IMG/VR virus record: IMGVR_UViG_3300022745_000072
Location: 1-41,245 of that record
Strand: one strand, 5' to 3'
Length of the DNA stretch: 41,245 bases
Source of the DNA: a virus
Below the pieces are notes generated by a model, which was not told the origin of the DNA, did not search any database, and saw nothing but the letters and a program-made list of their open reading frames with translations. Position numbers and translations under genes: made by a program. Positions 1 to 41,245 of the stretch are shown here, piece after piece. How positions within the stretch are numbered: position 1 is the stretch's first letter; every line of letters starts with the position of its first letter.

Positions 1-124
1 GGCTGATGTTGATTGTTTGCCCGTTCACGCCGTTGATACTGACTTGCACAGGTACCGGGTCAAGCAAGCTCACAGCCAATAGTGCACGCACCTCGTCCGG
101 TGAATTGATGGTAAGGCTCACCAT
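1..124 (-). CDS. Tail-tip region protein, N-terminal fragment
   Basis: The gene starts at 124 and runs off the left edge, so only 41 residues are visible. Its start codon shares one base with the stop of the upstream gene (TAATG), which supports coupled translation. The visible part includes VSINGVNGQTINIS, which resembles the start of the preceding 134-residue protein (IDFSLNGKTINGP). The two may therefore be related beta-rich tail-tip proteins. Its position at the far end of the tail operon fits a minor tail or fibre protein. The function is inferred from position only. Confidence 0.6.
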   Translation of the reverse strand, partial: MVSLTINSPDEVRALLAVSLLDPVPVQVSINGVNGQTINIS

Positions 125-528
125 TAGAGCAATCTCCGCTCAAGAAGCTGAGTGAGCGCAGCCACATCATGAGCCAACCGGACGAACTCCGCAATCACAA
201 TCGCATTGCTCGAAAGGTCTGCCGCTTTGATGGCTGAAAAGTGCGCAATCTCGGTATCAATGGCAGTCCGCAAACTGGCAATCGCCGCGTCGTTGGCTGC
301 GTCCTTCGCTTGTTGCGCCGTCTGATTGCTCGAATTGTGGGCGGTGATAACGTTCTGGACGGTCGTCTGATCTGACTGACTGGCGTCCGTTGTGAAGTTC
401 ACCGTGATTGAATCCGGGCGGGTAGCTTTTCCATTAAACTGCGCACCGAGTGCAGCCGCCAATTCTTGATCGAGCAATGGCCCGTTAATGGTCTTGCCGT
501 TCAGTGAAAAATCGATTTGTGTTGCCAT
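124..528 (-). CDS. Small tail-tip region protein (134 aa)
   Basis: The start at 528 is chosen because GGAGG lies about 7 bases upstream. The open frame continues further upstream, but that part lies over the neighbouring gene and has low-complexity, non-coding character. The protein opens with a beta-like segment (IDFSLNGKTINGP) and then has an alanine-rich helical half. I recognise no family. It lies between a 186-residue structural protein and a truncated gene with a similar LNGKTING-type motif, so a minor tail or virion role is likely from context. Confidence 0.7.
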   Translation of the reverse strand: MATQIDFSLNGKTINGPLLDQELAAALGAQFNGKATRPDSITVNFTTDASQSDQTTVQNVITAHNSSNQTAQQAKDAANDAAIASLRTAIDTEIAHFSAIKAADLSSNAIVIAEFVRLAHDVAALTQLLERRLL

Positions 529-530
529 CT

Positions 531-1091
531 CTACACCTCCAACCCGAACAGCGTCACCGGAAACGTATTTCGATAAAGGGTGAGCGTATTGGCATCGGAT
601 GAACGGAAGCACACATCGAACGTATGCGTGATGTCCGCAGTGAGGCCCGACACGGAAGCGATCATCGTCACCGGAACCTGCGTTCCAAATTGGGCGACCG
701 TGATCAACCCGTTTGCCCCGCCAACACGCGTCGAAGCACCGTCCACAAACCAATCAAAAAATCCTTGCCCCGCCGTTGCCTTAACCGACAGAAACGAAGC
801 CATCAGAAGGACACGGGCGCTGGTTGCTTTGGTGAGGATAGAGAGTCGCAAGTTCGTGGTATCCACTGCCGTGAACGTGGTGCCTGTGATGGTATAGTCC
901 GCTCCACCCGTAAATCCCATATTGACCGCACGCGGACGGTTGTTTGCCATGTATTGCGCAAAGTCATTCAGGTAGGTGAGATCGCCACCCGAACCTGAAC
1001 CGTTGCCGATCAGGTTGTTCATCAGCGAATCGGTGAGCGGAGTAGATGCAAAGGTGGGCGGCGTGGTAAACGTTGCCGCAGAAATAGGCAT
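531..1091 (-). CDS. Virion/tail structural protein (186 aa)
   Basis: This protein is rich in Gly, Thr, Ala and Val with predicted beta strands (for example DYTITGTTFTAVDTTN and GQGFFDWFVDGAS), a composition typical of phage fibre or decoration proteins. The N-terminus MPIS is shared with the 131-residue protein at 8699-9094. It begins 16 bases after the tail hub gene stop, within the tail-tip group. No enzyme motif is visible. Tail fibre or baseplate accessory protein is the best guess. Confidence 0.65.
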   Translation of the reverse strand: MPISAATFTTPPTFASTPLTDSLMNNLIGNGSGSGGDLTYLNDFAQYMANNRPRAVNMGFTGGADYTITGTTFTAVDTTNLRLSILTKATSARVLLMASFLSVKATAGQGFFDWFVDGASTRVGGANGLITVAQFGTQVPVTMIASVSGLTADITHTFDVCFRSSDANTLTLYRNTFPVTLFGLEV

Positions 1092-1106
1092 AGAAAGATC
1101 CTTTCC

Positions 1107-2984
1107 TTATGTCGCAGCCAGTAAATCGAGCGTGCTGATCAGCGTGCCATCGTCGGTGAAGCTGTGCCGGATAATCCAATAATCGGCGCTAATTCCGGCC
1201 AATGTGCTAATCACGGTCACCCGGTCGCCTAGATCGAGAAATGGCAAGCCAAGCGCTGTGATTTTGAGTTTCGCCGGTGGGTTCTTGTACTGGGTGAGTA
1301 GGTTGTTGGCGATGGTGGTGGCGCTTGCCCGATTCTGGATGAATGGATTGTTCAGGCTCAGCACGCGTGCGCCATCGGTGCCGATCGTGGCCGTGTCATC
1401 GGCATTTACGTATTGGCTACCATCGGCAGTGAGGGCTTGCCCGCTCACCGTGGCAGTGAGCAAAGTACCCGCCGAACCGCTGGTATTCTGGACCACCATT
1501 ACCCCGCCATAGGCGTAGGGCGTCCAGCTCAGTACCGATATCGTGCCACCGGATGAGGTGATGATCGGCGTCGCGGTCGCGGCTGTCGTTGGGTTTTGAA
1601 ACACGACGTTAATTGTGACGGACGAAGATCCCGCAATCGCAATCTGTTCTTGCAGGTTCCAAACGACTGTCGACGATGCCAGCTTTAACGCGTTGATGTT
1701 GACCGTGACGCGGTTGCGCACATCGGCTTCATCCCATTCGTCGAGATAGGAGATCACCGAGTTGGTATCGGTGAACGTAAACACAGAGCTTGTGCGGAAT
1801 GTGGAGAGGAATGAAGCATCTTCGAAGTTGAAGCGCCCGTTGCCGTCGAAATAACAGAACCCGCCCGCAGCTGCCGCCACATTCAAAATGAATTGCATAT
1901 ACGACGTATTCACATCGCAAAACGCATACGGGATCGTAATGCTGGACGTGTTGACGTTATATTCGTAGCCACCGAAACCAGCCGCCACCAGCGCGCCCGC
2001 GATGATCTGATCGCATGTTGTGTTGACATAGAGAGGGCAGGTTGCGTACTTCGTTTCTCTCAGGCGCTTCATCCGATCCTGCGCTGAGATGTTGGCTATC
2101 GGCTCACCCGGCACTGCTGACCATTTCATGCTGAAATACGTCCCGAAGTTCAGATATTCAGTGGTGGGCGTCGAGCCGTAGGTGATGCCTTCTTGTACCA
2201 GAATGCGTCGATTCGAGCGCAAGTAGGATTTGTACACGTTGCTCGAATTGTGCGGGGACCAGTTCACCGCTGTGTTATCAAGTGCCAAGCTCAGTGAAGC
2301 CGCCGATCCCGTTCCGATTTCAAGCGTGGCGTTCTCGGTTTGGCGTTCGGTATTGATCGCGATGCTCTTGACTGCGCTTGACACATCCAGCGTGAGGCCG
2401 CCTTGGAATTCGATCACGTTCGGATACATGTAAGGCGAGGATGTTTTGGTGATGCTAATCTGTACTGCCGTCACGCTGGTGAGTGCTCCGAAGTCATAGC
2501 TCCAGCTGTTCGACGCCCAACCCGTGACGGTGGTCAAGAGCACGAAGCCTGCGCCATAGTTCACATTCACAACGAAATTGACAGGGTAGCCTTGATACGA
2601 ATCGCCCCACCATTGGATATTGCGGATCAGCGTGGCGCTGGAATATGCCAAAGTGAGGGTCTGCGCGGCACAAACGCCTGCCGAATCCGAAGCCGTGCCA
2701 CCCCACCACCCGGTCTCGCCTGTGTTCGGGATGGTGTAGTAGGTGCCGTCCGTCTTGCCATGGCTGCCGATCGGGTCAGAGATTGCCCATTTCCGATCGG
2801 CGTACAAGATGCCATTGACTGCCTTACTCGCAGGCGTGACGGTCGCGTCTTTGGTAGACGATGCGCTAGGCGTGATGGTCGAGCCAATGCTGGTGTTGCC
2901 AACCAGCTCGATAGTTACCTTGCGAGCGGCAGTAATCGAACCAGCGGTATAGGCGGCCAGTGCGGGTGCGCTGATCGATTTCAT
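1107..2984 (-). CDS. Tail hub / tail-tip protein with N-terminal jelly-roll domain
   Basis: This 625-residue protein is the large gene directly after the tape measure and the distal-tail-like gene, the usual place of the tail hub (gp27-like or tail-endopeptidase-like). Residues about 25-195 resemble a discoidin-like jelly roll (repeated beta strands, W-rich). That could add a carbohydrate-binding surface. Residues about 200-420 (LDVSSAVKSIAINTERQTEN, ISAQDRMKRLRETKY, ADYWIIRHSFTDDG near the end) fit the hub pattern. The start overlaps the upstream stop by ATGA. No lytic active site is obvious. The domain calls are by eye and need structure prediction. Confidence 0.7.
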   Translation of the reverse strand: MKSISAPALAAYTAGSITAARKVTIELVGNTSIGSTITPSASSTKDATVTPASKAVNGILYADRKWAISDPIGSHGKTDGTYYTIPNTGETGWWGGTASDSAGVCAAQTLTLAYSSATLIRNIQWWGDSYQGYPVNFVVNVNYGAGFVLLTTVTGWASNSWSYDFGALTSVTAVQISITKTSSPYMYPNVIEFQGGLTLDVSSAVKSIAINTERQTENATLEIGTGSAASLSLALDNTAVNWSPHNSSNVYKSYLRSNRRILVQEGITYGSTPTTEYLNFGTYFSMKWSAVPGEPIANISAQDRMKRLRETKYATCPLYVNTTCDQIIAGALVAAGFGGYEYNVNTSSITIPYAFCDVNTSYMQFILNVAAAAGGFCYFDGNGRFNFEDASFLSTFRTSSVFTFTDTNSVISYLDEWDEADVRNRVTVNINALKLASSTVVWNLQEQIAIAGSSSVTINVVFQNPTTAATATPIITSSGGTISVLSWTPYAYGGVMVVQNTSGSAGTLLTATVSGQALTADGSQYVNADDTATIGTDGARVLSLNNPFIQNRASATTIANNLLTQYKNPPAKLKITALGLPFLDLGDRVTVISTLAGISADYWIIRHSFTDDGTLISTLDLLAAT

Positions 2985-3394
2985 GTCACTTGCACCAATT
3001 CGAATTGCAACCCATACGCGGCATAGTCTCCGCTTCGAAACTTGATTTGACCATGGAAACTATTCAACCCGAATCTCACGGTGTAGGCCGTTTGTGCCGC
3101 GTTCGGCGTGGCCTCGAGAAACGACATTTCAGTGTCGGCCTTGTAGAGTGCGAGCAGGTCAAGATAACCCATGCCGCTATCGCGTTGGGTGCGCTGGTTG
3201 GCCGTAATCCATGTGTACGAGAACAGCCAATGCGCCACTTTCAAAATCTTGTAGCGCTTCAGGTTGCCCGCCGCCATGCGTTGGTCTTTCGCCACATCTT
3301 CATAATTGACGGTCAGGTTGGCATCGTTGTACGAGATCATGCTTTCTGATCCCAGCGTGCCGAGCGCGAATTGATAACGGTCAAAAGTTGCCAT
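2981..3394 (-). CDS. Distal-tail-like protein (137 aa)
   Basis: The protein is 137 residues and lies between tape measure and tail hub, the slot normally held by the distal tail (Dit) or a minor tail protein. Its stop overlaps the hub start (ATGA), and its start touches the tape-measure stop at 3394. Motifs such as FHGQIKFRSGDYAAYGLQFELVQ near the C-terminus look like a beta-barrel tail protein. It is shorter than most Dit proteins, so only the core barrel could be present. Confidence 0.65.
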   Translation of the reverse strand: MATFDRYQFALGTLGSESMISYNDANLTVNYEDVAKDQRMAAGNLKRYKILKVAHWLFSYTWITANQRTQRDSGMGYLDLLALYKADTEMSFLEATPNAAQTAYTVRFGLNSFHGQIKFRSGDYAAYGLQFELVQVT

Positions 3395-5094
3395 TAGCTT
3401 CGCTTGCCTCGCTTCTGATCAATCATCTGCATTTGCTTGTACACGGTGCCCATGAACGTCTGAACATCGATAATCGACGCGCCATCGAGGTTGATGGTGA
3501 TGTTTGTGCCACCGCCGCCACCGGATGCACCCGCGAGAATGGTCTTGGTTTGCGTGTTTGAGTAAACCATACCGCTAGATCCGTCAATCAGTTCTGGACC
3601 TTCTTCACCGACAAGGGTAAGACCATTTTTAGCCAACGGGCCGCCGCCTGCCCGACGTGCACCTACGCCTGTACCTTTTGCTTCGGGTAGCCCACCCCCG
3701 CCTGTATATCCAGCAATTGCGGATAGTCCTGCCGCCGCTGCTGCGATGGCATTGATCAGCGGTTGCAAGGCGGCCATGACAGAACTCACGAGGTTATTCA
3801 CGTACACCACAATCGGCGCGATGGCATTGGCAAACACCTGAGTCACGTTCTTCCAAGCGTCCTCGAAGCCTTTTTTCAGGTTGGCAAAGAACACAGCCAA
3901 CGTAGCCAATGTGCTCACGCCCCACGCGCTAACCCGTATCCACGCCATGGCTAAATTCGTGGCAATGATGTTGGGCATCTGAAGCATGTAGGAGCTGACC
4001 AGCTCGACGGCATCGCCTAGGTAAGTGGTGATGGCGTTCTTGATTTGCCCGAATGCGGTTTCGGGTAGAGCTTGCATCTTGGCTGTCACCTTGTCGGCAG
4101 CTCCGGCAATGCCTTCCGGACCGCCTAGCACGCCCGCAAAGCCGCTAAAGGTGGAGATTACACCTGCCCCTCCGATCTTAGTCACAGAATCACCAAACAA
4201 AGCCATTGCATCGGCGGTCGCTTTCGCGGGGTCCTTGACTTGACCCAGCTTGGTAAATACTTCATTCAGCGCATCGTCCATCGATTCTTTGTTGGTGCGC
4301 ACCTTTTCCGCTACATCGTGCAAACCCAACTGATCCAAAGCCGCTTGAAAATTCCCGTCAGGGTGCATGATCTTGTTATGGAACGCGGTTACCGCTGTCG
4401 TAAGTCCGGTTAGCCCCTGTTCGCCGATACCTGCCTTGGCAGCCATGACAATCAAGCCACCCATACCGAGCGACGATAAGCCGGCGGAAAGGAACTTAGG
4501 CGCTAACTTTTCCACTTTCGATTCCAGTTCGCCTAGCGGGATTCCTGACATTTGCGCGGTGACTGTGAGCATATCAAGGATCTTGAAGGGATCAGGCTCT
4601 TTGAAAATAGCTTGCACCCGTCCCACCATTTCATCAACGGCAGCCGGAGTCAGTTTCCAAGCCTTTCCCACCCCTGCCGAATCGGCTAAAAAGTGGCTCA
4701 TGTCGTTATCGCTGAGTAGCTTGACATATTTGCTCGTTTTCTGAACGGCGTCGGCGGCGTCTTTGAAATTGCCGACCAGCCCAGAGTTGAATAAGCCCTT
4801 TGCAGACTTTTCGAGCCTGACCATGCCCGCGTCGCTGTAGCCCATCTGAACTTGCATCTTTGCCATGGCATCATTGACAGTGAGGAATTGACTTACGCCG
4901 ATTTCGACAGCCGCCGCCACCGCCGCAAAGCCTGCGCCGGCTGCCACGCCGAGCAAGCTGAACGCGCCGCCTGCCTTGTCCATATCTTGCTGCGTATTGG
5001 CACCGAACGAGCGCAGCGTATCGGCCATCCCGCCCACGATTCCAGAGACGCCATCGACCGCGCTAAATTGTGCGACTACATCATAAACTGCCAT
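3394..5094 (-). CDS. Tape measure protein
   Basis: The protein is 566 residues with two hydrophobic stretches (about 47-70 and 385-410) and long helical segments. The C-terminus contains GGGPLAKNGLTLVGEEGPEL, a signature widely seen near the end of tape measure proteins. It follows the frameshifted chaperone pair directly; the frameshift product runs 14 bases into this gene. At about 0.15 nm per residue the tail would be roughly 85 nm long, short for a siphovirus. The start at 5094 has GGAG about 8 bases upstream. Confidence 0.92.
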   Translation of the reverse strand: MAVYDVVAQFSAVDGVSGIVGGMADTLRSFGANTQQDMDKAGGAFSLLGVAAGAGFAAVAAAVEIGVSQFLTVNDAMAKMQVQMGYSDAGMVRLEKSAKGLFNSGLVGNFKDAADAVQKTSKYVKLLSDNDMSHFLADSAGVGKAWKLTPAAVDEMVGRVQAIFKEPDPFKILDMLTVTAQMSGIPLGELESKVEKLAPKFLSAGLSSLGMGGLIVMAAKAGIGEQGLTGLTTAVTAFHNKIMHPDGNFQAALDQLGLHDVAEKVRTNKESMDDALNEVFTKLGQVKDPAKATADAMALFGDSVTKIGGAGVISTFSGFAGVLGGPEGIAGAADKVTAKMQALPETAFGQIKNAITTYLGDAVELVSSYMLQMPNIIATNLAMAWIRVSAWGVSTLATLAVFFANLKKGFEDAWKNVTQVFANAIAPIVVYVNNLVSSVMAALQPLINAIAAAAAGLSAIAGYTGGGGLPEAKGTGVGARRAGGGPLAKNGLTLVGEEGPELIDGSSGMVYSNTQTKTILAGASGGGGGTNITINLDGASIIDVQTFMGTVYKQMQMIDQKRGKRS

Positions 5095-5682
5095 CTTGTC
5101 GTCTCCTTTCCTCGTTGGCCTTGGTGGCTTTCTGCTCGCGCAGTTCTAGCCCAACCATCAGATCCAGATCCGCCGCCGCTCGTCCATACTTCAATCGCGT
5201 TTGCCGCAAGTGCTCCACATATTGAAAGAGCGGAACGTTGTAATAATCAGCCGCTACCGCAAGCGTGGCGAGTAGCGGGCTGTCCTCGTCGAGCTGCCCA
5301 CCATATACCAGTGGGCGAACTAGTTTTTTGCTGTCTCCGCGACCGGGCTGTCTGGTTGCGGTACGACGTGCAACACGTCGTTAGCAATCTGCTGCAGGAA
5401 ACCGCCATCAGCTTTGCGAAGGGCGCGCTTGTGGGCTTCGCTTTCCACAGCCGGCGAGACCAAGACTGCCGTCAAGATATCGACGTACAAGTCAAGCGCC
5501 TGCGTGCGAGCTGCCGCGCCGGGGTACTTGGCTTGAATCTTTGCCAATTCATCGAGCGGCAAGCCGTCCCGATACTTAACCGTCTTGCCCCGAAAGGTGA
5601 TCGACTTGATCGAGACTTCGCTCAGGTCGTCCCATGTGGCGTCGAGCGTGTCAAGCACTTTAGGATCCAATAATCCAGTCAT
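5081..5682 (-). CDS. Tail assembly chaperone, -1 frameshift product (gpGT type)
   Basis: Reading through the slippery site at 5329-5323 with a -1 shift opens a second frame that stays free of stops to a TGA at 5083-5081. This adds about 80 residues (starting LVRPLVYGGQLDEDS, ending RRRQDGSL). The extension is charged and helical, overlaps the tape measure start by 14 bases, and contains no convincing independent start codon. In lambda-like phages the long form binds tape measure and tail tube subunits. The extension was missed by simple ORF calling because it has no own start. Confidence 0.85.
5320..5682 (-). CDS. Tail assembly chaperone, short form (gpG type)
   Basis: This is a 120-residue protein between tail tube and tape measure, the position of the gpG-type chaperone. 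It ends ETAKN, and the last two codons AAA AAC form the slippery heptamer immediately before the TAG stop. GGAG lies about 8 bases before the ATG. Sequence is variable in this family, so the identification rests on position, size, and the frameshift signal. Confidence 0.88.
   Translation of the reverse strand: MTGLLDPKVLDTLDATWDDLSEVSIKSITFRGKTVKYRDGLPLDELAKIQAKYPGAAARTQALDLYVDILTAVLVSPAVESEAHKRALRKADGGFLQQIANDVLHVVPQPDSPVAETAKN
5323..5329 (-). promoter_or_regulatory. Programmed -1 ribosomal frameshift site (A AAA AAC)
   Basis: On the minus strand the frame reads GC[A AAA AAC] then TAG, a perfect X XXY YYZ heptamer directly before the zero-frame stop. A -1 slip continues into an open frame of about 80 codons. 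This is the standard arrangement of tail-assembly chaperone genes. I did not identify a definite downstream stimulatory structure. Confidence 0.88.
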
Positions 5683-5692
5683 TCAGCCTCTC

Positions 5693-6817
5693 CTATTCGT
5701 AAACCAGATCGAGCGCTTGGAAGCTGATATCTTCCGCATACGCTTTACCGGATTTGATGCCGATTTTGTCGACGGTGGCGTCCATGATTTTGTAAATCGC
5801 GGTGCCATCGACCACGCGCCGCGCCACAATGTTGAATTCGAACGGAACGATCGCCATGCCGTGATCCATCGGATTAAACCCATAGGTGGGGTTGGTGGCC
5901 GTGGTGTCATCGATCAGCATCAGATCATCGAGATAGAAAACCGCTGGCCCCGTCTTGGTGTCCTTGATTTTAATGTTGGCGATGGTCGACTTGGTCGTCG
6001 TGGTGAACGTGAATTCGAACGGCGTAAACGTCGTGGTCAGCGTTGCGCCGCTCACAACCGTCATCGCCTGATCCGTGGTGCCGTCGTACCAGAACGCGGC
6101 CAGCACTTCGGCGGCTGCGGCCTTGGCACGTCCGCGCAAACGGTAGGTGCGTCCCTGCGGCAAATAGATCGGCAGGTTGTACTGCACGCCGTCACTGACT
6201 GCCGTTGGCGTCACCTTCAGGCCGTACAGTTCCGAATAGGTGTTTGCCGCAGTCGAATCGCGGGCGACGGTGCCGGTAGCGAAACCTATCCATGTGGTGC
6301 CGAGCGCGTCTTCGAACCCACCGTTCGCCAAGTAATTGAGTCCGCGCCGACCTTGCACCAGATACTTGATCAGAACGGCATCCGACAACGCTGCAGGGAA
6401 CGTGATTACACCCGTGGTGTAGTTCACCGTGTAATCAATGCCCTCGCGCAAGCGCAAGTTGTTGGCAGTGTTCTTGACTTCAATCAAGCTGGTGAAGCCT
6501 GAGACCAAGCTCAGCGTGGCAGTGGTAGCGGCAGCCGCTACGACATCTTGATGAATGACGCTTGAGCCGCGAATGAGGTCCATGAACAGCATGCCGCGAT
6601 CAGCGCGGGCAATGACGTTCTTGCCGATCTTACCTGCCATCTTCGGCGCGTCGGTGATTTTCCAGTAGGCGTTTTTCTGGAAACCGAGGCCTTTACCGCC
6701 TGCTTCGACGGACGGATCGATGTCGAATTCAAAGCTTTGAATTTCGGCCAATTCGTTTCCGTCATGTTCCAAGAAATAGCGCACCTCAGACGGTGCGTAG
6801 TGCCCAATTTGAGCCAT
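5693..6817 (-). CDS. Major tail tube protein with inserted carbohydrate-binding-like domain
   Basis: This 374-residue protein lies between tail completion and chaperone genes. The ends (SFEFDIDPSVEAGGKGLGFQ; GMAIVPFEFNIVARRVVDG) look like a tail tube core split by insertions. Residues about 95-155 form a beta domain (GIDYTVNYTTGVITF). Residues about 160-303 match the general plan of CBM_4_9-like jelly rolls: LANGGFE start, a central G-TYRLRG strand, and a YLDDLMLID end. Surface-exposed immunoglobulin or CBM insertions in tail tubes are known from other phages. Here the insertion is large, nearly 40 percent of the protein. Confidence 0.8.
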   Translation of the reverse strand: MAQIGHYAPSEVRYFLEHDGNELAEIQSFEFDIDPSVEAGGKGLGFQKNAYWKITDAPKMAGKIGKNVIARADRGMLFMDLIRGSSVIHQDVVAAAATTATLSLVSGFTSLIEVKNTANNLRLREGIDYTVNYTTGVITFPAALSDAVLIKYLVQGRRGLNYLANGGFEDALGTTWIGFATGTVARDSTAANTYSELYGLKVTPTAVSDGVQYNLPIYLPQGRTYRLRGRAKAAAAEVLAAFWYDGTTDQAMTVVSGATLTTTFTPFEFTFTTTTKSTIANIKIKDTKTGPAVFYLDDLMLIDDTTATNPTYGFNPMDHGMAIVPFEFNIVARRVVDGTAIYKIMDATVDKIGIKSGKAYAEDISFQALDLVYE

Positions 6818-6828
6818 GTTGCTTTACC

Positions 6829-7233
6829 TCACAGTTTCCAGATTTGTGTCATCACGGAGTCCATTTCGGCCTTCGTGCGAATTTCGAGAATATCCACCGC
6901 ATCTTGTAACGGATGCCGCGCCACCATTTTCTCAGTCCCGTCTTCAATGAAGCCCGCATGCCCGCTTGAGTTGGTGACTTCAAACGCGTACTGGTTCAAG
7001 CGAATGAGCTGCGCTTGACCAATCAGATCGCCGCTTCGGATACCCACTGGCAACGGATTTTCAGCAGTACTGGGTACTGCGCCTTCGAGGTTCTCGATAT
7101 AGCGCAGGTAAGTCTCGGTGCCCAGCTCGTCCGTCATGGCAGCCACGGCACCCGGTCCTCGGGCGCGGATCGAATCCAGATCCTCAATCATGCTCAGCAG
7201 GCCCGTCCAACTGGTTTCCGATGCGTACGGCAT
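6829..7233 (-). CDS. Tail completion / HK97 gp10-like neck protein
   Basis: I place the start at 7233 (MPYASETSW), giving 134 residues. The frame extends upstream only over the neighbouring gene with arginine-rich, non-coding-looking sequence. GGAG lies about 12 bases upstream. The segment HAGFIEDGTEKMVARHPLQDAVD matches the pattern of HK97-gp10-like proteins, in which a conserved 'E-GT--M-A-P' stretch lies near the C-terminus. Its place just before the tail tube gene agrees. Confidence 0.72.
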   Translation of the reverse strand: MPYASETSWTGLLSMIEDLDSIRARGPGAVAAMTDELGTETYLRYIENLEGAVPSTAENPLPVGIRSGDLIGQAQLIRLNQYAFEVTNSSGHAGFIEDGTEKMVARHPLQDAVDILEIRTKAEMDSVMTQIWKL

Positions 7234-7238
7234 AGAAG

Positions 7239-7460
7239 CTAGTCTCCGTTTTCTTGCGGCGCGGGCGGTGTGACATCCGCCACTTGTTCGGGCGTCGGAT
7301 TGTCGGTGGAAGCGTATGCCAATTGCGCGGCAGCGTCGATGCAATTACCACAGATGCCTTGCCCGCTCGCCGCCATCTCCCAACTCCATGCTTCGACCAA
7401 CCCCACGATTTGCCCGCACTTCGAGCACGCGATTCCGTTGGCAAAATAATGCCTTCCCAT
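7239..7460 (-). CDS. Small zinc-ribbon protein in the neck cluster
   Basis: The protein is 73 residues with two CxxC pairs (CSKCG near residue 13 and CGNC near residue 37), followed by an acidic, proline-rich tail. An AAGGA ribosome-binding site precedes the ATG. It sits between two head-tail connection genes. The pairs could form a zinc ribbon. No function is recognisable. Confidence 0.65.
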   Translation of the reverse strand: MGRHYFANGIACSKCGQIVGLVEAWSWEMAASGQGICGNCIDAAAQLAYASTDNPTPEQVADVTPPAPQENGD

Positions 7461-7462
7461 GG

Positions 7463-7912
7463 TCAGTCCTTTATCCGAAGGATCACGAACGATTTGCGCC
7501 GAAACACCAACCCTCGATCATCCCAAGGCGCAGCGGCGAACAAGCCGATCTCAAGGTTCTTGATGCCTTGCGCTCGCAAGTAGCCGCTTCCCACTGCCCC
7601 GCTGCCGTTCTCGACGTTGAAGTCATTGATCCACGCGAGGCGCAGCGCTTCCGTAAGGGCTTCGGCATTCGCATACGTGCCCGCCATGATCTCGACCGTG
7701 AGGCGCGGATCGCGGTACTGATTCACATACCCAAGCCCCGTCGCCATATCCTGCCCACCATTCGGATAAATGTAAACAGTGTTGACCTGCTTATAGATAT
7801 CGAATGGTGATTGGGTGATCACTTCGGCAGTGTTCATCGGTGCCCCTTGTGCGGCGAACGAGGTCACCACGACGGTCTGAAGCGCGGCGATCGCCGTTGT
7901 TAAAGTAGTCAT
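7463..7912 (-). CDS. Head-tail connection protein (149 aa)
   Basis: The start at 7912 (MTTLTTAIAALQ) overlaps the upstream stop as ATGA, which decides it over a longer frame. The sequence resembles neck or tail-terminator proteins by position and size: an N-terminal helix, then a strand-rich middle (VNTVYIYPNGG, DPRLTVEIMAGTYANAEALTEALRLAW). The order connector, stopper, this protein, gp10-like, tube suggests a tail terminator, but that is inferred from gene order. Confidence 0.65.
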   Translation of the reverse strand: MTTLTTAIAALQTVVVTSFAAQGAPMNTAEVITQSPFDIYKQVNTVYIYPNGGQDMATGLGYVNQYRDPRLTVEIMAGTYANAEALTEALRLAWINDFNVENGSGAVGSGYLRAQGIKNLEIGLFAAAPWDDRGLVFRRKSFVILRIKD

Positions 7913-8286
7913 GTTAGTGTGTCCACGCGCAGCACATCGACCTGCCGATACATTTCCCACGAGTGACCCGCCACGATGATCTTGATTTCGTAGGTGTGAC
8001 CGCCGAACAAGATCCGGTTGGATGGATCAATCACCGTGTCAAACGCGAAGATAAACGAATCAGCGCCGTCTAGTGAGTTGATACCTCGATCCGAGTCACG
8101 TTCGGAACCATTTGCTACGAAGCGGCAAGCGGGTGAGCTGATCGTGGTCCAACTCACCACTTGGCCCGTTGCACCACCGGGTGTACGGGAAACTTGCTGA
8201 ATCGAGCAGGTATCCGGCAACGCGCTATTGACGGCGTATCGGATACGCGCTTGAATGGCCGGACTGAGAAGCGATAGCTTAGGCAT
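7909..8286 (-). CDS. Head closure (stopper-like) protein
   Basis: The protein is 125 residues and lies directly after the connector gene. An N-terminal helix is followed by a small beta barrel (CSIQQVSRTPGGATGQVVSW, CRFVANGSE, FGGHTYEIKIIVAGHSWEMYRQVDV), the layout of head-closure proteins such as SPP1 gp16 relatives. It ends with a 4-base overlap into the next gene. Confidence 0.68.
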   Translation of the reverse strand: MPKLSLLSPAIQARIRYAVNSALPDTCSIQQVSRTPGGATGQVVSWTTISSPACRFVANGSERDSDRGINSLDGADSFIFAFDTVIDPSNRILFGGHTYEIKIIVAGHSWEMYRQVDVLRVDTLT

Positions 8287-8291
8287 AGTGT

Positions 8292-8702
8292 TTAATACCC
8301 GTTATCGTCGTCATAGTCGTTGATGCCGTCATCGTCCAACCCGTTAAAAGTTGGCGCGCTGGTTTGGCTTGAGTTGTCCGGTCGATAGATGTAGTTCGCC
8401 GAAGCGGTGATCAGCGCGATGCCGTATTCTTGGCGGCGTAGCGCGAGCAGCTTCTGCAAAGCCTCGATCGACGTGCGCTGACTGATGCGGAAATCCCCCG
8501 CGCCAAAGTCCGGCGTGTTTGCCAATTCAGCGATTTTGCCCGTCAGCATGTCAATCACCGCGTGCTTCCAATCACCCGTTTCACTGATCCGAAAGGTGAT
8601 TTCTTCGTCGCTAAACATAGCGGCAGTTGAATCAGTGTCCCGAATGCCATACCGCACGCGAGTAATGTCATTGGCAGGTGAAAGGGTGTAGGTGAATGTC
8701 AT
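8292..8702 (-). CDS. Head-tail connector (gp6/gp15-like)
   Basis: The protein is 136 residues, mainly helical: RYGIRDTDSTAAMFSDEEI, then long helices with an Arg-Gln rich segment. This is the typical opening of head-tail adaptor proteins ('D..M.SDEEI'). The C-terminus is extremely acidic (GLDDDGINDYDDDNGY). The start overlaps the upstream stop (ATGA at 8702-8699). Confidence 0.75.
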   Translation of the reverse strand: MTFTYTLSPANDITRVRYGIRDTDSTAAMFSDEEITFRISETGDWKHAVIDMLTGKIAELANTPDFGAGDFRISQRTSIEALQKLLALRRQEYGIALITASANYIYRPDNSSQTSAPTFNGLDDDGINDYDDDNGY

Positions 8703-9094
8703 TGTGCAAAGTCCGTTTCGAGCAACACCCAGACGTTGAACGCGCCCGCATTACCAAGCGCCGGAATCACTTCCAGATAGTCATCGACCGCGATTTCAGA
8801 TAGCACGGGGAACGATGCCGCATACAGGGCTGCCGTGCCGTCCGTCTTGTTCTGCGCAATCAATGGTCGGTACCATTGCGACGTGTTCCCCGCAGGGAGC
8901 GTCAAGATACCAAGCGATGGCGCATTCGACCCTGCCGTCTTGACGGTGACTGTCGTGGTGGCGGGTTGACTCTGATAGTCGATATACACCCCCACCACGC
9001 GCCCGTTCCAGTTGCGGCTGGTCTTCACATCTGCCGTCGCTGAGCCGTTCGATCCCACCAGCGTACAAGCGATTTTTGCCGTTGAAATAGGCAT
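8699..9094 (-). CDS. Virion structural protein (131 aa)
   Basis: The protein is beta-rich, opening with MPISTAKIACTLVGSNGSA and containing RNWNGRVVGVYIDYQSQPAT. No family is recognised. It lies between the capsid group and the connector, so a head decoration or fibre protein is plausible. The MPIS N-terminus is shared with the tail-tip gene at 531-1091. Confidence 0.65.
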   Translation of the reverse strand: MPISTAKIACTLVGSNGSATADVKTSRNWNGRVVGVYIDYQSQPATTTVTVKTAGSNAPSLGILTLPAGNTSQWYRPLIAQNKTDGTAALYAASFPVLSEIAVDDYLEVIPALGNAGAFNVWVLLETDFAQ

Positions 9095-9103
9095 AAATCC
9101 CCC

Positions 9104-9499
9104 TTACGCCAATGTGAAGTTGACGTTGGTCATCACGTCCCATTGCCCGTTACGAGCAACCAGCGTGATCGAGTTGTTGGCGGCTGCCGATGCCGTCGCG
9201 GTTCCGCTTGAACCTTTGCGGTTGAAGCCTTGCGGGCAGGTGATGGCATGGGCGAATGCGGTTTCGGAAAAGACCATGATGATCTTTCCATCGTCGCCTG
9301 TACCGTACGCACCTGCGACCGGAGCCGCAAGCGTCAAAGCTGCTGCTGAACCCTTGGTGATCACAACGGTTTTGACCACACCTACGCTCGATGGCAAGGT
9401 GATGACCCCGTCTGCCGAAAGCAATTGGAGCGCATCAGCACTGCTGACGATGGCTCCGCTTGCCACTAGATTTGTTACGTTCGAGTCGCCTGCTGGCAT
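9104..9499 (-). CDS. Head-region beta-module protein, paralogue of the fibre-like gene at 39556
   Basis: The protein is 131 residues. From about residue 30 to the end it is highly similar to the C-terminal part of the protein at 39556-40029. Both contain VFSETAFAH, GFNRKGSSGTATASAAANN, LVARNGQW, and end in FTLA. The shared part looks like a trimeric fibre or decoration module with small-residue strands. GGAAGG is placed about 8 bases before the ATG. The upstream flank is the inserted HNH segment. Confidence 0.7.
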   Translation of the reverse strand: MPAGDSNVTNLVASGAIVSSADALQLLSADGVITLPSSVGVVKTVVITKGSAAALTLAAPVAGAYGTGDDGKIIMVFSETAFAHAITCPQGFNRKGSSGTATASAAANNSITLVARNGQWDVMTNVNFTLA

Positions 9500-9513
9500 G
9501 TTATTAGCCTTCC

Positions 9514-9533
9514 ACCCTGAGACAGGGTATAAT
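9514..9533 (+). promoter_or_regulatory. Candidate promoter of the HNH gene with overlapping inverted repeat
   Basis: A consensus -10 box TATAAT lies at 9528-9533. No good -35 is visible (TTAGCC at 9504-9509 with an 18-base spacer is weak). A perfect 6-bp inverted repeat, ACCCTG-aga-CAGGGT at 9514-9528, runs into the -10 and could be an operator. Transcription would begin near 9540, at the foot of the structured leader. Confidence 0.4.
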
Positions 9534-9537
9534 ATGC

Positions 9538-9615
9538 GTGTGGACTAGAACGGCCTCATGAACCGTTTGAACGGCTAACTCTGTGAGCTTGTCCACACTC
9601 CCAAACACAGAGTTA
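9538..9615 (+). promoter_or_regulatory. Pseudoknot-capable 5' leader of the HNH gene
   Basis: Two perfect pairings interlock. GTGTGGAC (9538-9545) pairs with GTCCACAC (9591-9598). TAACTCTGTG (9576-9585), which lies inside that loop, pairs with CACAGAGTTA (9606-9615) outside it. This is the topology of an H-type pseudoknot. A small hairpin CCGT-TTGA-ACGG lies in between, and a second AACGG copy (9549-9553) offers an alternative partner for CCGTT (9563-9567). The last helix ends just before the GGAG ribosome-binding site (9619-9622) of the ATG at 9633. A translation-controlling RNA is inferred. Confidence 0.5.
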
Positions 9616-9632
9616 CACGGAGACAACTTCAT

Positions 9633-10295
9633 ATGACAGACATTCAGGTAAAGCGCTGCAAGATTTGCGGCGAAATAAAACCTATTTCCGAATTCTACAA
9701 AAAGCGTGATTGTGCCCTTGGTGTTACTCCGGAGTGTAAGATCTGCCGTTGCTTGAAAGACGGATTTACCCCGCGCACATTCCGCGAGAAACTTCCCGAA
9801 GGCCTGAAGCGGTGCAAGCATTGCCAACGCGTTCTTCCTGAGACCCCTGAATATTTCTCCCGAAATGCACATTGCCATAACGGCCTTTTCGCGATTTGCA
9901 AAGAGTGCCGCGCTAACAAACGAAATGCTGAATACCAGAAGTCTCCCGAAATGCGCGTGCAAACCATTCAACGCAGTAAGGACTGGCGTAAACGCAACCC
10001 CGACAAACGTCAAGCGCAAGTCTGGATTCAGAACCGCCGCAGACGAGCAAGACGGGCGCAATCCACAGGCAAACATACCGCGGCAGACGTACGCAACCAA
10101 TACAACGCTCAACAAGGACGCTGCTACTGGTGCGATGTTTTGGTTGGTGATATTTACCACGTCGATCACGTTATCCCCTTATCTCGTGGCGGCTCCGATG
10201 GCCGCGAAAACATTGTTATTTCTTGCCCCTTCTGCAATGTCAGCAGAGGGGACAAGCTCCCTAGCGAATGGGGCAAAGGAGGGAAGCTTCTATAA
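9633..10295 (+). CDS. HNH homing endonuclease (free-standing)
   Basis: The protein is 220 residues and on the opposite strand to every neighbour. Residues 1-90 hold two zinc-ribbon units (CKICGEIKPISEF with CKICRC; CKHCQRVLPETPEYF with CKECRA). A basic helical linker follows. The HNH core is at about 155-210: CYWCDV, HVDHVIPLSRGGSDGRENIV, CPFCNVSRGDKLPSEW. These supply the zinc pairs and the metal-binding His and Asn positions. It sits between the capsid gene and the next head gene, so it is probably a mobile endonuclease acting on phage DNA. The start has GGAG 10 bases upstream. Confidence 0.9.
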   Translation: MTDIQVKRCKICGEIKPISEFYKKRDCALGVTPECKICRCLKDGFTPRTFREKLPEGLKRCKHCQRVLPETPEYFSRNAHCHNGLFAICKECRANKRNAEYQKSPEMRVQTIQRSKDWRKRNPDKRQAQVWIQNRRRRARRAQSTGKHTAADVRNQYNAQQGRCYWCDVLVGDIYHVDHVIPLSRGGSDGRENIVISCPFCNVSRGDKLPSEWGKGGKLL

Positions 10296-10297
10296 CC

Positions 10298-10318
10298 GTA
10301 CGCCATTAAACAGCGTAC
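10298..10318. repeat. Hairpin at the HNH/capsid gene junction
   Basis: GTACGC (10298-10303) and GCGTAC (10313-10318) form a perfect 6-bp stem with a 9-base loop. It lies between the convergent stops of the HNH gene and the capsid gene. There is no T-tract, so it is not a standard terminator. It may mark an end of the inserted HNH segment or slow transcripts from either side. Confidence 0.4.
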
Positions 10319-11223
10319 TAGTTATTTACAAATGTCCAGCGCCAGTCAGTAAAGCCGAAACCATAACGCATACGGGCGATCCAAGTGGCAAAAACGCTGG
10401 TGTCTTCCTGCTTCAGATGCACGTCGAGCGGCACGCGGTCTTGCCAGAACAGCTTCTGCTTCATGAGCACGCTGTCCACCAAGAACCAACGGGTGGTCGA
10501 GGTCAGGAACGGCCACACGATGATGTTGTACGCGCCCTGCCGTGGGTTGTCTGCACGGTTGGCAGTCGTCGGATCGCCGCTGGACAAAACTGCCTGACGG
10601 GCAGCGTATTCCAGCGCAGGTGGGACGATCAGGGTGTCGGGCATCGCGCCGATCAGACCACCCTTGTCATCCGTGTAGGCCCACATGGCCAAACGGGACG
10701 TTTCGATGTTGGCCGGAGTGAGGGTCAGCGAACCAGCGTTCGACTGGGTGCCGCTCACGTCAGGGGCGTTCGGGTGCGAGGCCGAAGCCAACGCCACGCC
10801 ATCGCCGCCCAAATAGGAAGCGCTGGTTGCGTTGTTGAACACCGAGGCCGCGTCGGTTTCCATCTTCAAAGCAGCGCTGTCACCGAGCATCATCGTCGGA
10901 TTGACGATGTTGTTGTATAGGTTGTCTTCGAGGAATTCACGACGGATCGGCAGCTCGACGGCGAACGTTTGGTTCTGGATGTTGGTCTTATACCCACGGT
11001 CATAGCCGACTGTCGAAGGCTTGCCCGTTGCGGAAAAGTTGTTCCAAGCATCCAGAGCCACCGCGCCAAAGTTTTCATAGTGTTCCGTGTCCTTGATGGA
11101 CGACAGAACGTTGAAGATGGACGGGCGCAGCGATGGACGGCGGTTAAATCCCAGCCAGAACCATTCGCGAATGCCGGGTTCGAGGGCATCAGCCCATGCT
11201 TGACTAACAAGAGGTGCAGGCAT
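10318..11223 (-). CDS. Major capsid protein (HK97 fold, Mu gpT-like)
   Basis: The protein is 301 residues and follows scaffold and decoration genes. It lacks an N-terminal protease-processed delta domain, consistent with the separate scaffold gene. Motifs resemble the Mu-type major head subunit: an N-terminal WFWLGFNRRPSLRPSIF region, FAVELPIRREFLEDNLYN, LIVPPALEYAARQ (typical P-loop/A-domain phrase), and a C-terminal VFATWIARMRYGFGF. A ribosome-binding site AAGGA precedes the ATG. Confidence 0.85.
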   Translation of the reverse strand: MPAPLVSQAWADALEPGIREWFWLGFNRRPSLRPSIFNVLSSIKDTEHYENFGAVALDAWNNFSATGKPSTVGYDRGYKTNIQNQTFAVELPIRREFLEDNLYNNIVNPTMMLGDSAALKMETDAASVFNNATSASYLGGDGVALASASHPNAPDVSGTQSNAGSLTLTPANIETSRLAMWAYTDDKGGLIGAMPDTLIVPPALEYAARQAVLSSGDPTTANRADNPRQGAYNIIVWPFLTSTTRWFLVDSVLMKQKLFWQDRVPLDVHLKQEDTSVFATWIARMRYGFGFTDWRWTFVNN

Positions 11224-11250
11224 GTTTCAGTATTCCTTTTATAGCTCTTG

Positions 11251-11685
11251 TTAGAGCGCCTTGTTGTTGATGTGCTTGCCAACGTTGAATGTGACCAAGG
11301 TTTCGTCGATGTTGTTGGTCTTGGTAGCCCACACCACGAATTCCTTGTTGCTCGACGCGGCAACGGTCTGCGCGCCGGTTGCGCCGCTGATGTCCAGTGT
11401 CGCACCCTTGACGCGGGCGTTGTTGTCGTACACGCCGTAGATGGCGTCTTCATCGACAATCACGCGATACTGGGTGGTGTTGGCGGTTCCGGCTTTGGTT
11501 TCCAGTACCAGCCCGACAAAAGTCGTGGCGGCAGTGGCACCCAGTACCAGCTGACCGTTGGTCAGAGTGACCAGATCGCCCGCGCTCAAAGTGGCGGTAG
11601 CGTTGGTCTTGATGTTTTGGATCGTGGGGTTTTGAGCCGCACCACGACGCCCGCGAAAACGAAATCCAAGGCTAGTATCTGCCAT
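11251..11685 (-). CDS. Head decoration-like protein (144 aa)
   Basis: A 144-residue protein between scaffold and capsid genes, where decoration proteins usually lie. After a basic N-terminus (FRFRGRRG) it is strand-rich with Thr, Ala and Val, including SAGDLVTLTNGQLVLGATAA, which resembles the beta-tulip pattern of decoration proteins (DUF2190-like). The function is inferred from position and composition. Confidence 0.68.
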   Translation of the reverse strand: MADTSLGFRFRGRRGAAQNPTIQNIKTNATATLSAGDLVTLTNGQLVLGATAATTFVGLVLETKAGTANTTQYRVIVDEDAIYGVYDNNARVKGATLDISGATGAQTVAASSNKEFVVWATKTNNIDETLVTFNVGKHINNKAL

Positions 11686-11714
11686 GATCCCTACTCCCTA
11701 TCTGTGTTCGTTCG

Positions 11715-12311
11715 TTATTTGCCGCGCAAGGCTTGCGCTTCGGCAAGACGTGCCGCGTAGCGCTCCGGCGTGAGGCCCATCGCCTGCGCAATCTGAATCT
11801 GATCGGCACTCAGCGCCACGGCCTTCACACCGCTTGGCGATGCACCCGATCCACCTGCGCCCGCATCAAGGTTCGGCGCGCGTCGATTGCTGAGCAACGC
11901 TGAATTCTTGTCCAGCCATTCGCTGAGCTTCAACGGTTCCAGTCCATCGGGCACCAGACTACGCATTCCTTCAGGAATAGCGGCGATCCGGGCGTCCAGA
12001 CTTTGCTGGAAAGCCGTCTGATAGGCTGCCGCTTTCTGCGCTTCGGTTTGGACCCGTGCGAATTCGGCGGTCTGCTTCTCGTAAAGCTCTTTGAACTTGC
12101 CTTGCTCTTTGAGCAATTCCTGTTCGCGCAATTGCTCTTCGCGTTCCCGTACCGTCAAGCGTTCTTCGAGCGCCTGCGCCTTGATGCGGTTCTGCTTGGC
12201 TTCTTCGCGCAATTGCTTGATGAGCGCTTGCGTTTCTTCAGCCGTGTGTTGAGTAGCTTTGGCTTCTGCCCCGTTATCAGCCCCTTCAGGAGCCTTGATT
12301 TCATCTGCCAT
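11715..12311 (-). CDS. Capsid scaffolding protein
   Basis: The protein is 198 residues, highly charged, with a long coiled coil (about 25-100: KQLREEAKQNRIKAQALEER and REEQLREQELLKEQGKFKEL), then a helical C-terminus (QIAQAMGLTPERYAARLAEAQ). The size, composition and place just upstream of decoration and capsid genes are typical of phage scaffolds of the 'phage minor structural GP20' type. No protease domain is visible. Confidence 0.82.
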   Translation of the reverse strand: MADEIKAPEGADNGAEAKATQHTAEETQALIKQLREEAKQNRIKAQALEERLTVREREEQLREQELLKEQGKFKELYEKQTAEFARVQTEAQKAAAYQTAFQQSLDARIAAIPEGMRSLVPDGLEPLKLSEWLDKNSALLSNRRAPNLDAGAGGSGASPSGVKAVALSADQIQIAQAMGLTPERYAARLAEAQALRGK

Positions 12312-12334
12312 GGTTGCGGTTTCCTTCTGGATTC

Positions 12335-12532
12335 CTATAGTCTCTGGTCAAGTAGCTTGGCCAGTTTATCGATAAGTAAAGAGTTCGGATTCGCTTGCAC
12401 TTCGGCACCCTTGAAAAACTCGGCGTGCTCTTGTGCAGCCTCTACGGTTCGCCGCTCGTCGCGGTTGAGAGACAAGCGCCAATCCTGCTGAACAGGAGCG
12501 GGCGCGGATTTGGCTACAGGTTCGGGCTTCAT
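12335..12532 (-). CDS. Small head-region protein (65 aa)
   Basis: The start at 12532 (MKPEPVAKSAP) overlaps the upstream stop as ATGA, so I prefer it to a longer frame. A proline-rich lead is followed by two short helices (NRDERRTVEAAQEHAEF; LLIDKLAKLLDQRL). It lies between head morphogenesis and scaffold genes. No family is recognised. Confidence 0.6.
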   Translation of the reverse strand: MKPEPVAKSAPAPVQQDWRLSLNRDERRTVEAAQEHAEFFKGAEVQANPNSLLIDKLAKLLDQRL

Positions 12533-13122
12533 TTGTTTTTCCCTAGCGGAATCACCAGCGGATTCCATGTCTCGGATCGGTCGACGCACGTCGGGCAATG
12601 GTCCGCCTCGCCTAACTCCCACGTTGCATTCACATTGCCTTGTCCGTCATACTCAAGGTTCCAGTTGCATTGGCAATTGCTCAGGCACTCGGTCGAACCA
12701 TCGCGCGGCATGGCGGGCAAATCCAAGTCAATCGCCTGATCCCAGTACACCGACTCGCTCGACTTGGCATAGAGCGCCGAACGACTGGTGATGAAGTCGA
12801 GGCTTGCGCCCTCTTCCACCACGGCATCCTCGATATCTTGGGCGAACTTGTCCAGATACTTGTACTGGTCAAGGATCTTGTCTTGCAAATCCTTGAGTTC
12901 GTCCATGGATAACGGCGTGTCTGACCCTGCAATCGCCTGCTGCAGGAAGCTGGTCCGGATGGCGTCTTGCATTTGCGAGTGCCAATCCTCAAGCGAGAGC
13001 GTGCCATGCAACAAGTCCTCGCTCAGCGTTTCCATACGCTTTGCCCACTGGTTAGCGATGGCATCGGTTTCCTCCTGATCGCCATTCACCGGGTAAGGCC
13101 CGACAGGGTGCGACTTTGCCAT
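12529..13122 (-). CDS. Head morphogenesis protein (Mu gpF/SPP1 gp7-like)
   Basis: The 197-residue protein directly follows the portal gene, the usual location for this family. The helical N-terminal part (WAKRMETLSEDLLHGTLSLEDW) and C-terminal cysteine cluster (CLSNCQCNWNL ... HCPTCVDRSETWNPL) match minor head proteins with a zinc-binding tail. Its start overlaps the portal stop by one base (TGATG). Confidence 0.72.
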   Translation of the reverse strand: MAKSHPVGPYPVNGDQEETDAIANQWAKRMETLSEDLLHGTLSLEDWHSQMQDAIRTSFLQQAIAGSDTPLSMDELKDLQDKILDQYKYLDKFAQDIEDAVVEEGASLDFITSRSALYAKSSESVYWDQAIDLDLPAMPRDGSTECLSNCQCNWNLEYDGQGNVNATWELGEADHCPTCVDRSETWNPLVIPLGKNK

Positions 13123-14903
13123 CAGCCCGCCTTAACCATCTTGCGATGGAGCGCCGTGACTGCCGCTACTTCTTCGGGCGTGATGGGATGCACCGTCAGC
13201 GCTTGACCGGGTGGCAGCTTCTTGCCGCTGCCCTTGATGGCAGGTTTGTTCGCGCTTGGCTTGCTCGGCGAGTTCACTTGTGCGCTAGGCGTTCCGTCCG
13301 TCGCCTTCACCGTGTCGCCTTGCGCCCCGATATCAATCGGCGCTTCTTTCACGCTCACGGTGCCCTTCATCGGGTTGACTGATTCCATGAGGGCAGGCGC
13401 TTGTGCGGCAGCCTCTTTCTGTTCCGCCATGATCGAAGCAATCTTTTCTTCGTCGAGGTCAAACACGTTGGCCGTCGCTTTGAGCGTCTGTTCGTGGCCC
13501 CAAATCACATCCATCATGACGGCATTCTTGACGACTTCCGAGTCGTTGCGCAGTTCAGCGCTACGCCAAACCGTACGGAAGCGCTTATAGGCGGGTGGTT
13601 GCTGTACGCCAAATGCCGCTTGAATGCGATGCGACAAGTCGCCAACTTGCTCCCAACTTGCGCCGGCGCGGGTTTGGAACGCACGCACTTTGCCGAGCAG
13701 CCCTACTTCGAGCTGCTTCAGGTATTCGCCGCTCTTGCCGCCGCTGCCGATCAGGTCGGATGAGGGCGTGCGCGTAATGTCGGCAATCAAGTGCCGCTCT
13801 TTATCGATGATTTCGAGGATCGGCCCCATGTCACCAGCGGCTAACCGCGTCAGGTCGGCAATCTGTCCTTGCTCAATCGGCGCGCCCGAGCTAATCGTGT
13901 AAATCATGGCGGGTGTGATGGTAGCGGGCGGCTCATGTCCCCGCGCAACGAGGATCGAGAACGCCGTCAGTTCGGCAATCATCACCGCCGAATAGTTGAA
14001 GCGGTTGAGCGCGTTCTGTGGGCTGATCGCATTGCGCAGCTCACTTACGCCGAAGTTATGCCGTCCACCGTTGCGAAAGTGAATGACTGGAATGCCAAGC
14101 GGTTTGCCGCTTCGATCCGTCCATGGCAGAATGTGCGTCGTTTCTCCTTCTTCGATGAATGGCTCAAACGAGTTTGTGCCCATGGCCTGATACTTTTCGA
14201 TCCGGTCTGGGTAATAGACGTTCGCTCGAATGGCAAACTGAAACTGCGTGAGTTCGGTGGGTGTTTGGATCTGCCACACCTTGATCGCCGCTGCCATTTT
14301 CGGAATGTTGCGGCTTGGGTAGTAAGCCAGCATCCCAGTACTGCCGTCGAAAGCTTCCTCGAACGTCCAGCGCACACACTGATCGTCGTTGTCCCAACTC
14401 GCCATCAAATAAGAGTCGGCGTCGCGGATGGCGGCTTGATGGATTTCGCCTTGCAGAATATCGAAGCGGTTGCGCTCCATCACGTCTTGGATCCATGCCG
14501 CAGGGTTGCGTGTGGGATCGCTCAGGATGTCATCGCTATTTGCGTCACCATCACCCGCATCGGCCATCATCGGCAGCTTGGCTTGCGCTTTCTTATCTTC
14601 CAACGCGTCGATCGATTGCACGATGCACCGATCAGCCATGGTGTTGACCACGCTTGGCATCAGGTTAAGTGTGAAGCCATCGTCGGAATCTTGAATCCGA
14701 AGCAAGTTCTTCATTTCGGTATTCAATCCGGCATCGTGATCGCCGTCGAAATACTTGCGGAAGCGCAACACCCGCTTCGAGCGCACGCGTTCCTCGTTCA
14801 CCCAGAACAGCGACGCCTTGAAGATGGACGACAAGCGCAGCAGGTCGAGATAGTAAACAACCGTTGGTTCAGTCGATTGTAGGGTGTTGGTTGCTCCAAA
14901 CAT
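13122..14903 (-). CDS. Portal protein
   Basis: This 593-residue protein follows the large terminase directly. It has the wing/stem layout of SPP1 gp6-like portals: a hydrophilic N-terminus with KYFDGDHDAGL, a central FRNGGRHNFGVSELRNAISPQNALNRF helix region, then TRTPSSDLIGSGGKSGEYLKQ. It ends in a low-complexity Lys/Pro/Ala segment. The start shares one base with the terminase stop at 14903. Confidence 0.88.
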   Translation of the reverse strand: MFGATNTLQSTEPTVVYYLDLLRLSSIFKASLFWVNEERVRSKRVLRFRKYFDGDHDAGLNTEMKNLLRIQDSDDGFTLNLMPSVVNTMADRCIVQSIDALEDKKAQAKLPMMADAGDGDANSDDILSDPTRNPAAWIQDVMERNRFDILQGEIHQAAIRDADSYLMASWDNDDQCVRWTFEEAFDGSTGMLAYYPSRNIPKMAAAIKVWQIQTPTELTQFQFAIRANVYYPDRIEKYQAMGTNSFEPFIEEGETTHILPWTDRSGKPLGIPVIHFRNGGRHNFGVSELRNAISPQNALNRFNYSAVMIAELTAFSILVARGHEPPATITPAMIYTISSGAPIEQGQIADLTRLAAGDMGPILEIIDKERHLIADITRTPSSDLIGSGGKSGEYLKQLEVGLLGKVRAFQTRAGASWEQVGDLSHRIQAAFGVQQPPAYKRFRTVWRSAELRNDSEVVKNAVMMDVIWGHEQTLKATANVFDLDEEKIASIMAEQKEAAAQAPALMESVNPMKGTVSVKEAPIDIGAQGDTVKATDGTPSAQVNSPSKPSANKPAIKGSGKKLPPGQALTVHPITPEEVAAVTALHRKMVKAG

Positions 14904-16132
14904 TACGCATACCTCCGGGTTTCAGCCACCAGCGGCTGCGATCCAAGCATCAGTTTGCTAATCCCCCACACCATCGCATCCATTCGGTTCGGCGAAGCAT
15001 CACCCGGCATCCACAAACACAGCTCATCTTCAAGGCCTGCGAAGTTGCCGACATGGTGCACGCGGTTCTGTTCGTAGAGTGCCGCCACTGGTTCGGCACG
15101 TGTGGCCTTGCCTCGGCTCGCATGTACGAGTTTTACAGTGACGGAGGGGTCGATTGTTTTGATGGTCAAACCCACCATTTCGCCGCCATTGTTGGATTCC
15201 GCGACGATGCAATCCGCCCGATGTTTGTGATAGGCACCCACTGCGGCCAGCGCCCATGTCTGTGGGCTGCCTTGCACCGTGTCATCGCTCAACACATACG
15301 CTTGCCGCTGTGTCATGCCGACTGTCACGATTCCTGCCGCATCGCCGCCACTGGTTGCCGATGGGTCAACACCCACCACCACCTGATCGAGCGTCGCCGG
15401 CTGCCGAGTGACGCGGTTGCGTTCGATCGTGTCACGTGTCCACATCGCACCGGGTGCCTGATCTACATCTTCGGCCAAAATCTCCATGCGATAGGACAAC
15501 GCGGTCATATCCCCAGCTAAATCGTTGATAGCGTCCTGCGAGATATACGGATTGTCGCGACTGGTGAACGTAAACACGCCCCAGCGCGGATCGGTGACGG
15601 CTTTCTTGAACATCTTGGCGGCGTGTTGCGGGTCACGTGCCTTAGACCGACTACGGCTGAGCAGGCTAGGAGGAGTATAAATAAAGACCGCACTTCCATT
15701 ATTGTCAGCCAGCATCGGTGCACCCACCACCCCCCACGCGTCCTCATCCATCAATTGCCATTCGTCCAGAATCAATTCATCGGCGTAATCGCCTCGCAAC
15801 GTATCGGCATTCCAAGCGGTCTTGGCTCGGATGCGTTGCTCAGTACCCGGTAACTCGATAATGTGGCGCGTCTCATTTTTATAGAACACGCCCGCATCAA
15901 TCGGCTCCGTTAAGGCGCGGCACACACTCACCCAAAACCGATCGATCTGTTCTTGCGTGGGAGCGGCATATAGCACACGCTTACCCGCTAAGAATTTCTC
16001 AACCGCTCGATTACCCACGCCCACGGTTTTTCCACCACGACGCCCCGCTCGCACAATCACGCGCGGCTTGTCACATTGGATAAACTCCGCTTGTTTCGCG
16101 TGCGGAATGGGGAGCGTGATCGTGTACGCCAT
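14903..16132 (-). CDS. terL: Terminase large subunit
   Basis: The 409-residue motor cuts and pumps phage DNA into heads. The ATPase shows Walker A RAGRRGGKT (28-36), Walker B LILDE (D123, E124) and coupling motif YTPPS (152-156). The nuclease shows D256 (VVVGVDPSATSGGD), E312 (AESNNGGE) and D385 (NRMDAM), the expected three acidic residues. The start shares a base with the small-subunit stop (TAATG). The protein is slightly short but complete. Confidence 0.95.
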   Translation of the reverse strand: MAYTITLPIPHAKQAEFIQCDKPRVIVRAGRRGGKTVGVGNRAVEKFLAGKRVLYAAPTQEQIDRFWVSVCRALTEPIDAGVFYKNETRHIIELPGTEQRIRAKTAWNADTLRGDYADELILDEWQLMDEDAWGVVGAPMLADNNGSAVFIYTPPSLLSRSRSKARDPQHAAKMFKKAVTDPRWGVFTFTSRDNPYISQDAINDLAGDMTALSYRMEILAEDVDQAPGAMWTRDTIERNRVTRQPATLDQVVVGVDPSATSGGDAAGIVTVGMTQRQAYVLSDDTVQGSPQTWALAAVGAYHKHRADCIVAESNNGGEMVGLTIKTIDPSVTVKLVHASRGKATRAEPVAALYEQNRVHHVGNFAGLEDELCLWMPGDASPNRMDAMVWGISKLMLGSQPLVAETRRYA

Positions 16133-16560
16133 TACTCAGCGCTTTCCTTCGATGGCTTCATGTTCTCGTACACCACCCGCAATTCAACCGGGCCACCTGC
16201 CGCGCCGGTGATTTCCTGACTCACGCGCTCACGGTATTCGGTGGGGCGCTTGGCTTTGAGCAGCAAAGACAACATCGTATCGCTGTATACGATCTCATCC
16301 GCCACATACTTACCTTGCGAATAGATGGGGCGCTTGACCCCATCTACAGCTCGACGATACGCTTCTGCTACGAGCGCCTCAGAGCCTGCCCATTCGGCCT
16401 CTTCCCACGCAGTGAAAAATTCTTTGTTCTCTTTCCGGTAGCGATAGGCTTGCCGCGGCGAAATATCGGCAGCCTTTGCCGCATGCAACACGACCCCATC
16501 CACCTCTAAAGCGGCAAGGAACGCTTTCGCCCAACGTGGCCAACCATTGACACTAGCCAT
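16132..16560 (-). CDS. terS: Terminase small subunit
   Basis: The 142-residue protein has the pattern of phBC6A51-like small terminases: an N-terminal helix (WAKAFLAALEVDGVV), a helix-turn-helix (AAKAADISPRQAYRYRKENKEF), an EALVAEAYRRAVDGV helix, and the LLLKAKRPTEYRERV segment before a disordered tail. AGAGGTG provides a strong ribosome-binding site. It directly precedes the large subunit. Confidence 0.88.
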   Translation of the reverse strand: MASVNGWPRWAKAFLAALEVDGVVLHAAKAADISPRQAYRYRKENKEFFTAWEEAEWAGSEALVAEAYRRAVDGVKRPIYSQGKYVADEIVYSDTMLSLLLKAKRPTEYRERVSQEITGAAGGPVELRVVYENMKPSKESAE

Positions 16561-16996
16561 GAGACACCTCTGAGTTGTGCATCGGCTTTTTGACTAGCCC
16601 TTTATCGGTAAGCGCTGCAACCAATTCCGCAAAAGCTTTGTCACCGAAATTCCTGATGTTCAACCCAGTACCATTCAGTTGCGCCAAAATTTCGCCTACT
16701 GTGTCGTAACCTACTCGTCTCAACGCGTTATAACAGCGGGGATTTAACTCAAGTGCTTCAATCGGCGATGCCTCAGTAATCGGCAAATCTATTTTTGGTG
16801 GGGGCTCTGCAGCAAGACGCGCTAAATGTATGCAATGGCTACGCACGGTTGTCGGTGTCACGCCGTAGGATTTAGCTATCGAAACATAAGTCTCACCTTG
16901 CAAATGGCGTTCATACATCGCCTTATATTGCTGTGGTGCATCTTCCAAGCGCGTATAGGATTTCTTTTCGGTTGGCTGCAAAGTGAATTTACCCAT
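16553..16996 (-). CDS. HTH + RNA polymerase alpha-CTD-like regulator
   Basis: The protein is 147 residues from the ATG at 16996, chosen because GGGGGA lies 8 bases upstream; an ATG at 17005 has no spacing for a site. Residues about 20-65 are a helix-turn-helix (GETYVSIAKSYGVTPTTVRS). Residues about 78-137 align with the alpha C-terminal domain of bacterial RNA polymerase, including NPRCYNALRRVGYDTVGEIL and IRNFGDKAFAEL. By my alignment E. coli R265, N268, G296 and K298 correspond to R87, N90, G118 and K120, while C269 and S299 are both Ala. A DNA-binding regulator of late genes or packaging is inferred. Confidence 0.72.
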   Translation of the reverse strand: MGKFTLQPTEKKSYTRLEDAPQQYKAMYERHLQGETYVSIAKSYGVTPTTVRSHCIHLARLAAEPPPKIDLPITEASPIEALELNPRCYNALRRVGYDTVGEILAQLNGTGLNIRNFGDKAFAELVAALTDKGLVKKPMHNSEVSHG

Positions 16997-17576
16997 TGCT
17001 TGCATCCCCCGCGTGTTGGGCTGTGACGCTTTGTGCCAACGCCGCTTCGCTTGGCTTATTCAGCGCATCGAGCCGCGCTTTGAGTGACGTATTCTCCACG
17101 CGCAAGCCCTCGATAATCTCATCTTTGGCGGTGATTTCGGCTTTGTGCTGCGCCTTCATCGTTTCGATCTGCGCTTCGAGTGCAGCAATGCGCGTCGTCA
17201 GCTTATCAATGGCGGTTTGAAGCTCTGGCAAGACTTTCAATTGTTCGCTCAGCCGTTCAATGGTGGCCTTGTCTTGTGCCATTTGTCGGTATGCCTCTGC
17301 TAACTTCGCTTGATAATCCGCAATCGCTGCTTTCTTCTCTTTGTTATCGTCCAGTAGCGCGTCGATTTGCTTCTCTAACCTCAGCAATCGCTCGCGATCC
17401 TCATCGGCCCGTTTCCGATCGGCTTGGCTCAGTTCCACATACGCCGATTGGAAGTTGAGCGCGTTGGCTTCTGCTTTGTTCTGGTTGTTGGCCTTGTTCA
17501 CCTGCATAATGAGCAAGTTACCGAGGGCTGTCACCAAGAGCAGCACCACGCCGCCGATCGATAAACTCTCACCCAT
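16989..17576 (-). CDS. Membrane-anchored coiled-coil protein (spanin-like)
   Basis: The protein is 195 residues: an N-terminal membrane anchor at about 7-25 (IGGVVLLLVTALGNLLIM), then about 140 residues of continuous heptad-rich coiled coil, then a short polar tail. The topology resembles inner-membrane spanins (Rz) or other lysis accessories, and it lies directly after a multi-pass membrane gene. No partner Rz1 lipoprotein was seen, so the spanin idea is weak. It could instead be a membrane-linked scaffold. Confidence 0.6.
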   Translation of the reverse strand: MGESLSIGGVVLLLVTALGNLLIMQVNKANNQNKAEANALNFQSAYVELSQADRKRADEDRERLLRLEKQIDALLDDNKEKKAAIADYQAKLAEAYRQMAQDKATIERLSEQLKVLPELQTAIDKLTTRIAALEAQIETMKAQHKAEITAKDEIIEGLRVENTSLKARLDALNKPSEAALAQSVTAQHAGDASNG

Positions 17577-18000
17577 GCGAGCCTCGTGGCAGCAGGTTCA
17601 GGCTCATAAATGCGCAACAACCCGAATAAAGAAGGGGAGCCACAAGAATCCGCTGACCGGGAGGCATCGACAGAAAATAAATCCACGCCATGAGTGCATA
17701 AAACGTGAGTGGGGTGATGAGCAGAAGCGCGTTCTCGTATCGGGGAGCCATGAGAAGCACGCACCCACACGCCGCAAGCAACAGCCCATACCATCGAGGA
17801 GAAATGCCAGACGATTCAATGAACAGAACGACGCCGACAGGCCGATCATCGAAAATAAACAAGGCGACGAGGATCAAGAAGCACCCAGCAATATGCCCCG
17901 GCGCTACGCCCTCAAGTACAGCCTTGACCTGATTGATTATTCGGTTGGCCTTGGCGGTCAGTTCGATCCACAAAATCAAAAGCCTCTCTTCCTGCCCCAT
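17569..18000 (-). CDS. Multi-pass membrane protein, first gene of the late operon
   Basis: The 143-residue protein has about four membrane segments (HIAGCFLILVALFIF, RWYGLLLAACGCVLLMA, ALLLITPLTFYALMAWIYFL, ILVAPLLYSGCCAFM). Size and topology fit a holin-like or other membrane protein; another holin candidate is at 39160. The ATG at 18000 has no ribosome-binding site and lies in the loop of a long hairpin. An in-frame TTG at 17973 has GAGG nine bases upstream (MWIELTAK start) and may be the real start. Confidence 0.6.
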   Translation of the reverse strand: MGQEERLLILWIELTAKANRIINQVKAVLEGVAPGHIAGCFLILVALFIFDDRPVGVVLFIESSGISPRWYGLLLAACGCVLLMAPRYENALLLITPLTFYALMAWIYFLSMPPGQRILVAPLLYSGCCAFMSLNLLPRGSHG

Positions 18001-18023
18001 ATTTTAGGGTAGAAAAAGAGGCT
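17981..18023 (-). promoter_or_regulatory. Long hairpin over the first late gene start
   Basis: On the minus strand 18023-18006 pairs with 17981-17998. The first seven pairs (AGCCTCT with AGAGGCT) are perfect. Then come Watson-Crick pairs with three G-U wobbles and one A-C mismatch (18010/17994). The seven-base loop AAAATAT contains AU of the start codon, and the 3' arm holds the Shine-Dalgarno-like AGGAAGAGAGG. Outer AATCAA/TTGATT (17974-17979, 18031-18036) can extend it. It probably represses translation until opened. Confidence 0.55.
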
Positions 18024-18033
18024 CTAAAAGTTG

Positions 18034-18052
18034 ATTATAGCCACGTGGTGGC
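18034..18052 (-). promoter_or_regulatory. Candidate late promoter with palindrome
   Basis: TATAAT on the minus strand at 18039-18034 lies about 34 bases before the first late gene start. A 5-bp palindrome GCCAC-gtg-GTGGC at 18040-18052 sits directly upstream of the -10, where an activator or repressor could bind. No good -35 is visible, so activator dependence is likely if the promoter is real. This 72-base gap (18001-18072) separates the early-region genes from the packaging and head genes. Confidence 0.4.
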
Positions 18053-18072
18053 AGGCACCTAGCCTATGAATT

Positions 18073-18315
18073 TCACCTTACCCATACGTTTCTACGTATT
18101 AAGTCATTGCGCCGCCAAAACCATTTCGTAAGGCGTTCTGAATCAATCCAATAATAGCCATCTTGTGCTGTGTTCGGATCACTTTTCAGCGCTTCGATCC
18201 AAAAAGGAATCCGCTTTGCCGATTCAGGGTAATTGGGTTCTTCATTCTTATTGAGTATTCGCAATACCCGACACGCTTTTCGATAGCGTTCTTTTGCAAT
18301 TTGCCTCTTTGCCAT
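18073..18315 (-). CDS. Basic hypothetical protein (80 aa)
   Basis: The start at 18315 overlaps the upstream stop (TGATG), and AAGG lies 10 bases upstream. The N-terminus is strongly basic and helical (MAKRQIAKERYRKACRVLRIL), followed by a Trp-rich part (FWIEALKSDP, YYWIDSERLTKWFWRR). I recognise no family. The basic face suggests nucleic-acid binding. It is the last gene before the late promoter region. Confidence 0.6.
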   Translation of the reverse strand: MAKRQIAKERYRKACRVLRILNKNEEPNYPESAKRIPFWIEALKSDPNTAQDGYYWIDSERLTKWFWRRNDLIRRNVWVR

Positions 18316-18656
18316 CAAACGTTGCCTTTTCGCCACTCGATCTCGAAGCAAACAGTTTTGACAAAATCCTCAAATGTTTCTACCCCTGAATAGGTAGCCA
18401 CATTGCAAATATCTTCATCGCAGCGCAAGCAAATAATATGGAGCGCTGACATATCGGATCCGCTTTCTGAGTTGCCAGTGTTCCAAGCACAATCAGCACG
18501 ATCAATCGCTCGTCCGCAAGTTGGGCAAATGTCTAATTTCCATTTGACCAAAGTATCATGCAGCAGCTTATCGAGTTCTCCGTCTGTCATATGCCTTTCC
18601 GGGATAAATGATCCTATGAATGGCTCATCCCATTCCGACTTTTTATCGTCTACCAT
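18315..18656 (-). CDS. Zinc-binding hypothetical protein (113 aa)
   Basis: The acidic N-terminus is followed by CPTCGRAIDRADCAW and CLRCDEDIC, pairs that could hold one or two zinc ions. The C-terminal segment (FEDFVKTVCFEIEW) looks helical. It is coupled to the following gene by TGATG. No function is recognised. Confidence 0.62.
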   Translation of the reverse strand: MVDDKKSEWDEPFIGSFIPERHMTDGELDKLLHDTLVKWKLDICPTCGRAIDRADCAWNTGNSESGSDMSALHIICLRCDEDICNVATYSGVETFEDFVKTVCFEIEWRKGNV

Positions 18657-18659
18657 CCC

Positions 18660-18968
18660 TCACCCTCCCATCAATCGTCTAACCGCAGGGTGTGTATAGC
18701 TCCCCGCCACCAACACAAATTTACCATGCAAGCGCTGCGCCCGCCGAAAGGCGATCAGCTCGGTCATGCGCCGCTCAACGTTTTGCTTGCTGATGCCGAG
18801 TATCTTGGCAATCTCTGAGGCATACGGCCCTTGCCCCGCATGATCCGAAGCGTAGAACGCAAACACCGCCTCGACCTTATCCCGCGTCAAGCGCATTTCG
18901 CCCAGTGTGGAGAGCAGCGTTTCAGACGGCACCCATTCATCGTAATTCGGGATGAATTCACTCAACAT
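18660..18968 (-). CDS. Winged-helix-like DNA-binding protein (102 aa)
   Basis: The middle (GPYASEIAKILGISKQNVERRMTELIAFRRAQR) is a clear helix-turn-helix followed by a possible wing (HGKFVLVAGSYTHPAVRR). The architecture resembles MarR/GntR-type winged helices or phage replication regulators. An 11-base overlap with the upstream gene suggests coupling. The target is unknown. Confidence 0.65.
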   Translation of the reverse strand: MLSEFIPNYDEWVPSETLLSTLGEMRLTRDKVEAVFAFYASDHAGQGPYASEIAKILGISKQNVERRMTELIAFRRAQRLHGKFVLVAGSYTHPAVRRLMGG

Positions 18969-19164
18969 TTGAATCCCCTTTGCCGTGCATAATGTATGCG
19001 TGAAGGCGCTTCAATTCCGCGATGATCATGTTATGCACTTGCGCATTTTCAAACACCAACATGGCAACTTGCGTATTCAATTCTTTTACCGATTCAACAA
19101 GCTGCTTGTTTTCTTCTTTGAGCGCTTGTACGTTTTCCCATAGTGCTTGTTCCTGCTCGTTCAT
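18958..19164 (-). CDS. Small coiled-coil protein (68 aa)
   Basis: Nearly the whole protein is one heptad-rich helix (ENVQALKEENKQLVESVKEL ... LVFENAQVHNMIIAELKRL). It is coupled to both neighbours by short overlaps. No function is visible, but it may mediate oligomerisation of a partner protein. Confidence 0.6.
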   Translation of the reverse strand: MNEQEQALWENVQALKEENKQLVESVKELNTQVAMLVFENAQVHNMIIAELKRLHAYIMHGKGDSNVE

Positions 19165-19487
19165 AGCTCCCCCTTGCCCTGCTCAATGATCACCCGCAGC
19201 CGCTTCACTTCTTCAACCAACCAAGCCATATCGCGCCCGCCGATAGGATCAGGCGTGTGCAAGGTTCGCCAATGCCCATGCGTAAAAACATGCGTAGTTA
19301 CGATATAGCTCACTGTATAGGCGGCAAGCCGATCTTCAATTTCTTTCAACCGATCCTGTTCTTCGTTCATCGTGCTAGGCTTAGGCCATTCTTCCGATGT
19401 TTCAGGTATCCAATACTGACAATTAGAGCAAAGTAGCCCGCCATGCGTTCTGATCCATGCATCACTATCACATCTACGACATTTCAT
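19161..19487 (-). CDS. Zinc-ribbon hypothetical protein (108 aa)
   Basis: The start at 19487 (MKCRRC) is fixed by an ATGA overlap with the preceding gene. Residues 3-23 hold CRRC and CSNC pairs of a zinc ribbon. The rest is helical and ends with a MAWLVEEVKRLRVII segment, also seen as MDWLIAEVKKLRAK in the gene at 19750. That repeated segment is common in small phage early proteins. Confidence 0.62.
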   Translation of the reverse strand: MKCRRCDSDAWIRTHGGLLCSNCQYWIPETSEEWPKPSTMNEEQDRLKEIEDRLAAYTVSYIVTTHVFTHGHWRTLHTPDPIGGRDMAWLVEEVKRLRVIIEQGKGEL

Positions 19488-19753
19488 CGCACCCGCTCCC
19501 ACAACTCATCATCCGTATGATGCCCGATCCGAAAAGCGTAGTATTTCCCGCCGATAAACTTCATACACAACCAGCCTGTGTGATTGTGATCAATCCGATG
19601 CACTTCATACTCCACGCTGGGATCGTCACTCATCACCACCACCCAGCCGGGCTTCAGCTCCGAGGCGCGCAGCGTGCGATGCAAGGCATCGGCATCGTGG
19701 CACGCGACGGCCAGCGCTTCTTCCCACATGGGATCTAACCGTATTTTACTCAC
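19484..19753 (-). CDS. Hypothetical protein (89 aa)
   Basis: I prefer the GTG at 19753, which forms a GTGA overlap with the upstream stop, over an ATG at 19816 that would overlap by 67 bases. The C-terminal half is a small beta domain (PGWVVVMSDDPSVEYEVHRI; GWLCMKFIGGKYYAFRIG). No family is recognised. Confidence 0.58.
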   Translation of the reverse strand: MSKIRLDPMWEEALAVACHDADALHRTLRASELKPGWVVVMSDDPSVEYEVHRIDHNHTGWLCMKFIGGKYYAFRIGHHTDDELWERVR

Positions 19754-20151
19754 AGATCCTCGCTTTTCATCAATCGAGACAACGACGAAGGATCGGCTTC
19801 TTTTAGCCAATTGCAAACCATTCTGATATCTATATCGGTGTTCTTCTCATTAACCACCACATAGATGTCTCTCAATTTTGACCAATGATTTACCAGTTCA
19901 GGGTGATTCTTCAACAAATCACCCAACGCAATACGGACTTTTTTCCGTAAAATAGACTTGGCTTGGCTGGCTTTGGTTGTATGTTTGAGGTTTACCTCGT
20001 CTGTTTTAGCCCGAAGCTTTTTCACTTCTGCTATGAGCCAATCCATGTGCGGTCTAGCATCGATTACATTTCCTCGCGAGTCCCGATAATCGATCCAAAT
20101 GCTTTCAACACGCATTTCTTCTATCATCGGCAACCAATCTTGTTCACTCAT
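19750..20151 (-). CDS. Hypothetical protein with WLxxEVKxLR motif (133 aa)
   Basis: The protein contains VIDARPHMDWLIAEVKKLRA, then basic and helical stretches. It is coupled to genes on both sides by ATGA-type overlaps. Only local similarity to the 108-residue protein at 19161 is seen. The function is unknown. Confidence 0.6.
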   Translation of the reverse strand: MSEQDWLPMIEEMRVESIWIDYRDSRGNVIDARPHMDWLIAEVKKLRAKTDEVNLKHTTKASQAKSILRKKVRIALGDLLKNHPELVNHWSKLRDIYVVVNEKNTDIDIRMVCNWLKEADPSSLSRLMKSEDL

Positions 20152-20243
20152 CGCTTATTCCTCCTCACCACGAGCACACCAATCGCCAATAGATTCAGAA
20201 AGAACGCCACATCGAACAAGAAAAAGGCTATATCACGCGCCAC
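20148..20243 (-). CDS. Small single-pass membrane peptide (31 aa)
   Basis: This short frame starts with GTG at 20243 and ends in a TGA overlapping the next ATG. It encodes one hydrophobic helix (IAFFLFDVAFFLNLLAIG) and a basic end (RRNKR), so the C-terminus should be cytoplasmic. The start context (GGGGGTGAAAC then GTGGC) is a near copy of that of the upstream gene, which supports the start. It was too short for routine ORF calling. Confidence 0.5.
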   Translation of the reverse strand: MARDIAFFLFDVAFFLNLLAIGVLVVRRNKR

Positions 20244-20535
20244 GTTTCACCCCCAACGCTGCCAGCGCTCGCTCCAGCTTGCGCTTCTTGGCCAGCATGT
20301 TCAACCGTGCGCGGTTGCGCTTGTGATAGGCTTTGATATAGCCGCGCTGCTTGTCGCGGTTCTTCTCCACCCAACGCCGCTTGGATTCTTTGCGGCTGGT
20401 GTAATGAATGGCGTAGTGGCATTGCTTGCACTTGCGCAGCCGCCACACCTTGCCCGTAGGCCCGATGCCAGTTTTGAGAAACTCGTCAATCGGCAGGGTG
20501 CGCTTGCAGAAACTACAGACGCGAGTATCAGCCAT
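20233..20535 (-). CDS. Basic zinc-ribbon protein, copy 2 (100 aa)
   Basis: The N-terminus has CSFCKRTLPIDEF then CKQCHY, a zinc-ribbon pattern also present in the N-terminal region of the HNH endonuclease at 9633. A very basic helical tail follows, ending ALAALGVKRGA. The gene upstream is a tandem paralogue ending ALEALGVKHG. There is no HNH catalytic core. A DNA- or RNA-binding remnant of a homing endonuclease, or a real adaptor, is possible. Confidence 0.65.
   Translation of the reverse strand: MADTRVCSFCKRTLPIDEFLKTGIGPTGKVWRLRKCKQCHYAIHYTSRKESKRRWVEKNRDKQRGYIKAYHKRNRARLNMLAKKRKLERALAALGVKRGA
20241..20269. repeat. 29-bp imperfect direct repeat, copy 1
   Basis: This copy covers the end of the zinc-ribbon gene and the start of the 31-residue gene. 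It matches 20533-20561 with two differences. Each copy carries a gene end, the GGGGGTGAAAC site and the next start codon, so the duplication carried translation signals with it. Confidence 0.75.
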
Positions 20536-20821
20536 GTTTCACCCCCAACGCTTCCAGCGCTTTTTTCATCCGCCACTTCTTTCGAGTAAGGTTGTATTGC
20601 TCCCGATGTGCTTGCCGCCATCGCACCGACCGCGCATAGTTTTCGGCTTTGTGCGAAAGATAATAGTTGCGGGTGTAGATTTTCTGCTTGTCCTTGGTTT
20701 TCTTGTAAACGCAGGCATAGCAGACGTTCACCCGGTACTGGCTTCCGTTGCGATATTTAGCCAGCTTGAACTTGGTTTCGGGCAGCGTCTGCTTGCATGA
20801 CTTGCAATAGTGGTCAGTCAT
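20528..20821 (-). CDS. Basic zinc-ribbon protein, copy 1 (97 aa)
   Basis: The protein contains CKSCKQTLPETKF and CYACVYKK, then a strongly basic, aromatic-rich helix region ending ALEALGVKHG. The next gene is a tandem paralogue, and both resemble the ribbon part of the HNH endonuclease at 9633. Its start overlaps the methyltransferase stop (ATGA). Likely nucleic-acid binding. Confidence 0.65.
   Translation of the reverse strand: MTDHYCKSCKQTLPETKFKLAKYRNGSQYRVNVCYACVYKKTKDKQKIYTRNYYLSHKAENYARSVRWRQAHREQYNLTRKKWRMKKALEALGVKHG
20533..20561. repeat. 29-bp imperfect direct repeat, copy 2
   Basis: This copy spans the end of the first zinc-ribbon gene and the start of the second, and matches 20241-20269 with two differences about 292 bases apart. 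It supports a tandem duplication of the zinc-ribbon unit together with its translation signal. Confidence 0.75.
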
Positions 20822-21390
20822 AGTAGCGGCTCCTGTGTGTGCTTAACTTCCTGCACCGTTTCATCGGTGAACAATGGCGGTGTCCACGGTTCCGCCAGCC
20901 GTTTCCGCGCCATTTCGACATATTCCGCGTTCACATCACAAGCGATGAAATGTCTACCTAATCGTTTCGCTGCAATTGCCGTTGTGCCGCCACCGGAAAA
21001 CGGATCTAATACAATATCTCCCGGCTTGCTGTGTAATTTGATAAAATGTTCCATCAGCGCAATCGGTTTTGGCGTAGGATGATCGGTAGCTTGCGGAATT
21101 ATCTTTCGTGCCATCGATGGACGGATGATATTTTCAATTGTGTTCGTCGTGTCATACCATTTACATGCTGCCCCCGGTTTCATTGCTACCAGCACCGTCT
21201 CATAACTGCGCCGATAATGCCAACCCATACCCATCGGGCCTTTATCCCAGACCACCATTTGCTTAAATTCCAATACCTCATCCAACCAAAGCGACCACCG
21301 CGCAAATTGTGGATCGGGGCCGCCGCCGCCGCAGCAGCAGCAGCAGCAGCAGCAGCAACCCGGTTTCAGAATGCGCTTATATTCTTTCAC
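20818..21390 (-). CDS. DNA methyltransferase, C-terminal part (beta class)
   Basis: This part starts at a GTG overlapping the stop of the upstream half (GTGA). It opens KEYKRILKPG, then nine Cys and four Gly, then PDPQFARWSLWLDE and VVWDKGPMGMGWHYRRSYE. The AdoMet-binding motif I is DPFSGGGTT near residue 140, after which come GRHFIACDVN and EYVEMARKRL. With DPPY in the upstream frame the order IV then I is that of beta-class DNA methyltransferases. It probably works with the upstream half, or the split is an error. Confidence 0.78.
   Translation of the reverse strand: MKEYKRILKPGCCCCCCCCCGGGGPDPQFARWSLWLDEVLEFKQMVVWDKGPMGMGWHYRRSYETVLVAMKPGAACKWYDTTNTIENIIRPSMARKIIPQATDHPTPKPIALMEHFIKLHSKPGDIVLDPFSGGGTTAIAAKRLGRHFIACDVNAEYVEMARKRLAEPWTPPLFTDETVQEVKHTQEPLL
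21319..21357 (-). repeat. Trinucleotide repeat encoding Cys9-Gly4
   Basis: On the coding strand TGC is repeated nine times and then GGC four times. All codons are identical within each run, which suggests replication slippage. Length changes in units of three would keep the reading frame, so on/off phase variation is not expected. I believe related methyltransferases also have a Cys/Gly run at this place, but cannot verify it here. Confidence 0.9.
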
Positions 21391-21617
21391 GCATTTTGAA
21401 ATAACTCACCAGCCTCTAACCCATCGTTGGCAATAGGACGCGATGCGGAAACTGATTTCTGCGTTCCGAGTGCAACTTCCCTACGTTGAATTAAATCGCC
21501 GTTGTTGTTGTTGTGCCCATAGGGCGGATCTGTCAATATCAAATCCACCGACTGATCCGGCAATTGTGCCATCAGTTCGAGCGCTTCCATGTGATAAATC
21601 GTGTCTAACTCCATCAC
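21387..21617 (-). CDS. DNA methyltransferase, N-terminal part (DPPY motif)
   Basis: This 76-residue frame contains DLILTDPPYGHNNNNGDLIQ, the catalytic motif IV (DPPY) of amino-methyltransferases, with a run of four Asn encoded by identical codons. It ends FQNA-stop. Reading one base back at the stop joins it directly to VKEYKRILKPG of the next frame without loss of residues, as expected for one original gene. Its ATG is coupled to the upstream gene by ATGA. Confidence 0.75.
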   Translation of the reverse strand: MMELDTIYHMEALELMAQLPDQSVDLILTDPPYGHNNNNGDLIQRREVALGTQKSVSASRPIANDGLEAGELFQNA

Positions 21618-21931
21618 AGTCTAGCCCTCCCCCACGCATCCACGCCACGCTTGCAGCGTTCACGGTAGGCCTTTTGGCGACACTTGTTACTGCAATACAA
21701 CGCGTGCTTGCCGTTATGCGTTGCCCACACCTTGGCGTCACATTGAGCGCACGTAACAATATCGGCCATTACGTCGCGAGAGGGCTTAGCGAGCTTCTTA
21801 CGTTCGACCTTAGCGCGTTGAATATAATCGGCTTGTCGGCAGGCCGAACCACAATAAATAGCTGTCCATCGACGGGCTTTGAAAAAGCATCCACAACGGA
21901 CGCAATGACGAGGGAGAGAGGGTAGGGTCAT
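21614..21931 (-). CDS. Tandem zinc-finger protein (105 aa)
   Basis: I choose the ATG at 21931, which overlaps the stop of a 13-codon leader (ATGA). Two similar units follow: HCVRCGCFF ... YCGSACRQADYIQR and TCAQCDAKV ... YCSNKCRQKAYRERC. Each has four cysteines, like small zinc fingers of the CxxC-n-YCSxxCR type. The rest is basic. It leads into the methyltransferase genes with an ATGA overlap. A DNA-binding role is likely. Confidence 0.68.
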   Translation of the reverse strand: MTLPSLPRHCVRCGCFFKARRWTAIYCGSACRQADYIQRAKVERKKLAKPSRDVMADIVTCAQCDAKVWATHNGKHALYCSNKCRQKAYRERCKRGVDAWGRARL

Positions 21932-21969
21932 GGCATCACTTGCCACGACGAATAGAGCGTCGGTCCCAT
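21928..21969 (-). CDS. Candidate 13-residue leader peptide
   Basis: A short frame (MGPTLYSSWQVMP) begins at 21969 with AGAGGAG about 10 bases upstream, one of the better ribosome-binding sites of this region. Its stop overlaps the ATG of the zinc-finger gene (ATGA). The downstream gene has no comparable site of its own. Translation of the leader probably feeds ribosomes into the zinc-finger and methyltransferase genes. Confidence 0.45.
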   Translation of the reverse strand: MGPTLYSSWQVMP

Positions 21970-22024
21970 GGTAAATAGACTCCTCTGAAGCACAGCTAAT
22001 AATGCGTACCAGTGAATCGCATAA

Positions 22025-22041
22025 CGCGGGGACCGTCCGCG
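22025..22041. repeat. GC-rich hairpin in the 140-bp gap 21970-22109
   Basis: CGCGG (22025-22029) and CCGCG (22037-22041) form a 5-bp stem with a 7-base loop. There is no T-tract on either strand. The remainder of the gap between the nuclease gene stop and the leader peptide shows no gene, no tRNA and no convincing promoter. It may be an untranslated leader or a weak processing site. Confidence 0.35.
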
Positions 22042-22109
22042 CTATACAACCCCTATGGTATCACAATCCAGCCTAGAATGCCAGACCTTTTATAGAACAG
22101 ATGGCAAAT

Positions 22110-22454
22110 TCAAGCGCTTTTTGTAATCGCCTCACGTACCACTTTCGCCACTTGTTCAATCATCGCTTCTGGGTCATTGTCAATCATGGTTCCGCTGTAG
22201 CGCAGAATGCGATAACCCAATTCAGACAACTTGTTGATCTTCCAACGATCTGCGTCTGTGTTATGGCGGCCACCCTTATAGGCATGCTGACCGCCGTCCA
22301 CTTCAACAGCCACTTTTAACGCTGGCCAAGAAAAATCGATCTGATGCTTCCGACCGGGGATCAGTTTCTGCTCACGCAATGGCGCGGGTAGATCCTTCGG
22401 CGCGAGTAGTTTCCACCAATGCTCGAACGCGGCTTCCAAATGACTGTTACTCAC
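22110..22454 (-). CDS. DUF559-like PD-(D/E)xK nuclease
   Basis: The GTG start at 22454 has GAGGAGGA about 8 bases upstream, better than an ATG at 22478. The 114-residue protein has the core of the DUF559/Vsr-like nuclease fold: KHQIDFSWPALKVAVEVDGGQHAYKG (Asp, Glu-Val-Asp, Gln-His), RWKINKLSELGYRILRY and a C-terminal helix. Such proteins could act in repair or as a junction resolvase during phage replication. The exact substrate is unknown. Confidence 0.78.
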   Translation of the reverse strand: MSNSHLEAAFEHWWKLLAPKDLPAPLREQKLIPGRKHQIDFSWPALKVAVEVDGGQHAYKGGRHNTDADRWKINKLSELGYRILRYSGTMIDNDPEAMIEQVAKVVREAITKSA

Positions 22455-22803
22455 GGTTTGAATCCTCCTCAGGATCAAACTTTATGTCCCATGTGATGTT
22501 TTTCAATGGCGTATCAACGGGATCTTCAAACCGCCACGTCGAATTATCGTCAGGCGCCTTATCTGGGGTATCACCCGTCCAGCCGCAATCGCACTGCCAA
22601 CGCTTTTCGACATACACGTAATGCAGAACCTTATCCCATGTTCCTCCGCACTGAGGGCAACGGCTGTCCATCATAGCGGCAGCCGCATCGGCGAGTTTCC
22701 CTAGCGCCGCTATTGTTTCATCGGACATGCCCTTGCCATGTGCATGGAAAGTCTGTCCACCTTCTGATCTATACCACCCTGAGTTATGCTTCTTTTTCGT
22801 CAC
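22447..22803 (-). CDS. Zinc-ribbon hypothetical protein (118 aa)
   Basis: The central part has CPQCGGTWDK and CDCGWTG, a likely zinc ribbon, between a basic N-terminus and an acidic C-terminus. It starts in an ATGA overlap with the polymerase stop and ends 8 bases inside the nuclease gene. No function is recognised. Confidence 0.6.
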   Translation of the reverse strand: MTKKKHNSGWYRSEGGQTFHAHGKGMSDETIAALGKLADAAAAMMDSRCPQCGGTWDKVLHYVYVEKRWQCDCGWTGDTPDKAPDDNSTWRFEDPVDTPLKNITWDIKFDPEEDSNRE

Positions 22804-25451
22804 GCTGCCACCTCACTCTGTTCTTCATCGCTGAGCGCCTCGATCCATTTCTGACACGCCTTGATCCGCTTCTTTCGGACTTTCAGTTCGGCAGCCAAAT
22901 TCTCAAAATGTTCCCTTACTTCTTCCAAGCTCATCCCATTCATGAAATCGGCGCGAAACATATTGGCCACACCTCCCTTTTCTTCGAGCTGCTTCAACCA
23001 CGCATAGACGACTTTGCGATAGTTCACCGCGTCGACTTTCACCAGCGCGCCCGTCGTCATTCGCATGACTGATTCCTCGGCGAGCGCTTCTTCATCCATC
23101 TTGATCACCTGCTGCAGCGCATTCCGCGCTTCCTCTCGGGTGGCAGGATCGGCAGTCTCCCACCGCTCGAAAGCAGGCGGCACATTGAACGATATGCCCA
23201 TCTCTGGCCACTCGACTACCCGCCGCTTATTGCGTGCTACAGATGCCGCCGTAGCAAGCTCTTTTAGCTTTTCATCGGGAAGGCTTGCCAGCTCGACCAA
23301 CACATCGCCATGGCAAGCGGTATCGGGGGCGGAAGCCGTCTTGCAAAAACAGCCTAGCTTCTTGAAGCGCAAGCTCGGCAGCCGGGCGATCAAGTCGGGC
23401 CGGGTGAGCAGATAGGCACGATACTTTTCGATCACCTGCGCCCGGGTTCCATCGCGACCGATCACGTACGGGTTGCCCCATCCCTGATCCTTCAATCCGC
23501 CCGTATTGCGCCCGATGTACACATCAAACCCGTTCGATACATGCACTACCGTGGAAGGCGGCAAGGGTAAAGGATCTGGGTGGAATTGACCCAAGCCCCA
23601 CTTATGCGCGTTCTCGTCTAAGTCTGGTTGCGCAATCCATTTAACGGGTGGGTTGGTGCGATGGTTGAGATCGGCAGGCATCACGGACTCCATAATGGAG
23701 GAAGCAATCGCAATCACCCGATCCCATTCCGAATGAAAGACGTTCAAGATCAGCGCGTCGTGCATATCGATTGCCACGTATGAGCGATGCCCAGCTGCGA
23801 CAAGCGCCTCGTCAATCTTCCAAATGGCGTTCTTAATGAGTTCACCGACTGCGCCTTGGCAAGCGTAGTTCCATGCCACATAGGGGCGCTTGGCATCGCA
23901 GGGCACTTTGCGCCCCGTCCACAACCGCACAAAACCTGTTGACTTCGCCTTGTCTGCCGCGGCTTGCTTAGCGGCTGCCACCTTCGGAAAAGCGCGATCC
24001 TTGGCTTCGAGCAGGTCTGCCGCTTCTTCAGGCGTGCAACCTAGTCGGCGGGATAGTGTCATCGCGCCCATCCCGTATGCCGTGCCGAAAGTGATCGTCT
24101 TGCCCTTCGAGCGTAACCGCTTGCGCTCACTGGCATCGCCATCCGTCCAAGCCTGCCCGAAATAAGATTCAGCCATGGCCGAATGAAAGTCAGCCGCGGA
24201 GCACGCACTCGCGAATGCGTTATCGGCGGCCAGTAGTGCCGCGATCCAGTTCTCCGCGTTGCTGTAGTCAATTTCGACAAGCGTCGCGCCTTCATCCCCC
24301 ACCAATACGCCCGCCATCGTGCCTGCAGGGTCATGCGCATTCTTCAAGCGCATTTTCAGGTTTTGGATGTTGGGATTAGAGGACTTGCGCCGTCCAGTTT
24401 CTGTCCCTACGCTCACCAGCGAATGCACACGGCCATCGATGGCGGCATGTTCGAGCAAGTTGCCAAGCGTGGCGATCATGCGGTCCACATCAATCCATGT
24501 AATCAAGTCGGCAAGCGCTTCTTCTGCTTCAGGGAACACTTCGACATATTTCTCAAGCGCATCGGCACCTGTGGACAATTCCCATTTGGCGGTGAACAGA
24601 TCCGCGTGATCGCGTAGTTTCGGGTTCGGCTTTGGTAGCCCTTTCACCGTCCAGATAAATTCACGCCGAGCGACAGGGCTGTTTGGCTTGCTCAGACCTG
24701 CCGCGCTGAGTCGGGCTTCACAATCAGCCGCCACCCGCCCAAGTTCCTCTATCCTTTCCTTGACACGCCCCGCATCAATTCGCACGCCTTGCGCAGCCAT
24801 CCGGCAATAGCTACGGGTGGCGGCATTCTCGACTTCGACGAGCGTAAGCTGAGTCGGCTTCATCTCGGCCAATTGTTCGCGATACACCGCCAAGGTGAGT
24901 TCGGCGTCGTGCTTGGCATAGTCGAGCAACACATCCAGCTCAAGCTGGTGCAGCTTGCCGCGTTGCTTCTTCACGTCCAGTTGTTGCTCTGGGACTTCGA
25001 TCCCGTGCGACTTGGCCACCTCAGCCAATGAGAAGCGCTTATCGACTGCAGGGTACAGAAGCCGCTCATTGGTCATCGTGTCCCACATCAGCTTCGGAAT
25101 TGTGCCCGGCACAAGGCGCGAGAGCTGCCGCACATCAAACACGGCATTGTGCATGATAATCGTCTTGGTTTCGTACAGCTTGCGCAGCCAGTTTTTCACG
25201 TGATCCGGCCATTGCCCATCACTGGCATACAACACGCCTGACCCCTCGTCCCATGCGAACGAGATCACCAGCACATCCGCCGCATACGATAGGCCGTAGT
25301 CGCTTTCAGGACCGATGCCGTTCCATTCGGTATCGGTTTCAGTATCGATGGCCACGCGGGTGGCTTTCTCAGCCTCAGCCATGGCGCGCTCATCAATCCG
25401 GTAAATGGGGGCAGGCTTCTCATCCTTACCCAGATCCATCATTTGTTGCAT
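22800..25451 (-). CDS. Family A DNA polymerase fused to DUF4326
   Basis: This is an 883-residue replicative polymerase. The 3'-5' exonuclease motifs are D36-T-E38, HNAVFD (101-106) and Y178xxxD182. Polymerase motif A is D395-YSNA-E400; motif B has R447, K451, F455 and Y459; motif C reads H564-D565-A566, where the family usually has HDE. Residues about 635-723 match DUF4326 (FDVYIGR, GWGNPYVIGRDGTR, LGCFC, CHGDVL). A further helical region of 160 residues has no clear match. It begins right after the helicase stop with GGAG upstream. F455 occupies the E. coli F762 position. Confidence 0.9.
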   Translation of the reverse strand: MQQMMDLGKDEKPAPIYRIDERAMAEAEKATRVAIDTETDTEWNGIGPESDYGLSYAADVLVISFAWDEGSGVLYASDGQWPDHVKNWLRKLYETKTIIMHNAVFDVRQLSRLVPGTIPKLMWDTMTNERLLYPAVDKRFSLAEVAKSHGIEVPEQQLDVKKQRGKLHQLELDVLLDYAKHDAELTLAVYREQLAEMKPTQLTLVEVENAATRSYCRMAAQGVRIDAGRVKERIEELGRVAADCEARLSAAGLSKPNSPVARREFIWTVKGLPKPNPKLRDHADLFTAKWELSTGADALEKYVEVFPEAEEALADLITWIDVDRMIATLGNLLEHAAIDGRVHSLVSVGTETGRRKSSNPNIQNLKMRLKNAHDPAGTMAGVLVGDEGATLVEIDYSNAENWIAALLAADNAFASACSAADFHSAMAESYFGQAWTDGDASERKRLRSKGKTITFGTAYGMGAMTLSRRLGCTPEEAADLLEAKDRAFPKVAAAKQAAADKAKSTGFVRLWTGRKVPCDAKRPYVAWNYACQGAVGELIKNAIWKIDEALVAAGHRSYVAIDMHDALILNVFHSEWDRVIAIASSIMESVMPADLNHRTNPPVKWIAQPDLDENAHKWGLGQFHPDPLPLPPSTVVHVSNGFDVYIGRNTGGLKDQGWGNPYVIGRDGTRAQVIEKYRAYLLTRPDLIARLPSLRFKKLGCFCKTASAPDTACHGDVLVELASLPDEKLKELATAASVARNKRRVVEWPEMGISFNVPPAFERWETADPATREEARNALQQVIKMDEEALAEESVMRMTTGALVKVDAVNYRKVVYAWLKQLEEKGGVANMFRADFMNGMSLEEVREHFENLAAELKVRKKRIKACQKWIEALSDEEQSEVAA

Positions 25452-27320
25452 TTACACCTTCTCCAATTCATATAGCACTTGCTTGACTTTGCGTTCCGGT
25501 AGCAAGTCACCGGCAATGAAGGCCTTCACTTTCGGCACACTCAGCGCGTGATCGAGCAGTTCAGAAGCGATCCCCTTGGTCAAAGTGGTGCGGTCATAGG
25601 GGATCTTCATCCGCTTGAGGAGGTCTATTTGTTGCGGCGAAGCAAATTGCATCCGCCAATCGGCATCGCGGGCAATGGCGCGCCGATTGTCCACCAGCCC
25701 TAGCGCCAAGCCGTCAGCCTCGCTGATGAGTGCCGCAAAGCTATCGGCATCTTTCACTTGCGTCACTTTGCCTTCCTTTTCGACGCGGTACAGCACATAA
25801 CGCTCGATTCGGCTCTTTTCGCGTTCCAGCCTGCCGATCTGGGCAATCAGGATCGGCGTGCGCGGATCACACTTTTCCTCGTAAGATTTGAGTAGATAGG
25901 TGGCATCGGCAAGCCGCTCCCGAACGCGGTCAAAGTTGGTGGCGTAGGTGGGTGGCGCTATCACAAACGAGCCGCGCCCCCTGCCGAGTCCGCACGAGCA
26001 CCAGCCCTCGGGATCGCGTTGCCAGTGTGCCGACAAGTGCGCAAAGATCGACACGATCTCATCGCGCAGGTCACGCCCTCGAAAGAGTTCTTCTTTGACC
26101 TGTGCGAAACTTTCGCCCCGATCCTCTTTCTCGACAGGGGCGGGAAATGCGCCGCAATACGGGCACTTGAACAGCCCTTTCGGGTAATCCTTGCAGCATT
26201 GCTCACACTTCACCATCTTTCCAACAAGCGTGCCCAGATCGAGCGCCTTGGTATCGTTCGCACTCAAGTTAACAACTAAACAATCGACCTTACCCGGTGA
26301 AGGCCGTAACCCGCGTCCGATCATCTGGGTGATGAGCACTTGCGACCTGATATTCAAGCGACCGAGAAAAATACCGGATGTGCGCGGGACATCCAGACCT
26401 TCCGTAAACACGTTCACATTCGAAAGCACATCGATCTCGCCTGCCGCGTACTGCAGCTTTATCCGATTTCGAACATTCTTATCGGTGCTATCGTCCACAT
26501 GTGCCGCCCGTACTCCGATCTTGACCAATTCATCGGTAAATTTGCGGCTCATTTCGACGGTAGACCAGAATGCAATCGTGGGGCGCTCATCAATGGCCAG
26601 ATAGCGCTGGTAGGCATCAATGGCCAGCTCGCACCAATTCTCGGTCTTGAGGATCGAAACGTGTTGCGGGTTGAACATGTCGCCGATCTGCGTACTGACT
26701 ACGATTTGTTGCACCGGAGTCAAGTACCCGCCTTTGATGCCGTCTAAAATCGACCACTCATATACAATCTTGGTGTACAGGTGGCCTAGCGACTTCTTAT
26801 CGTGCCGCTTGGGTGTAGCCGTCACGCCGACCAGTTTCACGGCAGGGTTGTCTTTGCGGAGTGCATCGAACAATGTATCGAACGAGTTGCCCGGTGCGTA
26901 GTGGTGCCCCTCGTCATGCACCACATAATCAAATCTTCCATGCGCAAGCAACTTCGGCAACCGCTTCGGGTGCAAACTGCCCGCACTCGCCACCACGATC
27001 CGCGCGTTGATGGCGTTCATATCACCTTGCACAATCCCCAACCCCGGCGCGATGCCTGTCTGGGTAAAATAGCTCTCCTTGAGTTCTGCAAATTGATTCG
27101 CAATCCGTTCGTGAATTTGTTCGACGATTTCCTTGCGGTGCACAAACACCAGCGCTCGTTGCGAGTCGGCGTGCAGGTTGCGTCGCAATAACTCAGCCAT
27201 CACGGTGGTTTTGCCACCACCCGTGGCCATGAATATGAGAGGAACTTCGCCCATCAACCAGCCACGCTCTACCGCTTCAATGGCTTCTAGTTGATAAGGT
27301 CTCGGTGTCTGCGGTGTCAT
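25452..27320 (-). CDS. SF2 DEAD/DEAH-type helicase
   Basis: This 622-residue helicase has Walker A ATGGGKTT (32-39), motif II DEGH (136-139), motif III TATP (168-171), and a second RecA lobe with TEGLDVPR and QMIGRGLRP. A zinc-ribbon-like CEQCCKDYP ... KCPYCG insertion follows at about 375-395. The last 60 residues (SPQQIDLLKRMKIPYDR ...) resemble a small helical DNA-binding end found in phage helicases. AGGAG lies 5 bases before the ATG. It probably acts with the adjoining polymerase and primase in replication. Confidence 0.9.
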   Translation of the reverse strand: MTPQTPRPYQLEAIEAVERGWLMGEVPLIFMATGGGKTTVMAELLRRNLHADSQRALVFVHRKEIVEQIHERIANQFAELKESYFTQTGIAPGLGIVQGDMNAINARIVVASAGSLHPKRLPKLLAHGRFDYVVHDEGHHYAPGNSFDTLFDALRKDNPAVKLVGVTATPKRHDKKSLGHLYTKIVYEWSILDGIKGGYLTPVQQIVVSTQIGDMFNPQHVSILKTENWCELAIDAYQRYLAIDERPTIAFWSTVEMSRKFTDELVKIGVRAAHVDDSTDKNVRNRIKLQYAAGEIDVLSNVNVFTEGLDVPRTSGIFLGRLNIRSQVLITQMIGRGLRPSPGKVDCLVVNLSANDTKALDLGTLVGKMVKCEQCCKDYPKGLFKCPYCGAFPAPVEKEDRGESFAQVKEELFRGRDLRDEIVSIFAHLSAHWQRDPEGWCSCGLGRGRGSFVIAPPTYATNFDRVRERLADATYLLKSYEEKCDPRTPILIAQIGRLEREKSRIERYVLYRVEKEGKVTQVKDADSFAALISEADGLALGLVDNRRAIARDADWRMQFASPQQIDLLKRMKIPYDRTTLTKGIASELLDHALSVPKVKAFIAGDLLPERKVKQVLYELEKV

Positions 27321-27373
27321 TGTTCTCCTGTTCTTGTAAGTCGTTTAATATGTCCGGTGATCCTGTTCACTTC

Positions 27374-27417
27374 CCATGCAAATCCCCTTATATATATCTC
27401 TTAGGGGATTTGCATGG
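27374..27417. repeat. 15-bp perfect inverted repeat with AT-rich loop
   Basis: The arms at 27374-27388 and 27403-27417 (CCATGCAAATCCCCT and its complement) pair perfectly around a 14-base loop rich in TA (TATATATATCTCTT). It fills most of the 108-base gap between primase-helicase and helicase genes. Neither strand has a T-run after the stem, so an intrinsic terminator is unlikely. A replication origin element, protein-binding site or RNA-processing hairpin is possible. Confidence 0.75.
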
Positions 27418-27428
27418 TCGGCGAACAC

Positions 27429-30400
27429 CTAGTTTATGGCGCTGTTATCGGGTTCTTTCAGGTATTGGGACAGTGCAGTTAGTCCAATTTTGATTCCATC
27501 GGCGTTCAATTGGATAACCATCTGGCGAAGGGATAGCGCATACCGTTTCGGGTCAGCCGCCAACCATTCCATGACGCGAGTTTTAAGTGCCATGCGCCCC
27601 TCGTAAGCTTCCAGCTTCAACACCCACGGCTTGCCATCCCTCGGATCAATGCCACCAATCCTGACCCGCTTGTAGGCACGGTTGGCAGTATCGAAAGACA
27701 CACCCGCCAACGACGCGATCTTCTCTACATAGCTCTTGATCGGCTGCGGCTCGGTCTCGGTTTCATCAAACAAGCTCTGCAGCACCGTCGAGGTCACTTC
27801 GTCGAGGTGGGCAGTGTGGAACATCTGGAATTCATTCACTTTGTCGGAGCAAGGGAAAGCGGTAGCCAGATAGACATACTTCAAGCCTGCGCTTGAGTTC
27901 TTGCGGATGCGCTCCACACATTGCTTCAATTCACCCTTGATGGCATTCAGATACAGGCTGTTCACCCGTTCATCCTTGTAGCCCCAATAGCGATAGGCGC
28001 GGCCCTTGCCCTTTTCATCGACATAACGCAGGTAAGGCTCAAGCCGAATGATCCGATCGGCGCTCACTGGGATCGGGTCATTGTGATTCCAGATCTGCGC
28101 TTGCGTGAGCAGATCCGATTCCCTCAGTCTCGGCGTGCCAATGGCTAACACGGCACTCAGATCCTTGTAGTCATTGCGACCGCGCAAATTTCCAAACCAT
28201 TGCACGTATGCCGGGTCCAGCACTCCGGAGCGCTTCAACCAGTAACGGAGGAAGCTTTCGTCGCTGCCATCCTCGATCAGCTTCTTGTAAAGCACGACTA
28301 GAAGCGAGCCTTGATGCTTTTCGGCCAACTGGTGAATGAGCGTGATCGATTGCGCTAGGCTTGGAAACTTCATCTTGCGCAACTGCTCAGCGAGTTCAAG
28401 CGTGTCTTGAAAGGTGTAGTCACGCTTCCGTCGCTTCTTGAACCAGTCCACCACGTCGACGCGTTTCATGATCGTATCGGTGCGGCGCATGAGTGTTGAC
28501 TTGGTATTCTCAGTCCCTAGGTAACAGGTGGTGTGACCACCGGGGATCACTTGCCGATCAAAGGTGAACACTTGCCGAGGCCGTCCAGATAAATCCGTGA
28601 AGGCCTTCGTATAGTAGGAGTCCGGTTCGGTGGCATCCGTGACGATTACGCGCGTGTTCTGGGTGAAGCCGAACGGCTCCATCGGGTAAAGTTGCAGCGT
28701 GTGCCCACTTGGCACAATCCGACTATTCCAACGCTTTGAGCCTGCTTGATAGAGTGGATATTCGGCCTTGATCAGCGCGACCAGCTCAGGTACGAAGTTT
28801 GGCGGCAGCTCCTTGACTGCTTGCGGCTTGGCATTGATGATCGCCACGGTTGATATATCCGCCACGGCTTCGGCGCTCATCTCGCACACTCGACCCACCA
28901 ACCCCGGCGCAGCCCCTTCGAGCTTCTCGAATAACCACGCCCCGCCTAATCTCACAGCCTCATCGCCTTCTGCCGTGTTGGCTTGCACGATGTCCCGTAG
29001 GTAAGAGAGCAACAAGTCAAGTGTGGCCACTTCTTCAGGCCATGAGTCCATGGCGCTACTACTTGCTTCTAGTCTCATCTCTTTGAGCGGGATCACCGTG
29101 GGAGCGGCCATCGTTTTAAAGGGTGATTCGTCGATGATGATCAGCTTGCGATCCTTGGTCAGATCACTCATATACAGATGCGACGGTCTTACCACCACGA
29201 TCCCGTGGCGCTTGGCTTGCTCAAACTGGCTGAGGTAGTGCTTTTCCTTGCACGCGGCAGCCACGGGGCAAAAGTTGCACACCGAAGCGATTACGTTTCG
29301 CCCTTTGGCGGCCACGGCATCGGCTAGCTCGTGCTGTGCACAATACCCCGGCGAATTCTTGTCATCGGTTCGACCTGCGAAGAAGAAGAACAGACGCGGA
29401 TGGAGGTCAGCTTCGAAGCCAAGCGCCTTTGCCCATGCTTTCCCTTCAGGACCAGCCATCTTAAAGAGCGTGGCCACGATCACGCCGTTCTCCACGTTCG
29501 CAATCTCTCCACCCGGCACCGTACGCGCATCGGCATCGAATAGCGCATGTAGGGCGTGGTCAATGGCCTGCTCAATCGCTTTGCGTGTCTTCCCTACTCC
29601 GGGCGGCGTGGCAAGCCGTAGCAGCGTTCCTTTGCCCGTGGGCGTGGTCAAGTAAGCCCTAACGGCTTCATCCTGCTTGACCCGCAAGTCTTCGAGCGTG
29701 AGATCATCTTCGGGGAGCGGTATCGGCTCAATCTCAACCACGCGCTCTTCCACTTGCCGCTCAATTTCCTTTTCATCGACAATCAGCTCCACCACCAGCT
29801 TGACCGGCTCGACGTGTTGAAGCGTGGGTGAGGCTTCACTCTGGCTGATCACGGGCTGTTCGGCTGTGACCCGAATCAGGTATTCAGCCGGGGCGCTTCC
29901 GTCTATTAGGGGTAAATCGTCCGTGTCTCCCATGACGAGCGGCAACGACTCACGCGGCGCAAGCTGATCGGCGCGGCTGTATACCCAATTGACTTCCTCT
30001 TGTAGTTCGCTTAAATAGGCCTCTCCTGCGTACCATTTTTTAGCGGCTGGTAGTAGAAGCCCTTCGAACATCTCTTGAGGCATGCCTGCCCGCGCCGCTT
30101 CGAAAGAGAGCGCCATCACCATGTCGTGGCGGCTTCCTTTTTCAATCGGCTGTCCATGCACCAGATGGGCAAGGAAGCGATCCCCGACTGAGTACGAGTC
30201 AAGCGGCAAGCCTTCGCGCTTTGGCCGACTCACCATGGCGGGAGCAGGGGGTGGGAGATAAGGCTCGGCAGCCGCCTTAATGCTTTCGGGGCTGTAAGTG
30301 TTGGGTTGATGCCATAGCACGCGAGCCAGCGCCCCGCCTCGCTCCGGCTTGCGATTGATGAAGCCGGGCAAGCGCATCATGCGGGTGGCCTCATGTACTT

Positions 30401-31064
30401 TCAGATCCATCTTGAGACCTAGCAAGCCATGCAGCGACGCATAGAAGGCGCGGCTATACAGCTTGTAGGCTTGCGCGGCTTCAGGTGTGTAGAGCGTGAT
30501 CGGCTCACTTAACACGTGAGCGCACTGGATGCCGCCACCCGAGAAAATGATCCAAGTCGGCGGCATGTCCATCGATAAGAGCGCATCCACCACAGGCGCG
30601 AGCGGCTGATTCTGGGCAGCGCAATCGAAGTCAGCCCACAGCGCCGACACGAACATGAGTTCATCCAGCCTGCCGCGTGCTTTCTCCCCGCGTTCGCCTG
30701 CCCGATGTAACACGCTGGATCGGCGGGCTGCACCGTTCCAATAAATGGATCCGTGTCCCTTGCTGACTTTCTGAGGCTGGTTATTCTGGACGGTAGCCCA
30801 ATCGAGCCAACTGCCCCAATACTGATCGCGCGTATCGGCAAACTCCCACCGTGTCTCAGTCGTGCCGTGTTTCTCACCCGCGCGATCGATGTAGCTGTCA
30901 TCGCTCACGAGACCTAGCACCGCGTTGCCTGCGGAGCTGGTCGGCATGGCTCCCCACACCGACCGAAGAAACGCTTCAGCCTGTTCGCGTGGTTTCGCCC
31001 GTACGGCAGGCTGATCGGCGTAGGAGGCTGCCAGCGCGGCAGCCTGTTGCGGATAAGGGAGCAT
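27429..31064 (-). CDS. AEP-type primase fused to Fe-S-like SF2 helicase
   Basis: This 1211-residue replication protein has an N-terminal archaeo-eukaryotic primase pattern: D145-F-D147, S175-GGG then H183, and RMMRLPGFINRKPER (about 228-242). From about 470 a helicase starts: Walker A TPPGVGKT (486-493) and Walker B IIIDE (642-646). Between them Cys575, 596, 599 and 605 are spaced like the iron-sulphur cysteines of XPD/DinG helicases. A QCVERIR element (1048-1054) fits motif VI. The C-terminus has a possible HTH. It is coupled to the upstream gene by TAATG. Confidence 0.8.
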   Translation of the reverse strand: MLPYPQQAAALAASYADQPAVRAKPREQAEAFLRSVWGAMPTSSAGNAVLGLVSDDSYIDRAGEKHGTTETRWEFADTRDQYWGSWLDWATVQNNQPQKVSKGHGSIYWNGAARRSSVLHRAGERGEKARGRLDELMFVSALWADFDCAAQNQPLAPVVDALLSMDMPPTWIIFSGGGIQCAHVLSEPITLYTPEAAQAYKLYSRAFYASLHGLLGLKMDLKVHEATRMMRLPGFINRKPERGGALARVLWHQPNTYSPESIKAAAEPYLPPPAPAMVSRPKREGLPLDSYSVGDRFLAHLVHGQPIEKGSRHDMVMALSFEAARAGMPQEMFEGLLLPAAKKWYAGEAYLSELQEEVNWVYSRADQLAPRESLPLVMGDTDDLPLIDGSAPAEYLIRVTAEQPVISQSEASPTLQHVEPVKLVVELIVDEKEIERQVEERVVEIEPIPLPEDDLTLEDLRVKQDEAVRAYLTTPTGKGTLLRLATPPGVGKTRKAIEQAIDHALHALFDADARTVPGGEIANVENGVIVATLFKMAGPEGKAWAKALGFEADLHPRLFFFFAGRTDDKNSPGYCAQHELADAVAAKGRNVIASVCNFCPVAAACKEKHYLSQFEQAKRHGIVVVRPSHLYMSDLTKDRKLIIIDESPFKTMAAPTVIPLKEMRLEASSSAMDSWPEEVATLDLLLSYLRDIVQANTAEGDEAVRLGGAWLFEKLEGAAPGLVGRVCEMSAEAVADISTVAIINAKPQAVKELPPNFVPELVALIKAEYPLYQAGSKRWNSRIVPSGHTLQLYPMEPFGFTQNTRVIVTDATEPDSYYTKAFTDLSGRPRQVFTFDRQVIPGGHTTCYLGTENTKSTLMRRTDTIMKRVDVVDWFKKRRKRDYTFQDTLELAEQLRKMKFPSLAQSITLIHQLAEKHQGSLLVVLYKKLIEDGSDESFLRYWLKRSGVLDPAYVQWFGNLRGRNDYKDLSAVLAIGTPRLRESDLLTQAQIWNHNDPIPVSADRIIRLEPYLRYVDEKGKGRAYRYWGYKDERVNSLYLNAIKGELKQCVERIRKNSSAGLKYVYLATAFPCSDKVNEFQMFHTAHLDEVTSTVLQSLFDETETEPQPIKSYVEKIASLAGVSFDTANRAYKRVRIGGIDPRDGKPWVLKLEAYEGRMALKTRVMEWLAADPKRYALSLRQMVIQLNADGIKIGLTALSQYLKEPDNSAIN

Positions 31065-31270
31065 TAGCGATCTTCAGTGGGGCGTTCGGATTGAAGGACA
31101 GCGAGGTTGATCGCTTCCACGCTTGCGTGCATGGCGTTGATGCTCAGATCGCGCTCGTGTTCCATAGCGGCGATCAGCGCGTAAATGCGTCGTGCGTCTG
31201 CTTCGTTCTTACGGCGTATATCGAGAATGGGCTGAATTTTGAGTAGGCGCAATAGCCAATTAATCGGCAT
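31064..31270 (-). CDS. Small helical protein (68 aa)
   Basis: The start at 31270 (MPINWLLRLLKI) has GAGGAGG 7 bases upstream, the best site here; the longer frame has no support. The N-terminus is an amphipathic helix and the remainder is a charged coiled coil (RRKNEADARRIYALIAAMEH). It directly precedes the primase-helicase gene (TAATG overlap). Function unknown. Confidence 0.62.
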   Translation of the reverse strand: MPINWLLRLLKIQPILDIRRKNEADARRIYALIAAMEHERDLSINAMHASVEAINLAVLQSERPTEDR

Positions 31271-31412
31271 TTCGTGCCTCCTCTTCATCGAGGTAATCCT
31301 CGTATGTCCAGAATTGATCGCATTCGGGGCAACGCAGACCGGGTAAGCAATCCGGTTCACCTGAGTCAGAATGCACCAATTGAACTTCGCAGTCGGGGCA
31401 ATTCGGAAGCAT
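31260..31412 (-). CDS. 50-residue zinc-ribbon protein
   Basis: A frame missed by length filters: MLPNCPDCEVQLVHSDS, then CPECDQFWTYEDYLDEEEAR and a TAA stop. The CPDC and CPEC pairs indicate a one-zinc ribbon. It overlaps the next gene by 11 bases and follows the upstream stop by 3 bases, as expected in this tightly packed operon. A GGGGGCG stretch lies upstream of the ATG. Confidence 0.6.
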   Translation of the reverse strand: MLPNCPDCEVQLVHSDSGEPDCLPGLRCPECDQFWTYEDYLDEEEARNAD

Positions 31413-31415
31413 CGT

Positions 31416-31943
31416 TCACGCCCCCTTCTGCTGATAGTATTCGTTCCACTGGTTGAGTACGGCGTTGAGTTCATTTAGCTCGGCATTCTTGGCGGCAAGC
31501 TGCGTGAGATACTTGGATTCGGCTTCGCTGTAGCCTTCATCGCGGCCCTCGTCATAGCCCACGCCATGCCCCTCAGTGAACGCGTTATCAAGGTCGTCGC
31601 TCATGGTTTCTTCGTACAGATACTCGGCATCGATCCGCGCATCCTCCGCGCCTTCTTCGTACGAGCGCTCAGCCTCGGCTTGCGCTTCGGTGAGTTGCGA
31701 CTTGAGCACATCGATCTCTTGTTCAAGCAACTTGCCATGCTGGATCATGACGGCGATCACTTCGTTCTGATGCTGTGCCTGATTGACGAGCGCGTTGTAG
31801 TTGTCATAAATCAAGCCGATGGCATTCTTCTGTTCGACCGTTTGGGCTTGCACGTACAGATCTTCCACCACGCGCACAAATTGGTTGTGGCGCTCTTCCA
31901 GTGTGGTCAGGATGGCCTTGCTGATGTCAGTCTTATCGGACAT
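31416..31943 (-). CDS. Acidic coiled-coil protein (175 aa)
   Basis: I start at 31943 (MSDKTDISKAIL), inside the end of the upstream gene, because the longer frame is basic and non-coding-like. The protein is almost entirely helical with long coiled coils (EQEIDVLKSQLTEAQAEAER) and an acidic Tyr/Gly-rich stretch (EGHGVGYDEGRDEGYSEAES). The function is unknown; it may be a scaffold for replication or host takeover. Confidence 0.6.
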   Translation of the reverse strand: MSDKTDISKAILTTLEERHNQFVRVVEDLYVQAQTVEQKNAIGLIYDNYNALVNQAQHQNEVIAVMIQHGKLLEQEIDVLKSQLTEAQAEAERSYEEGAEDARIDAEYLYEETMSDDLDNAFTEGHGVGYDEGRDEGYSEAESKYLTQLAAKNAELNELNAVLNQWNEYYQQKGA

Positions 31944-32223
31944 GAATGCCCATCCCTTCGAGCACGTCAGCCGCGTCTTCTTTGCCCTTAGCCATACGGG
32001 CAGCGCTTTCGGCTTCAATATCGGCGCGAATTTCTTCCGCGGTGCGACGAACGCGAGTCGGCGGGGCGAATGGGCGCGCGGGTGGCGTGGGAGGACGGTT
32101 CGGGATCGGCGTGGCCATGGCAGGTTTGGCGGCAGGCTTCGAGCGCCCGAACACCATGAGTGCTAAAAATCCAAGGATCACCAGAATAAGGCTAGTGCGA
32201 AATGAAATAGTGACGCTGTTCAT
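31933..32223 (-). CDS. Membrane-anchored proline-rich protein (96 aa)
   Basis: An N-terminal membrane segment (TSLILVILGFLALMVFG, about 10-26) is followed by a Pro/Ala/Arg linker and a charged helix (RRTAEEIRADIEAESAARMA). Topology suggests an inner-membrane anchor with a cytoplasmic helix. It starts in an ATGA overlap at 32223-32220. An early role at the host membrane, for example exclusion or docking, is speculation. Confidence 0.6.
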   Translation of the reverse strand: MNSVTISFRTSLILVILGFLALMVFGRSKPAAKPAMATPIPNRPPTPPARPFAPPTRVRRTAEEIRADIEAESAARMAKGKEDAADVLEGMGIHVR

Positions 32224-32420
32224 AACGGCAACTCCGTAAAATCGAATTTGAAAAAATGAAGATCCCGCGCTTTGATCGAAGCCTCAGCCGCTTGGACGGC
32301 GATCATGTCTTGCATCCAAGCACAAGCGATCCACTCGGCGAGGTGAATAGCGACGTGCAAGTTATCCGTGCCGTGCATCAGGCGATAGATTCGCCACCAA
32401 TGGGCATACTTAGCTCGCAT
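32220..32420 (-). CDS. Hypothetical protein (66 aa)
   Basis: The start at 32420 (MRAKYAHWWRIYRLM) gives an 11-base overlap; an ATG at 32444 with GAAGGG upstream is also possible. Aromatic-rich helices (HVAIHLAEWIACAWMQDM) make up most of the protein. No family is recognised. Confidence 0.55.
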   Translation of the reverse strand: MRAKYAHWWRIYRLMHGTDNLHVAIHLAEWIACAWMQDMIAVQAAEASIKARDLHFFKFDFTELPL

Positions 32421-32649
32421 CGGCGGACTCTTCGTTGTTGGCATCCCGCCAACCCTTCAGATAGAGGTTGTAGAGCGTGTGGGCAGGGATGGCGAGTTGA
32501 TTCAGCTTCAAGTAGCCCTTAGGCGAATAGCCTGCCCAAAAAGCCTCTTGGCCGAGTTGATACCAAGCAGTTTGCGCTTTGGTCAGCGCGAAATCGGCAG
32601 ACGGCGGGCAAACGGGTGCGGGTTGGGGTGGACGATAAAAGACTTTCAT
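32410..32649 (-). CDS. Hypothetical protein (79 aa)
   Basis: Proline-rich N-terminus (YRPPQPAPVCPPSADF), then a helical region with a repeated Tyr-Gly pattern (EAFWAGYSPKGYLKL; LYNLYLKGWRDANNE). GAGG is placed upstream of the ATG. No function is visible. Confidence 0.55.
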   Translation of the reverse strand: MKVFYRPPQPAPVCPPSADFALTKAQTAWYQLGQEAFWAGYSPKGYLKLNQLAIPAHTLYNLYLKGWRDANNEESADAS

Positions 32650-32677
32650 GATAATATTTCCTCAGTTGTGATTGTTG

Positions 32678-32720
32678 GCCTCGCCGGGTGACTGCCCTAG
32701 CGAGGCTTTTTCTTTTGTTT
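32678..32720 (+). terminator. Intrinsic terminator for plus-strand transcripts
   Basis: GCCTCGC (32678-32684) pairs with GCGAGGC (32700-32706), with an inner GGG/CCC stem and TGACTG loop, followed by TTTTTCTTTTGTTT. This is a strong rho-independent terminator for rightward transcription, yet the nearest genes are all leftward. It lies in a 74-base gap. On the minus strand the same hairpin lacks a U-run, so early transcription should pass. Confidence 0.7.
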
Positions 32721-32723
32721 CAG

Positions 32724-33713
32724 CTAGACGAGCGGTTCGTCAGGGTTAACGATTACGGCTTCCTCGACCTGCCGATCGGGAATGTGGGCGAAAGGATCGA
32801 CCTGCGCGGGGATCTGGAGCGACTGAGCAGGAGCGCTCAAAGACAAGCTGCGAACGCGTGCCACATAGGCGATCTGATCTGCACTCCATTGAGCGGATAG
32901 CAGCTCCAATTGCGCCAAGGTATCGGCATCCATATTGACCGGCTTCAGGGTATCCATCTTGGCACCTAGCGCCCGGCCTTGCTTTTTCTCTTGCTTGGTG
33001 GAGAACAGCTTCACAGCAAACTGAAAAGGCTGTAAGCCTCGCGCCTTAGCGGTGCCCGCATCCCGATACAGCAGCTTGCCAGCGGTTTCGGCAGAACGCT
33101 TGAAATAAGCGTCAAAGCTCATGAAACCGTCTTCGGTCTGAATGGCAAAGCCGACTTTGACTGCGTAAGCGCATGGGGGAGGAATGCGCCCGCCCTTGCT
33201 ATCCGTGCTCCAATCGGCAAGAGGGCACACGGGTACTGTGCGGCCCTTGGCATTCTTCCCAACGCAGAAAGGCGCAGGTGCAGCCCCTTTTTCGACGTAC
33301 TCAGGATCGGGGCGCTTGGCATTTGCGCTCTTGCAATCGGGCTTGCCGTCTCCGCTACCATACGGAGAGCTGAAATAAGCGCGGGTTTCGGTCACACCCA
33401 GTAAGAAAGCCTCTTCCACCTGTTCACCGAGAATGAGCGTTTCCGATTCCTTAACGCCCTTGCCGTTTTCCTCGTCCAGCGCAAAATTGCTTTTGAGCAA
33501 GAACAGCGTGCCGGTGGGTTGATTGGGGCAGCGTTCATCTTCGCTGTTCTGGGTCACGGCCAATCGCCAGCGACGCTCCCCGCCACCCATGCCATCGAGG
33601 GTGAGACCTTCGTCACCCAATGGGGTGATCGTTTCCTGCATTCCGGTTTCGGGATTGGTGAACACGATCGCCATCAGGTCGTCGTCTTGTTCAGTCTGCT
33701 TCATGATTTCCAT
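32724..33713 (-). CDS. Putative ssDNA-binding-like protein with Cys cluster (329 aa)
   Basis: The protein shows an N-terminal beta-rich half (LFLLKSNFALDEENG; YFSSPYGSGDGKPDCKSANA) and four spaced cysteines (PDCKS, FCVGKNAKG, VCPLADW, PPCAYAVK) before a FQFAVKLFSTKQEKKQG strand. The pattern resembles a phage family thought to be OB-fold single-stranded-DNA-binding proteins with a zinc site. I cannot confirm this. Its C-terminus is acidic (EEAVIVNPDEPLV), like many SSBs. It lies upstream of replication genes in the early operon. Confidence 0.6.
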   Translation of the reverse strand: MEIMKQTEQDDDLMAIVFTNPETGMQETITPLGDEGLTLDGMGGGERRWRLAVTQNSEDERCPNQPTGTLFLLKSNFALDEENGKGVKESETLILGEQVEEAFLLGVTETRAYFSSPYGSGDGKPDCKSANAKRPDPEYVEKGAAPAPFCVGKNAKGRTVPVCPLADWSTDSKGGRIPPPCAYAVKVGFAIQTEDGFMSFDAYFKRSAETAGKLLYRDAGTAKARGLQPFQFAVKLFSTKQEKKQGRALGAKMDTLKPVNMDADTLAQLELLSAQWSADQIAYVARVRSLSLSAPAQSLQIPAQVDPFAHIPDRQVEEAVIVNPDEPLV

Positions 33714-33717
33714 CGGA

Positions 33718-34020
33718 TTAGTCTTTCTTAGGTAGTTCGAACGGATAGAGATTCTTGTTGAGCGGAACTTCGCTAATTACCCACCAGAAATCGGCGTCAC
33801 TGCGTGAGTTGTAGGTAACCTGTTCACCCGGATTCAGCACGATCTTTTCCCATGTGAGCGCGGGTAACGGTCGCGTGTATTCAAAAACGGGGTGAAGATC
33901 TGCGGCAGTCGCTTTAGCCGCTTCTAGCGTGTCATGAACAGCGAATACGGTGCTGAGTTCGTAGTAACCGTTCATGTTGCCTCGAACTGAGCAATGACGT
34001 TCGACAACATAGAGATTCAT
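33718..34020 (-). CDS. Hypothetical protein (100 aa)
   Basis: A compact alpha/beta protein (YVVERHCSVRGNMNGYYELS; VFAVHDTLEAAKATAADLH). It is coupled upstream by an ATGA overlap and ends 4 bases before the SSB-like gene. No recognised domain. Confidence 0.58.
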   Translation of the reverse strand: MNLYVVERHCSVRGNMNGYYELSTVFAVHDTLEAAKATAADLHPVFEYTRPLPALTWEKIVLNPGEQVTYNSRSDADFWWVISEVPLNKNLYPFELPKKD

Positions 34021-34541
34021 GATTTGCTCCCAGTAGCAGCTTCGAGTTGCGCGGTAAGCTTGTCGGCTTCAAAGTGGTTCTTATGAAGCATCAGAGTGCG
34101 TAGAGCGGCTTCGCGTTCGTCGCTAAGAGTGGCGAACAAGTCATCAGTGAGAGTCACCTTATCGATTGCGGTTTCACGTTCGGCTTCGTTGGAAGCACAG
34201 CGCATTCCGTCTTCGGCCTTCTTGCCGGGAAAAATAGGAGTCGTGTAGGCTTGGATCGTGAGTTCCACCTTACGCAACAACCACTTGCGATTGATGGCAT
34301 CGAATTCTTTTTGGGCTTCGGCGATTCGGAAAGGTAGATCAAGCAGCACCTTGATCAGTTCGATGTGTGACTCAGTGACTTTCTTCTGACTAGCGGGTTC
34401 CGTCCAACGGTACGGCGTTTCAGTCGTGGCTGGTTCCGGCTTGACTTCTGCAGGCTTGGCAGCCGCTTCAGTGACCTTGACTTCGTTCGGCTTCGGCGTG
34501 AGCGGCTTGAGTTTGACTTGAGTTTGAATTTGATCGACCAT
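34017..34541 (-). CDS. Hypothetical protein (174 aa)
   Basis: A low-complexity Lys/Pro/Ala/Glu N-terminus (residues 1-45) precedes a helical domain (ESHIELIKVLLDLPFRIAEA; EREAALRTLMLHKNHFEADK). AAAAGG lies before the ATG. No family is recognised. Confidence 0.6.
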   Translation of the reverse strand: MVDQIQTQVKLKPLTPKPNEVKVTEAAAKPAEVKPEPATTETPYRWTEPASQKKVTESHIELIKVLLDLPFRIAEAQKEFDAINRKWLLRKVELTIQAYTTPIFPGKKAEDGMRCASNEAERETAIDKVTLTDDLFATLSDEREAALRTLMLHKNHFEADKLTAQLEAATGSKS

Positions 34542-34569
34542 GATTAACCTTTTGTCCCTAGAATGAGAA

Positions 34570-34596
34570 GGCGCGGATAGGGAGAGTCACCGCGCC
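34570..34596 (-). terminator. Weak terminator-like hairpin
   Basis: GGCGCGG (34570-34576) and CCGCGCC (34590-34596) form a perfect 7-bp GC stem with a 13-base loop. On the minus strand it is followed by TTCTCATTCT, a poor T-tract. It lies in a 91-base gap between early genes and may reduce rather than stop transcription. Confidence 0.45.
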
Positions 34597-34632
34597 CTGT
34601 GATTAGGTGAGCCTTGCGCCCGGCTCTATAGC

Positions 34633-34914
34633 TTATTTACGGTAGCGGTTGCGGTCCTCAACCGAGGGTGATCCACCCTGCTCTGGTGATGTTGTCCGCT
34701 CTGTACATCTGCTCCCAGAACCATCACCAGAGCACGACTGACCACTCAGCACCGCTCTCACGATGCCCTTGCGCCCCGCGAGAAGCTGTTGCAAATCGGC
34801 CTGTTCAGCCGGGGTCAGGTTGAACAGGTCACGTACGATGCGCTTGTCTCCGCAACTTACGGAGACCGAGACTTTCCGCGCCGCCCGTTGGCTCTTGGTT
34901 AGCGGGCGGGTCAT
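34633..34914 (-). CDS. Basic hypothetical protein (93 aa)
   Basis: Begins MTRPLTKSQRAARKVSVSV and has a helical segment (FNLTPAEQADLQQLLAG). The serine- and arginine-rich C-terminus looks disordered. It overlaps the upstream gene by ATGA. No recognised function; the last part may be weakly conserved. Confidence 0.55.
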   Translation of the reverse strand: MTRPLTKSQRAARKVSVSVSCGDKRIVRDLFNLTPAEQADLQQLLAGRKGIVRAVLSGQSCSGDGSGSRCTERTTSPEQGGSPSVEDRNRYRK

Positions 34915-35108
34915 TTCTGATCTCCTTGCAACGGGACAAAAGGAACGACTTCAGTGTTTGCAAATCCGCAGTGATCGCATTGGTAAGTCACCATTCGCGT
35001 AAACTGAACAATCTTGATTGCGCGGAAAGTCTTATGACCGCATACGCCGCAATGCTTGACCGCTAGAAATTTCGCCTTGCCGTAGAAGTTGTGATTCGCA
35101 GTGGTCAT
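34911..35108 (-). CDS. Zinc-ribbon protein (65 aa)
   Basis: CGVCGHKTF and CDHCGFAN pairs are 25 residues apart, separated by a beta strand (IVQFTRMVTYQ), the standard zinc-ribbon plan. The start at 35108 overlaps the upstream stop as ATGA. Function unknown. Confidence 0.62.
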   Translation of the reverse strand: MTTANHNFYGKAKFLAVKHCGVCGHKTFRAIKIVQFTRMVTYQCDHCGFANTEVVPFVPLQGDQK

Positions 35109-35260
35109 TGCAACACCTTCACATCCGCCACACGCGCCACCTTGATCTCGCCACTCTCAGCGCGGATAACGAGCAAGCCTTTTCGCGTTGCCACCACCAC
35201 GCCCTGCCAGCCATGGACGGTGTGCTTCACCTTCAGGTTGAGCCATGTAATGACGGTCAT
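35105..35260 (-). CDS. Small beta-barrel-like protein (51 aa)
   Basis: This frame was too short for the usual filter. It opens MTVITWLNLKVKHTVHGWQG, continues VVVATRKGLLVIRAESGEIK and ends VADVKVLQ. Alternating hydrophobic strands suggest an SH3/KOW-like barrel. Both ends overlap neighbours by four bases (ATGA), strong support for a real gene. Confidence 0.62.
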   Translation of the reverse strand: MTVITWLNLKVKHTVHGWQGVVVATRKGLLVIRAESGEIKVARVADVKVLQ

Positions 35261-35424
35261 TTGCGCACCGCTTCCAGCCGCTTCACTTCGGCATAGCCCT
35301 GCTGTAATTCCAAGTCGCCTTGGGTGAAATAGGTGATGCCTGCTACCCGCTTCTTTAACTCAAGGTCAAGCGCCTTGTTGGCAAGCTGACGGCGCAATTC
35401 GTTGGCGCGTTGTTGGGCGGTCAT
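35257..35424 (-). CDS. Small helical protein (55 aa)
   Basis: Helical throughout: MTAQQRANELRRQLANKALD, a short loop GITYFTQGDLELQQ, then AEVKRLEAVRK. Its start shares a base with the RHH gene stop (TAATG), and its stop overlaps the next ATG. Missed by length filters. Function unknown. Confidence 0.6.
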   Translation of the reverse strand: MTAQQRANELRRQLANKALDLELKKRVAGITYFTQGDLELQQGYAEVKRLEAVRK

Positions 35425-35648
35425 TACTTCTTGCTCGCTTTCTTGGATTGTGTCTGTTCCGATTGTCCCTTCTGTGGGACACTCAAGGCAGCAAAACGAG
35501 CCGATAGGTCGGTCATTTCTTCGCCGTAAGTGGCTTGAAGGGCTTCAACGACTAATTGTGAGCGGCTCTTCTTTCGGGTGTATCCTAGAAGAGCCAACCC
35601 TTCGATCATTTCTTCGGGAATTGTAAAAGCGGTTGTTGCTCTGGTCAT
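35424..35648 (-). CDS. Ribbon-helix-helix DNA-binding protein (74 aa)
   Basis: I choose the ATG at 35648 because AAGGGA is five bases upstream; one at 35669 has no site. MTRATTAFTIPEEMIEGLAL matches the strand and first helix of RHH (Arc/MetJ-type) proteins, and KSRSQLVVEALQATYGEEM the second helix. A Ser/Gln/Lys-rich tail follows. It is the first gene of the leftward early operon, the place of a Cro-like regulator, so it may control the divergent promoters just upstream. Confidence 0.7.
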   Translation of the reverse strand: MTRATTAFTIPEEMIEGLALLGYTRKKSRSQLVVEALQATYGEEMTDLSARFAALSVPQKGQSEQTQSKKASKK

Positions 35649-35682
35649 GTTGTCCCTTGCGTGTTCCATTTGTAACTTATAA

Positions 35683-35710
35683 GAGACATTATAGACCCTT
35701 TATCTATAAT
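35683..35710 (+). promoter_or_regulatory. Rightward promoter of the repressor gene
   Basis: GAGACA (35683-35688), 16-base spacer, TATAAT (35705-35710). The -10 is perfect and the -35 matches 4 of 6. It lies inside the palindrome shared with the leftward promoter, so binding there should shut off both. The repressor ATG is at 35734. Confidence 0.6.
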
Positions 35711-35713
35711 GTC
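35685..35713. promoter_or_regulatory. Operator: perfect 11-bp inverted repeat
   Basis: GACATTATAGA (35685-35695) and TCTATAATGTC (35703-35713) are perfect inverted halves with a 7-base spacer (CCCTTTA). Each half contains a -10 box for one direction. A dimeric regulator, either the XRE repressor or the RHH protein on either side, could control both divergent promoters at this one site. Confidence 0.8.
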
Positions 35714-35715
35714 AA
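35688..35715 (-). promoter_or_regulatory. Leftward early promoter (consensus)
   Basis: On the minus strand TTGACA (35715-35710), 16-base spacer and TATAAT (35693-35688) are both perfect consensus. It would start near 35681 and read into the RHH gene and the early operon. It is the best promoter in the window. Confidence 0.85.
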
Positions 35716-35733
35716 GTATATTTGAGGTACAAA

Positions 35734-36090
35734 ATGAAAACTGGTCGAAGGCGTGATCCGGTGGAAGCATTCCAGCGTTGGTTGCTAGATGAAATTCATA
35801 AGCGGGATATGAGCTTTCGACAATTCGCTGAGTTCGTCGGGGTGGGACATTCTACGGTAGCGCGTGCCTTAGATAGCACAAACGCCCCAGCCCCATCTAT
35901 CGAATTCATTTTGAAGCTATCGAACGCGACCGGAGTAAAAGCGATTACGCTTATCGGTTTGGCTTACCCAGAGGTGGCAGCGCAGGAAGCGATCCCCGTT
36001 ACAACGGAATTACTTGCTCAGCGTATCGAACAATTGCCGGAGAATATCAAGACAGCTATCATGGCTCTTGTCAGCCAGCGAATCGGCTAA
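35734..36090 (+). CDS. XRE-family repressor (CI-like)
   Basis: The 118-residue protein has a helix-turn-helix of the XRE type (MSFRQFAEFVGVGHSTVARAL, residues about 29-49) and helices following it. The C-terminus (ELLAQRIEQLPENIKTAIMA) is a probable dimerisation helix. There is no peptidase domain, so self-cleavage like lambda CI is not expected. ATG has GAGGT 6 bases upstream. It is divergent from the early operon and probably holds lysogeny. Confidence 0.78.
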   Translation: MKTGRRRDPVEAFQRWLLDEIHKRDMSFRQFAEFVGVGHSTVARALDSTNAPAPSIEFILKLSNATGVKAITLIGLAYPEVAAQEAIPVTTELLAQRIEQLPENIKTAIMALVSQRIG

Positions 36091-36174
36091 TAACGGGTTA
36101 TTCAATAACATATCCACTATCCTATAAATAACTTGTTTATCTTCGTCGTTCAGTGCTTCAATGGCATCACTCAT
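36010..36174 (-). CDS. Small protein convergent with and antisense to the repressor (54 aa)
   Basis: A short frame missed by length filters starts at 36174 with GAGGA about five bases upstream and a -10 TATAAT at 36204-36199. It ends inside the last 81 bases of the repressor gene. It encodes MSDAIEALNDEDKQVIYRIV, DMLLNN and a second helix. The helix pattern resembles the repressor's own C-terminal tail (IEQLPENIKTAIMALVSQRI). Interference with the repressor, by antisense RNA or by peptide pairing, is a hypothesis. Confidence 0.5.
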   Translation of the reverse strand: MSDAIEALNDEDKQVIYRIVDMLLNNPLLADSLADKSHDSCLDILRQLFDTLSK

Positions 36175-36198
36175 ATATCCTCACTTCTACTTCAGAAT

Positions 36199-36218
36199 AT
36201 TATAGAACGTTGGTTCTA
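36199..36218 (-). promoter_or_regulatory. Candidate promoter and operator of the antisense mini-gene
   Basis: TATAAT reads leftward at 36204-36199. Overlapping it, TAGAAC (36203-36208) and GTTCTA (36213-36218) form a perfect inverted repeat with a 4-base spacer. No good -35 is visible. The region 36219-36303 holds only the upstream sequence of the cargo gene. Confidence 0.45.
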
Positions 36219-36303
36219 ACAAGATTGGTTAGCGTAGAGAATTGGTTATATGTTGGGTTGGGCGAAATAGTGCTACCATAAATATAAATGAGGTGAAAAA
36301 CAA

Positions 36304-36810
36304 ATGAAAAAACTATTCTATGCGTTTTTAGGTGTGTTGTGCGTGGTAGCGGTGATAATGGTATTGCATACCGTGAATAACTTACCTGATTCAGCATCGG
36401 CAGGTGCCAGTGCTCCACAACCGCAAGCGCAAGCTAAACAGCCTCAAATATTGCCGACTGCTAGCTTTAATTGGGATGGCAAGGCGATCACCGCATCAGG
36501 TATCGGCGATGCCTCATTTGATTGGATTATAGGCATGACAGACGGGACTTATAAAACCGTAGTGCAATTATCCACAGACCCAACGGGACGAACAAATACA
36601 AATTATTTTCACGCCAAGCTGATTCCGGTAGGGGACACCCAGAATTGCTTAGAGCAAGCGCTTATATTTGAGGATGTGGTAGGGCGTAATGAAGTAAGTT
36701 CCGTCCAACGGTTTCAAATATTCGGCGGGGTATCTAGCTGTAGAATGGTGATGCAAGTAAGCTTGACACGTCCGTTAGCATGGCGTTTGGTTACTACAGC
36801 CCTTAAATGA
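36304..36810 (+). CDS. Membrane-anchored extracytoplasmic protein (168 aa)
   Basis: Residues 5-22 form a signal anchor (FYAFLGVLCVVAVIMVLH), then a Ser/Ala/Gln/Pro linker and a beta-rich domain with two cysteines near the end (QNCLEQAL; SSCRMVMQVSL). It lies between repressor and integrase and can be expressed in the lysogen. GAGGTG precedes the ATG, and an extended -10 (TGCTACCAT, 36271-36279) may be its promoter. Superinfection exclusion or another conversion function is plausible by context. Confidence 0.62.
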   Translation: MKKLFYAFLGVLCVVAVIMVLHTVNNLPDSASAGASAPQPQAQAKQPQILPTASFNWDGKAITASGIGDASFDWIIGMTDGTYKTVVQLSTDPTGRTNTNYFHAKLIPVGDTQNCLEQALIFEDVVGRNEVSSVQRFQIFGGVSSCRMVMQVSLTRPLAWRLVTTALK

Positions 36811-38381
36811 CCCGCGCTGTTATCTGGTGTGCCGTTAGCGATCCTCAGCAAGCCGAAGAGGGGAAAGAGTCGCTCCCTTCTCAAGAGGCTGACGGCCTTC
36901 GCGCGGCAGCCCTGCTCGGTCTGGATGTGGTGGCAGTATTGAAAGTCCCCGGCTTTAGTCGCGAGTACCTAACCGCCCAAGAATGCGCAGACGACATGAG
37001 CGCAGCTGGCTACACCGCCATGCAGGATTTGCTCAACCTGATGAATCGGCGCGGCTTCGATGTATTGATCTGCCGAGATGCCGATCGGTTTGGGCGCACG
37101 CAGTCGCTCATCTCCTACATCACCGAATACATAGTCAGGGTGATGGGCGCTCGAATATTCACGACAAGTCGCGGCCAGTGGGTGGACGGTACCAACTTTC
37201 GCATGTGGGCAGCCATGAGCGGCTTTGCTGCTGCACAAGAGCTGGACACGTTTCGCGCAAGGCGTGCCATTGGTATGAAAAGCCGGATTGAACGCGGCTT
37301 GCCTGCTTCGAATGTGCCGTTCTCCCACACCTATTTACGCGATGAAAAAGGCAACCCATTGGCGCTTATTCTCAACCCGATTCACACGCGCTTGTGGGAT
37401 GATTTGTTCACGCTCTTTGTAGAGCAACGCACGCCTTATAACAAGCTCTCCCGTGCCCTCTACGAGCAATACGGGCACGTCAACCCCGCTACGGGTAAGC
37501 GCTGGTCAGCCCACACGCTCCCCTATATGCTGCACAATCCTTTCTTTTGGGGGCACAGTGCCGCCGATTTCCGCAAGGCAGACAAGCACATCAGCACGCG
37601 CGGCAAGTGGGCTTACGATGAGAGTGAGCCACCCCCGGCAGGCATTCGCATCTATCGCAACAAGCACGCGCCCGTGTACAGCGGCGAACGAGCCGAACGG
37701 ATGAAAGCAGAACTCGATCGGCGTAATCGCCTTACCGGGTCAGCCTCCCCGCGTTCGATTAATCCGTATGTGGGCTTGGTGTTTTGCGGGGTGTGTGGCT
37801 TCCGTATGGCTTTCACGCGCTCCCAAACGGGCAAGCACACCTACATCTATTATCGATGCAGCACGAAGGATCGCGATACAGTCAAGTCGGATCTGCCGAT
37901 GTGCCGCAATGGCAAGCTCTCCATTCGCCGACTCAACGAAGGTGTCCAAGCATTTCTGCAAGCCGTGTTTGCCGATGAATCAATTCTCACGCCTGCTGAG
38001 AACAGAAGCCATGCGCAACACATCGAAGCAATGGAAAGCGAGGCAGCAGACTTAGCCGAACAACTCACCAGCATGATCCATGAGCAAACCCTGCGCAAAG
38101 GCTCAGCGCGTGCCTTCTATGCCACGCAAATCGACCAGATGGGCGAACGCTTGGACATTGTTGAATCGGCGCTCAGCAGGGCACGCCGTGAGCAAAGCGC
38201 ATCGAGTGCGCAAAGCCAAGCGAGGAAAGCGAAAATAAAAAGCCTTAAGGGGCAAACGGTGGAGGCAATCATGGATCTGATCGAAACTGACCCAAGCCAA
38301 TTTAATCAACTGCTTTCAATTCTGATCAAGCGCATCACCTACATACGCGACGGCGATCCCGATCTGACTATTGAAGTTTGA
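36807..38381 (+). CDS. int: Large serine recombinase (integrase)
   Basis: The 524-residue enzyme shows a resolvase domain with S11 (WCAVSDPQQ), ESLPSQ, and DADRFGRTQS holding R94 and R97. A recombinase domain follows, then a zinc ribbon (C327, C330, C351, C366) and a long coiled coil from about 390. The position corresponding to resolvase Arg8 (normally R in Y-x-R-x-S) is A9. It starts in an ATGA overlap with the cargo gene. Serine integrases join attP and attB. Confidence 0.88.
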   Translation: MTRAVIWCAVSDPQQAEEGKESLPSQEADGLRAAALLGLDVVAVLKVPGFSREYLTAQECADDMSAAGYTAMQDLLNLMNRRGFDVLICRDADRFGRTQSLISYITEYIVRVMGARIFTTSRGQWVDGTNFRMWAAMSGFAAAQELDTFRARRAIGMKSRIERGLPASNVPFSHTYLRDEKGNPLALILNPIHTRLWDDLFTLFVEQRTPYNKLSRALYEQYGHVNPATGKRWSAHTLPYMLHNPFFWGHSAADFRKADKHISTRGKWAYDESEPPPAGIRIYRNKHAPVYSGERAERMKAELDRRNRLTGSASPRSINPYVGLVFCGVCGFRMAFTRSQTGKHTYIYYRCSTKDRDTVKSDLPMCRNGKLSIRRLNEGVQAFLQAVFADESILTPAENRSHAQHIEAMESEAADLAEQLTSMIHEQTLRKGSARAFYATQIDQMGERLDIVESALSRARREQSASSAQSQARKAKIKSLKGQTVEAIMDLIETDPSQFNQLLSILIKRITYIRDGDPDLTIEV

Positions 38382-38418
38382 CTTGTATCTGACGCCTTAC
38401 AAGGTGTTGGATACAAGT
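38381..38418. other. Candidate attP: 38-bp palindrome at the integrase stop
   Basis: Centred at 38399.5, the outer arms ACTTGTATC (38381-38389) and GATACAAGT (38410-38418) pair perfectly. The inner arms (ACGCCTT with AAGGTGT, 38392-38407) pair with G-T wobbles and a two-base centre AC. Serine-integrase attP sites are about 50 bp imperfect palindromes usually beside int. As RNA it would form a hairpin without a T-tract, so terminator function is less likely. Confidence 0.55.
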
Positions 38419-38441
38419 CGAAACGAGTTTCATAAAAGCCC

Positions 38442-38493
38442 TTGACATTACCGAATTCGGTATTAAAATGTAATCATAGTACGAAATTCAGTA
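38442..38493 (+). promoter_or_regulatory. Consensus-like promoter with twin operators
   Basis: TTGACA (38442-38447), 16-base spacer and TAAAAT (38464-38469). The spacer holds the perfect 14-bp palindrome TACCGAATTCGGTA (38449-38462). A related site TACGAAATTCAGTA (38480-38493, 11 of 14 matching) lies just after the predicted start point; centres are 31 bp apart. It drives the gene at 38511. Confidence 0.75.
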
Positions 38494-38510
38494 AACAAGG
38501 ACTAACAAAC

Positions 38511-39098
38511 ATGTACTCAGTAATGATTATCAACGGCGAAATTCTGGTAAACGATGGCACCGACGAACACGATAGCAAGGTGATTTCGATCAGTGGGCAA
38601 ACTGCAACCTTGCGCAATAAAGGCAACGGTTACGAATGGACTGAAAATATTTCAGTGCTCGAAGAAAAACTTGAATCGTATGACACTGAATGGGAAGATG
38701 TCGTCGTCAGCTTGGGCGGTGAAATTTCCGATGAATATGCAGAAGTTCAGGAATCACTGGATGCAGTCGTGACGACCGTTGAGGCTTCCGAGGAATACGG
38801 CATCAACGAAGATACCATGCGCAAAATTGCCCAGAATGCTACTTATGCACGTAAAAGCGGAGCCACTCACCTCATTCACCGCAAGTCGCTGGAAACGTAC
38901 CTGCTCTCTTCCGATTGCGAAGTGTACGAATATCAAGACGCGTGGGCAGTTCGCACCCCAGCACATCGCCTGACTGGATTGACCAAAGCACAAGCGTGGC
39001 TGATTGCGTTCCAGTATGGGCGCTCAGATACCCGCTACCAAGCCGCAATCAAGGCCGCGAACGTGCCTCAAACGCCCGATGTCGATATGGGTAACTAA
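38511..39098 (+). CDS. Excisionase/directionality-factor candidate with HTH (195 aa)
   Basis: The ATG at 38511 is chosen because it lies behind the promoter and an AAGGA site; the longer frame begins in the promoter. The N-terminal 100 residues are acidic and beta-rich (YSVMIINGEILVNDGTDEHD; WEDVVVSLGGEI). Residues about 105-145 (YGINEDTMRKIAQNATYARK, GATHLIHRKSLETYL) match the MerR/excisionase-type helix-turn-helix. Next to int and the attP-like site, it may be the recombination directionality factor or a regulator. It ends at a strong terminator. Confidence 0.6.
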   Translation: MYSVMIINGEILVNDGTDEHDSKVISISGQTATLRNKGNGYEWTENISVLEEKLESYDTEWEDVVVSLGGEISDEYAEVQESLDAVVTTVEASEEYGINEDTMRKIAQNATYARKSGATHLIHRKSLETYLLSSDCEVYEYQDAWAVRTPAHRLTGLTKAQAWLIAFQYGRSDTRYQAAIKAANVPQTPDVDMGN

Positions 39099-39115
39099 GC
39101 ACCCCGCCTACAAAC

Positions 39116-39146
39116 AAAAAGAGCCACCCGATTGAGTGGCTCTTTT
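39116..39146. terminator. Bidirectional intrinsic terminator
   Basis: AAAAGAGCCAC (39117-39127) and GTGGCTCTTTT (39136-39146) form an 11-bp stem with an eight-base loop and T-tracts in both directions. It separates the convergent integration region and the lysis end of the late operon, and ends both. Confidence 0.92.
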
Positions 39147-39159
39147 CATTTATGTATTC

Positions 39160-39513
39160 CTATCCCTGCGCGGCTGTGCTCACCGGCGGAACAGGACTGG
39201 CGACTGCACCCCCGCTGGTTGCGCTCGTTGGCGCGGGTGTCTGTTGTACGGATGCAATCAGTTCGCTAAGTAAATCAACCAAAGCCGCTTGCGGCGTGTC
39301 GGGCTTACCCTTCCATGCGGCTGCCGTCTGTTCGATGCTATATCCACCGATCACCACCAGCGCCACCGTGGATAGGATCGAGCCAAACTGATCGGCATGG
39401 GATGCCACAACGGGCACTTGCAAGCCGACGATGTAGACGATCAGGGTGATGAGTGCCACCCAGAATCGCTTCGAGTTGAGCAAACCGCCGAGAAATGTAT
39501 CGAGTTTCATCAT
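39160..39513 (-). CDS. Holin-like membrane protein (117 aa)
   Basis: Two membrane segments (about 18-37, FWVALITLIVYIVGLQVPVV; about 44-62, GSILSTVALVVIGGYSIE) and a polar Pro/Ser/Thr C-terminus. Topology, size and neighbouring endolysin fit a class II holin. GAAGGG lies before tandem ATGs at 39513 and 39510; such dual starts can give holin/antiholin pairs, though here they differ by only Met. Last gene before the bidirectional terminator. Confidence 0.75.
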   Translation of the reverse strand: MMKLDTFLGGLLNSKRFWVALITLIVYIVGLQVPVVASHADQFGSILSTVALVVIGGYSIEQTAAAWKGKPDTPQAALVDLLSELIASVQQTPAPTSATSGGAVASPVPPVSTAAQG

Positions 39514-39555
39514 GTTTCCCTTCTGATAGCTTTTGATAGACTTTCTTAAAGCCGA

Positions 39556-40029
39556 TTAGGCTAGAGTGAAGCCAGTGTTGGATTGGACGTTCCATTGTCC
39601 GTTGCGCGCCACCAAAATTAATTGGTTGTTGGCTGCAGCTGAGGCTGTGGCCGTGCCGCTCGACCCTTTGCGGTTAAAGCCAGTCGTGGCAGTGATCACG
39701 TGCGCGAACGCTGTTTCGCTGAACACAAAAATCACTTTGCCATCGTCGGTGCCTGCCGTGGGAGCGGCCAGCGTGATGGCGGCTGCCGATGCCTTGGTGA
39801 TCGTGACGCATCCGGAGAGCAAGGTGATCGCCCCGTCACCGCTCAACACCTGCTGAGTGAGGGCCACGCCCGAAGCGTTGCCCGTCACGTTGCCGACGAC
39901 GGAGCCGGTCAAAATCCCGGTGACGTTTCCGGTTACGTTGCCGACTACGTTCCCCGTGAGTGGACCCGTGATAGCGCCTGAGCTGGTCAGCGCGCTTACA
40001 ACTACGGTATCTGGAATAGTGGTGGTCAT
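39556..40029 (-). CDS. Fibre-like protein with TGNV repeats (157 aa)
   Basis: The start at 40029 (MTTTIPDTVVV) has AGGGAAAAC upstream; the longer frame is a shadow. Residues 21-54 hold repeated GNVTG/GNVVG units. The C-terminal 90 residues are closely similar to those of the head-region protein at 9104 (VFSETAFAH, GFNRKGSSGTATASAAANN, FTLA end). It lies between lysin and holin, so a tail fibre, lysin-associated or decoration role is possible. Confidence 0.7.
   Translation of the reverse strand: MTTTIPDTVVVSALTSSGAITGPLTGNVVGNVTGNVTGILTGSVVGNVTGNASGVALTQQVLSGDGAITLLSGCVTITKASAAAITLAAPTAGTDDGKVIFVFSETAFAHVITATTGFNRKGSSGTATASAAANNQLILVARNGQWNVQSNTGFTLA
39868..39969 (-). repeat. Glycine/asparagine-rich repeats (GNVTG units)
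   Basis: About six near-repeats of a five- to six-residue unit (TGPL, TGNVVGNVTGNVTGIL, TGSVVGNVTGNASG). Such repeats in tail proteins usually form a beta-helical or triple-stranded spacer. The DNA repeat makes this segment prone to length change. Confidence 0.75.
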
Positions 40030-40048
40030 GTTTTCCCTATCTTTTTCG

Positions 40049-41245
40049 CTAATACAGTGAACGAGTATCGAATTGCGCCCATTGCGGATCGTCCGTTCCA
40101 TAGGTGAACAGCGTGCCGCCTTTGAGCCTTGGTTCAAGCTGATATTGGCTATTGAGCCATGCCAATTGCCGCCGATAGAATTCGGTGGCGTTGATGCCGG
40201 ATAAGAAGCCCGCTTTCGACCACGCATCGACGCACGACAGCCAACCGCGTGTCTTTTGCCCGCCGAGGTAAAAGACGCCATTGCCCGGTTGAACGAGGTC
40301 ATCTAGCCCCGTTTCAGTGATTACCAGCTGGCAACGGTAGAAGCCAAGCGATTCAATATCGCGCAGGTCTCGCCGCCACCGCATGGCCGTCCATGCTTCC
40401 TGACTGGTGCCCGATGGATAGAGGTCGCCATGCCAAGCGCCTGCGCTGTCCACATACGAGCCGCCATAGTTATTCGACAGGATGCTTTGAGCGTAGCCAT
40501 GGATGCCGATCAGGTGATCGCCTTCTTCGCACGCTTTCAGCATATCGACTGCATTTCGCCATGTGCTGATGTCGGTGGAACCAGTCTGAATGTTCAGCAC
40601 ACAGGCACGTCGACCGATTGCGGCCATTGCTCGTGCTCTGGCAGCTTCGAATGCTAGATACTCCGAAGGTGCACCGACTTCATTATCTGATTCATGGTAA
40701 GCAAAAGGTAGCGTGGTAAAGTCGGACTGACGCTCATAAACGTATTGATTGACCGCGTTCCCCACGTTTTGCTTGGCTAGGTTCAGCCAGTAGCCATCCG
40801 GCTTGTAGCGGCGAAAGATGATCGCGGCATCGGGCAAAGCGGCATGAGTGCGCTGGGCCAATCCTACGTTATCGACGATCTTATACACTGCCGCGCCCAC
40901 GCTGATCGCTTTTTGGATGTCGGCTTCGCTGAGGCTGCCCATCATATGCAAACCTAGCTTTTGCGTAATGGTGGGTGGTACTGTGGCAGCTGCGCTCAGG
41001 TACTTTTCCACCACCCAACCTTTGATATTGTAGGCAATCTCGACGGCTGCCCAGACATAAGTGGTGCCGTTCATCGTGGCTTGTACCAATGGCGTATCGA
41101 GTACCAAGAGCTTCGATCCCGGTGCAATCACTTTCACGAATAGCCCGCCAGGTGATGAACGCAAGTTCAGTGCGCCCGTGGTATAGGCTTGCCCTATATT
41201 TACGGTACGCGGAATCAGGACAGGTACAAAACGCTGCAGCTCGGC
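40049..41245 (-). CDS. Endolysin: SH3-like domain + glycoside hydrolase, 5' end outside window
   Basis: The frame stays open to the right edge, so the N-terminus is missing and internal start calls near 41164 are not the true start. Visible order: TTGALNLRSSPGG and WVVEKYLS (SH3b-type wall-binding), then a roughly 280-residue TIM-barrel-like domain from KLGLHMMGS. Candidate catalytic acids are in YHESDNE and ITETGLDD. Followed by a fibre-like gene and the holin. Specific cleavage is unknown. Confidence 0.72.
   Translation of the reverse strand, partial: AELQRFVPVLIPRTVNIGQAYTTGALNLRSSPGGLFVKVIAPGSKLLVLDTPLVQATMNGTTYVWAAVEIAYNIKGWVVEKYLSAAATVPPTITQKLGLHMMGSLSEADIQKAISVGAAVYKIVDNVGLAQRTHAALPDAAIIFRRYKPDGYWLNLAKQNVGNAVNQYVYERQSDFTTLPFAYHESDNEVGAPSEYLAFEAARARAMAAIGRRACVLNIQTGSTDISTWRNAVDMLKACEEGDHLIGIHGYAQSILSNNYGGSYVDSAGAWHGDLYPSGTSQEAWTAMRWRRDLRDIESLGFYRCQLVITETGLDDLVQPGNGVFYLGGQKTRGWLSCVDAWSKAGFLSGINATEFYRRQLAWLNSQYQLEPRLKGGTLFTYGTDDPQWAQFDTRSLY

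Follow-up and report, generated by a model that had tools for sequence, protein, structure and literature searches.

A divergent int-alpA-type leader RNA as a putative bistable translation switch for a phage homing endonuclease

The leader of an HNH endonuclease gene within a 41,245-nt stretch of virus DNA (IMG/VR record IMGVR_UViG_3300022745_000072, positions 1-41,245; hereafter the window) is probably, at odds that we put at roughly two in three on comparative grounds, a divergent int-alpA-type RNA that operates as a promoter-driven, bistable translation switch for a phage homing endonuclease. Comparison of related leaders shows a three-way junction built from the stems P1, P2 and P3, with the loop of P3 kept complementary to two adjacent downstream sites, a decoy and the Shine-Dalgarno (SD) site of the gene.

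Layout of the leader in the window

The HNH gene is inserted between a minus-strand capsid gene (10318-11223) and a minus-strand gene (9104-9499), and is preceded by the following elements:

9528-9533, plus strand: -10 promoter box TATAAT, read directly
9538-9545, plus strand: 5' arm of P1 (nested helix 1), GTGTGGAC, perfect complement of 9591-9598, covarying in relatives
9546-9548, plus strand: junction UAG, common to int-alpA (CUAG) in alignments A4/A6 and the RF02996 consensus
9549-9567, plus strand: P2 hairpin (nested helix 2), AACGG-CCTCATGAA-CCGTT, with a near-invariant 9-nt loop C[CG]UCAUGAA and a covarying stem
9569-9571, plus strand: junction GAA, common to int-alpA (CGAA)
9573-9589, plus strand: P3 hairpin, GGCU-loop-AGCU, from the fold of the core; helix 3 of A4, conserved less well
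9591-9598, plus strand: 3' arm of P1, GTCCACAC, pairing with 9538-9545
9606-9615, plus strand: decoy, the first SD-like copy, CACAGAGTTA, pseudoknot partner of the P3 loop (duplex -13.9 kcal/mol)
9616-9622, plus strand: true SD site, the second copy, CACGGAG, forming seven pairs (one G-U) with 9579-9585 (duplex -10.4 kcal/mol)
9633-10295, plus strand: HNH endonuclease gene, 220 aa (Pfam HNH, 1.4e-8; PHROG endonuclease VII, 8e-33)

The initial annotation described the leader as an H-type pseudoknot made of two interlocked pairings, 9538-9545 with 9591-9598 and 9576-9585 (TAACTCTGTG) with 9606-9615, and both are indeed exact Watson-Crick matches. When the whole window is scanned for perfect stems that interlock within 90 nt, one of at least 8 bp and the other of at least 10 bp, this pair is the only one returned; 20 block-shuffled windows give none, or 0.05 per window if 8 bp suffices for both stems. 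The extra small hairpin that had been pointed out is present as the P2 stem (9549-9553 with 9563-9567). The pseudoknot is retained, but not as a plain H-type, since a third stem (9573-9576 with 9586-9589) turns the arrangement into a three-way junction; this P3 stem encloses a loop at 9577-9585 with an anti-SD segment at 9579-9585 inside it, and the second helix of the annotation (hereafter helix 2) is the P3 loop paired with sequence further downstream. An alternative partner had also been suggested for one arm, and it matters more than first thought because 9579-9585 pairs with the SD site at 9616-9622 as well. The promoter has a weak -35 element (TTAGCC). A transcript start expected near 9540 agrees with the earlier estimate; with the -10 box at 9528-9533, the outermost two pairs of P1 are probably untranscribed.

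Folded without pseudoknots, the region 9514-9640 is moderately more stable than its shuffles (z = -2.0), and folding of 9538-9660 yields -24.8 kcal/mol with helix 1 enforced versus -25.3 kcal/mol with helix 2 enforced. The pseudoknot is not required by thermodynamics alone, nested alternatives being equally stable, and the case for it is therefore a comparative one.

Several further observations concern the window. A palindrome, ACCCTGAGACAGGGT, lies at 9514-9528 directly 5' of the -10 box, where it adjoins the SD of the minus-strand gene 9104-9499, and a comparable palindrome occupies the same place in L001. The gene 9104-9499 and a second minus-strand gene, 39556-40302, resemble paralogues over ~90 residues (FSETAFAHxITxxxGFNRKGSSGTATASAAANN...). 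A methyltransferase-like frame on the minus strand (20818-21390) carries near its start a run of nine cysteines and four glycines (GCCCCCCCCCGGGGPD), which is either a short repeat or an assembly error. A short frame within the leader itself (ATG at 9558, six codons) was set aside, its length not being kept among the members described below. A single-protein search with the capsid gene found no relative in viral contigs, no nuclease is annotated after the head gene in one distant phage, and DNA-level BLAST of the window region and two leaders against 50,697 phage records returned nothing useful.

Relatives of the leader and the genes they precede

HNH relatives were gathered from viral contigs and the regions upstream were read. 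In the window and in L044, L050, L058, L062 and L065, all reached through HNH homology, TATAAT is followed by the same arrangement, which runs from the P1 arm (for example, TTGTGGGA) through TAG, a hairpin with the loop C[CG]TCATGAA, GAA and a hairpin holding the helix-2 arm to the P1 partner TCCCACA, the helix-2 partner and finally the SD. The box stands 3-5 nt ahead of P1 in all six fold leaders reached via the HNH protein, for which TATAAT was not a search term, and the P2 loop is present in six of seven fold leaders reached by HNH homology alone, the exception being the linking leader L011. Pattern scans with a structure filter added L121, L122, L125, L128, L139, L142, L171 and L224, together with several near-identical contigs. 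The resulting 14 distinct phage leaders share one fold, a P1-UAG-P2-GAA-P3-P1' three-way junction with pairing between the P3 loop and downstream sequence. TATAAT, in part a search criterion, occurs in 13 of the 14; L224 was found without TATAAT as a search term and has none. Other matches to the pattern TATAAT...GCSTCATGAAC (L124, L126, L130, L133, L134, L138, L140 and L225) and those in L144-L170, listed members excepted, were taken as chance because P1 and P2 are absent. A first genome scan with two HNH proteins gave no matches.

Across an alignment of nine leaders, 85.9% of cells in the nested stems are paired, versus 73.7% when shuffled, and the covariation score is 0.333, versus 0.140 for shuffled alignments (0/500 shuffles) and 0.02-0.12 for slid structures, none of which exceeds 0.115. 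Compensatory changes in homologous leaders, proposed by the initial annotation as a check on the structure, are seen as two-sided changes in 9 of the 15 nested pairs, and the pseudoknot arms are wholly different between members with complementarity still kept. Of the three stems, P3 has the weakest support. The notion of a conserved pseudoknotted leader RNA that extends to the ribosome-binding site of a homing-type HNH gene is upheld. A covariance model built from the nine leaders (R1) scores the window, a part of its own building set, at 76.9 bits (E 2e-18) and recovers L122, L139, L142 and L171, none of which was used in building. In addition, R1 matches L011, which lies before an HNH gene, and L135 (3302-3354, minus strand), which precedes a non-nuclease phage gene; both are without the special P2 loop.

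All 14 leaders precede homing-type endonuclease genes, and these are of unrelated kinds: HNH proteins of several subfamilies, a GIY-YIG protein with NUMOD3 (L122), a DUF559/MTES_1575-type protein (L142) and members of other phage or homing endonuclease families (L121, L139 and L171). The association with HNH genes made at the outset is correct but too narrow, as other nuclease kinds carry the leader too. Because nucleases of unrelated kinds share this one RNA, we regard it as a module in its own right and control by the nuclease itself as unlikely. We note that the gene behind the leader in L171 (1485-2487) is a broken HNH/NUMOD homing endonuclease gene: the reading frame from the expected ATG ends three codons later, and two partial frames come next. 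A different type of leader is found in the HNH relatives L001 (2881-2967), L046 (~600-682), L052 (~1890-1979), L063, L077, L087, L029 and L028: a TATAAT-like box of its own, then a long hairpin that is rich in GC and interrupted by an asymmetric internal loop, and lastly a small SD-enclosing hairpin immediately ahead of the ATG. Since relatives such as L001 and L052 carry it, the pseudoknot is not a trait of the whole HNH family.

One loop, two SD-like sites and the link to int-alpA

In the window leader, the P3-loop segment CTCTGTG (9579-9585) can pair with either CACAGAG (9606-9612) or CACGGAG (9616-9622). None of the three stems contains the SD, which has no strong partner other than this loop. 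The P3 loop of the phage leaders is likewise complementary to two neighbouring sites, namely the helix-2 partner and the SD, and int-alpA RNAs have the same doubling of loop-complementary sites. No fewer than ten distinct loop sequences each have two matching sites, as exemplified by CTCTCAC/GTGAGAG (L215), TCGTA/TACGA (L212) and CACCTT/AAGGTG (L122). The decoy pairing is the stronger one in 10 of 13 leaders, the window included, and the SD pairing in three members (L065, L139 and L135b); for L171 the SD pairing alone was found. As a control for a general effect of purine richness, loops were scored both against their own sites and against those of other members. Among 30 int-alpA RNAs, with boundaries cut by script, own and swapped scores are 13.98 versus 10.60 for the decoy and 14.62 versus 11.99 for the SD. 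For 13 phage leaders (including the linking leaders L011 and L135) the values are 17.65 versus 10.93 and 15.08 versus 11.04, respectively, with loop and copy boundaries set by eye after the matches were known, which favours 'own' pairs. Permutation of own and swapped sites gave 0/5000 for each site in each set, in which related sequences are not independent.

To our knowledge, int-alpA (RF02996) is a candidate motif from comparative genomics that has no established function, and in the literature searched it is named without one. It is the only credible Rfam match among the leaders at permissive thresholds, where ribozyme, riboswitch and HEARO identities were ruled out by the lack of any other match. 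The P1/P2/P3 three-way junction, UAG (9546-9548), GAA (9569-9571) and a P3 loop (9577-9585) complementary to an SD-like sequence just 3' of P1 (9606-9614) are all features that the window shares with int-alpA, while the short, variable P2 loop is replaced by one of 9 nt, CCTCATGAA. The expectation of a new regulatory RNA therefore holds in part: the architecture is that of int-alpA and not wholly new, whereas one loop with two tandem SD-like sites had gone undescribed in the initial annotation.

RF02996 gives no match to the window leader even with E relaxed to 10, let alone at its gathering score of 35.8 bits, and the connection with int-alpA is therefore made by way of linking sequences. L011 is above the cut-off at 38.0 bits, L135 reaches 35.3 bits and L224, with its CSTCATGAA loop, 19.3 bits (E 0.001); conversely, R1 matches the int-alpA RNA L202 (E 0.008), its sole match in 100 kb. 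Being below RF02996 detection, the window leader is termed a divergent int-alpA-like RNA, not a formal member. Within one proteobacterial class, 28 of 229 genomes contain an RF02996 match above cut-off; in a second class the figure is 3 of 190. In the phage contig L135, the HNH leader is accompanied by an int-alpA-type RNA (3220-3354, minus strand) that lies ahead of a small non-nuclease gene (MASSLIQTNQEAIRRLREL...), and both branches thus occur in one phage. In another phage contig with an HNH gene (L227; G454:C1:480-557), int-alpA is matched below threshold (22.1 bits, E 2e-4).

A proposed switch, its alternatives and known systems

We suggest that the decoy and SD pairings of the P3 loop are mutually exclusive. 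With the loop on the decoy (9606-9615), a compact pseudoknot would form, leaving the SD free and translation on; with the pseudoknot lost, the loop would take the SD (9616-9622) and turn translation off. As the decoy is transcribed first and usually offers the better pairing, the RNA would by default form the pseudoknot and leave the SD accessible. The switch is likely to be set at the invariant P2 loop and the UAG and GAA junctions, with a ligand, a host or phage protein, or the ribosome as candidate triggers. For a homing endonuclease such a switch would hold a toxic activity down or control when it appears, much like the simple SD hairpins of T4-type phages (PMC3014915). Counting against this reading, the P3 stem of the window has 4 pairs only, and full pairing of its 9-nt loop is impossible without strain.

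A leader that simply hides the SD within a pseudoknot or hairpin, and thereby lowers or delays translation in a single state, would leave the decoy without a switching role. The T4-type I-TevI, mobE and segB leaders act in this manner (PMC3014915), the P3 loop of L171 pairs with the SD directly, and a local hairpin surrounds the SD in L044, L121 and L122. However, the complementarity between decoy and loop is kept as strictly as that of the SD, and the decoy is usually the stronger partner, neither of which a plain block needs, and we consider this explanation unlikely.

A three-way junction with a pseudoknot between a loop and downstream sequence is a known shape for exonuclease-resistant RNAs. 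In the phage leaders, the first base of P1 coincides with the expected transcript start or lies just upstream of it, as would suit a structure that shields or shapes the 5' end, either as an exonuclease barrier or as an RNA polymerase-bound antitermination RNA, with the SD matches secondary. Such a role is improbable, as it leaves two covarying SD-like sites unexplained and as int-alpA RNAs in bacterial genomes mostly have no TATAAT at the corresponding place, so that P1 is not generally at the 5' end. That the inverted repeats act in the DNA, as operators, element ends or nuclease targets, rather than as RNA structure is more improbable still. In its favour, two P1 pairs may precede the transcript start and the separate palindrome at 9514-9528 overlaps the -10 box; against it, complementarity, the order of elements and the match of loop to SD all survive a complete change of arm sequence from member to member, and unrelated nucleases share the structure.

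The bistable switch is the reading that we favour. More tentatively, and with rather less confidence than for the window leader, int-alpA and the phage-nuclease branch may constitute one class of bistable, possibly signal-sensing switches, in which an anti-SD loop chooses between decoy and SD, and which serves as a module, sometimes with its promoter, common to unrelated phage homing endonucleases. For int-alpA, catalogued without a function, the doubled SD-like match in dozens of sequences would provide a concrete and testable mechanism. The occurrence of the divergent branch before several unrelated homing endonucleases indicates that the RNA behaves as a module, one suited to selfish genes for DNA-cutting enzymes, since these genes have to keep their toxicity in check, and the leader would represent a compact natural two-state translation element.

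The phage leaders and int-alpA share the plan P1-CUAG-P2-CGAA-P3-CUG/CUU-P1', after which the int-alpA consensus continues with AAGGG, as well as an SD-like segment after P1' that is complementary to the P3 loop, with the true SD as a second copy. They differ in that P2 of the phage leaders has an invariant 9-nt loop, C[CG]UCAUGAA, in place of the short, variable loop of int-alpA; in addition, the phage leaders have a shorter P3, TATAAT directly upstream and homing-type endonuclease genes downstream, and most of them, like the window, fall below RF02996 detection. SD-sequestering leader hairpins limit translation of the T4-type phage homing endonucleases I-TevI, Aeh1 mobE and segB (PMC3014915), to which the window leader can be likened from its sequence as a structure at the ribosome-binding site that may limit translation of such an enzyme. 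Theirs are simple hairpins over the SD, whereas the window has no hairpin directly enclosing the SD but a three-way junction, a pseudoknot and a choice between decoy and SD. A leader pseudoknot also regulates translation of T4/T2 gene 32 (PMC3014915), where the H-type pseudoknot nucleates binding of the gene's own product; with unrelated products behind one leader, autoregulation of this kind is unlikely here.

Follow-up and report, generated by a model that had tools for sequence, protein, structure and literature searches.

A DUF4326 domain between the family A DNA polymerase and C-terminal parts of a phage protein, and its possible role at the replication fork

According to the text of two papers by Iyer and colleagues (PMC7824862, PMC9503650), DUF4326 occurs fused to SLOG, Macro, NADAR, replication and restriction-modification components. 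The same text predicts that it is an enzyme acting on ADP-ribose derivatives and processing their phosphates, and that it links NAD+ signalling to replication and to restriction-modification. DNA ADP-ribosylation stalls replication (PMC7003065), and mutations in DNA polymerase let phages escape DarTG (PMC11481870). In the literature, no activity was found for any DUF4326 protein. The first-pass annotation of the locus described here had characterized DUF4326 as a usually stand-alone phage protein of unknown role; the domain is indeed mostly stand-alone, but fusions and a predicted role on ADP-ribose derivatives have been published.

The window, that is, the whole stretch of DNA analysed, is a 41,245-base linear IMG/VR virus record that encodes phage head, portal, terminase and tail proteins and a serine integrase. 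According to the ORF listing, the polymerase gene is a single open frame of 883 codons. Its features and those of the adjacent genes are as follows.

22800..25451, minus strand: 883-residue protein with exonuclease, family A DNA polymerase, DUF4326 and C-terminal domains (ORF and Pfam)
24879..25388, minus strand: 3'-5' exonuclease domain, residues 22-191 (PF01612, 1.3e-8)
23673..24587, minus strand: family A polymerase domain, residues 289-593 (PF00476 DNA_pol_A, 2e-43)
24249..24269, minus strand: motif A, DYSNAEN, a clade-specific variant of DYSQIEL
24072..24101, minus strand: motif B, KTITFGTAYG
23751..23765, minus strand: motif C, MHDAL, residue 563, HDA replacing HDE
23292..23534, minus strand: DUF4326 (PF14216), residues 640-720, directly after the conserved polymerase end KWGLGQFHP
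22803..23270, minus strand: C-terminal helical domain of about 150 residues, residues 728-883, related to the polymerase C termini of L002 and L003
25452..27320, minus strand: SF2 helicase gene in the same operon, immediately next to the polymerase start
27429..31064, minus strand: 1211-residue protein, probable primase-helicase (weak primase match, AEP-primase-like N-terminal motifs by eye, Walker A)
22447..22803, minus strand: 118-residue Cys-rich protein overlapping the polymerase stop

The four-part architecture of the 883-residue protein is almost certainly real. The exonuclease and polymerase motifs, which the first-pass annotation had called clear, are borne out by the PF01612 and PF00476 matches, the latter scoring 149.2 bits against a cut-off of 34.3, and by direct reading: Exo I (DTET), Exo II (N..FD) and Exo III (YAKHD) are intact, the catalytic Asp residues of motifs A and C (D395 and D565) and the steric-gate Glu of motif A are kept, as is the R...K...F/Y..YG pattern of motif B, and Ala stands in place of the Glu of HDE. 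Modelled residues 13-625 are mostly confident; the shallow alignment beyond residue 625 leaves the full-length model uninformative there. The polymerase model matched Bst Pol I (Foldseek E 1.6e-20), with Klenow and phage G20c Pol also matched, and profile comparison likewise gave Klenow/Taq. Judged from their sequences, polymerase and exonuclease both look intact. Motif C had been flagged as altered, and HDA is present; however, HDA or HDS is found in every relative with a readable motif C, just as DYSNAEN is common to the nearest relatives, and HDA is thus a clade trait unlinked to DUF4326. A reading of motif C as the sign of an altered or dead polymerase tied to the fusion was discarded on this ground, and fused polymerases of another lineage (L081 and L151) have the ordinary HDE.

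Nine close polymerase relatives were compared, four on IMG/VR contigs (L002-L004, L006) and five from Chloroflexota MAGs (L011-L015), all about 38-48% identical to the window protein across the polymerase. In a tree, the window polymerase falls inside this DYSNAEN clade, where the tree supports no particular branching for it. The phage lineage, and by inference its host, is probably Chloroflexota (Anaerolineae), as judged from these relatives. A large serine integrase gene (36807-38381, plus strand) is followed at 38442-39098 (plus strand) by a gene for a protein with weak excisionase/HTH matches; together with the relatives in Chloroflexota MAG contigs, these genes suggest a temperate phage.

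DUF4326 is absent from the polymerases of all nine relatives, of which L015 is uninformative since its contig ends before the insertion point, and the records of the four IMG/VR relatives hold no DUF4326 anywhere in their available sequence. The polymerases of L011-L014 and L004 stop between a few residues and about two dozen past the KWG motif, where the window protein instead continues into DUF4326. Those of L002 and L003 run on into a domain related to window residues 728-883 (23% identity to L002 over 71 residues, pairwise BLASTP E 5e-5), in keeping with the further helical domain noted in the first-pass annotation. With nine relatives lacking DUF4326 and two having the related C-terminal domain, DUF4326 appears to have been inserted exactly at the natural end of the polymerase, between it and an older C-terminal domain. 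An assembly join, named at the outset as a possible source of the read-through, is unlikely, because the frame is open throughout, both flanks derive from the same ancestral protein, and G+C is even (0.57, 0.59 and 0.55); this candidate was rejected as unlikely on these sequence features. The exact fusion is known from one contig, and no second contig with it was found.

The domain search proposed in the first-pass annotation confirmed a complete DUF4326 after residue about 630: PF14216 matched residues 640-720 (7.2e-19, 68.7 bits against a cut-off of 25), covering profile positions 9-82 of 82, and the strings VYIGR, GNPYVIGRDGTR, GCFC and CHGDVL were located at residues 644, 659, 700 and 713. 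Nine columns are invariant across 55-57 DUF4326 sequences, and the window keeps all nine, with the invariant R, P, CxC and CHGD residues present. The structure prediction that had also been proposed was informative in part, yielding a confident DUF4326 model (pLDDT 95.5) but no relative in the PDB. Foldseek against the PDB found no solved structure alike (best E 4.8) and, in particular, no rhodanese or Cys-phosphatase fold, a weak test for so small a domain; sequence searches for PDB relatives gave only meaningless repeat-protein matches. Beyond the PDB, all Foldseek matches were to other DUF4326 proteins, from phages, haloviruses and giant viruses, one of them named as NADAR with tyrosine phosphatase. 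Homology to DUF488 is at most suggested, by a shared C..P..CH motif that hhalign aligned (PF04343/PF22751) at a non-significant P of 0.079, with two weak PF22751 matches (E 0.0047 and 0.0044).

In the model, the invariant Cys residues follow a short strand and precede a helix, a placement compatible with the published rhodanese-phosphatase proposal. DUF4326 may be pictured as a small domain whose probable active site depends on Cys and lies at a strand-loop-helix turn, where Cys72, Cys74, Cys84-His85 and Asp87 (numbering of the modelled segment) are the putative active-site residues; the DUF4326 cysteines of the window protein are C701, C703 and C713, and we consider it moderately probable that the domain is catalytic. 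A point against this is that the loop between Cys74 and Cys84 varies in length, unlike the loop of classical phosphatases. Instead of carrying out catalysis, the three Cys and the His might coordinate a metal, and DUF4326 would then be a non-catalytic module that assists the polymerase in holding DNA or in contacting another replisome protein. Such a module would explain why these residues are invariant in a CxC...CH arrangement, why they stay in diverged chromosomal copies where Asp87 changes, and why DUF4326 is joined to enzymes that work on DNA. A single metal site fits poorly, however, with Cys84 and His85 being direct neighbours; the further conservation of Arg19, Asn31-Pro32 and Gly86-Asp87 looks more like that of an active site, and DUF4326 is found fused to SLOG domains, which handle nucleotides; we regard the metal-binding module as rather unlikely and favour the Cys-dependent active site.

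Of about 50,700 phage records, 584 contain DUF4326 at E <= 1e-3, and giant viruses carry it too; phage N4 gp12 is one stand-alone example. A scan of IMG/VR with the domain returned 80 loci, mostly stand-alone proteins of about 85-120 residues. The survey of fusions suggested by the first-pass annotation turned up joins to family A and family B polymerases, an SNF2-type helicase and SLOG domains. In L075/L085 and L081, DUF4326 lies N-terminal to a family A polymerase of a different lineage with ordinary motifs, and a further scan added L151, whose DUF4326-PolA fusion is 63% identical to that of L081 over nearly its full length. In L070, a single short contig, it lies N-terminal to a family B polymerase (phrog_1252; one relative is annotated as family B). 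L039 carries DUF4326 fused to the SNF2-type helicase, and the SLOG fusions of L152, L154 (below the curated cut-off) and L157 were confirmed.

These fusions bear on whether the window protein arose by chance, through read-through into a neighbouring mobile gene or a join to it, without the parts working together. The gene for DUF4326 is mobile and patchily distributed, and the L070 fusion looks recent by sequence comparison: it is missing from those relatives, about 68-77% identical, in which the start of the polymerase was read, and in L170 a gene of its own encodes DUF4326, 1.9 kb upstream of the polymerase. The window fusion, too, was seen once. Against this, the window domain shares a single frame with the two parts of one ancestral protein that flank it and retains all the invariant residues, and the L081/L151 fusion has been kept despite divergence; a chance join therefore seems very unlikely. 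Fusions that arose separately, to family A polymerases at either end, to a family B polymerase and to a helicase, point to the fork as the workplace of DUF4326.

Several observations made during this survey concern the DUF4326 proteins themselves. In L075 (3863-6490 and downstream; also in L085), the motif B region of the DUF4326-PolA gene is split after NFG by an insert that in L075 holds an HNH-like ORF, and the polymerase frame resumes at VYGMTEYG; the interruption looks like an intron with a homing endonuclease. Stand-alone DUF4326 phage proteins (phrog_24867; NC_042115, our L099) are annotated as 'ribonucleotide reductase NrdA-like', apparently an error passed on from record to record. 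Chromosomal DUF4326 proteins of Anaerolineae end in a domain that by eye is ASCH-like (L119, L123) or NADAR-like (L103, L104); a Pfam search gave no match for these partners, and they were not used.

In the window, the polymerase gene begins immediately past the stop codon of the SF2 helicase gene, with a ribosome-binding-like site, GGAGAAGG, just upstream. The 1211-residue protein had a weak PHROG match only (4.2e-6) and no match in a Pfam search. The polymerase, SF2 helicase and primase-helicase-like genes form a replication module, and the label 'replicative' given to the polymerase in the first-pass annotation fits the two genes upstream, as read from their sequences. Among the window genes scanned, none was a NADAR, Macro or SLOG gene. 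A gene for a DUF559/very-short-patch-repair-like endonuclease lies two genes downstream of the polymerase (22110-22478, minus strand), and an N6/N4 DNA methylase gene (PF01555; 20818-21390, minus strand) matches part of its family profile and is possibly a truncated or permuted form.

Elsewhere, stand-alone DUF4326 genes have varied neighbours, among which no partner dominates and, specifically, no NAD+/ADP-ribose partner does. PF00476 was present in 12 of the 50 DUF4326 records searched whole, in most of the 12 not adjacent to DUF4326; in L023, the DUF4326 gene lies between a type-4 uracil-DNA glycosylase-like gene (by eye) and PolA. Thymidylate synthase, ribonucleotide reductase and nicotinamide salvage genes occur near DUF4326 in some phages, as would be expected if the domain processed nucleotides or other precursor-pool molecules, for example by removing phosphates, and the fusion served only for channelling or for joint production with the polymerase. 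The role on terminal phosphates of ADP-ribose products that is predicted in the text of the published work would suit such an enzyme. Each of these neighbour types is few in number, however, and that DUF4326 has been joined covalently to polymerases and a helicase more than once suggests that it needs to be at the DNA, which leaves the precursor-pool explanation unlikely.

We instead propose that a Cys-dependent DUF4326 on the polymerase handles nucleotide-type groups at the fork so that replication continues, a proposal that as a whole is tentative, being possible rather than probable. DUF4326 would have been inserted into the family A polymerase of a Chloroflexota-associated phage lineage, with polymerase and exonuclease working as usual. 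The tethered domain would act on nucleotide-type groups met at the fork, the likeliest being ADP-ribose-derived or phosphate-bearing adducts, or small molecules from host defence; replication would then not be blocked, and NAD+/ADP-ribose-based host attack would perhaps be countered. That the substrate is ADP-ribose- or nucleotide-derived falls just short of an even chance, action at the fork as counter-defence is unlikely, and the narrower possibility that DUF4326, tethered to the replisome, strips ADP-ribose (or related) adducts from template DNA, directed against DarT-type host defence, is more doubtful still. The role at the fork, or in nucleotide or base handling, suggested in the first-pass annotation is plausible, and is strengthened by the separate polymerase and helicase fusions, with catalysis, substrate, coupling to the fork and a counter-defence role being what we infer. 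Since other viruses separately attached DUF4326 to other polymerases and helicases, a clean-up or sensing job at the fork is probable, and a polymerase-tethered DUF4326 would be well placed to clear or sense ADP-ribose-type groups. If DUF4326 does remove adducts, the window would encode a polymerase that brings its own means of lesion reversal against host defence, and otherwise similar polymerases with and without the domain offer clean test proteins.

The window protein shares the exonuclease and polymerase fold and motifs with Klenow/Bst Pol I and phage G20c Pol, but, unlike these, has DYSNAEN in motif A, HDA in motif C and two C-terminal additions. The DYSNAEN-type polymerases of the nine relatives have the same unusual motifs; none carries DUF4326 and most end at the polymerase. 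In Microbacterium phage A3Wally (genes 117-114), a family A polymerase and DUF4326 occur in one replication cluster as separate genes, with a RuvC-like resolvase gene between them. The published fusions (PMC7824862, PMC9503650) involve the same domain, likewise independently fused to replication components according to their text; that text, figures aside, names no family A polymerase of the window clade and describes no insertion between a polymerase and a C-terminal domain. That DUF4326 tends to be joined to replication proteins had been reported before; within this tendency, the architecture of the window fusion is new.
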